Below, piece after piece: positions 1 through 64,000 of a stretch of DNA of 64,000 nucleotides. Origin of the DNA: Nitrososphaerota archaeon (GTDB taxonomy: Archaea > Thermoproteota > Nitrososphaeria > Nitrososphaerales > Nitrososphaeraceae). The first letter of the stretch is position 1, and each line of letters starts with the position of its first letter. The stretch spans positions 22,480 to 86,479 of the forward strand of contig VBPX01000032.1 of the NCBI GenBank assembly GCA_005877075.1, written 5' to 3'. A program made the translations under genes and the position numbers. The notes under the pieces are model-generated. The model did not search any database. It was not told the origin of the DNA and worked only from the letters and a program-made list of their open reading frames with translations.

Positions 1-1022
1 TCATAAGGCTCTAGAGTTTCAATAACGGCCTGACCTAGAACTTTATCTATTTGCTTATATATTTTTGACTCTCCGCGCGTTACTAATACGTCTTCATAGA
101 GAGTTAGATTGGGTATGACCGTATCAGTTATGAATTTTTTCATAACGCTTGAAAATTTTTCAAATTCTTTATCCTCTATGATCGCAGATTTGTCAGCAAA
201 TCTAGAAGTTAATGAATCACATCTTATAAATCCTGTCACTCTATGTAATTTGGTATCAAAACCAAATAGGGTTCTCATAACAATGTGACTTCCCACCATA
301 ACTGCAATCCCTCTCTCGTCTTCTGTTAATGGTCTGCGAGCAACAGTTATTTCGCCAACTATGTTTCCTCTATCAAGATTTACTGGTATTTTATGACCCT
401 GTATTTCTGGATACCTTATTAGTTGAGCATCAGAAAAATTCCATTCTGTAAATTTATTTGACTTCTTGATATATACCTCAAACATGGGTTGTCTTAGAAC
501 TGCCAATTTTCTAATTTCTTTTATCAATCTTAATTCATCCACAAGTGCCTTGGCATCACTAACAATTATCTCGCTTCCATCTCTAGACAACTGAGGTTCT
601 CTTGTTTCTCTTAAATCAGACTTGCCTGTAAATAGTGCATCGAGTGATTTTGTATCAATCAAAAATGACTTGTTGAAGTTATCCTTTCGAGTCCTAATCT
701 TCATATTTTCAAATGATGTTAGAAATGAAAGCCTACCTGTTCCATATCGGCCAGTTCTGACCCTTTTTAATTTGGGTGAAATAGAATCAACTTTCTTGTG
801 TGGTGAACCAAGTAACAAAAACTTTTGAATTGCGTCCTCATCCATTCCTGCATTATCTTCAATCGAAATGGAATTATTGCTATGTATAGTAATTAGAACC
901 CTCGTCGCATCTTCATCAAAGGCATTTTCAATCAATTCCTTGATGACATCAGCCGGAGAAACCCACGTTTTAGTTGCAAATTCCCTGAAGAAGGATGGAT
1001 GCACCTTTAATGCAATTGTCAT
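1..1022 (-). CDS. GHKL/HSP90-like ATPase domain protein (3' end truncated by window edge)
   Basis: Continuous minus-strand frame from ATG at 1022; translation has ADVIKELIENAFDEDATRVLI...SIEDNAGMD (GHKL N and G1 boxes). Not in ORF track because no stop in window. Confidence 0.75.
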   Translation of the reverse strand, partial: MTIALKVHPSFFREFATKTWVSPADVIKELIENAFDEDATRVLITIHSNNSISIEDNAGMDEDAIQKFLLLGSPHKKVDSISPKLKRVRTGRYGTGRLSFLTSFENMKIRTRKDNFNKSFLIDTKSLDALFTGKSDLRETREPQLSRDGSEIIVSDAKALVDELRLIKEIRKLAVLRQPMFEVYIKKSNKFTEWNFSDAQLIRYPEIQGHKIPVNLDRGNIVGEITVARRPLTEDERGIAVMVGSHIVMRTLFGFDTKLHRVTGFIRCDSLTSRFADKSAIIEDKEFEKFSSVMKKFITDTVIPNLTLYEDVLVTRGESKIYKQIDKVLGQAVIETLEPY

Positions 1023-1150
1023 AATTACTATGTTTTAATCCCTCACCTTTATCTATTACTCGTTTAAATTTTCATAACAAATAGCAATACAATCTCTACA
1101 TTTTAATTAGTAATTATTGGAAAGTTGTGAGAAACATTAATAACAATATT

Positions 1151-1318
1151 TCAAAAGCCAAAAAAGTTATTTCCAAATGGAATATGAGTGATTCCATATA
1201 GCAGATGAGGTTGTGACGAAGTGGGTGTTGTGGTCAACCATATCATAATAGCAGGTACCGCAGCACATGCAATTATGGTCAAAATGATAAGCCATACTGC
1301 AGTCATTTTTTCAGCCAT
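1151..1318 (-). CDS. small single-TM protein (55 aa)
   Basis: ORF MAEKMTAVWLIILTIIACAAVPAIMIWLTTTPTSSQPHLLYGITHIPFGNNFFGF*, below ORF-track length cutoff; one hydrophobic helix. Confidence 0.5.
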   Translation of the reverse strand: MAEKMTAVWLIILTIIACAAVPAIMIWLTTTPTSSQPHLLYGITHIPFGNNFFGF

Positions 1319-1415
1319 AAAATACGAATTTAGGAGTAGATATATAAATTTTCAAGATTGACTATTTACTTAAATAGGATTATAAGTCACCCCATAGGCT
1401 TCAGATTCTTGCTGA

Positions 1416-2528
1416 ATGAAATTATTAGAATACCAGGGAAAAGAATTGTTTTCTGAATACAATATTGATGTTCCAAAATCATATCTTGCAAAAAATCAGT
1501 CAGAATTGAATCAAATTGTAGACAAACTGGAATTCCCTGTAGTCCTTAAATCACAGTTAACTGTTGGAGGGCGGGGAAAGGCAGGCGCCATATTAAAGTG
1601 CACGAAAAAGGAAGAGCTTGCACCAAAATTTACAGAGCTATTAAACAAAGTAGTAAAGGGAGAACGCCCAAAAATTATCTTGATTGAAGAGGTCGTAGAT
1701 ATTGACAAGGAACTTTATCTGTCATTGTTCCTGAACAGAGGAAAAAGAACCTACTCATTAATTTCTTCAAGTCAGGGAGGAATGGATATTGAAAGTGTAG
1801 AAAACAAGGTAATCCAAGATGTTTCTATTAACGGACTATCACAATCAGTCGCAGAAAATATTGCAAAAAACCTAGGTCTAAGTGGTGTAACAGCTACTAC
1901 CTTCGCAGAGTTAGTAACAAAGTTGGCTAAACTTGTCAAGGAAAAAGAGGCTGAATTAGCAGAAATAAATCCTGTTGCCATACTAAAAAATGGGACTTGT
2001 CTCGCCCTGGATTCAAAAATTATAATTGACGATAATTCACTTTTTAGGCATTCTGAGTTAAGAAAATATATCCAAATTTCTGAATTGCAGGAACAAGCAG
2101 AAAAAAATGGCTTTTCCTTTGTAGAATTAGATGGAAACATTGCAATAATAGGCAATGGCGCGGGTCTTGTAATGTCCACCCTGGATGTCGTTAATGACGC
2201 TGGTGGAAAATCGGGCGCCTTTTTGGATTTTGGAGGAAGGGCCACAACTGAAACAATCTACAAAGCAATAGAGGTGATAAGCAAATTATCAAAGGTCAAG
2301 GCGATTTTGGTAAATTTGTTCGGCGGTATTGTAAGGACTGACCTGGTCGCTCAAGCTATCCTTGATGCATATAAGAATGGTATGATTAGCGTTCCAATTT
2401 ATGCTAGAATCTCAGGTGCGGAATCAGAAAAGTCTAGACAAATGCTTTCTAATAGCAATGCAAAACTTTATGATACAGTCGAAGAAGCAATTTCATCATT
2501 AGTCCACTATATTGGGTTGAGTAAATAA
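1416..2528 (+). CDS. sucC: succinyl-CoA synthetase beta subunit
   Basis: ATP-grasp N-term MKLLEYQGKELF, GGRGKAGAI, C-term LVNLFGGIVRTD; directly followed by sucD. Confidence 0.95.
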   Translation: MKLLEYQGKELFSEYNIDVPKSYLAKNQSELNQIVDKLEFPVVLKSQLTVGGRGKAGAILKCTKKEELAPKFTELLNKVVKGERPKIILIEEVVDIDKELYLSLFLNRGKRTYSLISSSQGGMDIESVENKVIQDVSINGLSQSVAENIAKNLGLSGVTATTFAELVTKLAKLVKEKEAELAEINPVAILKNGTCLALDSKIIIDDNSLFRHSELRKYIQISELQEQAEKNGFSFVELDGNIAIIGNGAGLVMSTLDVVNDAGGKSGAFLDFGGRATTETIYKAIEVISKLSKVKAILVNLFGGIVRTDLVAQAILDAYKNGMISVPIYARISGAESEKSRQMLSNSNAKLYDTVEEAISSLVHYIGLSK

Positions 2529-3443
2529 ATGTCTGAAAAATTTGATATTTTCGATATTCTCGTAGGCAAACCTAATGATATTGATTATGGTAAGAAACCA
2601 GTTTTAATCCAGGGCATGACGGGTAATTTTGGTTCTGTCCACACTAGATTAATGAGAGAATATGGTACAAATATTGTGGCAGGTGTAACTCCGAAAAAGG
2701 GAGGTCAATCATTTGAGGGAATACCTGTTTTTGATTCCGTTAAGGATGCTAGCAAGAATTTTGATGTAAAGATATCAGGAATATTTGTTCCTGCCCCATT
2801 CTTCCTAGCTGCCGTAAAAGAGGCAGTGGACAATGGGATAAAATTACTTGTAGCAATTCCAGAACATGTTCCAATACGTGACGCCATCGAGGCGTTGGAA
2901 TATGCCCAAACTAATGGTGCCAAGATAATAGGACCAAATACTCCTGGAGTAATATTACCAACAATAATGAAAGTTGGAATAATGCCATCACAACCATTTC
3001 AGAAGGGAAATACTGCAGTCTTTTCCAGGAGTGGAACTTTAATGTATGAAGTTTCATTCCATTTATCAAAAGCTGGGATAGGACAAAAAATCGCACTAGG
3101 TATTGGCGGTGATCCGATTAATGGTACAAACCTGATAGAAGCATTTGATCTAATAAGTGACAAAGATGAAGTAAAATCAGTTGTTGTGGTTGGCGAGATA
3201 GGAGGAGACGCTGAGGAATCCCTTGTTGAGTATATTGAAAAAACGAAATTCAATAAACCAGTTGTAGCATATGTTGCAGGAAGGTCTGCGCCCAAGGAAA
3301 AAAGGATGGGACACGCAGGGGCAATCATTTATGGAAATTATGGTTCTGCGGAATCAAAAATTTTAAGTTTCTCAAGAGTAAACATTCCTGTGGCGAAGAG
3401 ACCTGCTGAAATTCCAAGTATTCTACAAAACTTGATGAAGTGA
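2529..3443 (+). CDS. sucD: succinyl-CoA synthetase alpha subunit
   Basis: [28 protein letters not shown] phosphohistidine motif. Confidence 0.95.
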
Positions 3444-3691
3444 ATATGGTTTATCTATCAGGTTAAATTCAGCAGCCATCTAATATATGTCCAATTTTAT
3501 TCGAATTTTATAAAAACTAAAGCAACTATCAAAAGATTGTACAAAATTGATTATAAAATTCTGGGCTAAAATGGATTAATTGAAATTCTACCCGCAAACT
3601 GTGACCAATCAGATAGGACAAGTACTGGAAGTTATTATGATACGTGGTAATTTCAGTTACTTTATTAACGATATCTTGATGTGAAAATTAA

Positions 3692-4509
3692 TTGGATCAT
3701 AGGTATTTGGCACAGTATTTGCTTAATCTCAAGAACAAATACATTGATGAGTTTCCAACCTTCAATCATATTAGAGAACTTATCCCTGTATCAAATCATC
3801 AAGACGTATTTGATAAATCACTTGCTGAAAAATTGCATACGTTTTTAAATACAACAGGATATATTATAAAAAACGGGATCTTACAGTTTCTAATATTCCA
3901 TGCATATCATTTGAAGGAGATATAAATCATTTTTGGCTAAGCTCTAAAAATATGACACAAGTAATCAACCATTTTCTTCCAACATGGGGGTCTCTCTGCT
4001 CTTATCATGATTCTTGTCGCAAAAGATCTAGTTTTGAGAACATTATAGATATCAGATCGGGTGATGGAAGATTGATATATTGTGGTAGTATACTTGGTCT
4101 TCATTCTGTGGGGATAGAGATTGACAAAGATCTATGCGATCTACAAAATGAAATATCTATTTCTAGTAACGTAAAGTATGAAATAATTAATAGCGACTCA
4201 AATTCAATTGACTATATGCGGTTAGGATTGGGAAATACTATGATCTTTATATCGGCCCTACCAGAATTAGGAGAAATGTTAGCATATGGAATTATGAATC
4301 AATTTATCAAGAACAAAGAAAAATTGAGTAAAGTGGGCATTACTTTGATGGGAAGTCATACCCATAGAAAGTATTCCCGAGGTAAATCCAAGTGGGGATG
4401 GGGAAAATTTATTGATGATTTTGAATTGAAAATAGTGGAATGTCTAAGACTGCCAAGCTCCCGGACGCTTGATGAAAAAAGAAACACCAAATTTGTTCAC
4501 GATCCTTAA
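3692..4509 (+). pseudogene. SAM-dependent methyltransferase-like gene split by an apparent frameshift
   Basis: ORFs 3692..3925 (frame 2) and 3952..4509 (frame 1). Frame 1 reads open upstream of 3952 as TVSNIPCISFEGDINHFWLSSKN-MTQVINHFLPTWG, so the two look like one protein; motif I DIRSGDGRLIYCG. Confidence 0.6.
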
Positions 4510-4734
4510 GAATTAATCACCTAGAATTTAGTTGAATAATCCCAAATATCAGACCGGATCTAAAATTATTATTAATTTATATTTAATAATTCATGTTGAA
4601 ATTCTAGTTAGAATACAAATTTATTTTATGTCATACGCAATCCAACAGGAAATCAATCAATATACTATTAAATTACCTCTTGCATCCCAATAAATGTGGT
4701 GTGTAGAAACGCCATGAATATGTTGTGAAAGGAT

Positions 4735-5310
4735 TTGGTGAATAAACTATTAAGATACATGGTATATCTTCGGAACAAAAAATATTTTCCCCAGGACGCA
4801 AGTTCAATCCTTTCGTTATCTAGAAAAACCTTACAGGAAGACAAAATTATCATTAGAGATGTAAGGATCGCAAATCATTTTCTTGAACTAGATATTAGTA
4901 TAGCTAGTTTTTCCGAACTTGAAAAAATAAAATCCCAACTTTCCATGATAGCTCCGGTTATAGAAATTGATCGCATTGTTGAAAAGGATATAGACAAGGA
5001 AGAGTCAATAAAATTGGCTCGGGAACTTTTCAACAATGAAAAATATTGGAAAACCCATGAAGTTCTTGAAGGAACATGGAAGCACACACGGGGGAATGAA
5101 AAAGAATTACTAAACGGAATTATACTCGTTGCCGCCGCTTTAGTACATTACCAAAAAGGAGAACAAGTGATATGTATCTCTATTCTGAAAAGGGCATTGA
5201 ATAAGTTGAATAATTCACGTGGCAAATACTTTGGTATAAATATTGATTCTTTAAAAAACGAAATTACAAATATAATTGGATCAACTAAGGTTTCAAAGTT
5301 TAGGATTTAA
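4735..5310 (+). CDS. DUF309-like protein
   Basis: ARELFNNEKYWKTHEVLEGTWK...KELLNGIILVAAALVHYQKGE resembles DUF309 helical motif. Confidence 0.65.
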   Translation: MVNKLLRYMVYLRNKKYFPQDASSILSLSRKTLQEDKIIIRDVRIANHFLELDISIASFSELEKIKSQLSMIAPVIEIDRIVEKDIDKEESIKLARELFNNEKYWKTHEVLEGTWKHTRGNEKELLNGIILVAAALVHYQKGEQVICISILKRALNKLNNSRGKYFGINIDSLKNEITNIIGSTKVSKFRI

Positions 5311-5390
5311 GATAGATACAATTTACAAAATTAACTGCTGTCTAACTATCAGAAAATGAGAATTGAGAATTTTCACAATCTTAAATTGGG

Positions 5391-5546
5391 TCATTGCGGT
5401 TGTCTATTTCTTCGCCTTCTCATTACATATGCTGCTATAACTAAAGCAACTAAAATTGAAACCAGTATGAAAAAGGTGGTCTCATCTCTTACCGTACCTT
5501 TTGGCAAAATTGATAATACTAAGATGGTGAGATGATTTATTATCAT
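5391..5546 (-). CDS. small single-TM protein (51 aa)
   Basis: MIINHLTILVLSILPKGTVRDETTFFILVSILVALVIAAYVMRRRRNRQPQ*; hydrophobic helix followed by RRRR. Confidence 0.4.
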   Translation of the reverse strand: MIINHLTILVLSILPKGTVRDETTFFILVSILVALVIAAYVMRRRRNRQPQ

Positions 5547-5600
5547 GAATCATTGGTATAGATAAAACCGGGGAATTAAAGATTTCTTAACAAATTGTAA

Positions 5601-5622
5601 ATAATAATAATAATAATAATAA
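5601..5622. repeat. (ATA)n trinucleotide microsatellite upstream of gatE
   Basis: ataataataataataataataa read directly. Confidence 0.9.
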
Positions 5623-5645
5623 GGTTCTGTTCTAATATTCGTATA

Positions 5646-7598
5646 TTGGTTAAAAATGAGCTCTTGGTTAATCCTAAACTAAAGGTTGGTCTGGAAATTC
5701 ATCAACAATTAGATTCAAAAAACAAATTATTCTGTAACTGCAAAATAATTGATTCTACTGAATATGATTTTACTTTTAAAAGGAACTTACGTCCGACTCA
5801 AAGTGAAATGGGATCTTATGACCAAGCAGCACTTTTTGAATCAAAGAAAATTAAGACTGTAAAATATCAATCGTCTAAATATTCTAACTGCTTGGTAGAA
5901 TCGGATGATGAGCCTCCACACATGATTAACAAGGAAGCGCTCGATATAGTATTAACAATTGCTCTTGCTCTTCACTGTGCCATTGAAGATGAATTACACG
6001 TAATGAGGAAAATCGTAATTGATGGCTCAAATACCACTGGATTTCAAAGAACAATACTAGTTGGTAGAAACGGTTTTCTTGATGTTGATGGAATTAGAGT
6101 AGGCGTACAGAGTATATGCTTAGAAGAGGATGCCGCTAGAATAATAAACGGGAGTAATACTGGCAAGCATAATTCGAATAATAAGGACAACAAGGTATAT
6201 TCATTAGATAGACTAGGAATACCTCTTATTGAGATAGCCCTAGCTCCTATCTCCAATTCTCCAACATTCATAGCAAATGTAGCTCAGACTATTGGACGAT
6301 TGCTAAGAACCACCAAAAAAGTCGCACGAGGAGTGGGAAGTATCCGACAAGATGTTAACATTTCGGTGGATAATGGACCTGTTGTAGAAGTGAAAGGTGT
6401 ACAACAGCTCTCACAGCTTGCACTAGTTATTGAATACGAAACAAAAAGACAAGATGGACTAAATCAGATCGCAAAAGAGTTAAGAAAACATGTGATTAAT
6501 GACACAAAAATCATGGATAGTGTTACGGATGTTACAGAATCATTAAAAAAATCATCTTCAAAGGTAGTAAAGAAAATCCTTGGTGATGATAATTCAAGAT
6601 TCATAGTATTTGTTTTGCGAGGTTTTAAAGGTATGTTATCTTTTGAACCATATTCAGGAATTAGATTGGGCAAAGAATTAGGCGAGCTTGTAAAAACTTA
6701 TGGAATAGGAGGAATTTTTCACTCAGACGAATTACCAAACTATGGAATCAGTAGCGAAGATGTCAATTCAATATCCTCAATTCTTAAAATGGACAAAAAT
6801 GACGCTTTTGTATTGGTAGGTGGATCGGCAGTACTACTCAATATTGTGGTATTTGAATTGGCCAATAGAATTAAAAAATGTTTCTCCGGCGTTGTTCCTG
6901 AAACTCGTTCTGTTAGATTCGACGGCAATACTGTATTTAGCAGGCCCAGACCAGGATCCTCTAGGATGTATCCGGAAACGGATATTCCATACATTTCAAT
7001 TGATAGTATCAAATTAAAAGAGTTATCTAAAAATATTCCTCAACCATGGAACGTAGTTATACAACAAATCTGTGACAAATACAGCATTAACAAGACGCTG
7101 GCAGAAAATATTTTTGACTCTCAATATTTTTCTCTTTTTGAAAAGATAGTATCACAAACGTCAATCAGCCCATCTTTCATAATATCTAAACTTACAGAGG
7201 ATTTAGTTAGTTTGGAAAGAGAGGGATATGATAGTTCAATTCTTACTCAAGAATTGTTATTTTACCTCTTTATGCAGCTAAATAACTCAAAGATATCAAA
7301 GGAATCGATTTCAATAATACTAGAAAAATTATTAAAACGAGAGATTAACACTATTGATGAAGCCATAAAATCATTTGGAACTGAAAGTATAACAGAAGAT
7401 TTTGTCGATGATACCATAAATATAATAATAAACGAAAACAAGCTGATAATTTCTCAAAAAGGATTTGATGCTGTTGGTCTTTTAATGGGAAGATGTATGG
7501 CAGTCCTTAGAGGAAAAATTGATGGTGAAAAGGTTAGTAAAATACTCCAGACAAAATTGATGGAACACATCAAAACATCTAAAGATAAAAACATGTAA
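5646..7598 (+). CDS. gatE: Glu-tRNA(Gln) amidotransferase subunit E
   Basis: GLEIHQQLDSKNKLFCNC, archaeal GatB/E organisation, 650 aa; TTG start. Confidence 0.93.
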   Translation: MVKNELLVNPKLKVGLEIHQQLDSKNKLFCNCKIIDSTEYDFTFKRNLRPTQSEMGSYDQAALFESKKIKTVKYQSSKYSNCLVESDDEPPHMINKEALDIVLTIALALHCAIEDELHVMRKIVIDGSNTTGFQRTILVGRNGFLDVDGIRVGVQSICLEEDAARIINGSNTGKHNSNNKDNKVYSLDRLGIPLIEIALAPISNSPTFIANVAQTIGRLLRTTKKVARGVGSIRQDVNISVDNGPVVEVKGVQQLSQLALVIEYETKRQDGLNQIAKELRKHVINDTKIMDSVTDVTESLKKSSSKVVKKILGDDNSRFIVFVLRGFKGMLSFEPYSGIRLGKELGELVKTYGIGGIFHSDELPNYGISSEDVNSISSILKMDKNDAFVLVGGSAVLLNIVVFELANRIKKCFSGVVPETRSVRFDGNTVFSRPRPGSSRMYPETDIPYISIDSIKLKELSKNIPQPWNVVIQQICDKYSINKTLAENIFDSQYFSLFEKIVSQTSISPSFIISKLTEDLVSLEREGYDSSILTQELLFYLFMQLNNSKISKESISIILEKLLKREINTIDEAIKSFGTESITEDFVDDTINIIINENKLIISQKGFDAVGLLMGRCMAVLRGKIDGEKVSKILQTKLMEHIKTSKDKNM

Positions 7599-7799
7599 TA
7601 GATTTGATATGACGAAATTTATTATCTATCGTGATTCACCCTTTATTTCAGATCTACCGTGATTAAAATTTTGAATCTCCTACGCTATGTATTGATCGTT
7701 GCAAAGTTAATACTATAATCATCGTACGATTGAAAGCGCAATTTGCTTTGTGCCATCCGCTCGAATTAAATAACTGCTATGGAACGCACCTAACTCATG

Positions 7800-8342
7800 T
7801 CAAGATAGTTGTTTGTATCTTGTTTTCGTTCTTAACATCTCAAAAAATTTTAGAGTTATCCAAATAATACAAATTGCAATACCAATCAGGAAAATAATTA
7901 CTCCACTGAATATAGTGTAAATTTCAAATTTTGGATGTTTATTACTATCAAAAAGGATCGAATTTCCAAACATACTATTCGTGTAAATATCCTGATTATT
8001 GAGATTAAATAGGACTGCCGAATAGTTACCACTAATTGTAGGAGCTAGTGTAGAAAAGAATTCTTGTGAAGAATTCTGATCAAACATTAATGTTCCTTTT
8101 GGGTTTATTATTTTTATATTAATTAAGTCAAAAGAATTGTATGGAATTATGGATAAAGATATGTTTTTTCCTTTTTGAACATCGTTAAGAACTAAGATCG
8201 TCCTACTTTTATTATCTATTATACCCTTAAACATAGTACTTGTAGAGTGAAGAGGATCAGGCACGCGTATTGAAGAAATTGAAATTATCGTTACTCCAAT
8301 TAATAAAGTTATGAGTCCGATAGCTAAAACGTTCCGCCTCAA
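7800..8342 (-). CDS. hypothetical membrane protein with N- and C-terminal TM helices
   Basis: Hydrophobic segments LAIGLITLLIGVTIISI and TIFSGVIIFLIGIAICIIWI flank an extracytoplasmic-type domain. Confidence 0.6.
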   Translation of the reverse strand: MRRNVLAIGLITLLIGVTIISISSIRVPDPLHSTSTMFKGIIDNKSRTILVLNDVQKGKNISLSIIPYNSFDLINIKIINPKGTLMFDQNSSQEFFSTLAPTISGNYSAVLFNLNNQDIYTNSMFGNSILFDSNKHPKFEIYTIFSGVIIFLIGIAICIIWITLKFFEMLRTKTRYKQLS

Positions 8343-8550
8343 TAATTATCACCCATCAGGACTGACATATTGTTAATTAACTCCAATTAATAAATTACAA
8401 AGGTATGTATTTTTTGGCATATGACTCGACTCCCAAATAATAATTTTAGGAATTAGTTAGCTATAAAATACTTTGGTTAATGCGTCATAACCACCTAAGA
8501 GGAAGCACAATTCATAATATATATATAAACTCAATTAGGTTATAATTGCC

Positions 8551-9732
8551 ATGGTCAATTCCAAACACACAAAATCAGTCTTATTTGGTTTTACTTTTGT
8601 GTTGATCTTATTTATGACAAATGGGGCAATCTTTGCTTTTGCACAGTCATCTGCTCCTGACAATACGCTGGTTGGTGTAGTAATGAAAGGTGCGAATGTA
8701 AATCAAAAACAAGCTAGAGAGGCTACTCCGCTACCTCCAGCAAATTATTTCGATGAGAGTTTTAAGCTCATATCAGAGGCGGGGCTAAACCATGTAAGGT
8801 TCTTGTTCTATTGGGAAGCTTATGAGAAAAATCCTGAGTTATTCATGAAAGAATTAGATGCAGTAGCAAATGCAGCGGACAAGTATGGTATTAAAGTTAT
8901 TTATGATAATCACCAATGGCATACCTCCTCATGGCTTGAAAAGAGGGGAACTGGATTTCCAGTAGCTCTATTTGAGAATAATTCTCTATATCCCAAAGAC
9001 GGGGGTGGCAATGTAGAGAAACCAGCAAAGACATGGTGGAGTAATTTTTGGGATAGATCAATTAAGGACGTACAAGGAAACGATGCATGGAAATTACAAT
9101 CAGACTTTCTGAAAAAAGTAGTTACAAAACTCGACAGACACGCTAGTACTTTCGGATACGAAATCTTGAGCGAGCCTCATGTAGATACTGTAGATGAATG
9201 GGCGAAAATTGGAAAGTTCAATTCATTCATGAGTGATGAACTAAGGACGGTAACTCAAAAATCAATTCTTTATAGTATGAATGTTCCTGTAGACCTTAAA
9301 GGACCAATAAACTTGTCACCAGAGAATCTTGCTAAAATGGCTCCTACAAACAAGGAAAACGTCATGTTTAAAATAAGTGTTTATGGAATTCCAGACAGGG
9401 ATCAGTACCAGAAACAAAGATTTGACATCTTCTTGAAAACTCGTGCATTGACCGGTATTCCGCTTTATATCGGTGAGTGGAACAATGTAGTAAGAACTCA
9501 AGTTAATGGCCTATTTACACTTGATCCCACAAAGAGCGGTCTAAACCAGGATAATACAGTTGCCATGCTGCAATCATTTAAGAAGGAAAACGTAAGTGGC
9601 TCCGCATTTTGGAAATGGGATTATAATGATGCACCTACCGCCAGCTTCAATATAGTATTACTTCAAAATGGAACATTAAAGCCGACGCAATATTATACCA
9701 TACTCAAGAATGCAGTAGCCGCAGTTTACTGA
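8551..9732 (+). CDS. secreted glycoside hydrolase family 5-like (cellulase-type) protein
   Basis: Signal peptide (FGFTFVLILFMTNGAIFAFAQ), FLFYWEAYEKNPE, EILSEPHVD (acid/base region), IPLYIGEWNN (nucleophile region). Confidence 0.8.
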   Translation: MVNSKHTKSVLFGFTFVLILFMTNGAIFAFAQSSAPDNTLVGVVMKGANVNQKQAREATPLPPANYFDESFKLISEAGLNHVRFLFYWEAYEKNPELFMKELDAVANAADKYGIKVIYDNHQWHTSSWLEKRGTGFPVALFENNSLYPKDGGGNVEKPAKTWWSNFWDRSIKDVQGNDAWKLQSDFLKKVVTKLDRHASTFGYEILSEPHVDTVDEWAKIGKFNSFMSDELRTVTQKSILYSMNVPVDLKGPINLSPENLAKMAPTNKENVMFKISVYGIPDRDQYQKQRFDIFLKTRALTGIPLYIGEWNNVVRTQVNGLFTLDPTKSGLNQDNTVAMLQSFKKENVSGSAFWKWDYNDAPTASFNIVLLQNGTLKPTQYYTILKNAVAAVY

Positions 9733-9740
9733 AATACTAG

Positions 9741-9776
9741 TAATTCCGATCTGAATCCTAATCGGAATCGGAATTA
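9741..9776. terminator. candidate bidirectional stem-loop terminator between convergent genes
   Basis: Perfect 10-bp inverted repeat TAATTCCGAT...ATCGGAATTA, 16-nt loop, 9 bp after the GH5 stop and overlapping the last codons of the convergent ABC gene. Confidence 0.4.
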
Positions 9777-10681
9777 TTAGGTTCGGTCCCTACAAGAGAT
9801 ACAAACACATCGTCCAATGTAATGGGGGATACTTTAAAAAAAAGATTTCTCTTAATTGCAATGCCTGATAATTCCTGGATGTTGGATTCAAATGTGAATA
9901 ATCTTAGTGTATCGGCACCTGTATCAACTACGGAGCCATATGATTTTAATGTCTCCACATCCATGCCTGATTTCGAAATCTCTATCTTGATATTTTCTTT
10001 AATATTCTTCCGAATGTCTGAAAGCGTACCTTGTTCAACAACAATACCCTTATCTATGATAACTATGTCATCGGACAGTATTTCTGCCTCATCCATATAA
10101 TGAGTGGTTAGCATGATGGTTGTTCCACTCTCTTTTTTCTCCTTAATCGCTTTCCAAATTTGACGTCTAGACACAGGATCAAGTCCAATTGTGGGTTCAT
10201 CAAGAAAAAGTAACTTTGAATCTGTAGCCATGGCCATCGCTACTAGTATTTTTTGCTTCATTCCTCCAGAAAGATACATGGCAAGTTTATTTCTTACATC
10301 ATATAATTCAAAATCCAGAAGAATCTTTTTTGTTCTCTTTGCCGCTTCAACTTTATCCATTCCTCTGATTCTCAGCCAATAATACACATGATCCCATGGT
10401 GTAAGAGCGCGAAGGGGTCTTCCTTCTTGCGGAACAATAGAAATATAATTTCTTATTTTTTCTGTATCTCTAATAAGATCATGATTAAATATCGTAATGG
10501 TTCCTGAAGTTGGTAATAATTGTGTTGCACAAATTCTTACGAATGTAGTCTTCCCTGCACCATTTCTGCCAAGTAATGTGAAAATTCTTCCTGATTTGAT
10601 ATTTAACGAGATATTGCTTATGGCAAACGATAATGATCGTTTATATTTTTTAGTTACTTCAACGGCTTCTACTGCGTTCAT
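9758..10681 (-). CDS. ABC transporter ATP-binding protein (DrrA/CcmA-type)
   Basis: GRNGAGKTTF, YLSGGMKQKI, LLFLDEPTIGLDP. Confidence 0.9.
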   Translation of the reverse strand: MNAVEAVEVTKKYKRSLSFAISNISLNIKSGRIFTLLGRNGAGKTTFVRICATQLLPTSGTITIFNHDLIRDTEKIRNYISIVPQEGRPLRALTPWDHVYYWLRIRGMDKVEAAKRTKKILLDFELYDVRNKLAMYLSGGMKQKILVAMAMATDSKLLFLDEPTIGLDPVSRRQIWKAIKEKKESGTTIMLTTHYMDEAEILSDDIVIIDKGIVVEQGTLSDIRKNIKENIKIEISKSGMDVETLKSYGSVVDTGADTLRLFTFESNIQELSGIAIKRNLFFKVSPITLDDVFVSLVGTEPNNSDSD

Positions 10682-10778
10682 GAATAAATAATTTCAATAA
10701 TACAAATTAAGTTGTACGCTACAAAATCAATTTTTAAATAACAAATTATATTGATATTGGCAACAAAAATAAGTGAAC

Positions 10779-11363
10779 CTATTCCACATTGATCGAAACA
10801 CCGTAGTCTTTTGAGTTCTTTAACTTGAATATTACTTCTAAAATTCCATTCTTGTAAGTTGATTTACCTGAAGACGGATCAATCTGATCAGGTAGCTCTA
10901 TTTTCTTGCTGTATTTTCTCTCACCTGAAACCGATTCTATAGTCAAAGAATTTTCATTAGCAGTGATCCTTACATCCCCCTTACTAACACCGGGTAATTC
11001 TGCAATAACTTTCAATTTATCAACATCTTTTATTATATCCACTACCGGTTCTCTCTGTTCATTAACTGAAAACCTGCCACTCAAAGAACTCGGGAAAGTA
11101 TTCAGGTTTCCAAATTTGCGGACAACTGGCTTGCCATCCTCACCAATTTTAAAAGAATATCCATATACTATTGGACCCATTTCACGTACAATAGATCCAT
11201 CATCAAGTTTGCGTTCCCTTATGAGGTTCTTTGGAAGATTTTGATCCATGTTTTTGACAGCTTCTTGCATTAGTTTTTCCATTTCTTTCATCATGGAGTC
11301 TACATCGGGAAACCATGAATTTGTTCTTCTTCGTCCAAACCATTCATCAAATGGAGTCGACAT
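10779..11363 (-). CDS. Hsp20/alpha-crystallin small heat shock protein
   Basis: VIAELPGVSKGDVRITANENSLTIE ... YKNGILEVIFK. Confidence 0.9.
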   Translation of the reverse strand: MSTPFDEWFGRRRTNSWFPDVDSMMKEMEKLMQEAVKNMDQNLPKNLIRERKLDDGSIVREMGPIVYGYSFKIGEDGKPVVRKFGNLNTFPSSLSGRFSVNEQREPVVDIIKDVDKLKVIAELPGVSKGDVRITANENSLTIESVSGERKYSKKIELPDQIDPSSGKSTYKNGILEVIFKLKNSKDYGVSINVE

Positions 11364-11412
11364 ATGTATTATCCTACCTTATTAAAATATAAATATTACA
11401 GGCGAAAATTTA

Positions 11413-12515
11413 CTACATATTTTTTCTATCATCCAATTCTTTAATTAGCCATCTTTGTCGTTCCGTTAGTTTTGTCGGTATGTCGAGTTTTATCCTCACA
11501 ATTTGATCCCCTTTAGAACGCTGATTGTGCATTGGTATCCCTTTTCCTCTTAATTTGAAAATGGAATCTATTTGAGTTCCAGCAGGGATTTTGAACTTTT
11601 CACTCCCATACAGCGTGGGTATTACTACCTCTGTGCCCAATGCTAGCTCTGTGAATTTGAGTTTTAGAGAATAAAGTATATTGCCGTTTTCAAGCCTCTG
11701 AAATATTTGATGAGGTTTAATATGAATTCGGATAAACAAATCTCCTGGATACTCATTTTCATAAGAAATTCCTCTACCAGTTAACTGCAGTGTCATTCCA
11801 TCTTCGATCCCTGGCGGTATCTCGATTTGTATTTTTTTTTGCCTGATGCTTTACAATTTCGACATGGTCTTTCAATGATCTCTCCCACCCCTCTACACAT
11901 TCTGCACGTTTCGACAGTAACAAAAGTCGAAAATCTATTTTCATTAACTACTCTTTTGGTTTGTCCAAGACCATTACACGATGTACATTTCTTAGTTTTT
12001 GTCCCAGGGGAACAACCACTTCCATTGCATACTGAACATTTTTCTAAAGACGGAACTTCAATAGTCTCATTCTTTCCACTAATAACTTCCTCGAGAGAGA
12101 GTGACAAATCAACTACTGTGTCTTCACCCTTGTTTGTTCTTCCAAAATTAAATCCAAATCCAAAGGGATCACTTCTATTCCTAGCAGAAAAACCACCTCC
12201 AAAAAATTGTTCAAAAATATCTCTGATTCCACCAAACCCAATATCTTTGAAAATTTCGTCAAAATTTGATTCTGATCCTCTGAAGACTTCTTCAGACCCC
12301 ACATGGCCATATTTATCATATTTTTTTCTTTTTTCATCATCTGACAAAACAGCATAAGCTTCTGAAATTTCCTTGAATTTTTCCTCTGCTCCTAGACTCT
12401 TATTTCTGTCAGGATGATATTGAAGGGCTAATTTCCTATACTTATTTTTGATTTCTTCTTTCGTAGCATTCCTCTCCACATTAAGAACTTCGTAATAGTC
12501 ACGCTTTGCAGACAT
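11413..12515 (-). pseudogene. dnaJ: DnaJ (Hsp40), interrupted by a frameshift at an A9 homopolymer
   Basis: N-part 11793..12515 (J domain HPDR, G/F region, CxxCxGxG zinc repeats) and C-part 11413..11796 ([10 protein letters not shown]...). One extra A restores [20 protein letters not shown]. Confidence 0.9.
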
Positions 12516-12570
12516 TGTTAAAAACCATTAGTTGAAAATACGGGATTCAATTCAGGATTGCTCTTGTATA

Positions 12571-14463
12571 TCAATCAGGCCCTGGTGGAGCGTTAGGTGG
12601 ATTTGCACTGTCTGACGTTGGATTTGCACTGTCTGACGTTGGATTTGCACTGTCTGACGTTGGATTTGCACTGTCTGAATTCTGAGATGAAGTAGTTTGC
12701 TGGGATCCTGCAGCTCTATAGGCTTCTGTACTTATTTCACCGACGATATTTTTTAGACTCTCTATTTTCTTTTTAATTTCTTCGATATTATTTGATGAGA
12801 TAGATTCTCTTAATTCCTTTACTGCGCTATTCACTTTTTCTGTTTGTTCAGGCCTAATTTTATCTTTCAAGTCCTGTTGCGTTAATTTTTCTGCAGTGTA
12901 AATTAGATTATCTGCTTCATTTCTTATTTCTGCATCTTCCTTCTTCTTTTTATCCTGTTCGGCAAATTGCTCCGACTCTTTCTTCAGTCTTTCAATATCC
13001 TCTTTAGATAATTTGGTATTTGCAGAAATTGTTATTTTTGCTTCCTTGGAAGTAGCTAAATCTTTAGCAGTAACATTTAGAATGCCATTTGCATCGATGT
13101 CAAAAGTAACCTCTACCTGGGGTATTCCTCTAGGAGCTGGAGGAATTCCTGACAAATTAAACATGCCTAACGAAACACAATCAGATGCCATAGATCTTTC
13201 CCCCTGCACTACATGCACTGTTACTGCATTTTGATAATCTGCAGCAGTGGTAAAGATTTTGCTTTTCTTAGTTGGGATAGTAGTGTTTCTTTCGATAAGT
13301 GGTTCCTTTAAACCTCCAAGCACTTCAACTCCTAATGTGAGCGGAGTGACATCTACTAAGAGAATGTCTGTAGTTACATCTCCTGCGATGATAGCCCCTT
13401 GGATAGCTGCTCCCATAGCAACGGCTTCCATAGGATCTATACCCCTTTCAGGCTCCTTATTCAATAGACTAGTAATAAATTGTCTCACAATCGGCATACG
13501 TGTAGGTCCTCCTATCAAAATTATCTTGTCAATGTCAACAGGCTTTAGTTTTGAGTCTTCGATTGCTTGTAGCATAGGAGTTCTACATCTTTCAATTATA
13601 GGCCTTAGTAATTCTTCCAATTTTGATCTGGAAAGGGTCATAACTAAATTTTTGGGACCAGTTGATGCATCATAAGTCAAAAATGGTAAGTTTACTTCTG
13701 TGGTCATAACATTAGATAACTCAATTTTTGCCTTTTCAGCTGCTTCTTTTATTCTCATCATTGCCGCTTTGTCATTATGGATATCAATAGAACTTTGATT
13801 CTTAAATTCCTGGATAATATATTCTACAATCGAATTATCCATATCTGTACCACCTAACTGTGTATCTCCAGAAGTACTCTTTACCTGAAATACACCACCT
13901 CCCATTTCCATTATGGTAACATCTAAAGTTCCTCCACCTAAATCAAATACCATAATCTTCAAGTCCTTGTTTACTTTATCCAGTCCGTAAGCAAGGGATG
14001 CCGCAGTAGGCTCATTGATGATTCTTACAACTTCTAGACCTGCAATTTCACCAGCATCTTTTGTTGCTTGTCGCTGATTATCGTTAAAATAAGCTGGAAC
14101 GGTTATCACTGCTTTGTCTACAGTTTCGCCTATGTATGATTCTGAATCTCTTTTGATTTTCTGTAATATGAAAGAGGATATTTGCTGGGGTGTGTACTCT
14201 TTGTCATACACTTTAAATTTGAAATCGGTTCCCATTTTGCGTTTTGCTGCTATTACGGTACCCTCTGGATTGGTTACCATTTGCCTTCTTGCAGGTTCGC
14301 CAACCAGCAATTGGCCATCCTTTATAAATGCTACATATGATGGAAAAGCCTTTCCACCAATTGATGTACCTTCTGCAGCCTGTATTATTGTTGGTTTTCC
14401 TCCAATCATGACCGAAGCTGCGGAATTACTTGTTCCAAGATCTATTCCAATAATTTTACCCAT
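12571..14463 (-). CDS. dnaK: Hsp70 chaperone DnaK
   Basis: [42 protein letters not shown]. Confidence 0.98.
12599..12678. repeat. 21-bp in-frame tandem repeat in dnaK C-terminal tail (3 full units plus partial)
   Basis: Unit GGATTTGCACTGTCTGACGTT; encodes (SDSANPT)n. Confidence 0.95.
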
Positions 14464-14475
14464 AATCTATTTTCC

Positions 14476-15192
14476 CTACTCCTTATCTTTTACATTGATA
14501 TCTTTATTTGTAACTGTTCTTTTAGATAAAATGATGGAAGATGGTCTTAAAACTTTATTGTTTAGTAAGTATCCCTTCCTTATCACTTCCATTATTGTGT
14601 TATCGGGAACCAATTCATTAAATACAAAACCAATTGCATCGTGAATGTTTGGATCAAAGGGGGTACCCATAGTTTCAATTTCCACCAAACCCTCATCCTT
14701 CATAAATCTTTCAAAGTTTGTGATAATCCCCTTTATACCTCCTATAACCGTAGAATCATATTTACCATTTTTTAGAGTTTCAAGAGCTAATATACAATCA
14801 TCATAAATGTTGAGTATCTTTATGAAAAGTTGACCCCTTTTTTCTTCAATTTTTGCTTCCATCTGTTTTTCAATTTGTTTCCGATAATTGTCAAAATCTG
14901 CCATGAGATATCGAAGTTTTGATAAATTCCTTTCAGAGAATTCCTTTTCCTTTGCAAGTTCCTCCTTCAAAAATTCAACTTCTCTACTCATTACCTCATT
15001 ATCCGTAATTTCGGAATTGGTTCTTACATCATCACCATCATCATTGCTGTCCTTATTTAATACCTCATTATCCGTAATTTCGGAATTGGTTCTTACATCA
15101 TCACCATCATCATTGCTGTCCTTATTTAATACCTCATTATCCGTAATTTCGGAATTGGTTCTATCATCATGATTATTCGTTTTTCCACACAA
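14476..15192 (-). CDS. grpE: GrpE nucleotide exchange factor
   Basis: Coiled-coil followed by GLVEIETMGTPFDPNIHDAIGF and NTIMEVIRKGYLLNNKVLRPSSIIL; upstream of dnaK. Confidence 0.93.
   Translation of the reverse strand: MCGKTNNHDDRTNSEITDNEVLNKDSNDDGDDVRTNSEITDNEVLNKDSNDDGDDVRTNSEITDNEVMSREVEFLKEELAKEKEFSERNLSKLRYLMADFDNYRKQIEKQMEAKIEEKRGQLFIKILNIYDDCILALETLKNGKYDSTVIGGIKGIITNFERFMKDEGLVEIETMGTPFDPNIHDAIGFVFNELVPDNTIMEVIRKGYLLNNKVLRPSSIILSKRTVTNKDINVKDKE
14992..15164. repeat. 69-bp in-frame tandem repeat in grpE N-terminus (2 full units plus partial)
   Basis: Unit begins tacctcattatccgtaatttcggaattgg...; encodes RTNSEITDNEVLNKDSNDDGDDV. Confidence 0.95.
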
Positions 15193-15305
15193 GATTGAAA
15201 ATGTTTTGAATCATCTCGGATAATTAGATATCGTTAGTTTCTTTGAATTAACAAATCAAAAAATATAATAAACGAAGTCAAGGCTCATTGTAAATATATC
15301 ATAAA

Positions 15306-15716
15306 TTGGAAGATGAAGAACTTAAGCTAATTAACGAAAAGAAGATGAAAGAGCTACAACAATTAGTAAACGAAAAGGAACTTTTGAAAACTATTAAAGA
15401 ACCAATAACTCTATCCGACAGCACATTCTTTGAAACAATCAATAAATTTCCACTAATGTTGGTTGATTTCTGGGCTCCATGGTGTGGCCCCTGCAGAATG
15501 ATGTCTCCAATTGTCGATCAGATTGGTAGAGATTATCCAGGTAAATTAGCTTTAGGGAAAATAAATGTTGATAAAAATCAATTAATTGCTAGACAATTTA
15601 GTGTATCTAGTATCCCAACATTAATCTTGTTTAAGAGAGGTAAATTATTAAACAAGATTATAGGGGCCGTATCCAAGAATAGAATTAATGAAATGGTAAA
15701 AATGCATCTAGATTAG
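15306..15716 (+). CDS. trxA: thioredoxin
   Basis: VDFWAPWCGPCRMMSPI; TTG start. Confidence 0.93.
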   Translation: MEDEELKLINEKKMKELQQLVNEKELLKTIKEPITLSDSTFFETINKFPLMLVDFWAPWCGPCRMMSPIVDQIGRDYPGKLALGKINVDKNQLIARQFSVSSIPTLILFKRGKLLNKIIGAVSKNRINEMVKMHLD

Positions 15717-15875
15717 TTTTGCAATTTTAGGATTTCAAGATATCCTTGTTTCGCTTATTAGTAAATCTAAAACAATTGACATAGGACGACATTAATTAAA
15801 ATTTAAGACTTAATTTTACTCAAATAGTAACGGTGTTGAATGGGAGCTAATTGTCAATTGTACGTCTGTTAGATA

Positions 15876-16136
15876 TTATATATCGATATTGAATAATTGC
15901 GGGGCATATATCGAGCCTTCTCTCACTTTCTTTACTTTTGCCACCGATAGGTAATGCGGCCATATTGTAATAATAATTGAGCCTTCTGGAACTCCTTCCG
16001 GAGACTCAATAATTATTATATCATCAGGATTTACGCCATGTTCATTCAAAACAGTTATACTTTTTTCTACCAGCTCTGAAGACATTCCACTACTATAGAG
16101 ATAAACTTTGTCAACGTAATCTATCTTAGGGTCCAT
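15876..16136 (-). CDS. hypothetical protein (86 aa)
   Basis: Intact ORF; no family recognised. Confidence 0.55.
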   Translation of the reverse strand: MDPKIDYVDKVYLYSSGMSSELVEKSITVLNEHGVNPDDIIIIESPEGVPEGSIIITIWPHYLSVAKVKKVREGSIYAPQLFNIDI

Positions 16137-16191
16137 TTCTATTTATCGAGGGATTTATATGTGCTAAATCCTTATCTAAATACGACTTGCT

Positions 16192-16359
16192 CTATAATTC
16201 ATCAATAGGGAATTTGGACCTACATCCTATGCATTCATAAATCTCATTTCCGACGGATCCACTTACATTAAACCTCACAATTGTGGTACACTTGGGACAT
16301 CTCCCTTCTACTGTTCTTCTCGTCTTATGCGGTCTTGATGTACTTTTTCTTCTTCCCAT
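16192..16359 (-). CDS. small zinc-ribbon protein (55 aa)
   Basis: MGRRKSTSRPHKTRRTVEGRCPKCTTIVRFNVSGSVGNEIYECIGCRSKFPIDEL*; two CxxC pairs; missing from the ORF track by length. Confidence 0.7.
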   Translation of the reverse strand: MGRRKSTSRPHKTRRTVEGRCPKCTTIVRFNVSGSVGNEIYECIGCRSKFPIDEL

Positions 16360-16961
16360 TATCCGCATTGATTAATAACTAACTGATTTATAAATCACAT
16401 CGAATATTGTAAGTTATAGGCCGGCATTTATTCTAGCCATCTTAAGTCTTAAGGCTTTCATTGACACAAGGTCTTTTGATTTTCAAATCTTTAGGAATTC
16501 TGTGTTCTGGCATAGGAAATTAGTAAGCTTGATAACTTGTATTCTAATACGAATATCATCCGCTAAAATGCTAAAATCAAGTTATATTTTCAGTACTTCA
16601 ATTTTGTTCATAGTAAATAGATTCTGAAGACTGTGATCCAATGCCATAGTTGTTTATTGGAATAAATTTAGTATTGATTGAACCAATTACTTTGCTTATA
16701 TTACTATGCGACAATAGTTTTACATTTCAATATTGGCAAATTTTCTTTTCTATTATTCCCAATTCTGTTAAAATTTCCATATAATCGGACCCAGAAATTA
16801 GGGTCATGAATAATAGATTATGAACCATTTATTTCATTTCCGACACACAATACACCAATACTGGTACCAAATTCAACTTGTGGAGTCGAACTGATTTAGC
16901 TGACGTGAATCGAATAGCGAATAAGTTAAATGCTACAAATAAGACATTACACTAGCTGTGA

Positions 16962-17846
16962 ATGTTATCTGACTACATAGAAGTATCAAAACCAAGAATC
17001 GTAGTTGTACTGGTTGTTACAGCAATAACAAGCTCCCTAGCTGCAACCAGATTTGATTCAACCCCATTAACTTCATGGGATATTTCGCTCTATCACCTTC
17101 TATTTCTGGGAATATGTGGATCGTTAGCTTCAATGGGTTCTAGCGCTCTAAATCATTATCTGGATCGCGATATTGATAAAATCATGTCTAGAACAATTAA
17201 GAGACCAATACCGTCCGGAAGATTAAATCCTAGAAATGTGTTTATTTATGGTAACATATTATGCGCAAGCTCGATAATAATCTCCTTTTTGACTTTAAAT
17301 CTAATAGCTACAGGAATGATTGCCCTTGGGATATTTTTTTACATAATTGTATACACTTTATGGCTTAAACGCTCAAATGTTTCAAATATTGTTGTAGGAG
17401 GCTTTGCAGGGAGCGCTGCTTCAATGGCCGGATGGGCAACAACAACTGGATCTATAGATGTCTTGGGCTTCCTGATAGGATGGTTGGTATTTTTATGGAC
17501 ACCTCCACACTTTTGGTCATTTGCAATTAAGACAAGAGAGGAATACGAAAGTGTAAAAGTACCCATGCTACCCGTACTCATAGGTAACGAAAAGACAGCA
17601 GGATATATCTTTGCAAACACCGCAATTCTGTTACCATATTCATTATCACTATATTTTCTTGGTTTAGGTGCACTATATTTTATTACTGCGGCAATTTCAG
17701 GATCATTAATGCTGGTGTATCATTATAGATTAACAAAATTCCCAAACCCGAACTTTGCATGGAAAGCGTATAAAATTACAGCGCCATATCTTGTCATTAT
17801 TTTTATTTCGCTTGCATTTGATTCATTATTTTATTATAGGTTTTAG
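16962..17846 (+). CDS. ctaB: protoheme IX farnesyltransferase (heme O synthase)
   Basis: NHYLDRDIDKIMSRTIKRPIPSGRL, UbiA-type TM protein. Confidence 0.93.
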   Translation: MLSDYIEVSKPRIVVVLVVTAITSSLAATRFDSTPLTSWDISLYHLLFLGICGSLASMGSSALNHYLDRDIDKIMSRTIKRPIPSGRLNPRNVFIYGNILCASSIIISFLTLNLIATGMIALGIFFYIIVYTLWLKRSNVSNIVVGGFAGSAASMAGWATTTGSIDVLGFLIGWLVFLWTPPHFWSFAIKTREEYESVKVPMLPVLIGNEKTAGYIFANTAILLPYSLSLYFLGLGALYFITAAISGSLMLVYHYRLTKFPNPNFAWKAYKITAPYLVIIFISLAFDSLFYYRF

Positions 17847-17908
17847 ATCAACATATCAAATAATAAGTTTAAAAATTAAAATTTCTACGCTAAAAAGGGC
17901 TACTTTGG

Positions 17909-18190
17909 TTATTTTATATTAACCGATTGTCTGCTGACATTAACCACTTCAATTTGACCAACGCCTTTTATTTTTTTTATTGATTCTTCTAACAATTCCA
18001 TCTGGCCCTCTGAATCATTTAATGTAAAATCTGCTAAAATGGAGTACAGTCCAAAAGCAATTGGTTCTTTTGTATGGGCTATCATTTTTAATTCCTCTGG
18101 AAGTGATTCACCTAGAGATTTGGGAATTGACATTATATCTGTGTCGGATTCAGAAGGTAGAATGTTAATCCTGGCAACTAACTTAGTCAT
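17909..18190 (-). CDS. archaeal elongation factor 1-beta
   Basis: 93 aa; VARINILPSESDTD...EPIAFGLYSILADFTLNDSEG aEF1B fold sequence. Confidence 0.9.
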   Translation of the reverse strand: MTKLVARINILPSESDTDIMSIPKSLGESLPEELKMIAHTKEPIAFGLYSILADFTLNDSEGQMELLEESIKKIKGVGQIEVVNVSRQSVNIK

Positions 18191-18192
18191 GA

Positions 18193-18387
18193 TTATGGAC
18201 CTTCAAACCCACAGCCGATACACTTGTACGTCCTGGCAAATTGTCTACAACTTTGACATCTCCAAATCAAAACGTAACCGCAATTAGGACAATAATATTT
18301 CACACATTCATCATTTGCTATAATTGGTCGATTGCAAGATGTACAAACTGGCAATTGTAATGATTTTGACATAAAAACCACATTCAA
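18193..18387 (-). CDS. HVO_2753-like zinc finger protein
   Basis: Four CxxC/CxxCG motifs, CTSCNRPI...YYCPNCGYVLIWRCQSCRQFARTYKCIGCGFEGP; adjacent to aEF1B. Confidence 0.85.
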   Translation of the reverse strand: MNVVFMSKSLQLPVCTSCNRPIIANDECVKYYCPNCGYVLIWRCQSCRQFARTYKCIGCGFEGP

Positions 18388-18500
18388 TTAATCCGAATTT
18401 ATATTTTGCTTGAATGTTCTCATAACTTTGATAAATCATCTTTGCATGTAAATAGCTCTATAGTAAATTCAAGCATTTTTTTACTACTCAAATTTGATCT

Positions 18501-19718
18501 TTAACTACTGAAAATCCTACGCAATTCGTTTCCAATCAGTATTTTTGTCAAATTCGTAGCTATTTTTGTTTTAAGAAAAAGATCCAGTGCACTTGAATGA
18601 AAGTCAAAATCAGAAAAATTAGATACATCTTTGATGGTCTTTCTTGATAACGAAGAGAAAATTTCATCAATAGATTTATTGTCCAATCTCTCTAATACTT
18701 TCCTTGCAAATAGCATAGAGTTGAATTCTTTTTGAAACATTGATTTCCAATTTTTTTCGTATTCGTGTAATAATTGGTCATCATTTTTTTCGATTGCCTT
18801 AGAAATTGCTTTACCCGCCAGAATGCCTGCCATTCCACAACTAAAAATACCTCCTGCAGTTGTTGGCTTTGTCTGCCCTGCAGCGTCACCTACCACCAAT
18901 GTTCTGTCAGCTATGAAAGATGGCCTTGGTCCACCAATCCATATCGGAGCAAAAATTTTCCTTATTATTGAATATTTTTTGCCCCTAGATTTTATGAATT
19001 CATTTAATGCCAGTGATGTGTTTATACCCTTTCCTGCAACACCAATCTTGCCTTTTCCCTCCCCAGATGGGATTATCCAAACAAAAAAACCAGGATATTT
19101 TTCAGAGTCAAAAAATATCTCTACGGTTTGGCCTTCAATCCATGTTGCATATATTTCAAATTGAGCAGATGCCAATATCCCATCTTTGGTCGCATCTCTC
19201 AAAGAACTTAACCCTTTTGCGTCAACAAAGTATTTGCATTCAATTTCTCCTTCTGAGGTTTTTACGATATATCTATCTTGATTCTTAGAAAAGGATTTGA
19301 ATGAACATTTTGCACGAATTTCGGCACCTGCTTTTTCTGCTTGATTGGCAATTTGTTTGTCCAGCCCTCTACGATCCACAACTATGACATTTTGTTTTTC
19401 TGCATTTAATTCAAAACTAGTAGATTTGGAAAAAATTCTTGCATAGGAAATCGCATTTTGAAAATTGTTTGAATCAGGCAAGACGCCTAGCTTTTGTAGT
19501 CCACCTAGACTAACCATCCCTCCACAATGTTCAGGAGTACCAATTTCATGATCTTCTTCTATTACAATTGTAGACGTTCCATTAGAGGAACATTCCCTAG
19601 CAGTTGCGAGTCCCGCGATGCTTCCTCCCGCTATCAAGACATCATAATATTCAGTAGGCAACAAGGAAACAGTTAATTCATCATTTTTATTAACTAAACT
19701 ATAGTGGAATTTAAACAA
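18501..19718 (-). CDS. geranylgeranyl reductase family FAD-dependent oxidoreductase
   Basis: YDVLIAGGSIAGLATAREC Rossmann motif; VVGDAAGQTKPTTAGGIF. Annotated start overlaps pth2; true start may lie downstream. Confidence 0.88.
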   Translation of the reverse strand: MFKFHYSLVNKNDELTVSLLPTEYYDVLIAGGSIAGLATARECSSNGTSTIVIEEDHEIGTPEHCGGMVSLGGLQKLGVLPDSNNFQNAISYARIFSKSTSFELNAEKQNVIVVDRRGLDKQIANQAEKAGAEIRAKCSFKSFSKNQDRYIVKTSEGEIECKYFVDAKGLSSLRDATKDGILASAQFEIYATWIEGQTVEIFFDSEKYPGFFVWIIPSGEGKGKIGVAGKGINTSLALNEFIKSRGKKYSIIRKIFAPIWIGGPRPSFIADRTLVVGDAAGQTKPTTAGGIFSCGMAGILAGKAISKAIEKNDDQLLHEYEKNWKSMFQKEFNSMLFARKVLERLDNKSIDEIFSSLSRKTIKDVSNFSDFDFHSSALDLFLKTKIATNLTKILIGNELRRIFSS

Positions 19719-20057
19719 GTCATTGTTGTAAGAAAAGATCTACGTATGGGAGTAGGCAAAATAGCAGCTCAGGTTGGTCACGCCGCAGTACTTGGAGTTG
19801 AGCAGTCTAGAAAATCAAATAAATTCTGGTTAAATAATTGGTTCAATGAAGGGCAACCCAAGATAGTTGTAAAAGTAAACAGTTTAGAAGAACTGCTTAA
19901 ACTACAATTTGACGCCGAAAAACTCTTGATTCCTCTTGTTATAGTGCAGGATAGGGGGCTAACACAGATTCCAACAGGGACTGTAACATGTATTGGGATT
20001 GGTCCTGCCCCATCAGTAATAATAGATAAGATAACTTCAGAACTTAAATTGCTATAG
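19704..20057 (+). CDS. pth2: peptidyl-tRNA hydrolase (Pth2)
   Basis: KQVIVVRKDLRMGVGKIAAQVGHAAV ... TVTCIGIGPAP; GTG start. Confidence 0.95.
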   Translation: MEFKQVIVVRKDLRMGVGKIAAQVGHAAVLGVEQSRKSNKFWLNNWFNEGQPKIVVKVNSLEELLKLQFDAEKLLIPLVIVQDRGLTQIPTGTVTCIGIGPAPSVIIDKITSELKLL

Positions 20058-20146
20058 TATTCTGTACGAGGGATTCACAATTCATTGGACTCTCCTTGTT
20101 ATCAAATTATGGCAATAAAACAGCAATTTGTGATGGTTCCAAACAT

Positions 20147-20156
20147 GTATATATAC
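20147..20156 (+). promoter_or_regulatory. candidate TATA box for tbp
   Basis: GTATATATAC centred about 29 nt before the ATG at 20181, spacing expected for a leaderless archaeal transcript. Confidence 0.4.
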
Positions 20157-20180
20157 TGCCATTTATAAAGCCAAGCTAGT

Positions 20181-20744
20181 ATGCCTGAGACCAAGCCCAT
20201 TGTTAGCATTGAGAATGTTGTTGCTTCTGCGACTGTCAATCAAACTGTAAATCTTAATCTAATAACTCAAATATTTCCAGATGTGGAATACCACCCAGAT
20301 CAATTTCCAGGACTTGTGTTTAGACTAAAATCACCAAAAACTGCAACTTTGATTTTCAGTTCTGGAAAAATGGTATGTACTGGAGCAAAATCTGAAGAAC
20401 AGGCAATTAAGGCAGTAAAAAATGTAGTCCAAAAACTAAGGAAGGGCAGTATCCCTATCGAAAATGAACCACAAATAGAAATTCAAAATATCGTAGCTTC
20501 AGCAAGTTTGGGTGGCAAAATTCATTTAGAATTGGCTGCAAGAGTCTTACCTCGCAGTATGTATGAACCAGAACAATTTCCAGGTTTAATTCACAGAATG
20601 CTCGATCCAAAGACCGTTATTCTCCTTTTTGCGAGTGGAAAATTGGTTTGTACAGGTGCCAAGAAAGAATCAGAAGTATACAGAGCAGTGCACAATCTGC
20701 ATGATTTGCTTGAAGAAAAGAATTTAATGATTTATGAAGGCTAG
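20181..20744 (+). CDS. tbp: TATA-box binding protein
   Basis: Two direct repeats: FPGLVFRLKSPKTATLIFSSGKMVCTGAKS and FPGLIHRMLDPKTVILLFASGKLVCTGAKK. Confidence 0.98.
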   Translation: MPETKPIVSIENVVASATVNQTVNLNLITQIFPDVEYHPDQFPGLVFRLKSPKTATLIFSSGKMVCTGAKSEEQAIKAVKNVVQKLRKGSIPIENEPQIEIQNIVASASLGGKIHLELAARVLPRSMYEPEQFPGLIHRMLDPKTVILLFASGKLVCTGAKKESEVYRAVHNLHDLLEEKNLMIYEG

Positions 20745-20787
20745 TTTGTTTTTCTGTATTTTTATGTCTCGATAATCTGATTCGAAC

Positions 20788-21900
20788 ATGCCAGAACTGT
20801 GGCTAAATTATGGGAGTACCGATGTTATATTAGATCTCAAAGTAGAGAATCTTTCACTTATTGAAAATTCACAATTTGACATACTTAGCAATGAAATTTT
20901 AGATCAACAGATTGAATCTATCCCCATCGCTGAAAACACAACTCTCGTTCCTCTAGACACTTCCAATTCTACAGTTCAAATTATCTCTAAATTGGTTTCT
21001 TCAGCAGCAGGAAGTAAAGATGTTAAATTATCGATTGAATCTAGTGCAAGATCACGGAAAATATTATCAAACAAAATACAAAGTCAAAATATTGGTTTAT
21101 TTGAAAAAAATAATGGTAATTCCCTTAATCACACAAAAGAGAAAAATACTATCTTTATTTCAAAAGCAAACGTGGATCCTTTTTTTGGATATGGTGGCAC
21201 ACCCACAAATCTCTTGCGTGAATTTGAGCAAGAAAAAATGAATGAAGCTTTCCATTCAAGACAAGACGACCTGCCTCATCCTGGGGAAAAGGGACCCCCA
21301 TATGAAATTGCTGAGAAGTTTTCTAAAAATATGGAAGCAAAAGCTATTGAAATTATTTCAAATAATTACGGTATAAACAACCTTTTTTATGGAGACATAA
21401 TTCAATCACACCAGAGTGCCATTGAAAATCTAAATCAACTCTCTATAAGAAATCCTCAGGAATTAAAATCTCTAATAATAGGCACAAATATCGACACGCA
21501 TTCAAGTTTAACTTTATCAACTACACTGGATCAATTATGGAATTCAATTCATGTTCTCAAGAAAAATGGGATAGTTGTACTCATTTCTGAAAATGCTAAG
21601 GGTTTTGGAAGTAGAGGCATAGAAAAATTTGCATATGGCGAACTAAAATTGGAAGATTACAAGGAATCTATCTATATTGATGGAATGGAGCATAATATGT
21701 TTATTCATGAATTGAAAGAAAAGTATAACATGGCAATTCTTTCTTCATTACCGAAGTATTACTTGAAGGATATATTTGGATTTAAGATATTTTCAAATAT
21801 TCAAGAAGCAGTTGAAAATATTCTTGATATCAATGGCAAAAGTCATAGGATATCCATCATTCAAGATCCAAACGTGGCAATATTCAAGAATGATGATTAG
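20788..21900 (+). CDS. LarA/DUF2088-like protein (divergent lactate racemase family)
   Basis: DPFFGYGGTPTNLLREF and C-term LKKNGIVVLISENAKGFG...AILSSLPKYYLKDIFGFKIFSNIQEAVENIL resemble LarA C-terminal domain. Confidence 0.6.
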   Translation: MPELWLNYGSTDVILDLKVENLSLIENSQFDILSNEILDQQIESIPIAENTTLVPLDTSNSTVQIISKLVSSAAGSKDVKLSIESSARSRKILSNKIQSQNIGLFEKNNGNSLNHTKEKNTIFISKANVDPFFGYGGTPTNLLREFEQEKMNEAFHSRQDDLPHPGEKGPPYEIAEKFSKNMEAKAIEIISNNYGINNLFYGDIIQSHQSAIENLNQLSIRNPQELKSLIIGTNIDTHSSLTLSTTLDQLWNSIHVLKKNGIVVLISENAKGFGSRGIEKFAYGELKLEDYKESIYIDGMEHNMFIHELKEKYNMAILSSLPKYYLKDIFGFKIFSNIQEAVENILDINGKSHRISIIQDPNVAIFKNDD

Positions 21901-21974
21901 GTTGACTGGTAATAATAAATGATGAACCACGTAAACCTAAAGTTAAAATAATTAAATATCATCTATTTGATAAT

Positions 21975-22469
21975 TTGCAAAGCTGCTTACGAAAAAATGG
22001 AGATTATTTTTTCTATAGGTGTGGCCAAGAACACCTAAATTCAGTTATACAAATAAACTTGAATTCACTTCCTGAACATTACACCGAGTATTTTTTTGAG
22101 TCAATTCTCAAGGAATTACCTGAAGCATTTATTGTTGCAGAATGTGAGGGGAAAATAATTGGATATGTTATGTGCAAGATTGAATTCGGATTTTCAAATT
22201 TTAGAAAGTTGGGATTTGTTAAGAAAGGACATGTTGTATCTATTGCCATATTGGAAGAGCACAGGAGTAAGAAAGTAGGGACTATCCTAATGGAAGAAGC
22301 AATAAATGGGCTTGTATCAAGAAGGAACGAAGAGATCTACTTGGAGGTAAGGGTAAGCAATTCTCCAGCAATAAAGATGTACGAAAAATTGAATTTTAAA
22401 GTAAGGTCAAGATTGAAATCATATTATAGAGATGGTGAAGATGCTTACCTCATGGCATTAGAATTATAA
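21975..22469 (+). CDS. GNAT N-acetyltransferase (RimI/Ard1-like)
   Basis: VSIAILEEHRSKKVGTILMEEAI ... EVRVSNSPAIKMYEKLNFKV. Confidence 0.88.
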   Translation: MQSCLRKNGDYFFYRCGQEHLNSVIQINLNSLPEHYTEYFFESILKELPEAFIVAECEGKIIGYVMCKIEFGFSNFRKLGFVKKGHVVSIAILEEHRSKKVGTILMEEAINGLVSRRNEEIYLEVRVSNSPAIKMYEKLNFKVRSRLKSYYRDGEDAYLMALEL

Positions 22470-22699
22470 TGAGCAGAGTTAATAATAGTGCGACAAATGG
22501 TATGAGACAAAATAAACTAATTGGATTAATTTTACTTGTAGTTCCATCAGTTTTTTTCATACTCTTTTCATATTTGTTATTATTTACCGGATGGGATATT
22601 CTTGTGATAAAAATAACTTTAATAGTTATTGTAGGAATTCTGATGACAGTACTCGTATGGATGGGTTACACAATAGCTACTGCACCTCGCGATAAATGA
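22469..22699 (+). CDS. small two-TM protein
   Basis: 76 aa, two hydrophobic helices; start overlaps upstream stop (coupled). Confidence 0.6.
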   Translation: MSRVNNSATNGMRQNKLIGLILLVVPSVFFILFSYLLLFTGWDILVIKITLIVIVGILMTVLVWMGYTIATAPRDK

Positions 22700-22706
22700 A
22701 CAAATA

Positions 22707-23549
22707 CTAAATTATTTCAACGTCAGATACTATTTGATAAAATCGAGGACCTACCTCTCTTACTACCGTGATATTGTTAATTATGTGATTGAATTTACTG
22801 AACGCCTCAGATGTGTCCTTAATTCCATTCTGTTTTGCTGTTTTCTTATTGTCTGCTCTCACATGCGCAAAATAATGTACATCTCCTTTATTATTTGCAA
22901 GTGAACTTACAGCCGTATCTACAAATTCTCTTGCTATTTCTGGTAACGGCATTAGGACCCTTGTGGCTATTCCTTTAAGTTTGTTAGTTATTTCCAATTT
23001 TGCATCACCTAAAATCGGTATAACGTTTCTGTTTAATTTGTTGATCTCGATGTTTTCTTTACATAACTCATAAGCAACCGGATTGGAATCAATTGAATAA
23101 ATTTTAGAGGTTTTGTTATAATGCGATATTATAATTGAAAATGTTCCTACTCCTGCGAACATATTTATGATTACTTCATTTGGTTTAATCAATTTCGAAA
23201 TCCTCAGTCTTTCAGTAGATAATCTGGGTGAAAAATATGTATTTATTACATCTACCTTAAAAGTACAAGCATGTTCCTTATATACAGTAATCGCAGTATT
23301 TTCTCCAGATAACCATTCCAATTTGCGCAATCTATAATCACCTTCTATTCCTGATACTTGGCCGTATACTGTTTTTATTACTTTAACTTCTTCAATTAAT
23401 GTATCGGCAATTAGTTTCTTTTTTGAAGATAATGTTTCTGGTATTTTGATAATAGCAATGTTACCTATGATATCAAAAGAGGAACATAGCTTATCATGCT
23501 CCGAAACCTCGAGTTTTTTTTCCAATACAGTTTTTAACATTTTTGTCAT
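22707..23549 (-). CDS. trm5: tRNA (guanine37-N1)-methyltransferase Trm5/TYW2 family
   Basis: VYGQVSGIEGDYRLRKLEWLSG, TYFSPRLSTERLRI, INMFAGVGTFSI. Confidence 0.9.
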   Translation of the reverse strand: MTKMLKTVLEKKLEVSEHDKLCSSFDIIGNIAIIKIPETLSSKKKLIADTLIEEVKVIKTVYGQVSGIEGDYRLRKLEWLSGENTAITVYKEHACTFKVDVINTYFSPRLSTERLRISKLIKPNEVIINMFAGVGTFSIIISHYNKTSKIYSIDSNPVAYELCKENIEINKLNRNVIPILGDAKLEITNKLKGIATRVLMPLPEIAREFVDTAVSSLANNKGDVHYFAHVRADNKKTAKQNGIKDTSEAFSKFNHIINNITVVREVGPRFYQIVSDVEII

Positions 23550-23565
23550 ATTTTTGATTAATCAT

Positions 23566-25374
23566 TCAAGCTCTCTTATAATAATCTCCAGAATCTTTTT
23601 GAGCTCTGTCCAACCTTCCCCCAACTTTATTTATTCTAGGACGCCCTGTATTTTCATCGCGTCTGTATGTTATTGATAGAGTCTCAAGAAACTGATTCAT
23701 TCCAATATCTTTCTTTACCGGGGAGCCAACAAATCCTTCTTCCCCTGGACTTCCTGAAAAGATCATTAATGAATCCGCAACCAAATCTATTAGTTGCATA
23801 TCATGATCCACTATTATTGCAGATTTGCCTTGTGATTTAACAAATCTGTGAAGAAATTTTGCAATATTGATCCTGTCTTCCACATCTAAGAAAGCAGAAG
23901 GTTCATCCAGAGCATAAATGTCTGCAGGTCTTATGAGTGCGCAACAAACGGCTACTTTTTGTAACTCTCCGCCACTCAATGTACCGACCTTCTTGTCATA
24001 AAGTTTTTTGATGCCCATAGGGACAATAATTTGTTGTTCTATTGTAGAATCTTCAACTGGTCCGTGATATGCCGTACTTAAAAGGGATCCAATGCTACCA
24101 TCATACTCATTTTGCAGATATTGTGGTTTATACGATAGGGTAGTTTGAATATCTATTTGTCCACTGTCCGGCTTTTCTATACCCGCAATCATTTTCATAA
24201 GCGTTGTCTTTCCTAATGCATTAGCTCCCACCAATCCGACTATTTCTCCTTCTCTGATCTGTCCAGAAGAAACATTTAATTTAAAAGAAGGAAATGACTT
24301 TGTTAAATTAGAAAACTTAGTCAGGGGTCTATCTAATATTAGCTCTTCATTTACATTCGAGCCATCAAATTTAAATGATTTTTCTCTGAACCTTAGATTT
24401 TCTGCCGGAATAAAGCCATCCAAGAAGGCATTTATTCCCACCCTCGTTCCTTGTATTGGAGCAACAATTCCATATGCACTTGGCTCACCATATAATATAT
24501 GGATATAATCCGAAAGATAATCAAGAAGTGTCAAATCATGTTCAACAACCATCACACTTTTGCCATCACTTGCGAGTTGATTTATAGTTCTTGCAACAGC
24601 CAGACGCTGATAAATATCATTATAAGACGATGGTTCATCAAAGAAATAATAATCTGCGTCTTTATTGACTGCAACAGCTACTGCCAATCTTTGTAATTCT
24701 CCACCACTCAGTTCTGATAGAGAGTGGTCTAATGAATTGCCTAGAGATAATTGGTCGACAACTGAATCAAGTAATCCTCTTTCGTCATACTTTTTCAACA
24801 GCTCTCGTGCGGTACCTTTAAACGCCTTAGGAATCATTTGAACCATTTGAGGTTTGATTGATGTTCTTAAAGTACCCGAAGAAATTTTATCAAAATGGGG
24901 CTTTAATTCTGTTCCCTGAAAATTTTTTATAATTTCATCCCATTCTACTTCAGAGTCATAATTTCCAAGATTTGGTTTGATATTTCCAGATAATATGTTT
25001 AAAAGTGTGGATTTTCCGATTCCATTTCTTCCCAAAAGTCCTACTACTGCACCTTTCTTAAGTAATGGAATGTGATAAAGTCTGAATGAATTAATACCAT
25101 ATTGGTGTATTTTATGCTCTCCAATTTCTTTGGCCAGGTTAACTATTACTATCGCATCAAATGGACACTTTTTGATACAAATTCCACAACCTGTGCATAG
25201 TTCTTCGGAAATAACCGCCTTTCCATCTTCCGGTCTTTGAACTATACACTCCCCATCAGTCTTGTTAACGGGGCAATATACTATACATTCCAAGCCACAT
25301 TTCTTTGGTTGACATAATTCTTCGTCCAATACTGCCACTCTGTGAGTCGAATTAGAGCTCATACGTAATTTCAT
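23566..25374 (-). CDS. rli1: ABCE1/Rli1 ribosome recycling ATPase
   Basis: N-term 4Fe-4S cysteines (CGLECIVYCP, CTGCGICIKKCPFDAI) and two ABC domains. Confidence 0.97.
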   Translation of the reverse strand: MKLRMSSNSTHRVAVLDEELCQPKKCGLECIVYCPVNKTDGECIVQRPEDGKAVISEELCTGCGICIKKCPFDAIVIVNLAKEIGEHKIHQYGINSFRLYHIPLLKKGAVVGLLGRNGIGKSTLLNILSGNIKPNLGNYDSEVEWDEIIKNFQGTELKPHFDKISSGTLRTSIKPQMVQMIPKAFKGTARELLKKYDERGLLDSVVDQLSLGNSLDHSLSELSGGELQRLAVAVAVNKDADYYFFDEPSSYNDIYQRLAVARTINQLASDGKSVMVVEHDLTLLDYLSDYIHILYGEPSAYGIVAPIQGTRVGINAFLDGFIPAENLRFREKSFKFDGSNVNEELILDRPLTKFSNLTKSFPSFKLNVSSGQIREGEIVGLVGANALGKTTLMKMIAGIEKPDSGQIDIQTTLSYKPQYLQNEYDGSIGSLLSTAYHGPVEDSTIEQQIIVPMGIKKLYDKKVGTLSGGELQKVAVCCALIRPADIYALDEPSAFLDVEDRINIAKFLHRFVKSQGKSAIIVDHDMQLIDLVADSLMIFSGSPGEEGFVGSPVKKDIGMNQFLETLSITYRRDENTGRPRINKVGGRLDRAQKDSGDYYKRA

Positions 25375-25487
25375 TAATAAATATAAAAGAATCTATTATA
25401 ATTGTTAAGGAGCAAAATTTACAGCACTGACCTCTTTTTAATCAATTTTTCGTAAAGTTAAATTATCCCTTAGTGTTTAGTATTCCT

Positions 25488-25604
25488 AAGCCGGCCATAG
25501 TAACAGGGTGCGACCCGGTCCCATTCCGAACCCGGAAGTCAAACCTGTTATCGCTGTTGTGTTACTGATCTACGTGAGTGGTTGGGAAGCAGCAGTGCTG
25601 GCAT
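25488..25604 (+). rRNA. rrf: 5S ribosomal RNA
   Basis: gccggc...gctggc terminal stem; gcgacccggtcccattccgaacccggaagtcaaacc core; no 16S/23S adjacent. Confidence 0.95.
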
Positions 25605-25653
25605 TTTTATACTTTACAATTTTTAAGAGTAGGTATGTCATTAGTCCAGTATA

Positions 25654-26241
25654 TCAGCGATTGATGTTTTCTCCGACATGTATGTCTTTGAGTAGATCTC
25701 TAATGTCCATCGCTATATTGTCCAAAATTCCATAGAGAAACGCAAATTCTTTAGGGTGCCATATTCTACATTCTATAAGGCATGCAAAATCAACTACTCG
25801 AACAGATATTGATCGTGACACTTCGGACAATAAATTCCGAATTAAGAAATTATTAATTTGCTGGTCTCTCGTTAATCTAGCAGCCAAAATGCTACCACTC
25901 CAACCTACTTCATTGACGACTCCATTTGTTAATGTATAGTATAACCTGGAATTCAGAAGATTTTGATGATTTATATCATTTTCAATCAAATGCTGATTTT
26001 GGACAAGACAATAAACATTATGGAACGGTCCCATTCTTACAATATCTTCAGAGCCAACAAAGTCAATGTTTCCAGATAACATACAAATAAATCCATCTCT
26101 ATTCGCCAACCATTTCTCATAGTAAGGCTTGTATCGAGGAGGTACATCAAACTCAAAGCGTCCAATTCTACATTTGATATCCTCTGAATTAAGTAGATCA
26201 ATTATTTCTTTGGTTCGAAGAACAGGCAATGATATCACCAA
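25654..26241 (-). CDS. hypothetical protein (195 aa)
   Basis: Intact ORF; no family recognised. Confidence 0.6.
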   Translation of the reverse strand: MVISLPVLRTKEIIDLLNSEDIKCRIGRFEFDVPPRYKPYYEKWLANRDGFICMLSGNIDFVGSEDIVRMGPFHNVYCLVQNQHLIENDINHQNLLNSRLYYTLTNGVVNEVGWSGSILAARLTRDQQINNFLIRNLLSEVSRSISVRVVDFACLIECRIWHPKEFAFLYGILDNIAMDIRDLLKDIHVGENINR

Positions 26242-26267
26242 TATTGGCTACATGAAAATGTCCTATC

Positions 26268-27770
26268 TTACTTTTTCAAATTATTATTCCTAATGTATTT
26301 TACAATTGTTCTAATGCCAAAACCTGTAGCCCCTTTAGGGTTGTATGTTTTTTCCTGAGTCCCTTCTTGATTCCATGCTGTACCTGCAATGTCCAAGTGT
26401 ACCCAAGGAGTTTCATCGACAAAGTTAGATAAGAATGCTCCAGCAGTAATAGCTCCTGCCGATCTACCTCCAATGTTTTTCATATCTGCATTTGAACTTT
26501 TCAATTGTTCCTTGTATTCGTCATATAGCGGAAGTTCCCATATTTTTTCCCCAGTTTGATTTGAATATTCAATAATTTTCGTTACCAGTTCTTTATCATT
26601 CCCCATCATGGCCGCTACATTTGTACCCAGCGCAATTATTGCAGCCCCTGTTAAAGTTGCCATATCAATGATAGCTTTGGGCTGAAAAGTTTTTACGGCA
26701 AAGGCAAGTGCATCTGCAAGGATAATTCTACCCTCTGCATCAGTGTTTAACACCTCTACAGTTTTTCTGTTATACATCTTAATTATGTCACCAGGTCTGT
26801 ATGAACTTCCAGAAGGCATGTTCTCTACCGAAGGGATAATCCCAATTACGTTATTATCCAAATTTAGACCTGATACGGCTTTCATGATTCCCAATACATT
26901 ACATCCTCCACATTTGTCAAATTTCATTTCATCCATTTTTTCAGAAGGTTTGATTGAAATTCCTCCTGTATCAAAAGTAACTGCCTTTCCAACAATTACT
27001 ATTGGTTTTTCGTTTTTTGTTGAGCCTGAATATTCTATTATTATTAATTTTGGTGAGCTCGAACTTCCTTTCCCCACTGCCAAAATACCTCCTAATCCAT
27101 ATGATTCCATCTCTCCATTCTCAATGATTCTCACCTTCACCTTTTGATTGTTTGATAGCTTCACTGAAAAATTTGCAAGATCTTTAGGCGAACAATCATT
27201 TGGTGGCAAATTGCTTAAATTGCGACAAAATATTACTGCATCAGATACTATTGTAGAATCATGGATTATATTCTGATTTTTTTCTAAATCATTTTTTATT
27301 AATATTCTAACCTGATTTAAATCCGTTTTATCTTCATCAGTTTTATAATTATTAAACGAATAGTCTGACAACTTGATTCCCTCTACCGTAGCTGAAAGAT
27401 GATCTTGATCCATATTTTTAAATGGGATTAATGCGAATTCGTTTATTCCTAATTCTTTTGATTTATTGACAACTTTGCCAATCAAATTCCTCATTTTTTC
27501 TGGATTAAAATTCTTCTTATCACCAAGTCCTAATAGTAAAGCCCTTTTTATATTGGAGCCAGCATTATTATGAATGAGGCATATTGAACCACTTTTAGCG
27601 TTAAATTCTTTTGAGGCGATAATCTCTCGAATTAATGGATCAAAGTCAAGCGTAATTCCTGACAGCGATAAGGATGAAACTTCATCTGTAAAGACACAAT
27701 CTACCAATAACTGAGTTTTCAAGGAAGAAACATTATTCTCAACTTCAATAACTACCATGTCCAATTTCAC
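26268..27770 (-). CDS. pepA: leucyl aminopeptidase (M17)
   Basis: VGKAVTFDTGGISIKPSEKMDEMKFD, NTDAEGRIILADAL. Confidence 0.95.
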   Translation of the reverse strand: MKLDMVVIEVENNVSSLKTQLLVDCVFTDEVSSLSLSGITLDFDPLIREIIASKEFNAKSGSICLIHNNAGSNIKRALLLGLGDKKNFNPEKMRNLIGKVVNKSKELGINEFALIPFKNMDQDHLSATVEGIKLSDYSFNNYKTDEDKTDLNQVRILIKNDLEKNQNIIHDSTIVSDAVIFCRNLSNLPPNDCSPKDLANFSVKLSNNQKVKVRIIENGEMESYGLGGILAVGKGSSSSPKLIIIEYSGSTKNEKPIVIVGKAVTFDTGGISIKPSEKMDEMKFDKCGGCNVLGIMKAVSGLNLDNNVIGIIPSVENMPSGSSYRPGDIIKMYNRKTVEVLNTDAEGRIILADALAFAVKTFQPKAIIDMATLTGAAIIALGTNVAAMMGNDKELVTKIIEYSNQTGEKIWELPLYDEYKEQLKSSNADMKNIGGRSAGAITAGAFLSNFVDETPWVHLDIAGTAWNQEGTQEKTYNPKGATGFGIRTIVKYIRNNNLKK

Positions 27771-28024
27771 CAGTATACTTTATTTTAAAGTATTGAAGAA
27801 TTTGAAAAATTCTTTGTAGTTCACATTTAAAAATTATATGAAATTGCAAAAAAAAATTATAGTTGCAAGGGTTCCAAAAATCTATCAGAAAATTTGAATC
27901 AAATACTGCCGTGATTAATAATTTATAATCATCATTGAAATAATTTGACTTAGATATCACTTCGATAAATGTGTAAACTAAATCAAGAATAACATTCTAG
28001 GAAATTTATTAAATATCTGTAAGT

Positions 28025-29434
28025 GTGAATAATGTCAAATCAATGAAAAACAAAATGGAGAATATAGTTAATTATAAATCAAATCATAAATTTCTTGATA
28101 TTCCCTATGAACTTCGAGAATTTATGAAAAATGACACTTATTCATTACTTATCAAGGGCAAGCCGGGAAGTGGAAAGACTACACTTTCGCTTAGTATATT
28201 ACGTTCCTTGAAAGTAAAGAATAATTTTTTCTATATTTCTACCAGGTCATCCCCGAAACAATTAGTTGAACACTATCCATGGCTTCAAAAATTCACTAAA
28301 GATACGAAAGATATTGATAACGAGGAGGTTAGTCCAAATCTTTCCTCTTTTGAAGATGCGCGCCTCGACGAACCTGAATCGCTTTTTGAGAGGGTAACAA
28401 ATCAATTGATGGATGTTAAGAACCCTATGATAATAATCGATAGTTGGGATTCGGTCGCTTCTTTGATGGATAGAGAAGCACGACTAAACAATGAAAGAGT
28501 ACTCCAGACTTGGAGGGAAAGAGCCCAGGCAAAATTGATATTTACTAGTGAAGAATCAGTAGAATCAAGTCTAGAATCTATAGTAGACGGAGTTCTGGAG
28601 CTGAATTACCAATATATGGACGAAATCCGACTTAGAAGCCTATTTCTTAGAAAATTGAGAGGAATTCCAATTAAGAGGTCCCTCTATTTCTTTTCCCTGA
28701 AAAATAGAATATTGAGATGCTTTGACAGCTATGATCCAAGAGAATTTAAGATAAATAAACTTGAAAAAATCCCAAAGGAAAAAAATTATTCAAAACAAAT
28801 ATTGCAAACAGGATATGATGATCTTGATAAATACTTGGGGAGTGCCTTACCACATAATGGATTAGTAACAGTTGAAAAGGATAATGTTTTGTCTAATGAT
28901 ATAGTACTCTTATTTCTAAACGATCTGTTATATAATTTTGCAAGAAAACATTACAATTTACTTTTAGACTCAACAATCAGAGATAAATTAATACTTGAAT
29001 ACAAATCTAATATTCACAATTATTCAAAGTTATTTGCCTCAGTTCAACTTTACGGATCACACGAAATTCGAATGCAAGGTCAATTAAAACAAAAAGACGG
29101 TTTTTACAAGCATATAAGTAAAACAGTTGCAAAACTTGAAGGAAAAGGAAAAACAGTTTGTATGGTGGAATCAAATTCTTTGGATAGTTTCATCTCAACT
29201 TATTCTGATCTTGAAGATTATTGTAAATTCATTAAGAAAAAATTTGAGCTTTCGTTTTTGATTCTAAATTCAAATGACAATGTAGAAAAATATTATTCAG
29301 CAGCAGATATTCAATTAAAATTTATCCTAAATTGTGGAACTCTTTTTTTCAAATGCTCAATTCCTGCTTCAGCATTATTTGGAGTACATGTTGTGAATTC
29401 AATGCCCCAGATCCAGTTGTATCATGTTTTATAG
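28025..29434 (+). CDS. GvpD/KaiC-like RecA-superfamily ATPase, second domain degenerate
   Basis: Walker A GKPGSGKTT, Walker B MIIIDSWDS; second half begins QTGYDDLDKYLGSALPHNGLVTVEKDN, KaiC-like but without a P-loop. Confidence 0.75.
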   Translation: MNNVKSMKNKMENIVNYKSNHKFLDIPYELREFMKNDTYSLLIKGKPGSGKTTLSLSILRSLKVKNNFFYISTRSSPKQLVEHYPWLQKFTKDTKDIDNEEVSPNLSSFEDARLDEPESLFERVTNQLMDVKNPMIIIDSWDSVASLMDREARLNNERVLQTWRERAQAKLIFTSEESVESSLESIVDGVLELNYQYMDEIRLRSLFLRKLRGIPIKRSLYFFSLKNRILRCFDSYDPREFKINKLEKIPKEKNYSKQILQTGYDDLDKYLGSALPHNGLVTVEKDNVLSNDIVLLFLNDLLYNFARKHYNLLLDSTIRDKLILEYKSNIHNYSKLFASVQLYGSHEIRMQGQLKQKDGFYKHISKTVAKLEGKGKTVCMVESNSLDSFISTYSDLEDYCKFIKKKFELSFLILNSNDNVEKYYSAADIQLKFILNCGTLFFKCSIPASALFGVHVVNSMPQIQLYHVL

Positions 29435-29733
29435 CTTACTATCTTGTAGTATCCTTCTTCAGAATTCTCGTCCAAAGACATTGGCAAGAGATGCATCATT
29501 TGATCATAATAATCTAAAAATGCAGTTCCTTTATTTGTAACTTTATAAACCATCTTTGTTCCATTATTTTGTTCCATGATTAGACCAAAATTCAACAGGG
29601 AATCTATATAGTTTCTACATTGGTCGTTACTTAGCATTGCTTTATACATGATTTTAGTCTTCGTCTCCTCTCTTATCGCAGATTTCAATATAGCGGCTAT
29701 GACTCCGTATTTACTCCTATTTTTCATTGCCAA
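29422..29733 (-). CDS. winged-helix transcriptional regulator
   Basis: SNDQCRNYIDSLLNFGLIMEQNNGTKMVYKVTNKGTAFLDYYDQMMHL, typical archaeal wHTH. Confidence 0.85.
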   Translation of the reverse strand: MAMKNRSKYGVIAAILKSAIREETKTKIMYKAMLSNDQCRNYIDSLLNFGLIMEQNNGTKMVYKVTNKGTAFLDYYDQMMHLLPMSLDENSEEGYYKIVSYKT

Positions 29734-29939
29734 TTAGATGAAACTATGCAATATAACTGGAATGAAAGTATTAAATAGAAACTTAAATGACAACATTCAA
29801 CTACAAAAATTAGAAAAACTTTTTATATTATTTTTCTAGTTGAATTTTTGTTTTATAAAAAAAGATTAACTAATGTTTGATTAAATTTTACTTTAAAAAA
29901 ATATATGATTCTTATACTTGTAAACACGATTGTTAATTC

Positions 29940-30185
29940 CTATTTTTTTAGATTAAGAACACAATCCGTCATTACCGGTTTTATTTTTTGGAAATTTATT
30001 TTTCCGTTGGTTATTTTTCCCAATTTCTGCAATGAAATTGCCTTCTGTTTCATCAATAAAATGTGTTTGCTGCAAACCAGACCTATCATATACTCTTCCT
30101 TTTCTAATTGTACGGAAACAATGTGTGAAGGAGGATAGGGACAAACTTTTCCATTTACCATTATCGAACATCTTTCGAGAACCAT
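29940..30185 (-). CDS. hypothetical protein (81 aa)
   Basis: Intact ORF with CSIM..KVCPYPPSH..VCSKH Cys/His pattern; no family assigned. Confidence 0.5.
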   Translation of the reverse strand: MVLERCSIMVNGKVCPYPPSHIVSVQLEKEEYMIGLVCSKHILLMKQKAISLQKLGKITNGKINFQKIKPVMTDCVLNLKK

Positions 30186-30325
30186 TTTATTTATAATTTC
30201 TATCAGACAAAGGCATTATAACATTTTTGTTTGTTGGCTGAGGAGCCTTACATTGAAGGATTTTATTTTAAAAAATAATAAAAATCATAAATATGCAAAA
30301 ATAATTAATAATTTTTCAGAATATC

Positions 30326-31275
30326 TCATTGTTGACCATCTAAAATTGTTTTTATTTCTTTACATCTTTTCCTTAAAGAAACTGTAGAAATATCCGCTAC
30401 CTGACAGACTTCAACCTGTCGCAAAAATTCATTGCAATCCTGTGACGCAATGTATATGATTGCTCCTGCAAAAGCGCGTGGATTTTTTCCGATTGAAATC
30501 CTGCTATGTTGTACTAGTGAAAAGATTCTTAGCGCTTCTCTTTTTGTTTTTTCAGTAAGTCTCAACCTATTTGAAATAAGTGTTACATAATCAATTCCTT
30601 GAATAACAGGAATCTTTAAGGAAAGTTCTTTCAAGATCAATTTGTAATGTGACATAATTTCCTTACTTGGGATATTGCATACATACGAAATGTCTGATAT
30701 TGTTTTTGGTATTGCAATCTCTCTACATGCTGCATATATCGCTGCCGCAACGAGCGCTACTGTAGATCTGCCTTTCGCTAACTTTCGTATTGCAGCTTTA
30801 CGATAAATATATGCTGCATTTTCCATAACTGCCTGACTTAGATAGAGCTTGTCACCAAAATTATTCAAATATTTCAGGGCTTTATCAAGATTCCTTGAAA
30901 TCGAATCATTAAGTTGAGATCTATTATTCCATGTTCTTAATCTCTGAATCGTTTCCTTTTGTGCTGGATCTAACATTTTGCCTCTTCCATCGGTGTCGTT
31001 TAATCCAATTAATGTGGACAAACCCTTATGACTAACTGTTAAAGATTCTGGCATACCGATACGAGATTTATCCTTATATTCACCTTTTTCAGAATATGCT
31101 AAATCATTGTTGTAGATTTTTTCGTTAGAAACACATCCACAGGAACTACACACATATTCGAAAGTACGTCTAAAACCAACGTATAATTTTCACATTGATT
31201 GCATTGAATTCTATCAGTCACTTGTGATTTTCCGGATTCATCATTTTGAATCTGTTTTCCATTTTCTAAAGCCAT
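30326..31275 (-). pseudogene. tfb: transcription initiation factor B (TFB), zinc ribbon interrupted by an apparent frameshift
   Basis: Cyclin-fold repeats in ORF 30326..31153; the first half of the zinc ribbon lies in another frame (MALENGKQIQNDESGKSQVTDRIQCNQCENYTLVLD, ATG at 31275). One extra base gives CNQCENYTLVLD-RTFEYVCSSCGCV. Confidence 0.85.
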
Positions 31276-31927
31276 TGTTAGTTCCTAGTTAGCAGAATCT
31301 TTTATTATCAATAGTTTTTCTAGAATTCAGAGAATCGTTATAAAATAAGGATTTAATTAGAAAATAAAATAAAATATAAGATATAAGTATATTTCCTAGG
31401 AAAAATCGTATTTTTATTTTTTAAATAAGAATCTTTAAATGTTTTGTTTTATAACATGACTAAATTTTGGAACTACTAAATCGAACAGTTAATCACCAAT
31501 GGAAACAGGGAAATAACTTTACCGATTTTTTAGTAAAATCCAATTTGATTATTTTTTCAATGCCTGGATTCAAAATTTGAAGCAAAAAAATTTAGTCAGA
31601 ATAACATTTCCCTACTACTATCTTTGCAGATAGTTTCTATCATTTAATTTTTTTTAATACTAAACAATTCAACAAATTAATTGCATCGATTTATCGAAAA
31701 CTGCAAGATTCCTATTGTTTGTTTTAAGTTACCTATTTTGCTCATTAACTGACTTTACCTACAATATAAACGTATGATAAAATAGAACGTTATGGACTTT
31801 AAAAGAGGGAATTTCTCTATATATCCTTAACTAGATACTATATGACCTATTTTGATGTCAAAATTATTAAAATTTGTATCTACTAATGTATAACGATTAT
31901 ATAATTAGGGATATTTACTAATATGCG

Positions 31928-32188
31928 ATGAAAGACACAAGACTTTTAAAAATCCTTGTTGAGGAAAAGGCACTAGTAAAGTTACTGAAGACAATCGGTT
32001 CCGGAAAGGAATATCCAACTAGAGAACTATTAACAAAGTTGGGCGCCTATGGATATGGACACAAGTTGCTCCTTAAGGCAGAAAAGCGTGGATTAGTAGA
32101 TAGAAAGACCGTCAAGAACAAAGTGTTTAACAGACTAACTACCGACGGTAAAAAAATCGTAAAAATAGCCAAGGAAATTGGTGTTTAA
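31928..32188 (+). CDS. small winged-helix DNA-binding protein
   Basis: LLTKLGAYGYGHKLLLKAEKRGLVDRKTV...NRLTTDGKKIV. Confidence 0.7.
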   Translation: MKDTRLLKILVEEKALVKLLKTIGSGKEYPTRELLTKLGAYGYGHKLLLKAEKRGLVDRKTVKNKVFNRLTTDGKKIVKIAKEIGV

Positions 32189-32224
32189 AGCTCCAATTCT
32201 TCCAAAATTTATTTCCTAATTTAT

Positions 32225-32899
32225 TTATTTTAACACTGAAGCTAACTCCAGTATTTTATCATACCATGATGAGGATTTCACGATTCCACTAGAAATTAAG
32301 ATACCTTCTGCTCCAAGTTCAATCGCTTTTTCAACATCATATTTATCAACGATACCCGCCCCACAAATGACCTTAACTGCCGGGGAAACTCTCTTTACTA
32401 CTTTTACTGAATTCCTAACTATTGAAGGATTTGCTTTAGAAACAGCGACACCTTTTCCGATAAGCTCAGGTGGTTCTATGGCCAAGAAATCCGGAGATAG
32501 TCGTGATGTTTTCTCTACTTCATCTAAATCAGCTGCACATACAATCGATACCATTTCCAAATCACGGAGGCGTTTGACTAGACTCTTGATCTGCAAATAC
32601 TCTATCTTGTGCTCACTATGATTAATTATCGAACCTACTGCGCCATAGGATTTTACAATTTCGGGTACAATAAAGCCAGTTGTTGCACCAATAGCTGCGT
32701 CATCTACATGCTGACTTACAATTGGTATGGCAATTTTTGACAAGGCCAAGATGCTTGACGGTGGCGGTGCAACAACAATATCTGCATGATTCATCAGTCT
32801 TGCATTCTTTGCATCTTCTACAATTCTTATTGAATTATCTCCAGATATTTCAGAATAATTTTTGAGATTTATTATTAAGGGCTTATTGAAAGTAATCAT
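32225..32899 (-). CDS. tpiA: triosephosphate isomerase (archaeal)
   Basis: NLKNY, IINHSEHK, IEPPELIG, CGAGIV. Confidence 0.93.
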   Translation of the reverse strand: MITFNKPLIINLKNYSEISGDNSIRIVEDAKNARLMNHADIVVAPPPSSILALSKIAIPIVSQHVDDAAIGATTGFIVPEIVKSYGAVGSIINHSEHKIEYLQIKSLVKRLRDLEMVSIVCAADLDEVEKTSRLSPDFLAIEPPELIGKGVAVSKANPSIVRNSVKVVKRVSPAVKVICGAGIVDKYDVEKAIELGAEGILISSGIVKSSSWYDKILELASVLK

Positions 32900-32908
32900 A
32901 ACAAAATT

Positions 32909-33997
32909 TTAGGTAAGATCTTGAAACTTACTGTTCAGTTTTTTTAGTCTAGCTTCATAACCTTTGTTGTACTCGAGCTCTTCTGGGACGAGAGTTGCGG
33001 GGTGTATAAATCCCTGATTGCGCATTATCATTGCTCTTTCCGATGCCCACATCCTTTGAAGGTCCCAATCTGCTGTTCCAAAACCATCATGGGGACCTGT
33101 AAGAAGACCATTGTGCATACTGAATACAAGGCATGACACTATTGGTATTGCATAATTCAAACTGGCTGCTGAATTGAGCTTAACTGGCATTAATGGCATA
33201 TGGTGACTGCCCCTTGTATTGCCTGCAACATAATGAGGATCATTGAATGCACTTCCTGCTTCTTCGGTTGCGGGAAAATTTTTCTGGGTTCTTACGATAG
33301 TAATCGGATCATCTTTACCCACATACGTTCCTGCAATGTTATGTAGTCTGTCAGTAGATGCAGAAACGATCTGTTCCCCATCAGATGAAAGAATTGAATG
33401 TACTACGTATCGACCAGGATACATTAAAGCTGCTTCTAATTCTGGTTTATCTTCCCATAATTTTAGACCTGCAACTTTTCCTGTCATAACATCCATTATC
33501 CTAAATTTAACACCCTCAGCTAAACTTTCGTTTATCAAAAGGCCTGTGCTGCTCCTTGCGTCTACAAACATTCTCCAGAGAGGGAAATTAAAGGCACCTG
33601 GTTCTGTTTTGTCTGCGGCAAAAACACAAAATACCTCACTGGGTCTTTCTTCTATATCCAGCTCAGCTACTCCTGGACCCATCCCTCTTACATTCCCAGA
33701 AAAGGCATCTTTCAGCAAATCCTGTCCAGCGCCATACAAACCTTGTTCCTTTGCAATTTTGGTACCTTCTGTGAAAGCATCCCATGCCATTTTGTGAATT
33801 TCTTTACTATCTGTTCCTTTTGTATGAGTCATAATAATATGTATATCGTCACCAGTATATCCTATGTAATAGTCAAGTAATAATTTTGAGTTTTCCTTTA
33901 CTACTTTGTTAACTGCTTCTATCAATTTATCACTAGGTCTAGTGTGGCCACCAATGGCACCAATATCCGCTTTTATTGCAGAAACTGTTATTTTCAT
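32909..33997 (-). CDS. fbp: fructose-1,6-bisphosphate aldolase/phosphatase
   Basis: MKITVSAIKADIGAIGGHTRPSD archaeal type V FBPase N-terminus. Confidence 0.96.
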   Translation of the reverse strand: MKITVSAIKADIGAIGGHTRPSDKLIEAVNKVVKENSKLLLDYYIGYTGDDIHIIMTHTKGTDSKEIHKMAWDAFTEGTKIAKEQGLYGAGQDLLKDAFSGNVRGMGPGVAELDIEERPSEVFCVFAADKTEPGAFNFPLWRMFVDARSSTGLLINESLAEGVKFRIMDVMTGKVAGLKLWEDKPELEAALMYPGRYVVHSILSSDGEQIVSASTDRLHNIAGTYVGKDDPITIVRTQKNFPATEEAGSAFNDPHYVAGNTRGSHHMPLMPVKLNSAASLNYAIPIVSCLVFSMHNGLLTGPHDGFGTADWDLQRMWASERAMIMRNQGFIHPATLVPEELEYNKGYEARLKKLNSKFQDLT

Positions 33998-34125
33998 AAT
34001 CCGTAATCTATTAAATTAATGGAGTTTAAAATTCTTATGATTCGGGTTTTAGCAGGAGTCTTGAATAGCAAAAAGGCTTAGGTGGATAAAACAGGTATTA
34101 ATTTATCTTAAAGATAAGTTAAATC

Positions 34126-35073
34126 CTATTCATATAACCAACAGCGAACAAAACCATCTCGATATTTTATTACCGGTGGATCATTAAGACATTTTTCTTT
34201 TGCATAAGGGCAACTGTCATAGAATTTGCATCCTGATTCTTTTCTTGTTGGATCTGTTGTTTTTTCGGTCAAAATTTCAAGTTTACTGTGCTTATTTTTC
34301 ATACTGGGAATTGATGATACAAGTTTTTCAGTATACGGATGTTTTGGATTTTTATATATTTGATATGCTTTTCCCATTTCAACCACTTGCCCTCTATACA
34401 TAACAGCTATAGTTTCTGATACTTCTGAGATAACTCCTAGATCATGGGAAATGAAAATTATTGACATATCACGATCTTTTTTTAGTTTTTTCAGAAGATT
34501 AATAATTTGAGACTGAACCATAACGTCCAAAGAAGTGGTGGGCTCATCTGCAACCAATATCTTGGGCTTCAATAACAATGACATTGCTATTGAAACTCTC
34601 TGTTTCATACCCCCACTCAATTCGTGTGGATATTTTTTTACGATACTAGGTTCCAATAGTACATTGCTCAAAGATTCTTCTATTATTTCAGAATAGTCAT
34701 TCGAATACCCATGTTGTTGCAAAATTTCCTTCATTTGTGATCCAATAGTAAAGACTGGATCAAGACAATTGAGCGCTCCCTGAAAGATCATTGAAATTTT
34801 TTTCCATCTTACCTTCTTATCAAATTCATCATCTGACATTTTTGAAATGTTTTTACCATTCAGGATAATTTGGCCGCTAACTATTTTGCCAGGATATGGA
34901 ACTGATCGTAGGAGAGCTGTTCCTAGCGTACTTTTTCCACAACCAGACTCACCGACAATTCCGACTGATTCATTTTTTCCAATTCCAAAACTAACATCAT
35001 CTACTGCTCTTATTGTACCAAATTCTGAGAAATAGTAAACTTTCAAATTCTCTGCAGATAGAGTAAGATCCAA
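34126..35073 (-). CDS. oligopeptide/dipeptide ABC transporter ATP-binding protein (OppD/DppD-like)
   Basis: GESGCGKSTLG, ELSGGMKQRVSIAM, C-term CKFYDSCPYAKEKC oligopeptide signature. Confidence 0.9.
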   Translation of the reverse strand: MDLTLSAENLKVYYFSEFGTIRAVDDVSFGIGKNESVGIVGESGCGKSTLGTALLRSVPYPGKIVSGQIILNGKNISKMSDDEFDKKVRWKKISMIFQGALNCLDPVFTIGSQMKEILQQHGYSNDYSEIIEESLSNVLLEPSIVKKYPHELSGGMKQRVSIAMSLLLKPKILVADEPTTSLDVMVQSQIINLLKKLKKDRDMSIIFISHDLGVISEVSETIAVMYRGQVVEMGKAYQIYKNPKHPYTEKLVSSIPSMKNKHSKLEILTEKTTDPTRKESGCKFYDSCPYAKEKCLNDPPVIKYRDGFVRCWLYE

Positions 35074-35192
35074 ATACGTATTTATTGGTCATAACCGTAT
35101 AAGTATCTATTTCATCTAAAGTTATTTTCTAATAATAATCAAGACCTCTTGGACATATATATGGTAGAAATGTTAGAAAATCTGATGATTAG

Positions 35193-35702
35193 TTGAAAGT
35201 ACCCATTTGCATTTTTGACGCAAAGACCGGTGTTTTGTGCCCAAAATGTGAAAGCAGATTGAAAAATGGGGAGCTAACTAAGATTGACGTAGAATGTTCC
35301 ATCAAACTTATCAAACTTTCCCATAAGAATCAAGATATAGATAAATTTACTTTAATTAGTTCACAAAAGATAGATGAGGATTATGTACTAATTTTAAAGG
35401 ATTCAAATGTAAGTCACATAAACGCTAATGACAATTTAATCAACTCGTTTGAAAAAGAATTTAACGGAAAAGTATGGTTTGTGGAAGCAAACAGCTCGAT
35501 AAGAAGATTCCTAGAAAATCTTTTCTTTCCTACAAGAATTTTAAAGACTAACATGATTTGGTTACCAGATGGCAACCCGGTAACACAGGTTACTATAGAA
35601 AGAAAAGATTATGAAAAATTCTTTAATACAATAGAAAAAATAAAGAAAATCGTTAATGTGGTAAGAAACATGGAACTTGTCGTTAAAATTTCTGGAAAGT
35701 GA
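35193..35702 (+). CDS. NusA/KH-like zinc-containing protein upstream of aspS
   Basis: PICIFDAKTGVLCPKCESRL...ANSSIRRFLENLFFPTRI; TTG start. Confidence 0.65.
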   Translation: MKVPICIFDAKTGVLCPKCESRLKNGELTKIDVECSIKLIKLSHKNQDIDKFTLISSQKIDEDYVLILKDSNVSHINANDNLINSFEKEFNGKVWFVEANSSIRRFLENLFFPTRILKTNMIWLPDGNPVTQVTIERKDYEKFFNTIEKIKKIVNVVRNMELVVKISGK

Positions 35703-35706
35703 AAAT

Positions 35707-37002
35707 ATGCAAAATGAAAATATCATGAACAGAACTTTTGCTTCATTTGTCAACAAAGAGAATATTGGCCAAAATTTAACACTAATTGGATGGCTTGAGG
35801 ATTTTAGAGATATGGGAAAAATTGGTTTCATAACACTGAGGGATATGACAGGAAATTTTCAAGGTGTTCTTGCTGGAGAAATATTATCTAATTTTAGAGA
35901 AATACCAAGACAAAGTGTTATCATGGTCATAGGAAGTATTCAAGATACTAGAGCAGCAAGTTTTCAGACTGAAGTCAAAGTACAAAGTGTAAAACTTTTA
36001 TCTAGAGCTGTAAATCCACTCCCGATTGATCCTACGGGAAGGGTCAAATCCTCAATGGACAAGAGACTAGATTCCAGAGCTCTCGATTTGAGGGATCATC
36101 ATATTTCTAGTATTTTTAAAATTAGATCTCTTGTACTTAATTTGATTCGCAATTTCTTGTGCTCTAGAATGTTTGTTGAGGTCAATACCCCCAAGATAAT
36201 AGGAAGTGCCACTGAAGGAGGTGCGGATCTTTTTGGTTTTGAATATTTTTCAAAGAAGGCATACCTTGCTCAGAGTCCACAGTTATACAAGGAACAACTT
36301 ACATTAGCTCTTGAAAGAGTATTTGAAATTTCATCATATTTTAGAGCCGAACCATCCCACACGGTAAGACATCTCTCAGAATTTGTGAGTGTTGATTTAG
36401 AAGCTGCATTTCTTGATTATGGCGAAATTATGGATATTGTACAAGATTTAGTTATCTCTATCATAAACGATCTTTTTGCTCATCGTGAAAAAGATATGGC
36501 ACTATTTTACAATAAACAAGAAATCAAGATTGATAGGATTCCAAGGATTAGCTATGAAAAATGTTTAGAGGATTTAAAAGGTTTAAGTGAAAAACTAGAA
36601 TTTGGAGACGACCTTTCAGATCCCGCATTAAAAAAACTTGGCGAGATTTATCCAAGTTTTTATTTCATAGTTGATTGGCCGACTAAACTAAAACCATTCT
36701 ACATACTTGAACATGAAAAAAAATCTGAACTTTCAAGGTCATTTGACTTACAGTATGGCAATTTAGAAATTGTTTCTGGTGGAACCAGAGAACACGATGT
36801 CCAAAGGCTACGAAATAAATTAGTTGAAAAAGGACTTGACCCAAAAAGTTTTTCCGATCATTTGCAGACATTTGAATGGGGAATGCCACCTCATTCTGGA
36901 TTTGGTCTTGGCTTTGACAGATTTATGATGATAATTACTAATTCCACAAACATTCGGGAAGTTGTCCTCTATCCGCGGGATACTGACAGACTTACACCGT
37001 AG
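35707..37002 (+). CDS. aspS: aspartyl-tRNA synthetase
   Basis: FRAEPSHTVRHLSEFVSVDLEAAF, GLGFDRFMM; ATG at 35707 preferred over 35677, which overlaps the upstream gene. Confidence 0.95.
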   Translation: MQNENIMNRTFASFVNKENIGQNLTLIGWLEDFRDMGKIGFITLRDMTGNFQGVLAGEILSNFREIPRQSVIMVIGSIQDTRAASFQTEVKVQSVKLLSRAVNPLPIDPTGRVKSSMDKRLDSRALDLRDHHISSIFKIRSLVLNLIRNFLCSRMFVEVNTPKIIGSATEGGADLFGFEYFSKKAYLAQSPQLYKEQLTLALERVFEISSYFRAEPSHTVRHLSEFVSVDLEAAFLDYGEIMDIVQDLVISIINDLFAHREKDMALFYNKQEIKIDRIPRISYEKCLEDLKGLSEKLEFGDDLSDPALKKLGEIYPSFYFIVDWPTKLKPFYILEHEKKSELSRSFDLQYGNLEIVSGGTREHDVQRLRNKLVEKGLDPKSFSDHLQTFEWGMPPHSGFGLGFDRFMMIITNSTNIREVVLYPRDTDRLTP

Positions 37003-37408
37003 AAACCTTGATCTTTACCTCTTTCAGGTTATCATCTATTAACATGTACGCTTTGAATCTTGAATTGGATAATTCGTAAATTAGCCATATTACAGGATTA
37101 ATTCGCATATAACTCAAGTCAGTCGATGAAGGCCTTGACCCTACTAAATGGGAATGGTATATCCCTATAATGTCCAGCCCTTCTTTAGATGCTGATTGAT
37201 AGACTTTCATAAGTTCATCTGGATCTATATTAAACGAGTATTGCGAATTGGCGATATTGCTCATTTTTTTTAACACTTTTACATTATATTCATCACCAAC
37301 CATCTTTCCTAAAAGAAGGGAACAAGACTCATTGGGAAGGTCTTCTCTAGTGGAACAGACTATAGAATTAATTTGGGTCTCAGTCATTAGTAATGTTATT
37401 TCAGTCAT
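36992..37408 (-). CDS. JAB/MPN (JAMM) metalloprotease domain protein
   Basis: PNESCSLLLGK, IGIYHSHLVGSRPSSTDLSY. Confidence 0.85.
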   Translation of the reverse strand: MTEITLLMTETQINSIVCSTREDLPNESCSLLLGKMVGDEYNVKVLKKMSNIANSQYSFNIDPDELMKVYQSASKEGLDIIGIYHSHLVGSRPSSTDLSYMRINPVIWLIYELSNSRFKAYMLIDDNLKEVKIKVSTV

Positions 37409-37514
37409 TTATTGATCAATTTTCCCACGCAATCATTGACATTACTGTACCTATGTATAACTTAATATTATATTTTTTTGGGAATGAATTTGGTAAGTTA
37501 GATCTGGGTGTGGT

Positions 37515-38321
37515 TTAGCCTACTGTTATCTTTCCTTTCATGTATGGATGTATAGTACAGAAATAGTCATAATTGGGTTCCTTAAGTTTCGAGGCATCGA
37601 GAATGAAAGTACCTTTCGGCTTTATGATCTTTGAATCAAAAGTTTTACCATCATCTATTGAACTCGTTATCGTATGAGGAACATTGTCATTATTACTCCA
37701 TATAATTCCTCCATCCTTTGGAACTTTTATATCGTTTGGTTCAAAACTCGGATTACCTTGGGCAGAGGCACCAGGAAGAATACTAGCTTTCACCGGATTT
37801 GTAATATTTCTAACAGAAGTGGTTTCATTCCTTTTTGTTGCTGTATTTTCTATATTTTCTTCTTGTTGGGCTTTTGGGGCAACTAGCCCAAATACATAAA
37901 AAGTAGACCCTCCAACAACTGCTGCAATTACAAATATTACTGCTATTGCTTTGAAGTAAGGCGTCCTCTTGTATGAGGCAACAGTAAGTATTGTAGCAGG
38001 TATTGAAATTATTAACATAAGTCCAATATAAGCAAAGATACTTGGTATTCTGGTGCTAATAGTAATTGCAGCCGCAAAACCAAATGTGACAAGGAAACCT
38101 AATGTAATAAAAGTTGCAGATTTTGCCCTCCCTGATGTCGGGAATCCGTCTTTGAAGATTCCAGAAGCCAGAAATATCAACCCTATAAACATAGTAAGAA
38201 GGCTAACAGCATGCATTCCTTCTGTAAATGTATGCGCAATGCCAGAAAGTGATATACCAACCCCAACGATACCAATGGATGTAAGTCCTATTCCTGGAGT
38301 AATAAGATCCCAATCAGTCAT
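37515..38321 (-). CDS. membrane-anchored cupredoxin (blue copper) protein
   Basis: Multi-TM N-half; C-terminal GIIWSNNDNVPHTITS...YDYFCTIHPYMKGKITV type 1 Cu ligands. Confidence 0.9.
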   Translation of the reverse strand: MTDWDLITPGIGLTSIGIVGVGISLSGIAHTFTEGMHAVSLLTMFIGLIFLASGIFKDGFPTSGRAKSATFITLGFLVTFGFAAAITISTRIPSIFAYIGLMLIISIPATILTVASYKRTPYFKAIAVIFVIAAVVGGSTFYVFGLVAPKAQQEENIENTATKRNETTSVRNITNPVKASILPGASAQGNPSFEPNDIKVPKDGGIIWSNNDNVPHTITSSIDDGKTFDSKIIKPKGTFILDASKLKEPNYDYFCTIHPYMKGKITVG

Positions 38322-38627
38322 ACTTTAGTACGTGAACTCTAGTTCACATAATTAATCTTTTCTTGGAATGTAGGTTTATTATTTCATAATTTTTGAGACA
38401 GATTATCCAACAGGCAAAGTTTTCGTCTAGTATGACTGAATTGACTAATAATAATTATTAAAGAACTGGTCAAATATTTTTCTCAGTTGTAAGGAGAATG
38501 GCATATTTTTAGACATAAACCAATTTGGGTTAACACCATAAAACACACCAAAATTTATTTCCTGACATGTCAAAGCACTTATATTCAAGCTAGATAAGCT
38601 TACCATCGTATTTACAAATATGAGGGT

Positions 38628-39863
38628 TTGAAATTGCCTAATACTGGTATAGTAAAATATCATGTTAAACTTAAATTTGAAGTTGATGGGATCGTAGAAA
38701 AGGCCGATATAATTGGCGCAATATTTGGCCAGACTGAGGGATTACTAGGTCCTGAGATGAATCTGAACGAGTTGCAGAAAGTGTCAAAGGTTGGTAGAAT
38801 TGAGGTAAATGTTGATACCAAATCGAATACAACCAAAGGTGACGCCTTGCTTCCTATGAGTACTGACATTTCTACTGCTGCGCTTATATCCGCCGCTATC
38901 GAAAGCATAGATAAAGTTGGACCATTTCAGGGTAAGTTCCTGTTGGTCGGAATAGATGATATAAGAGCTATTAAGAAAAAAATTATTGTAGACAGAGCTA
39001 AGAAAATAATTCAAGAATGGGCAACAAAGACAATTAGTGAAGGAGAAGAAATGTTGCGCGATGTATATGATGCGAGCAAACCTGGAAAACTAACCACGTT
39101 TGGAAAAGCTCAACTAGCATGTGGTACTGGCGTGTTCGATTCACCATACATTATACTTGTTGAAGGAAGGGCTGATGTGATTAACCTTTTACGCGCAGGT
39201 TTTGATAATTCTATTGCTATCGAAGGAGCTAAAATTGATGAAACTATTACGAACTTAACATCGGGAAAGAAAGTTATCGCATTTCTAGATGGAGATAGGG
39301 CGGCTGACTTGATTTTAAAAGAATTGCAAGGACTGGTTAAGATTGATAAAGTCTTGAGAGCTCCGACTGGAAAAGAAGTTGAAGAATGTACTCCATTGGA
39401 GATTTCTGATATCCTTAAGGATGTAGTTGAACCTACGAGCGAGCAGTATGAGGCACCTGTTCAGCATCAAAAGAGCATTAAAAAATCAAAAATCTATGAG
39501 AACAATAATTCATCATATCAAGATAATTCTAATTTTAATAATGGTGAGAAAGTAAAAGATGATCCACAAATAACTACAGCTGTTAAAGAAGTGTATCCAC
39601 AAATCAACGAAACACTGGAGGCTATGATATTAGATAACTCTATGCAAGTGTTGTTAAAGATTCCAGTCTCAGAAATAATCAAAAGATTAGATTCTTTAGA
39701 AGGTGCTAGATTTCTGGTTATGGATGGCATAATTACGCAACGACTAATTGATGCCGCATACCGGGCAGGTATCGAGTACGTAGTTGGACATAGGATGGCC
39801 GAGTTAAAAAAATCACCAGAAATCACAGTAAGAACTTTTGATGAGATAGGTATTGGCAACTAA
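38628..39863 (+). CDS. dnaG: archaeal DnaG (Toprim) primase-like protein
   Basis: EGLLGPEMNLNELQK, ILVEGRADVINLLRAGF, FLDGDRAADL; TTG start. Confidence 0.95.
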   Translation: MKLPNTGIVKYHVKLKFEVDGIVEKADIIGAIFGQTEGLLGPEMNLNELQKVSKVGRIEVNVDTKSNTTKGDALLPMSTDISTAALISAAIESIDKVGPFQGKFLLVGIDDIRAIKKKIIVDRAKKIIQEWATKTISEGEEMLRDVYDASKPGKLTTFGKAQLACGTGVFDSPYIILVEGRADVINLLRAGFDNSIAIEGAKIDETITNLTSGKKVIAFLDGDRAADLILKELQGLVKIDKVLRAPTGKEVEECTPLEISDILKDVVEPTSEQYEAPVQHQKSIKKSKIYENNNSSYQDNSNFNNGEKVKDDPQITTAVKEVYPQINETLEAMILDNSMQVLLKIPVSEIIKRLDSLEGARFLVMDGIITQRLIDAAYRAGIEYVVGHRMAELKKSPEITVRTFDEIGIGN

Positions 39864-39871
39864 GGAATAAG

Positions 39872-40588
39872 ATGCAAGAAATAAAGTCTGAATACATAAT
39901 AATATTAGCTAAACTATTGGTCAAGGGTGCGAAGGATAATTTTATTGAGTTTACTAGTACCGATATTGGAATAGAGATAAACAAGTCCCAACAAGCAGCT
40001 TCAAAAGTGATTTTGGAGTTGGAAGAGCTGAAATATGTAGAACGTATCAAAAAAGGACACGGTTATATGATCAGAGTAACAAACGAAGGTCTTTCGTCTG
40101 TTAAAAAAATGTCAGATTTTCTCGATATGGCAATAAATTTATCGCCGGGAAATGTTCATTTTAATGGTATTTTGGTATCTGGAATGGGAGAAGGCAAGTA
40201 CTATATGAGTCTAGAAGGATATCGCAAGCAATTTGAAAAAAAAATTGGCTATATCCCTTATCCTGGTACACTTAACATTAGAATAGTTGATCCACTGTCG
40301 TTAGAAAATAGAGAAAAAATTGAAGGATTTGGTTATCAATTTATTGATGGCTTTAGCGATTCTAAAAGAACTTACGGCTGGGTCAAGTGTTACCCTGTAG
40401 CTGTCAATGGCAGAGTAGATATTCAATCCGACTTGCTGATTCTTGAACGAACTCATCATGATAAGGACATGTTAGAAATCATAGCCCCAATCAATGTCAA
40501 AGAAGTTATGAATTTGAAAAATGGTGACAATGTTAAGGTAACATTACAGACGTCCAAGAATAGAACTGAATCATATATCATAAATTGA
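39872..40588 (+). CDS. ribK: CTP-dependent riboflavin kinase with N-terminal HTH
   Basis: GMGEGKYYMSLEGYRKQFEKKIGYIPYPGTLNIRI (DUF120). Confidence 0.93.
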   Translation: MQEIKSEYIIILAKLLVKGAKDNFIEFTSTDIGIEINKSQQAASKVILELEELKYVERIKKGHGYMIRVTNEGLSSVKKMSDFLDMAINLSPGNVHFNGILVSGMGEGKYYMSLEGYRKQFEKKIGYIPYPGTLNIRIVDPLSLENREKIEGFGYQFIDGFSDSKRTYGWVKCYPVAVNGRVDIQSDLLILERTHHDKDMLEIIAPINVKEVMNLKNGDNVKVTLQTSKNRTESYIIN

Positions 40589-41200
40589 ATGGCCTAACTC
40601 TTCTTTAATTTGGGCACTTTTAGATCCTGGAAATGGAGTGTTCAGCCGAATTATCCTTGTACTTATGCCTCTCTTTGAGCAATTTACAGCAATTTCTTTT
40701 TCAGTATGTATCTGATCATATCCTAATGCGATAATATCAGGCTTTACAAATTCTACAGTATCATACAATGTTCCCTCCCTCCCAATGATTGCATAATCTA
40801 CATATCTAATTGATGAAACTAATTCTCTTCTAAGATATTCATCATGGTATATTTTTCTATTTTTGTTTATTTTAAGTGCCGTTGAACTCCTTGCAACTAC
40901 TACGATCAATATATCACCTTGATTTTTTGCATCTTTTAATGTATGAATGTGGCCGGGATGCACTATATCAAACACCCCGCCAATCAATACAATTTTTAGT
41001 AAACCTCTTCCAAGGAAAGTTAACTTAAGTGAATCAGATTTTTCTACAAAACCATTTTCTATCAATTCGTCAATTTTTAACTTAAAAGAATCTTCTGAAA
41101 TTGTAATTCTATCCTTTAGATACTCAAATGGCAAAATTTCTGAATCAAGTGATGAAACATAAACTGCTGTTAGAATAGCTTTGTCGAGAGGTTCTATCAT
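40571..41200 (-). CDS. ribL: FAD synthase (RibL-type cytidylyltransferase) with N-terminal HTH-like region
   Basis: VLIGGVFDIVHPGHIHTLKDAK, VVVARSSTALKINKNRKIYHDEYLRRELV. Confidence 0.9.
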   Translation of the reverse strand: MIEPLDKAILTAVYVSSLDSEILPFEYLKDRITISEDSFKLKIDELIENGFVEKSDSLKLTFLGRGLLKIVLIGGVFDIVHPGHIHTLKDAKNQGDILIVVVARSSTALKINKNRKIYHDEYLRRELVSSIRYVDYAIIGREGTLYDTVEFVKPDIIALGYDQIHTEKEIAVNCSKRGISTRIIRLNTPFPGSKSAQIKEELGHSIYDI

Positions 41201-41460
41201 AAATTCGACACTAATTAAGAATCAGTGTCTATTTAGTTCTATTCTCTATTTATACTGTATATGTTCTTTAAACAAGATACTCGTTGTCTCACTCAACCCA
41301 ATTTTTAACTTAATCATTTAGAGTAATTACGCTTGGCCAAATTCAGGAGTATTGGTCGTTTCAGAGCTTTTTAGACAAAGTCAAAATGGAGTAAATCCGA
41401 CACGTCTTGATTTTACAGCAAAACTAATACCTAAATAATGCAGATTTGAAAAAATAGTAG

Positions 41461-42432
41461 ATGACAATATCGCAAGTGGGTTCATATTCAGCATCAAAGG
41501 GAATCAAGGTTTCAACAGTTAACAGCAAAGAAATTTTGTCTGGTACAACATTAATAAAACGTGGCTTTGCTCACATGCAGAAACATGGCGTAATTATGGA
41601 TGTAACTAATGTAGAGCAGGCCCAGATAGCCGAAGACGCTGGAGCAGTAGCAGTCATGGTCTTGGATAAGCTTCCTTATGACGTAAGACATGCTGGTGGA
41701 GTTGCTAGAACTGCTAGCGTAAAGGTGATTGAAGCAGTATTGGATTCTGTGAGTATACCAATTATGGCAAAGTGCCGAATTGGACATTCGTCTGAAGCCA
41801 GTATACTAGTTGAGATAGGGGTCGATATGGTGGATGAAAGCGAAGTACTTAGCCCTGCTGATGAAAGTAGACACATATGGAAGTGGAATTACACTACACC
41901 ATTTGTTAATGGTGCCAAGAATTTAGGAGACGCACTAAGAAGAATAGAAGAGGGTGCTGCAATGATTAGAACAAAAGGTGAACCCGGAACAGGAGATGTT
42001 TCAGAGGCCGTGACTCATATAAGAATGATAAATAATGAAATGAAAAAATTAAAAGGAATTCATGACAATGGCGATAATCAAGAATTAATTAAAATTGCAA
42101 GGGAGATAAGATCTTCTTTTGAGATAGTTAAAGAAACAGCTAGGCTTGGAAGATTGCCGGTCGTAAATTTTGCTGCTGGCGGAATATCTACTCCCGCAGA
42201 TGCTGCATTACTAATGAGCTTAGGATGTGATGGAATTTTCGTAGGTTCAGGCATATTCAAAGCTGAAGATCCCCTGGAAAGAGCAAAAGCTGTTGTTATA
42301 GCAACCACTTATTTCGATGATCCTAAAACAGTTTTAGAGGCACAAAAAATGATTGATGAAAGAAAATCTATGCTTGGTCTTGATATTAAGAATTTAGATT
42401 TAAAGATGCAAGAAAGAGGTCCCACGATATGA
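41461..42432 (+). CDS. pdxS: pyridoxal 5'-phosphate synthase PdxS
   Basis: [34 protein letters not shown]. Confidence 0.97.
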
Positions 42433-43058
42433 ATGATGAATTACTAATCGGAGTACTAGGTCTTCAAGGTGATATTGAAGAGAATATCAAGGCTACAAAT
42501 AATGCATTTAAAGAAATGAATTTGAAAGGAAAGATAATTTCTGTTCGCTATCCAGAAGAATTATTGAAACTTGATGGTTTGATTATCCCGGGGGGCGAAA
42601 GTACTGTAATGGGGTTGCTAATTGCACTTAAGAATGGATTATTGGACTCCATAAGAAAAATCCTCCAAGAAGGAATACCTGTAATGGGAACATGTGCTGG
42701 AATGATTGTTTTGGCAAAAAAATCCTATGATAAGGTTGTGGGCAATAAGAATCAGTTATTATTGGGAGCATTAGATATTGAAGTAGAGAGGAATTCCTTT
42801 GGAAGACAGCATGATTCATTTGAATCGAATTTGAATATATCGGGTATAGGGAGTGATTTTAGAGGAATTTTTATACGAGCACCCTCTGTAATCTCGGCAG
42901 GTCCAGGAGTTCAGATACTCAGCAAGTTTGACGAGAAAATAGTAGCCGTAAAACAAGAAAACATTATTGGCACTTCATTTCATCCTGAATTATCTGGAGA
43001 CTCTAGGATGCATAGATTGTTTATCGAGCTGGTTAGTAAACGGAAGGCAAATAGATGA
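42429..43058 (+). CDS. pdxT: PLP synthase glutaminase PdxT
   Basis: [38 protein letters not shown]; 4-bp overlap with pdxS. Confidence 0.97.
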
Positions 43059-43086
43059 GTCAAGATTTCTCCTATGCTAACAATAG

Positions 43087-45378
43087 TTACTTCGTACGGA
43101 TCAAATTAAGCGCTGAACCAGCTTTAAACCATTTTATCTGTGATAAATTATACGAATGCCTGAGCAAGATTTCATCTTCAGTACCGTTACCATGTTGTAT
43201 AACACATTTAATATGTTTATTTTCCTGAAAGTTCTTAAGGTCTAATGTGCTCAACCTATCATCTTCTAATATCTTGTCATAGTCTGTAGGGTTTGTAAAA
43301 GTAAGAGCAAGTATTCCTTGTTTCTTTAGATTTGTTTCATGTATCCTTGCAAAGCTTTTGGCAATTACTACACAGCAACCTAGATAGCGTGGGGTCATTG
43401 CGGCATGTTCTCGACTACTTCCTTCGCCATAGTTATTATCTCCTATTATTATCCATTTCATTTTTCTTGATTTGTATTCACGTGCTATGTGCGCAAGTAA
43501 TTCTATCTTACTATTGAAAATGTTTTTGCCCTTTCCAATCTCCTCTTGGTGAAACGCATTGATTGCACCGAGAAGAAGATTATCGCTTATCTTATCCAGA
43601 TGACCTCTATACATTAACCACGGACCAGCAGGAGATATGTGATCTGTTGTACACTTTCCTTTGATTTTTACTAGAATCAGTATCTTTTTAAAATCATTTC
43701 CATCCCATTGACAAAAAGGTTCCAATTTTTGTAGTCTGGAACTATTAGGATCGATTATTACATCACCACCGTCAGACTCATGAGAAGGTGCTAGGTAAAC
43801 TTCCCTATTATGGACAAAGCCATTCTGTGGAATCTCCGGGGCTTTTTTTGGGGGAGTTAGTTTGAATTTTATTCCATCGCTGGCTACCAATTCATCAATT
43901 AAAGGATTAAATGAAAGCCTTCCGCCCAATGCTAATGCTATTACTAATTCCGGACTTCCAATAAAGTTCATTGTTTCTCTTCTGCCATCATTACGTCCAG
44001 GAAAATTTCTGTTATAAGATGTCACAATGGTGTTAGGTTCTCCCTTCTTCAGCTCTGATCTTTTCCATTGGCCAATACACGGCCCACATGCATTCGCTAA
44101 TACATTTGCTCCTATATCTTTTAGCGCTTTCATTTGACCATCCCTTTCTATCGTACCGCGAATCATTTCAGATCCCGGAGTAACTTGGAGAGGAACCTTT
44201 ACTTTTATTCCCTTTGACTTTGCTTGTTCAGCAATATCAGTTGCTCTTGACATATCCTCATATGATGAATTTGTACAACTTCCAATAAGTGCTACGGAAA
44301 TGGTATCAAGATAGTTTTCCTTCTCAACGTCATTGGCCATTTTTGATATGGGCCTTGCTAAATCTGGAGTATGAGGTCCAACAAGATAAGGTTCAAGTTT
44401 AGAGAGATCTATCTCAATTAATTGATCAAAATAGTCATGCGCTTTTTCTCTGTCTTCGGAGATCTCAGCTTCTATTTCTTGATCTATTGTAAATAAATTT
44501 CTGTAATTATTTGCAAGATCGGCAATCTCTTCACGTCCTGTAGCTCGAAGATATATATCCATTTTCTTATCATATGAAAATATTGAACAAGTAGCCCCTA
44601 TTTCTGCACCCATGTTAGTAATAGTAGCTTTCCCTGTGCAACTTATGGTACTCGCTCCAGGACCAAAGTATTCTATTATTGCATTTGTTCCCCCATACAC
44701 TGTGAGTTTTGAAGCAACGTAGAGTATAATGTCCTTTGGTGAAGCCCATCCATTGAGTTCCCCTGTCAGGAATACACCGATGCGTTTTGGATATAAAAGC
44801 TCCCAGGACATTCCTGCCATTACCTCCGCTGCATCAAGACCTCCCACACCTATTGCAATCATACCAAGACCACCTGCATTAGGCGTATGCGAATCAGTAC
44901 CTATCATCATGCCTCCTGGAAATGCGTAATTTTCAAGCACTACTTGATGAATAATTCCAGAACCCGGTTTCCAAAATCCGATCCCGTATTTTCTTGAAGC
45001 TGATTCGAGAAACTTGTATACTTCATTGTTTTCGTAGAGCGCCTGTTTGGTATCCGATTCACCACCAATCCTAGCTTGAATTAGATGATCACAATGAACG
45101 GTAGTGGGGACAGTTACCCTCTCAAGACCTGTCTGCATAAATTGTAAAAGTGTCATTTGACCTGTTACGTCCTGCAGCGCAACTCTATCGGGATCTAAAA
45201 AGATATAATCCAAGCCAAATTGAATTTCTCTCTTCATATCTAAATCATGAATATGACCCACAAGAATTTTTTCAGAAGCAGTAAGCGGTCTGTCTATGAT
45301 TTCTTTATACTTGTTAACATTAATTTGTAATTTCCCATAGGTTGCAGAAATCATGTCAATTGATGGTTTAATATCCAT
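43087..45378 (-). CDS. acnA: aconitate hydratase
   Basis: IGTDSHTPNAGGLGM, GSCTNSSYEDM, ACGPCIGQW, GEGSSREHAAMTPR. Confidence 0.96.
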   Translation of the reverse strand: MDIKPSIDMISATYGKLQINVNKYKEIIDRPLTASEKILVGHIHDLDMKREIQFGLDYIFLDPDRVALQDVTGQMTLLQFMQTGLERVTVPTTVHCDHLIQARIGGESDTKQALYENNEVYKFLESASRKYGIGFWKPGSGIIHQVVLENYAFPGGMMIGTDSHTPNAGGLGMIAIGVGGLDAAEVMAGMSWELLYPKRIGVFLTGELNGWASPKDIILYVASKLTVYGGTNAIIEYFGPGASTISCTGKATITNMGAEIGATCSIFSYDKKMDIYLRATGREEIADLANNYRNLFTIDQEIEAEISEDREKAHDYFDQLIEIDLSKLEPYLVGPHTPDLARPISKMANDVEKENYLDTISVALIGSCTNSSYEDMSRATDIAEQAKSKGIKVKVPLQVTPGSEMIRGTIERDGQMKALKDIGANVLANACGPCIGQWKRSELKKGEPNTIVTSYNRNFPGRNDGRRETMNFIGSPELVIALALGGRLSFNPLIDELVASDGIKFKLTPPKKAPEIPQNGFVHNREVYLAPSHESDGGDVIIDPNSSRLQKLEPFCQWDGNDFKKILILVKIKGKCTTDHISPAGPWLMYRGHLDKISDNLLLGAINAFHQEEIGKGKNIFNSKIELLAHIAREYKSRKMKWIIIGDNNYGEGSSREHAAMTPRYLGCCVVIAKSFARIHETNLKKQGILALTFTNPTDYDKILEDDRLSTLDLKNFQENKHIKCVIQHGNGTEDEILLRHSYNLSQIKWFKAGSALNLIRTK

Positions 45379-45719
45379 AGTTTATGGAATACTTTTTCAT
45401 ATATAATTATTCATAAAGTTTCCCTTTAGAATTCGCAAGATGCGCTAAATCATTATCTTGAAATTATGCGTGTACAATAATATTACGATTATTCTCAATC
45501 TAAAATGTATTGCGATGAACCTTGATCTATTTTATTAATTCCAAGTAAAAGAATCATGTTTTTCCACTTGTGGATACCAACTAGAAGAACATGGACAAAT
45601 TAGAAAAATGGTGATAAAGTTAAAATGCTAATTTACTAGTAACATAATTAATTTTTAAATGAACTGGTCGATGAATACATAATACAGTAACCTTGTGAAG
45701 CGCCTTTCAAACTGTGGAT

Positions 45720-45834
45720 GCGGGAGGTGGGATTCGAACCCACGAACCCCTGAAGGACAGGATCCCCCATTTATAAGATCTTAAGTCCTGCGTATCCAAA
45801 CTTTTGTTATTTGGCCAGGCTCTACAACCCCCGC
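45720..45834 (-). tRNA. tRNA-Leu (UAA) containing two candidate introns
   Basis: RC: GCGGGGG acceptor pairing CTCCCGC, T-arm GTGGGTTCGAATCCCAC, anticodon stem CAGGA/TCCTG around CTTAAGA. Insertions at 45764..45779 (37/38) and 45795..45809 (D-loop). Confidence 0.9.
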
Positions 45835-45947
45835 GATAATTCAATCAGATTTGATAAATAGATGGTAATTAAACGTTATAGATAATATTAATCCTATTAG
45901 ATATCTTAATGAAACCCTAGTTTTGTTCTATCTGTTGTTTTTAAGAT

Positions 45948-46020
45948 GCCTTGGTAGCTCAGCCTGGTAGAGCGTTGCCTTGGTAAGGCAAAGGTCCCGG
46001 GTCCAAATCCCGGCCAAGGC
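45948..46020 (+). tRNA. tRNA-Thr (GGU)
   Basis: GCCTTGG...CCAAGGC acceptor, anticodon loop TTGGTAA, T-arm CCGGGTCCAAATCCCGG. Confidence 0.95.
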
Positions 46021-46100
46021 TTCTAAATGGCAATTTACGATTTGAAAACTTGATTCTTAATTACATTATTCCTCAATTTTGTAAATTAACACGAGTTAAC

Positions 46101-47921
46101 TTAGTCTGCATTTTCTTTTTTATGTGAATGCAATCCTCTTAATTTTTCATGTAATTGATCTATTGACAAAGTAATTCCGATTTCCTTTGCATGTGGTTGA
46201 CCTCTAGTAAATGATTTTGCAATATTTCTAACAAATTCCATGCTTAATTTTGGGGGCAGCGGAGCTTCAAATGGATCTACATGAGCATCAACTATAACGG
46301 GGACTTCATTTTCCACCATGGCTTCTTGGAGAACGGGCTTTATTTCTTCAATTTTTTTTATCGAAAATCCCTTTCCACCGCATGCTTCAGCAAATTTGAC
46401 AAAATCAATAGGAGAAAATTCTATTCCATATTCTGGATTTCCAAGAAAGGCGATTTGTTCCCATCTTATCATCCCCAAAATTTGGTTGTTAATTATTATC
46501 ACCTTAATAGGAAGATCATATTGAACAGCAGTTGCAAACTCGCTCATTAACATTGTAAATCCCCCATCTCCAACAAACGCAATGCTTTGCCTTTCTGGAT
46601 ATGCAAACTTGGCAGCGATAGCATATGGTACTGCACATCCCATGGTTGCTAGGGATCCAGAACCTGAAAACTTCATACCATTTTTTATATTCAAAAATCT
46701 AGCAGCCCAGCAAGTATTTATTCCGCTATCCACTGATATTATCGCATTATCATCCAATACATCTGATACTGCAGCAGCGATAACTTGAGGCTTAATCGGT
46801 TCATTAACTCGACTGCTCTGTTCATCTAGTTTCTCATTCCATTTTTTCATGGCATTCTGTTTTGATTTTAAAAATTGCACACTTTGCTCATTATCATTCT
46901 CTTTTGTTCTATCACGCAGTAATGGGAGTAGCTCTGACAACACTTTCTTAGAATCTCCTATCAGACCAATTCTAACCGGATACCTGAGTCCAATTTTTTC
47001 CGGTTTAATATCAATCTGAATTCCTATAGCTTGTCCGGGTTTAGGAAGATATTCAATATAAGGGAAAGATGTTCCAATCATAAATAACGTATCACATTCT
47101 GCCATGGCGTCGCTTGAAGGTTCAGTTCCCAAAATACCAATGCCCCCCAAACTATAAGGATGGTCGTCAGGGATAACGGCCTTGCCCAACATTGCCTTTA
47201 CTATCGGAGCGTTCAGTTTTTCAGCCGCAGCGATGACTTCGTCTGAGGAAAGGAGTGCGCCCTGGCCCACAAGGATTACAATTTTTTTCCCATCATTCAG
47301 AATTTCAGCAGTTTTTTCAATCAATTTTATATCAGGAGATGTTGGCGAGACAGAAATATCAGATGTATGGCCTGGAACCTTGTGTCTTGAATAATGCCCC
47401 TCTAGCTTCTGTTCTTGGACATCTATCGGAATATTGAGATGACTAACTCCTTTACGAACATGTGCAGTCCTACATGCTATATCTACTGCCATTTCTGCCT
47501 GTTGTGGCGATCCTATCATACTGTTGTAAACTGAAACATCAGAGAATAGTTGCATTAAATTCACATCTTGTTGAAAACTTGAATTCATTAAATCAGTGGA
47601 TGTTCCTCCTGTAATAACGACTACTGGAGTGTTATCCGCCTTAGCATCATACAACCCATTCAAAAGATGAATTGCACCTGGACCTGCTGTTGCCGTACAT
47701 ACTCCTAGTTTCCCGGTATATTTTGCGTAACCACATGCCATCAAAGCTGCAGATTCTTCATGTCTTACAAGAACAAATTTGATTTTGTCTTTTCTTACCC
47801 TTAAAGCTTCTATAAATCCATTGATGCTATCTCCAGGAATTCCAAATACCAGATCAACGTTCCAATCAATGAGTGCCTCAGCTATAATATCTCCAGTCTT
47901 TAAGTCCTCATATTCACTCAT
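46101..47921 (-). CDS. thiamine-pyrophosphate enzyme (pyruvate oxidase/acetolactate synthase-like)
   Basis: VFGIPGDSINGF, RHEESAALMACGYAK, GDGGFTMLMSEFATAVQYDLPIKVIIINN. Confidence 0.9.
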   Translation of the reverse strand: MSEYEDLKTGDIIAEALIDWNVDLVFGIPGDSINGFIEALRVRKDKIKFVLVRHEESAALMACGYAKYTGKLGVCTATAGPGAIHLLNGLYDAKADNTPVVVITGGTSTDLMNSSFQQDVNLMQLFSDVSVYNSMIGSPQQAEMAVDIACRTAHVRKGVSHLNIPIDVQEQKLEGHYSRHKVPGHTSDISVSPTSPDIKLIEKTAEILNDGKKIVILVGQGALLSSDEVIAAAEKLNAPIVKAMLGKAVIPDDHPYSLGGIGILGTEPSSDAMAECDTLFMIGTSFPYIEYLPKPGQAIGIQIDIKPEKIGLRYPVRIGLIGDSKKVLSELLPLLRDRTKENDNEQSVQFLKSKQNAMKKWNEKLDEQSSRVNEPIKPQVIAAAVSDVLDDNAIISVDSGINTCWAARFLNIKNGMKFSGSGSLATMGCAVPYAIAAKFAYPERQSIAFVGDGGFTMLMSEFATAVQYDLPIKVIIINNQILGMIRWEQIAFLGNPEYGIEFSPIDFVKFAEACGGKGFSIKKIEEIKPVLQEAMVENEVPVIVDAHVDPFEAPLPPKLSMEFVRNIAKSFTRGQPHAKEIGITLSIDQLHEKLRGLHSHKKENAD

Positions 47922-48180
47922 GGTATTATTTGTGCCTTATTTCTAATAAATCTAGATACTTACAAAATTCATTCAGCTCTGAGAAACTTTTTTTGAGAAT
48001 ATAATTGATTTTGATTGCTTTTAGACAAAAAGGCTATCAAATAAGATCTAAATATATCTTACAAGTTGGTAAAAGTTAATTAGAATATTCAAAGTCATAA
48101 TTACATATGTTTTTATCGTACAATTTTAATACAATAAACATCCAATGATGGTGATCTTGGATTCTATTTGGGGTATCTAA

Positions 48181-49821
48181 ATGGCTCTAAAAATGAGATA
48201 TCTTGAGCTCAATCGTAAGGTAAGAGATGCGAGAATGTTGGCGATTCAAGGAATTGCTGAAGCAGGGTCAGGACATCCAGGAGCATCTTTTTCCGCTGCA
48301 GAAATTATGGGAGTGCTTTATTTTCATAAAATGAAACACAGACCTAGCGATCCTTTATGGGAAGAAAGAGATTATTTCATAAATTCAAAAGCCCATTCTG
48401 CACCGGGATTCTATGCAGTATTATCTATTGCTGGATATATTGATTCTAAGGAAATAAAAACACTGAGAAAGCTTGGCTCACGGCTTCAAGGCCATCCAGT
48501 TAGATACTCTGAACGGCAAAAAAATCACAGCTTTCCAGGTATAGAATATTCTGGAGGATCTGAAGGAATTGGTTTATCAGTATCAATAGGAATTGCACTT
48601 GCAAAGAAACGAGATGGGGAAAAAAATAGAGTATATACTTTGATCGGTGATGGAGAATCAAATGAGGGCCAAATTTGGGAAGCAGCAATGGCTGCTTCAA
48701 AGTTCAGGCTAGACAATCTTGTGGCTATTCTGGATAGAAACATGATACAACAGGATGGATTTACAGAAGAGATAATGCCTCTGGATCCTGTTAGGGACAA
48801 ATGGGCGGCATTTAATTGGAATGTAGTAGAAGTAAATGGACATAAAATCGAACAAATAATAGATGCTTTGAGTAGAATCGAAAAAGTAGAAGATAAGCCA
48901 TCGATAATTATTGCAAATACCACCAAGGGGAAGGGTATTAAGCATATGGCAAATAATCCACAATGGCATGGTAAAGCTCCTCCAAAAAAACACGTTCCTA
49001 TATTATTGGAAGAACTTCAAAGTGAGATTTTGATAGCACCCTCTATAATTGCAGGTGAGCCTGAAAATTACGAAGAAAAAGTAAGAAGAGCTGAACGTGC
49101 TGGCGCAGATCTTATTCACTTGGATATAATGGATGGTAAATTTGTGCCGACTACCTCATTTTTTGCAGATACTATTAAACACTTGAGAAAAATTTCGAGC
49201 ATTCCTTTCGATGCTCATTTAATGATCGAAAAACCAGTTAATCACGTGGAAGATTATATTGATGCAGGTTGTGATATTGTTACAGTTCATGTTGAAGCAT
49301 GCAATGAAATGGAATTTGTGGAAATTAATAAAATGCTACTGAAAGCTGGTATCAGTCCTGGTATTGCTATAAACCCTGGAACTCCATTTCCATCTTGGTT
49401 AATTGAACATCTTGACAATATTGATGTTATGATAATTATGTCAGTAAATCCTGGCTTTGCCGGTCAAAAATTCATTCCAGAATCACTTGATAAGATGGCT
49501 GGAACAGTAAAGATTTTGAAAAGCAATAACTATAAAGGATTCATAGAAGCCGATGGAGGTATTGATGCGACAACTCTTCAGCAGGTCTTTGATGCAGGCG
49601 CCAGAATAATGGTAGCAGGCAACGCAGTATATGGATCGCCAGATATCAATTCGAATATCATACAACTGAAACATAAAGCGAATGTGGCGATCGAAACAAA
49701 ATTGTTAGAATTGGCAACTATAAATGATATGAGATCTGATTGGATAAAATCACGCAAGAACATGCTTATCCCACTGGCAAGAGAGCTTGGAATCGAGGAG
49801 GATCTTCATGCAATTAAGTGA
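48181..49821 (+). CDS. fusion: transketolase N-terminal (TPP) domain plus ribulose-phosphate 3-epimerase
   Basis: Residues ~1-280 transketolase (GHPGASFSAAEIMG, IGDGESNEGQIWEAAM); from ~nt 49021 Rpe (IAPSIIAGEPENYEEK, LDIMDGKFVP, AHLMIEKP, MSVNPGFAGQKFIPES, EADGGI). Single uninterrupted ORF. Confidence 0.93.
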   Translation: MALKMRYLELNRKVRDARMLAIQGIAEAGSGHPGASFSAAEIMGVLYFHKMKHRPSDPLWEERDYFINSKAHSAPGFYAVLSIAGYIDSKEIKTLRKLGSRLQGHPVRYSERQKNHSFPGIEYSGGSEGIGLSVSIGIALAKKRDGEKNRVYTLIGDGESNEGQIWEAAMAASKFRLDNLVAILDRNMIQQDGFTEEIMPLDPVRDKWAAFNWNVVEVNGHKIEQIIDALSRIEKVEDKPSIIIANTTKGKGIKHMANNPQWHGKAPPKKHVPILLEELQSEILIAPSIIAGEPENYEEKVRRAERAGADLIHLDIMDGKFVPTTSFFADTIKHLRKISSIPFDAHLMIEKPVNHVEDYIDAGCDIVTVHVEACNEMEFVEINKMLLKAGISPGIAINPGTPFPSWLIEHLDNIDVMIIMSVNPGFAGQKFIPESLDKMAGTVKILKSNNYKGFIEADGGIDATTLQQVFDAGARIMVAGNAVYGSPDINSNIIQLKHKANVAIETKLLELATINDMRSDWIKSRKNMLIPLARELGIEEDLHAIK

Positions 49822-50779
49822 TAAGAACGTTATTTCTGACATGCGCTCAGCCTATGGGAAAGCGTTGGTCGAACTAGGTTCAGATTCAAACATTGTCTGT
49901 GTTGGAGCTGATACTACTGATTCCCTTAAAACAAAGCTATTTGGAGATAAATTCCCTAATAGACTGTATAATGTTGGAATTGCAGAAGCAAATCTTGTTT
50001 CCATAGCTGCTGGGCTGGCTATTGCAGGAAAAGTAGTCTTCGCAAGTACGTACGCTGCATTTTTACCTGGAAGATGTCTTGATCAGATTAGAAATGCAAT
50101 CTGTTATCCATTTCTCGATGTTAAACTTGTAGTATCACATGCAGGACTTACAGTTGGTCCCGACGGTGCATCCCATCAACAAATAGAGGACATATCTACA
50201 ATGCGAACTATTCCAAACATGAGAGTACTTGTTCCCTCAGATTCGATAGCTGTAAAAAATTTGATTCCCCTTATGAGGCATACTCCCGGGCCATTTTTCA
50301 TGCGTCTTGCACGTCCATCAAATTCCAATATATACGAAGATAACTTCGATCAGTTCGATATTGGCAAGAGTAACGTTATAAAAGATGGGTCCGATATAAC
50401 TATAATCGCATGCGGTCTGATGGTTTCAAAAGGCATCGATGCGGCACAAACACTTGAAAAGGAATACGGTGTTTCTTGCAGAGTGATAGATATGTATTCT
50501 ATTAAACCAATCGATGTTGAGCTGGTATATCGTGCGGCAATAGATACCGGAGCCATTGTTACTATTGAAGAACACAGCATCATAGGAGGACTTGGAAGCG
50601 CTGTGTGTGAAGTAACAGCTGAAAATCATCCTGTTCCTGTAAATAGAATGGGTGTAACAGATATTTTTGGCGAATCAGCTCGGGAAACGGAGATAGACGC
50701 CCTTTTAAGTAAATATGGTTTAAGTTCGGATCATATTGTAGAATCTGTTCTTAAGACTAGGAAGAAGATAAAGAAATGA
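49808..50779 (+). CDS. transketolase C-terminal subunit
   Basis: RLYNVGIAEANLVSIAAGLAIAGKVVFASTYAAFLPGR...THEEHS-type pyrimidine/C-terminal domains; ATG at 49808 preferred over 49787. Confidence 0.92.
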   Translation: MQLSDKNVISDMRSAYGKALVELGSDSNIVCVGADTTDSLKTKLFGDKFPNRLYNVGIAEANLVSIAAGLAIAGKVVFASTYAAFLPGRCLDQIRNAICYPFLDVKLVVSHAGLTVGPDGASHQQIEDISTMRTIPNMRVLVPSDSIAVKNLIPLMRHTPGPFFMRLARPSNSNIYEDNFDQFDIGKSNVIKDGSDITIIACGLMVSKGIDAAQTLEKEYGVSCRVIDMYSIKPIDVELVYRAAIDTGAIVTIEEHSIIGGLGSAVCEVTAENHPVPVNRMGVTDIFGESARETEIDALLSKYGLSSDHIVESVLKTRKKIKK

Positions 50780-51438
50780 AAATTTTTCTTGATACAGCAA
50801 GTATTGATTCCATCAAGAAATTTAATGATATGGGCGTAGTTGATGGAATCACAACAAATCCTACACTCATTTCAAAAGAAAAAGGGCACCCTGAAGATAT
50901 AATGCGAGAGATTGTAAAAATTGTGAAAGGTCCAGTTAATTTGGAAGTTGTAGGAATAAAAACTGAAGAAATGGTCGAAGAGGGTTTACGATTAAAAAGA
51001 TTTGGGGATAATGTTGTTGTAAAAGTCCCCATGACAATGGAAGGCCTCAAAGCAGTCAAAAAACTTAGTGAAGATAAAATTAAGACAAATGTGACACTGA
51101 TCTTTTCTTCAAATCAAGCATTATTGGCCGCAAAGGCTGGAGCATCCTATGTTAGTCCCTTCATAGGACGACTTGATGATGGTGGTCAGGAAGGAATGAC
51201 TGTCATCAAAGAAATAGTTCAGATCTTTAACAATTATGATTTTCAAACGGAAGTTTTGGTCGCTAGTGTACGACATCCTATTCATGTTATTGAGGCAGGA
51301 AAGATAGGTGCACATATTGTTACACTTCCTCCTGATATATTGGGAAAAATGCTAACTCATCCCCTGACTGATAAAGGGCTGTCTTTATTTCTTTCCGATT
51401 GGGAAAAGGTTAAGAAAGAACACAAATACACAATCTAA
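50776..51438 (+). CDS. tal: transaldolase (TalC/fructose-6-phosphate aldolase family)
   Basis: MKIFLDTASIDSIKKFNDMGVVDGITTNPTLI, VTLIFSSNQALLAAKAGASYVSPFIGRLDD. Confidence 0.96.
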   Translation: MKIFLDTASIDSIKKFNDMGVVDGITTNPTLISKEKGHPEDIMREIVKIVKGPVNLEVVGIKTEEMVEEGLRLKRFGDNVVVKVPMTMEGLKAVKKLSEDKIKTNVTLIFSSNQALLAAKAGASYVSPFIGRLDDGGQEGMTVIKEIVQIFNNYDFQTEVLVASVRHPIHVIEAGKIGAHIVTLPPDILGKMLTHPLTDKGLSLFLSDWEKVKKEHKYTI

Positions 51439-51491
51439 AATTATTTTCTGAATAATTTAGAATGTATTCATCTGTGGTAACAAAAAAATGC

Positions 51492-53069
51492 TCAAACTTG
51501 CAAAAGTGAAAGAACTCTTTTTGGGATTTCATCAAGTTGGCTTACAACCAAAATCTTTTCATACTCTAGATATTTTAAATTTAAACCAATATTAATGGCA
51601 TTATTTACATTTTTTCCAACACCCACAGCAACCATATGAATTCCATTCATCTTGTAAGTTTTGATTGTAGAACGAACTGCGTGATAATCAGAAGGTTCAC
51701 CATCAGTTAAAGTTATCATTATATCAGGTTTGTATATCTTCATCAATGGTAACAATAAATTATAAATTTCTGCAAGTGGCGTTCCTCCGCTAGCCTTTAT
51801 CTGAACCAAGTTCCGCGCATTTATCGAGGTCCATTTAACTTCTGGATGTTTGATTACCCAACATGTAACTTTATTATTTTTTGTACTAAATGCGTATGCA
51901 GAAAATTTTACGTCCAAAAATTTCAAAGCTTCGCAAAGTGCAACGGTCGCCTTTTTATACTCCAGTTCATATTCATCTATGCTACTAGAGTGATCTAATA
52001 ACAATGCAATTTTCGTGTTTATGGAAAGTTTAAAATCCGTGAGGAATGGTTTTGCTTGTGATTCTATTATTGATTCTATATCTAACTCATCGCCAGTGAT
52101 TTCATGTATTTCTCTCCATCCTCTTTTCCAAGATCTGATAGCTGATTTTAACTTTGTAATCAAGTCATTATCGTAAATTATGCTTTCATCTAAATCTACA
52201 TTATCTGGAACGGCTAATCCAAATTGTTCCATGGTTGAGTAACCCTTGATATCTGTTTTTTTACTTTCCTTTACAAGGCTTTGATATTCTCTTATAATCT
52301 GGTCACCTTCCAAAATGTCATTTGAGAATTTTTCATTTTCTTTATTTCGAATTTTTATAACTCTTTCTATTTCTTTTATTAAATTTTTTTGTGTCATTGA
52401 CAATCCGATCTTGCTTCTAAGAGTAACAATCGGAACAGTAAAAAGAGAATCAATTTGAAGAATTTTGATTATTTTAGGAACTTGATGCTCTATCCACTCA
52501 GTTTTGTGATTTTTTTCAATAGCTTCATTGATCAACTCTCTAGCAAAGGTAACTGCATCGCGAATTCGATCTGATTCTGAACCAAATAATTCTCCCTTCA
52601 CATAACCAGTAATAAGGTATTGTGAGAAGGCTTCTACAATCTTGTGCTTTCCATATAGTGAATTCAACAAAGGCCGTGATAACCATGATATTCCTTCATT
52701 AAATATTACTTCATTTTCCATACCTCTCCATTCTCTTAATCCTAAAATCTCAATCCTCTTCAATTCTATGGAATTCAAAATATATCCGAATGCATGATCA
52801 CTGCTCAGTGCTTTTGTTGAAAATGCTAGTTTCATCGATTCATACCATAAAGAGACACGCCATTGCCGGTATTTTTGAAATTCTGTTCCGCTATAATATC
52901 TTAATGAAGGTATAGAAATAGTACTTTTTTCCAAATTTGTAGATGGTGGTTTATCTTCTATCAACAATATGATTGCCTTGTTATTTCCAGACCATCTTCT
53001 TGAAAGAAACGTTCCTAAATTTATTAGTATATCATTTCGAATTGTAAAATTTTGGAAAGAAAAGGACAT
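51492..53069 (-). CDS. VWA domain protein (CbbO/NorD-like)
   Basis: MIDAS: ALLLDHSSSID, SGGTPLAE, TLTDGEPSD. Confidence 0.85.
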   Translation of the reverse strand: MSFSFQNFTIRNDILINLGTFLSRRWSGNNKAIILLIEDKPPSTNLEKSTISIPSLRYYSGTEFQKYRQWRVSLWYESMKLAFSTKALSSDHAFGYILNSIELKRIEILGLREWRGMENEVIFNEGISWLSRPLLNSLYGKHKIVEAFSQYLITGYVKGELFGSESDRIRDAVTFARELINEAIEKNHKTEWIEHQVPKIIKILQIDSLFTVPIVTLRSKIGLSMTQKNLIKEIERVIKIRNKENEKFSNDILEGDQIIREYQSLVKESKKTDIKGYSTMEQFGLAVPDNVDLDESIIYDNDLITKLKSAIRSWKRGWREIHEITGDELDIESIIESQAKPFLTDFKLSINTKIALLLDHSSSIDEYELEYKKATVALCEALKFLDVKFSAYAFSTKNNKVTCWVIKHPEVKWTSINARNLVQIKASGGTPLAEIYNLLLPLMKIYKPDIMITLTDGEPSDYHAVRSTIKTYKMNGIHMVAVGVGKNVNNAINIGLNLKYLEYEKILVVSQLDEIPKRVLSLLQV

Positions 53070-53073
53070 CTTA

Positions 53074-53883
53074 TTATCCGAAAATGGAAGTAATCATATC
53101 CATTACCTTTCTATATTCCACCTCTCCCCACTGATCGTAAACATTGGCGTAGACCACTTCGGCAGCTTTCTTAGGCGATACTGAATTTCTTAGCAATTTT
53201 GCGAATGCTATTGATTCTCTTATGCTGGGACTATAGTAAAGCTCTTCTAAAGACGCAGCTTCCCTTAAACTATTTGCTAACTTTAGTGCGTTTTGCATCT
53301 CGGTTTCATTTGAAGCATCAATATTTACATGGCGCTTTATTATCTGCATTTCAATTTCTTTTGGCGGATACTCAAGCCTTATTCTTACTGGAAATCTACT
53401 CAATAATTGTGGAGGTAATTCTTTGGTTCCTTCATGAGAAAGTGGGTTGATTGTAGCAAATACAAACCAGTTACCTGAGGCTTTTATTACTTGACCCTCG
53501 GCTTCCTTCAGTACAATCTGCCGTCTATCATCAAGTGCTTCATCTAGACGTAAAAGTACATCGGCTTCTGCTGCATTAAGCTCATCCAAATAAAGAATCC
53601 CGCCATCTCTCATAGATTTAATCAAAATACCCTCCACAAATGTAACTTCTCCTTGATTCAAGGTTTTTGTTCCAACTAAATGCGATTCACGTGTTCTTAA
53701 ACTGAAGTTAATCGAATAAAGCATTTTTCCCATTTCGGAAGCAAATTTCCTAACTAGGCTAGTTTTACCCGTCCCTTTTGGTCCTATTATAAGTACAAAA
53801 AGTGAAGAATCATATGCTTTTTTTATTACGTTAAATGAATTATTCCAATCAAAATAATTTGAGTCGGAAATTTCTGTCGTCAT
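53074..53883 (-). CDS. MoxR/CbbQ-type AAA+ ATPase
   Basis: IGPKGTGKTSLVRKFA, GGILYLDELNAAEADVL, FVFATINP, LLSRFPVRIRL. Confidence 0.9.
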   Translation of the reverse strand: MTTEISDSNYFDWNNSFNVIKKAYDSSLFVLIIGPKGTGKTSLVRKFASEMGKMLYSINFSLRTRESHLVGTKTLNQGEVTFVEGILIKSMRDGGILYLDELNAAEADVLLRLDEALDDRRQIVLKEAEGQVIKASGNWFVFATINPLSHEGTKELPPQLLSRFPVRIRLEYPPKEIEMQIIKRHVNIDASNETEMQNALKLANSLREAASLEELYYSPSIRESIAFAKLLRNSVSPKKAAEVVYANVYDQWGEVEYRKVMDMITSIFG

Positions 53884-53930
53884 TCATTATCTATTTTTAG
53901 AACATGTAAATAAAAACTAATGGTTGAAAT

Positions 53931-55277
53931 TCATCTAGATCTTAATGTCAATTTTTTGTCATTTAAATAATCGGTGATGAGAATCTTGTCTATTTCGGCC
54001 GGATTGATGTAATAAGATCTACCCTTGACAAATTTTTCCAATTCATTTACATAACTCAACAGTGAGTCTTCTTCGCTAACCATAATTGTATCAATTTCTA
54101 TCCCAGATTTATGACATTTTTTTGCTTCTAATATCGTTTTTTCACCGATATATTGATCAACCTGTCTATACCTATAACAAAGATAAACGATTTTCCCTGA
54201 TTTAGTATCAAGCGATAATTCCTGTTTTTCCTTTATTGAATCCAGCGCCTGTTTTTCTGGAACATAAAATTGGGAATAAGGTCTTTCACCTAAAATTTTA
54301 TTTCGTTCTTCTTCTGTGTCAATGAAACAGGCACTTGGATGACCATCTGTTACTAGAACAATTTTTTTATTGGCGGTAGTTTCATTTTTAAGAATTTTTT
54401 TTGCTAATCTAAAAGCCGCTTGGTAATTTGTGTAGTGCAGAAAACCTACGCCAGATTCAAATGTTTTCAAATACGGGATATCATAGGGTGACACCTTCGA
54501 AGCTAATGCTCCAAAACCTACTATGTAAATTGAGTCTGAAGGAAAAAATTTTTGATTCAACAAAAACAAACTCCATAATGCCTTTTTTGCTGCTTCAATT
54601 CTACTCATATCTCCAAACATAGTGGAATATTTCATCGTAGAACTCAAATCTATGCAATAAACAACAGCAACACTTACGTCTTTCTTCGTTTCATATACTT
54701 CCAAATCATCCGGTTGTAAGTCAATTGGTAATTGAAGTGATGATTTGGAACCGGATCTTCTCTCAATGGCATTTAATAATGATCTTGGAACATTAATTAA
54801 TCTTAAATCATCTCCTGGTTCGTATTTTTTTGAAGTGTCTAAATTTAAAGACCCAGTCCCACTAAATGTTGTCTCATGCAATCCAATAGGCCCCTTGTTT
54901 AGTGCTCTAATTACATCCTGTAATAACTTGCTGCCTACTGCAAAAAAGCCCTTTTTGCTTAACCATTTTCTTGAATCCTTAATGTATCCTGATTCCTGTA
55001 ATTGAACGATTATTGAAGAGGCACCACTGAAGGGCTTGGATTCATCTGACTGCCCTTGATCATTTTCTTTTTCTTTTTTTAAATTCTGTAATTCTTGTTC
55101 AATTTCTTCAAGTTTAGGTTGATCTTCCTTTAGAATTTCACGACCTAAGATATTAAGAAAATCCTGGAGTAAATTTTTCGGGATTCCTTTTGTTGGTGAC
55201 CTATCTTCTTTTTTTTCGGTAAAATCTACAATACCATGATACGTAAATTTCTTAATATTGTTACTGTGTGTAGACAT
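53931..55277 (-). CDS. VWA domain protein (Mg-chelatase D-like C-terminal domain)
   Basis: VVYCIDLSSTMKYS, YTNYQAAFRLAKK, VLVTDGHPSA. Confidence 0.82.
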   Translation of the reverse strand: MSTHSNNIKKFTYHGIVDFTEKKEDRSPTKGIPKNLLQDFLNILGREILKEDQPKLEEIEQELQNLKKEKENDQGQSDESKPFSGASSIIVQLQESGYIKDSRKWLSKKGFFAVGSKLLQDVIRALNKGPIGLHETTFSGTGSLNLDTSKKYEPGDDLRLINVPRSLLNAIERRSGSKSSLQLPIDLQPDDLEVYETKKDVSVAVVYCIDLSSTMKYSTMFGDMSRIEAAKKALWSLFLLNQKFFPSDSIYIVGFGALASKVSPYDIPYLKTFESGVGFLHYTNYQAAFRLAKKILKNETTANKKIVLVTDGHPSACFIDTEEERNKILGERPYSQFYVPEKQALDSIKEKQELSLDTKSGKIVYLCYRYRQVDQYIGEKTILEAKKCHKSGIEIDTIMVSEEDSLLSYVNELEKFVKGRSYYINPAEIDKILITDYLNDKKLTLRSR

Positions 55278-56907
55278 AGTTTCCGTCCTTTCTACCTAGT
55301 ATAGGCGGATCAGTAAATCTGAGACCTTCTAGAACTAATTCAGTTACTGACGCAAGGACCTCAGGATCATCCATTTCGTTAGAATAAACATTATCTAGTC
55401 CAATCTCTTTTAATCTTTCTTCAAAATGGTTTTGATCTTTTATAATGTTATTTATAACAATGTCCATGATTTCCTTTAATGAATTGAATTTATTAATTTG
55501 TGACTGATAACTTTTAGAATTGTTCTTAGTACCTGTCATGTCTTGGGAAACAAAGAAAGTTTTATTTATTTTAAATTCGTTTTTTAAATTTATTAATTTA
55601 TCCAGGGGAACATCGATAATATATACAGCGCAGGTTTTCTTAATTGCATCTGATATTATACTATCAAGAATATTCATTCTATTTTCATAGCTATCATCTA
55701 TTTCTGACAATTCAAATTTTGCAGTTTGGTGAATACAATAAATGTCACTAAAGCGCGGAACAGCTTTTATATCATTAATGATGCTTCTTACCCTTTCTGC
55801 TTCTGAGATCAATAGTTCTAATGAATGTATTGACATTCTTACACTCACCCCCTTTTCGTGGTTTACTTCAGGGTGGTCACGTGCAATTCTTGTAATTTCG
55901 GCTATAGCTCTTAGAACAAAAATTGGCAATTGCACGTTTTCAGGAGTAGAAATATTTGCCTCTTGGATCATTATCATCATTTCGTCATAAACGTTTTTTG
56001 GATACCTGGTGATAACATGGCTCTTTAACCTATCGTAGAGTGGTTCTATTATCTTACCTGAGTGTGTATAGTCTATTGGGTTTGCCGTCGATATTATCCT
56101 TGTGTCTGGCTTGAATATTACCGGATATGAACCAGTGGTGTAAATTCCCTCTTGCAAGACACTTAATAGCGCTACTTGTTTTCTTGGATCAAGTACAGGC
56201 AATTCGTCAATACAAAATACGCCATGTCTCGCCAAGAGAAGCTGACCTGGCGAATATGATTCCATATTGTATATCTCAACTCCTCTCTTTGCTATTTTTA
56301 TGGCATCTATCTGCCCGACCAGATCTTTTACTGATATATCCGGGGTCGCAAGTAAGTACCTGAAACGGCTATATCCATCAAGCCAAACAATCTTAGTATC
56401 AAGTCTGTTATTTCTTATCTTGTCCTCAGTCTCTGTAGAGACAAAAAATTCTGGCTTGGAGCGAATTATTTCCTTATCAGTTAACAACGAAACTAATTGC
56501 TTTTCTGGAATTGAAGTTGGAATATCATTTGTAATAGTTCCTTCTACTACTGGTATAGGAGAAAGTAAATTCTTAGCTATTGTTTCGGCGATCTTTGTTT
56601 TTGCCTGTCCGATTTGACCTATAAGTAATATATCATGGGAAGATAATATTGCTCTATTAAGTGATGGTACTATATCATCATCATAACCAATGATACCTGA
56701 ATACGGAAACTCTTGCTTTTTCAATTTCATAATTAAATTTCCACGAAGTTGATCATTAACAGATACATGTTTGTAATTGATTGATAGCAATTTTTCAAGT
56801 GTCTTTATATCAGCATAATTTTCAGGTAAGCCTGGGATTGTTTCCAGATAATTGGCCTTTGAACTGTAACTCTTATGAACAAAATCCTTAAAATTTTCAG
56901 AAATCAA
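55261..56907 (-). CDS. AAA+ ATPase (Mg-chelatase I-like)
   Basis: ILLIGQIGQAKTKIAETIA, RHGVFCIDELPVLDPRKQVALLSVLQEG, RIISTANPID. Confidence 0.88.
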   Translation of the reverse strand: MISENFKDFVHKSYSSKANYLETIPGLPENYADIKTLEKLLSINYKHVSVNDQLRGNLIMKLKKQEFPYSGIIGYDDDIVPSLNRAILSSHDILLIGQIGQAKTKIAETIAKNLLSPIPVVEGTITNDIPTSIPEKQLVSLLTDKEIIRSKPEFFVSTETEDKIRNNRLDTKIVWLDGYSRFRYLLATPDISVKDLVGQIDAIKIAKRGVEIYNMESYSPGQLLLARHGVFCIDELPVLDPRKQVALLSVLQEGIYTTGSYPVIFKPDTRIISTANPIDYTHSGKIIEPLYDRLKSHVITRYPKNVYDEMMIMIQEANISTPENVQLPIFVLRAIAEITRIARDHPEVNHEKGVSVRMSIHSLELLISEAERVRSIINDIKAVPRFSDIYCIHQTAKFELSEIDDSYENRMNILDSIISDAIKKTCAVYIIDVPLDKLINLKNEFKINKTFFVSQDMTGTKNNSKSYQSQINKFNSLKEIMDIVINNIIKDQNHFEERLKEIGLDNVYSNEMDDPEVLASVTELVLEGLRFTDPPILGRKDGNYVYTQ

Positions 56908-57047
56908 TTATTCATTCATCTCGTCCAATCAACAAATTTAAAGGTTTCAAGCATATTTTTGATTTCAGCGTAATAGTTTGATTCATTTTTTTTATTATGG
57001 TTGTTCTCTGTCAGCATGGTTTTTATTTCGGAAAATGATGGACGAAT

Positions 57048-57626
57048 ATGTTGTCGATATCCGAGTACAGGCATATCTTAAGAATTGCAGGCAAAGATAT
57101 AGAGGGCAGTAAAAAAATCATAATCGCCCTAAGTCAGATTAAGGGTTTGGGATATAATTTGTCTCAAGTAATTTTACAATCATTGAATATCAATTCAGAC
57201 ATGAGAATAGGCCTTTTGACCGAAAAAGAGGTGAGCGATATTGAATCTGCAGTAAAAAATCCCTCTTTGATTGGAATTCCAAATTGGTATCTTAATAGGC
57301 GAAAAGACAATGATACAGGTACAGATAAACATCTGTTAACATCTGATCTTGATTTTACAATTTCAAATGACATAGAAAGAGAAAAAACTGTCTTTAGTTG
57401 GAGAGGCTATAGACATATGTTTGGCCTTAGAGTTAGAGGTCAATGCACAAGAACTACTGGAAGAAAAGGTGGTGCAGTTGGAGTCAAAAAGACTGCAATC
57501 AGACCAGCAGCTGGTGGAGGCGAAGCAAAAGAAGCCGGTACAACTGCATCCGCAACCGAATCTGCCGCCCCTGATACTTCTGCCGCAAAAACAGCCGCAC
57601 CTAAACCTTCAGAAACTAAAGAATAG
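57048..57626 (+). CDS. rpsM: 30S ribosomal protein S13 with Ala/Pro/Thr-rich C-terminal extension
   Basis: YRHILRIAGKDIEGSKKI, WRGYRHMFGLRVRGQCTRTTGRKGG. Confidence 0.96.
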   Translation: MLSISEYRHILRIAGKDIEGSKKIIIALSQIKGLGYNLSQVILQSLNINSDMRIGLLTEKEVSDIESAVKNPSLIGIPNWYLNRRKDNDTGTDKHLLTSDLDFTISNDIEREKTVFSWRGYRHMFGLRVRGQCTRTTGRKGGAVGVKKTAIRPAAGGGEAKEAGTTASATESAAPDTSAAKTAAPKPSETKE

Positions 57627-57636
57627 TGAGGATAGA

Positions 57637-58140
57637 ATGGGCGATCCGAGAAAATTAAGAAAAAGTTTCAGAAGACGAAGAAGAATTTGGAATTCTGACC
57701 AACTAAGTTCAGAACTATATATAATTGGATGTTATGGACTTAGAAATAAAAGAGAATTATGGAAGGCTCAAACAAAAGTAGCAAATTTTAGAAATCAAGC
57801 AAGAACATTGCTTGCACTGACATTGGAAGACAGACAAGAAAAGGAAACGCTTCTTTTGTCGTTCTTGAATAGACTGGGCTTAACCACGACTTCCTCTTTA
57901 GATGATATTTTGAATTTGAAGATTGAGGACATACTTGAAAGAAGACTGCAAACAATAGTGATGAGAAAAATGGGTATTAAATCCCCGTCACAGGCAAGGC
58001 AGGTAGTGGTTCATGGTCATGTATCAATTGGAAATAGAAAAGTGAATTTGCCGGGGTACTTGGTTAAAAAAGAGGATGAAAATAAGATTTTAGTACATAT
58101 ACAAGTTCCTGCTAAAACTACTGAAGTACCAGCCAGTTAA
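57637..58140 (+). CDS. rpsD: 30S ribosomal protein S4
   Basis: MGDPRKLRKSFRRRRRIWNSDQLSSELYIIGCYGLRNKRELW, ARQVVVHGHVSIGNRKVNLPGYLV; ATG at 57637 (ORF-track start 57421 is a frame extension into rpsM). Confidence 0.95.
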   Translation: MGDPRKLRKSFRRRRRIWNSDQLSSELYIIGCYGLRNKRELWKAQTKVANFRNQARTLLALTLEDRQEKETLLLSFLNRLGLTTTSSLDDILNLKIEDILERRLQTIVMRKMGIKSPSQARQVVVHGHVSIGNRKVNLPGYLVKKEDENKILVHIQVPAKTTEVPAS

Positions 58141-58157
58141 TAAGACATAAATCTAAT

Positions 58158-59141
58158 TCAAGAATTACCAATAGATATCTCATCTACAATATCTATGGTA
58201 TCTATTTTTCCGTCCGAATCCATATCAAAACCCTGGACAACAAGAGCCCACTCGTTGTTTTGACTGAATTTTTTTAATATTTCATTTCCGTGGTTTGTTA
58301 AAGCAATTATAGCTGATTTAGTACCTGCTGATCGCACTCCTGCAATTATTATAATATTTACCTTTTCAGAGAATGGATTCTTAATTTTTGCGATTAGTCC
58401 GTGGTTGTCAAGAGTGTGAGTTTTTCCATGGGGAGCTATTAATCCAGACCAGAAATTGGTCTCATCAAATCTTATTGGTAAATATCTGTTGAATTCTGAT
58501 GTAATGATGTTTGTTCCTGGACCGCCAATTGTTATGATGTTCTCTGTACGTGATATTTTTTCTGATTTCGCATCCACATCTAATTTTACAATAAAATTTT
58601 GAGGAAGACTGCAAAAGCTCCCTAAAAAAAAAGCGAGCTGTACTGCATAATGTCCGTCCCTGGCAGAGGATCTATATGGGCCATGTGGGTCTGGAGCACC
58701 TACAACAATTGTACCATTGAATAACCCATCATCGATAAACTCTCCAAAAAAAGTTTGAACACGGTTGTTAATTTTTCCATTGTTTTGATTTTCAGATTTC
58801 CTTTCACCCCAATTCATTTCTATGCCAAACGCAGCAAATCCAGTTTTGTAGAGCTTTGCTGTACCCCCTCGGACAAATGCTGTTTCAACTTGACTGATTG
58901 CTTTTATCGCGAGTAATTTCTTTATGTAATAATAAGCGCTCTGTTCATATATCTTGAGTTCTTTCGCAATTTGTGCCGGATACATTGGTCTACCAGATAG
59001 TAAATTTACGATTTTCCAGGCAATTGGATTTGACAATATACGCATTTCGCTTGTTTTTTCTAAGATTGAAATTTCCTTTGCAAAAGTATTTTCATTTGAA
59101 GTATAAACTAAATTTTTCTTGCGCATAAAATAATATAACAA
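58158..59141 (-). CDS. HTH-domain protein fused to S-layer-associated-type C-terminal domain with Ca-binding-like motif
   Basis: N-term ILSNPIAWKIVNLLSGRPMYPAQIAKELKIYEQSAYYYIKKL wHTH; C-term GGPGTNIITSEFN...VVQGFDMDSDGKIDTIDIVDE. Confidence 0.75.
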   Translation of the reverse strand: MLYYFMRKKNLVYTSNENTFAKEISILEKTSEMRILSNPIAWKIVNLLSGRPMYPAQIAKELKIYEQSAYYYIKKLLAIKAISQVETAFVRGGTAKLYKTGFAAFGIEMNWGERKSENQNNGKINNRVQTFFGEFIDDGLFNGTIVVGAPDPHGPYRSSARDGHYAVQLAFFLGSFCSLPQNFIVKLDVDAKSEKISRTENIITIGGPGTNIITSEFNRYLPIRFDETNFWSGLIAPHGKTHTLDNHGLIAKIKNPFSEKVNIIIIAGVRSAGTKSAIIALTNHGNEILKKFSQNNEWALVVQGFDMDSDGKIDTIDIVDEISIGNS

Positions 59142-59300
59142 ATAACTATTATATATTAAGATTGTCCGGTGCGTAAAATCGCATACTATACTATCTATTT
59201 TTTGAATTTAAAGTGATAAAGAGCGTTATAATTTTTTTTATAGTGGTAATTTAGGATATTAAAAATTAATTTAAACGAAGTCAAATTGTAGAATAGTGTA

Positions 59301-61064
59301 ATGTGTTCAATCATAGGGTATAAGGGCAATGAACACGCATCTTCTATTCTAATTGAAGGTCTTAAAAAGATGGAATACAGGGGATACGACAGTGTAGGAA
59401 TTGCAACTATAAAATCAGGAAAACTTTTGACGCGGAAAGGAGTAGGCAAAGTTGCAGAAGTTAACAAATCCCTAGGTCTCGATGAGCTACCTGGTAATTT
59501 AGGCATTGGGCATACGAGATGGGCAACGCATGGAGGAATTGTTGATTCTAATGCACATCCGCATCTTGCATGTGACTCTACAATTGCCGTAGTGCACAAT
59601 GGAATAGTAGAAAATTATGATGAACTTAAGGATGAACTAACCAGGTCCGGTCATGTATTCAAGAGTGAGACTGACAGTGAAGTTATCGCTCACCTCTTGG
59701 AAGAATATTTCGAGATTACCCAAGATATTAGATTATCAATGATCTTTACATGTAAGCGATTAACCGGTTCTTTCGCGTTTGTAGCGATATTTAACTCCTC
59801 TACTATGTGTGGCGCCAGATACGACGAACCGCTAATAGTGGGTGTTGGTAACGATGATTATTTTTTATCTAGTGATATTCTAGGATTCTTAAACTATACA
59901 GATCGAGCAATTTTTCTGGATAATCGAGATATAGTTATAATAGATGATAGTGACATCTCTTTTTTTGATTTTAACGGAGATAGAATCTCAAGACGGATAA
60001 CACAAGTTGCTTGGGAATTGGGTGACGCAGATAAAGGGAAATACGCACACCATACATTAAAGGAAATTCACGAACAGCAAAATACTATTGTGAAGAGTAT
60101 GAAACAAAATAAGAAAACCTTAGAAAGATTTTGTGATATCATGACCCGTGCCAAAAATATTTATATCACCGGGAGTGGAACAAGCTATCATTCAGCATTA
60201 CTTGCAAAACAAATTTTTTCAAAATCAAAGATTCATGTGGAGACCATAATGTCAAGTGAATTTCAATATTCATCTGATTTATTGGATGAAAATTCAATTT
60301 TGCTAGCAATATCTCAAAGCGGTGAAACTGCCGATGTAATACAATCTGTAAAATCTGCAAAGGCCATGGGCGCTAAAATTCTTTCAATAGTTAATATTCC
60401 AACTTCATCCCTTGCAAGATTAAGCGATTCTTATCTTGAAGTAAACTGTGGACCTGAAATAGGTGTTGCTGCAACCAAGAGTTTTACGAGCCAACTTGCT
60501 TTACTGTATTACGTAACAGATATTATTGGTAGGAAGTCAAATGGAATTTCAACTAGTAAAGATATGCTGGTTAGGGCCATAAGCGAAGTATTAGAGTTAG
60601 ATTCAAAAATTGAAAGAATTGCAAATCAAATAAAAGGTTCAAGAGATGTGTATATACTTGGTCGTTCTCTCCATTTTCCAGTATGTCTTGAAGGAGCATT
60701 AAAAATCAAGGAATTGTCATATATACATGCTGAAGGAATGGCCGCAGGAGAATTAAAACATGGTCCCCTAGCACTAATAGACAATGGCAGCATAGTAATA
60801 GTCATACATCCAAATGATTCTACATATGTCGATACTTTATCAAACATTCATACCATAAAATCAAGGGGCGCAAAAATAGTTGGTATATCAAATAAGAAAA
60901 ATAGTATTTATGATTACCAAATAACTATTCCCACAATTAGTGAATTTCTTTACCCATTAATTGAAATAATACCATTACAACTTTTAGCTTACTATCTTGC
61001 AATAGGTAACAACGCAAATCCTGATTACCCGCGTAATCTTGCGAAGTCTGTTACGGTAAAATAA
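59301..61064 (+). CDS. glmS: glutamine-fructose-6-phosphate aminotransferase
   Basis: MCSIIGYKGN, GIGHTRWATHG, SQSGETADV, C-term NPDYPRNLAKSVTVK. Confidence 0.97.
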   Translation: MCSIIGYKGNEHASSILIEGLKKMEYRGYDSVGIATIKSGKLLTRKGVGKVAEVNKSLGLDELPGNLGIGHTRWATHGGIVDSNAHPHLACDSTIAVVHNGIVENYDELKDELTRSGHVFKSETDSEVIAHLLEEYFEITQDIRLSMIFTCKRLTGSFAFVAIFNSSTMCGARYDEPLIVGVGNDDYFLSSDILGFLNYTDRAIFLDNRDIVIIDDSDISFFDFNGDRISRRITQVAWELGDADKGKYAHHTLKEIHEQQNTIVKSMKQNKKTLERFCDIMTRAKNIYITGSGTSYHSALLAKQIFSKSKIHVETIMSSEFQYSSDLLDENSILLAISQSGETADVIQSVKSAKAMGAKILSIVNIPTSSLARLSDSYLEVNCGPEIGVAATKSFTSQLALLYYVTDIIGRKSNGISTSKDMLVRAISEVLELDSKIERIANQIKGSRDVYILGRSLHFPVCLEGALKIKELSYIHAEGMAAGELKHGPLALIDNGSIVIVIHPNDSTYVDTLSNIHTIKSRGAKIVGISNKKNSIYDYQITIPTISEFLYPLIEIIPLQLLAYYLAIGNNANPDYPRNLAKSVTVK

Positions 61065-61103
61065 TTTCGACCCTCTTAACTATACATTATTTTGCGATAG
61101 ACA

Positions 61104-62198
61104 TCAGCCCATAACTTTTTCAATATTCCGCTCATATTCCTTTTCGATCTTTTTCAAGAAAGCGTTCTTATTAAGGGACCCATTTAATTTCAACAGTAAA
61201 GCAATTAAGGCACCACCGGCGCCAACTCCTTCTTTTACCACGCCCTTATCATACATTGTTAATCCACTTTTCGTTGACCTACCTAAACCAAGATTTACTG
61301 AGAGTATGGGAACCTTGGGAGAAATTGTTCTTACAAGAAATTCTATATCCGAATTTTCATCATCTGTGACATATGACGTTGTACCTAAACATACGTTACT
61401 CAATGATATCCTAAGGGAAGACATGAACGCAAGAACTGCTGCCATCTGTGTTCCTCCAGCGAGAATCACTCTTGAACCGGATAAAATAACGCCTGTAGCA
61501 ATTCCAGCAACTGCAGGTATCATTGGATCGCCTAACGATGATATAATTTTGAAAGGATCTTTCAAATTCGTAATATTTTGATTTTTCATGGCTTCCTTTA
61601 TAACGCGGATCTTTAATTCATGTGGATTTTTTGGCATGCTACTGCTCACTTTATATTTTGCATCAATTCCCAGACCCATTAATACACCCAGTGCGGTAGT
61701 TGTTCCTCCAGGAATGCTTTCGCCCAGGACAATTAGATCGTTTGACATAGATAATTGCTTTCCAAGTAATTTGCCAAATCTGAAGGCCTTCTGTGTTTCA
61801 AAAAGCTTCAATGCTGCTTCCTGTTTGATATTTCTACCATAACTAATTCCAAAGGAAACAAATGGAATTTTCGGATCAATTTTTGAACCAGAATTTACCA
61901 CCAAACATGGTATTTTTCCCATTGATAATGCAGTTCTCGTTAATAGTGCTGGGGTCGGTATTCCATCAGGTGTGGCAGGCACCCCAGAAATTGAAAAGCA
62001 TTTTCCGTAATACAGGAACTCGGCATCTGCTGCAGGTGTGTATGCAATTAGATCTGGATTTGCACCCGCAAAAGTGAGTCCTGGTATTTGACTAGTTTCT
62101 GTATATGAAATTACACATACAAAAATCGGATTTTTGGTCAGAAACGTTGCTATTACATTACTATTATGAGAGCATTTTATATCATATACTTCAGACAT
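61104..62198 (-). CDS. archaeal CobT-like nicotinate-nucleotide phosphoribosyltransferase family protein (UPF0284)
   Basis: GATFAG-type LTFAGANPDLIAYTPAADAE, LGESIPGGTTTALGVLMGLG. Confidence 0.88.
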   Translation of the reverse strand: MSEVYDIKCSHNSNVIATFLTKNPIFVCVISYTETSQIPGLTFAGANPDLIAYTPAADAEFLYYGKCFSISGVPATPDGIPTPALLTRTALSMGKIPCLVVNSGSKIDPKIPFVSFGISYGRNIKQEAALKLFETQKAFRFGKLLGKQLSMSNDLIVLGESIPGGTTTALGVLMGLGIDAKYKVSSSMPKNPHELKIRVIKEAMKNQNITNLKDPFKIISSLGDPMIPAVAGIATGVILSGSRVILAGGTQMAAVLAFMSSLRISLSNVCLGTTSYVTDDENSDIEFLVRTISPKVPILSVNLGLGRSTKSGLTMYDKGVVKEGVGAGGALIALLLKLNGSLNKNAFLKKIEKEYERNIEKVMG

Positions 62199-62413
62199 AA
62201 GTTAATCATCATTAAAGGGTTTAATTTAGTTAAGTTAAGATCCAAAAAAAGATATGTTTGAAATAAACCTGGAATTATTAAGGATAAATATAGTTTAAAA
62301 TTATAAGAGCTCAAAATAGCTGGAAGGAAAGCTAGAGTTAAGGTTTGTGAATTCTTTCTGATGGAATTTTTCGGGCCCGGAGGGATAAGATTATTCAATG
62401 TAATTTCATTGTA

Positions 62414-63811
62414 TTATTTTAGTGCCTTATTTGCATCTTCAATCCCTTGAACTATTAATGATTCTACACTTTTTGATGTTAGATCTTCCCATTTAGAGGA
62501 AATGTCGTTGGCATCATCAGTCCGTTCTATAGTCACCAGCGACCCTAAACTGAATCTTCCCTTAAGCATATCCTCATACGTTCTTGTTCTTCGCTTTTCC
62601 GGTTCTCGCTTTTCGCTTATAGCCGGTGTTTCCTTAATTTTGGCAAGTCGCCGTTTCAATTCTTTGTTTTTCTTAGTGTCGCTGACTTCAGTGATCGCAT
62701 CAGTTGTAAGGCTGATAAGATCCTTAACAAAGTTTACATAATCTGTCACAACGCTTGCAACCTTTTGATCGTATTCAGTCTTGTCATGATACGTTAAATC
62801 ATTTCTCCTATCATTGAGACCATCATTATCTGACGGAAGAGTCGTATTGCTTTCTTTTCTCGGCCACATGTTGACAATATACACTTGAAGATCTGGCACT
62901 TCCTGACCTTTATCCTTGTACCAATAATCCCGGTGTGCCTGTATTAGCTCCCTTAGTGGAGTATTGCTCAGTATCCCTCCATCCCAAAATTTATGCCCAT
63001 CAATCTCTTCATAATCATAGAATATTGGAATTGATGCACTTGCTATTACATGTGTAACATCAATTCCATCTTCGTAAAAAATTGCTTGTCTGTTTTCTTT
63101 GTCACCATAGACAGACCACCGAACAAAATTTCTTATATTTGCTCCATGTTTGCGGTTTACATGTTCAACCAATTTTTCTTTACCATATTCTTCTTCACAA
63201 ATCAAACATTTTTTTCCTTCGTACATATAGCTATCAAAGGTAACGGTCTCGCCCACAACTACATCAACAGCAACAGTAAGAAGACGCGGCTCACCTTCTC
63301 TCGTTGCTATTGGAAAGTAATTATTTATACTTTCTCGAAGTTCTCTATTGTTATAACGATAACGCGAGTTTACTGTCCCATTGGGGGAGAAATAAAAGTA
63401 AGGGAGATAGTCATAGAATCTGTAGTCTAAGATTGTGTTTGGGGGCGAATGCACTTTTTCCAATCCTCTTGAAAAAAACTCTTTTGCAGAATAGTATCTT
63501 CTACCAGCCTCGCCGAACCAAAACTCTCCATAAGCTCCACTGACTGGAGTTGGTGAAGCCAAGTATCGCCAAAAATCCAACAGAGTTTTATCGGCATTTT
63601 TCCAACTGTTATCATTTTTTATCACATGGCTCACCAGTATGGCAGCGTTTATTGCACCGCTGGAAGTACCGGCAACAATATCAAACAAGGGTTTGCCCGG
63701 CTCGTATAACCTGTCATATAATACTTTGAAGACTCCGGCCTCATATGCACCAAGTGCTCCACCACCTTGAAGTATAAGAGCTCTCTGCGTAGTACTAGCC
63801 ATTAATACCAA
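62414..63811 (-). CDS. patatin-like phospholipase with inserted C2H2-like zinc finger
   Basis: LILQGGGALGAYEAGVF, IVAGTSSGAINAA (GxSxG), FWDGGILSNTPL (Asp); insert KCLICEEEYGKEKLVEHVNRKHG. Confidence 0.92.
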   Translation of the reverse strand: MVLMASTTQRALILQGGGALGAYEAGVFKVLYDRLYEPGKPLFDIVAGTSSGAINAAILVSHVIKNDNSWKNADKTLLDFWRYLASPTPVSGAYGEFWFGEAGRRYYSAKEFFSRGLEKVHSPPNTILDYRFYDYLPYFYFSPNGTVNSRYRYNNRELRESINNYFPIATREGEPRLLTVAVDVVVGETVTFDSYMYEGKKCLICEEEYGKEKLVEHVNRKHGANIRNFVRWSVYGDKENRQAIFYEDGIDVTHVIASASIPIFYDYEEIDGHKFWDGGILSNTPLRELIQAHRDYWYKDKGQEVPDLQVYIVNMWPRKESNTTLPSDNDGLNDRRNDLTYHDKTEYDQKVASVVTDYVNFVKDLISLTTDAITEVSDTKKNKELKRRLAKIKETPAISEKREPEKRRTRTYEDMLKGRFSLGSLVTIERTDDANDISSKWEDLTSKSVESLIVQGIEDANKALK

Positions 63812-64000
63812 CGTCCTCCTCTTTTTGCAGTATGTTGATCACTTGTATAGACATTGTTATCGTGTATCTTTAATTCAACCTATTTATCTTTTGAAAATCC
63901 TTTTACCAGAGACGAATTTGAGACGGGCTTTCTTAGTACTCCATACTCTAAAGCTAAGAGATACAAGTAAATAATGGATAAATTTGGACGCCGGTTCATA

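Follow-up and report, generated by a model that had tools for sequence, protein, structure and literature searches.

A transketolase N-terminal subunit fused to ribulose-phosphate 3-epimerase in Nitrososphaeraceae: gene context, split relatives and C-terminal tail

Introduction

Can one archaeal gene code for half of a transketolase and an entire ribulose-phosphate 3-epimerase (Rpe), and, if so, how did this arrangement arise and what does it do? The question is raised by an open reading frame in the window, the whole 64,000-nucleotide stretch of DNA analysed here (contig VBPX01000032.1, positions 22,480 to 86,479). The host is a soil-dwelling, ammonia-oxidising thaumarchaeon (Nitrososphaeria): full-length relatives belong to Nitrososphaeraceae, and archaeal AmoA is present in the genome from which the window was taken. 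The favoured reading, which is very probably correct, is that of a bifunctional polypeptide of single origin that assembles with a second transketolase subunit, TktC, into an epimerase-bearing transketolase serving the formation of ribose-5-phosphate from fructose-6-phosphate.

The fusion gene and its domains

The gene and the parts of its product are as follows.

48181 to 49821, plus strand: TktN-Rpe fusion gene (546 aa), from the open reading frame and full-length relatives
48214 to 48987, plus strand: transketolase TPP-binding (PP) domain, residues 12-269 (PF00456, 162.9 bits; motifs; fold 6yak_AAA, TMt 0.87)
49033 to 49632, plus strand: ribulose-phosphate 3-epimerase domain, residues 285-484 (PF00834, 189.9 bits; motifs; fold 2fli, TMt 0.92)
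49681 to 49818, plus strand: fusion-specific C-terminal tail, residues about 501-546, predicted to be helical

The ATG at 48181 is the earliest start possible for this frame, as an in-frame TAA directly precedes it. The two domain matches, Transketolase_N and Ribul_P_3_epim, are separated by a linker of about 15 residues, and the second spans nearly the whole Pfam model. The epimerase domain scores 209.1 bits against the TIGR01163 cut-off of 212.6 and exceeds the cut-off of NF004076. The preliminary description of this DNA had proposed a transketolase TPP-binding half followed in the same frame by a complete-looking Rpe and a short tail; the Pfam matches at residues 12-269 and 285-484 bear this out, and the tail, which comes after the last epimerase helix, measures about 46 residues. 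Among solved structures, the first half is closest in sequence to the N chain of 6YAK and the second to the epimerase 2FLI, and a fold search with the AlphaFold model agrees (TMt 0.87 and 0.92, respectively). The model itself has a mean pLDDT of 87.8 and a pTM of 0.90, and the orientation of TktN relative to Rpe is defined in it.

A 546-aa frame, 93-95% identical over its full length, occurs on contigs of eight other species. An assembly or frameshift artefact was considered and is ruled out, as independent genomes share the fused frame and both domains show dN/dS values of about 0.02-0.03.

The operon downstream

Two further genes follow the fusion on the same strand.

49808 to 50779, plus strand: tktC, transketolase Pyr and C-terminal domains (PF02779, 118.4 bits; PF02780, 106.9 bits; motifs)
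50776 to 51438, plus strand: transaldolase, TalC-type (TIGR00875, 298.9 bits; motifs)

The likely start of tktC is the ATG at 49808, which lies 6 bases after an AGGAGG and overlaps the fusion stop by 14 bases. Its product carries a catalytic-type Glu in GIAEAN and a His in GASHQQ. The PP domain is thus found on one chain (the fusion) and the Pyr and C-terminal domains on another (TktC), which is the arrangement of a split transketolase. The transaldolase gene overlaps tktC by 4 bases (ATGA). Both neighbours had been anticipated in the preliminary description: the C-terminal transketolase half was expected in the next gene and proved to lie in the frame that overlaps the fusion stop, and the 4-bp overlap of the transaldolase gene was found again. 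A Glu and a Phe are typical of transaldolase, while fructose-6-phosphate aldolase has Gln and Tyr instead. As judged from the E in NLEVVG and the F in SPFIGR, the predicted product of 50776-51438 is a transaldolase rather than a fructose-6-phosphate aldolase.

The operon is flanked by two loci on the minus strand. At window 46101-47921, divergent from the fusion gene, lies a TPP-dependent enzyme of the pyruvate oxidase/acetolactate synthase type with three TPP_enzyme Pfam domains. At 51492-55277, converging on the operon, lies a MoxR-vWA-like cluster in which two von Willebrand factor A proteins surround a MoxR/AAA_5-type ATPase.

Catalytic residues, selection and pathway genes

In the TktN domain of the fusion, residues H32, H72, H105, D157, N187 and H263 are present, and the TPP/Mg motif GDG..N takes the form GDGES...LDRN. 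In the Rpe domain, S288, H313, D315, M317, H346, M348, M420 and D458 are present; of these, H313, D315, H346 and D458 are presumably the metal ligands, and M317, M348 and M420 the substrate-loop Met residues. The catalytic-type Asp, His and Met motifs noted earlier are therefore present, with the metal and substrate motifs conserved. The motifs GSGHPG, SK[AG]H, LQGHP, GDGE, LDRN and WHG of the transketolase half, and PSI, IHLD.MDG, HLM, MSV.PG and ADGG of the epimerase half, are near-invariant in 65 fused homologues. The dN/dS values of both domains indicate strong purifying selection. From these sequence features, both halves look functional.

A separate observation concerns the cofactor-site loop at window 48556-48573 (protein residues 126-131), which reads GSEGIG where GSLGQG is usual. 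Many fused relatives, and some split ones, share the Glu of this loop; others keep the Leu.

Whether the genome holds a second stand-alone rpe, a question carried over from the preliminary description, was examined by a search of the window's own genome (94.9% complete), in which no second Rpe is present. In the re-checked genomes of the window's family (f1) and of family f2, second Rpe matches are partial and reach at most 36 bits; the exception is a second fused copy in one genome (G229). The possibility that the Rpe domain is a catalytically dead structural appendage is hardly credible: no point in its support was found, and it is opposed by metal- and substrate-binding motifs that are invariant or nearly so, by the standing of this domain as the only Rpe in the genome and by its dN/dS of about 0.03.

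Two RpiA-type ribose-5-phosphate isomerase genes are located elsewhere in the genome (G000:C22:6818-7330 and G000:C106:31397-31882). The ribulose monophosphate (RuMP) route was considered as well and rejected, the matches to 3-hexulose-6-phosphate synthase in the genome being weak and far below the cut-off. With a single Rpe, two RpiA genes and sub-threshold 3-hexulose-6-phosphate synthase matches, the non-oxidative pentose phosphate pathway appears complete and dependent on the fused Rpe.

Distribution and origin of the fusion

To assess the distribution, 300 genomes from across the class were sampled; the counts cover only genomes with a printed frame, and a frame of at least 490 aa is taken as fused-length. 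Among these, a fused-length frame contains the epimerase in 41/41 genomes of f1, which is Nitrososphaeraceae as judged from the full-length relatives, and in 95/96 genomes of f2, that is, in 136/137 together. The sole exception in f2 starts at base 4 of its contig and is cut by the contig end. A few f1 and f2 genomes, which are draft assemblies, are without a match. A fused-length frame is found in none of the 31 genomes of f3, f4, f5, f7, f12, f19 and f20. In four genomes of the same order (G173, G186 and G288 of f7, G268 of f9), the transketolase N match scores about 450 bits and falls in a long frame, which fits a single-chain transketolase rather than the split form.

Separate genes in the order tktN-rpe-tktC are found in at least one sampled genome each of f3, f4, f5 and f12, with tal next in most. 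The junction was read in two genomes of f3 and in the f5 genome; in each, the end of tktN and the beginning of rpe share four bases (ATGA or TTGA), so that one small indel could join both genes. Archaeal AmoA is carried by f3 and f5 and absent from the tested f4 and f12 genomes. The gene order therefore reaches beyond the amoA-positive lineages, and, since f3 and f5 are amoA-positive without the fusion, the fusion is neither needed for that lifestyle nor essential to the pathway.

In the trees of both TktN+TktC (SH-aLRT 99) and Rpe (bootstrap 100, SH-aLRT 98), the fused proteins group in a single clade. The simplest reading of these trees is that the fusion arose once; it would have formed from overlapping tktN and rpe genes within an older tktN-rpe-tktC-tal operon. 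For Nomurabacteria (L061) and Micrarchaeota (L079), an independent origin of a TktN-Rpe fusion was considered and ruled out, as the genes there are separate and adjacent, in the order rpe-tktN. The order rpe-tktN-tktC is seen at L079 5971-9231 and L061 5995-8648; tal is also included in L079, where all four reading frames share one frame. This clustering is apparently independent.

The C-terminal tail

In every full-length fused protein of the set, the Rpe match is followed by a further 38-57 residues that show the pattern LL..A..LG...W. The split Rpe proteins examined end at or just past the last barrel helix, and the pattern is absent from all of them. In the AlphaFold model, the tail is helical and confidently predicted, with helices at residues 489-514, 518-524, 526-536 and 539-545; the model of a marine homologue (L041), built to residue 524, contains the first long tail helix only. 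The tail has a dN/dS of about 0.03, as low as that of both enzyme domains, although its last codons also hold the tktC ribosome-binding site and start. A search for a known family gave no Pfam match, and the best PDB profile match (E 0.11, to a designed protein) is not credible.

The tail may help to seat the epimerase on the transketolase. According to a bolder proposal, the fusion brought with it a new, conserved helical tail by which Rpe is docked onto TktC, giving shape to a transketolase-epimerase(-transaldolase) particle in which substrate is truly handed over; this is quite improbable. It is rather likely, on the other hand, that the fusion is only a device for stoichiometry and co-assembly, created when a frame change across the overlap joined two co-translated genes and retained because its reversal is improbable, with the tail as a putative helical cap or docking element required for placing Rpe on the transketolase. 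The four-base tktN/rpe overlap in the split relatives, the single origin of the fusion and the confinement of the conserved tail to fused proteins all speak for this explanation.

Proposed function

According to the favoured reading, the gene would yield a single chain whose N half acts as the TPP-pyrophosphate-binding subunit of a split transketolase and whose second half acts as Rpe. TktN-Rpe and the separate TktC would probably form an alpha2beta2 core as in Carboxydothermus, with an epimerase on each transketolase. Together with the transaldolase of the operon and the ribose-5-phosphate isomerase encoded elsewhere, a complete non-oxidative pentose phosphate pathway would result. Flux most likely runs from fructose-6-phosphate to ribose-5-phosphate, the host being an autotroph with gluconeogenesis; in that direction, xylulose-5-phosphate, a transketolase product, is the substrate of the epimerase.

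Another idea is that of direct channelling, in which xylulose-5-phosphate would pass within the fusion from the active site of transketolase straight to that of the epimerase. The two enzymes catalyse successive steps of the pathway, their fusion extends throughout two families, and the predicted relative orientation of TktN and Rpe is defined (pTM 0.90). However, the transketolase active site forms only together with TktC (PMC7661550). Moreover, Rpe works elsewhere as a free enzyme, and co-expression and stoichiometry account for the fusion equally well, so that direct channelling is unlikely.

Relation to known systems

The split transketolase of Carboxydothermus hydrogenoformans is a characterised, active alpha2beta2 enzyme (6YAK, PMC7661550). 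As in that enzyme, the PP domain lies on one chain and the Pyr and C-terminal domains on the other, and the N chains are 44% identical; the C. hydrogenoformans N chain, however, has neither epimerase nor tail. Like stand-alone Rpe (2FLI, 1RPX, TIGR01163), the second half forms a full barrel in which every catalytic motif is kept (2FLI: 40% identity, TMt 0.92), but it sits behind TktN and is followed by the extra tail. Transketolase expression in the non-oxidative pentose phosphate pathway is reported in a metagenome paper on ammonia-oxidising archaea (PMC11131427).

The architecture is already known. Padalko et al. (2024) report a transketolase N-terminus fused to Rpe in 73/98 Thaumarchaeota assemblies (cluster 341.1) and, in the passage concerned, take it to indicate that the non-oxidative pentose phosphate pathway is complete (PMC11237513). 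The window gene is a member of this published group: compared with the fusion as presented in that passage, domains, order and archaeal group are the same, and nothing essential differs. The preliminary description had left room for the architecture being widely described already; this holds in part, for the assemblies covered, although the survey gives the fusion only a few sentences. The present analysis refines that passage by three points absent from it: the split sister state, the single origin and the fusion-specific tail. Neither biochemistry for either activity nor proteomic proof of one lasting chain in vivo was found.

Significance

The discovery value beyond the 2024 report is little, and the function of the tail is the only point of some interest left by the fusion. 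The fixation of the fusion in two whole families, together with neighbouring split genes in their relatives, offers a clean natural comparison of fusion gain. The pathway that the fusion serves is the pentose phosphate pathway by which globally abundant ammonia-oxidising archaea make nucleotide sugars.
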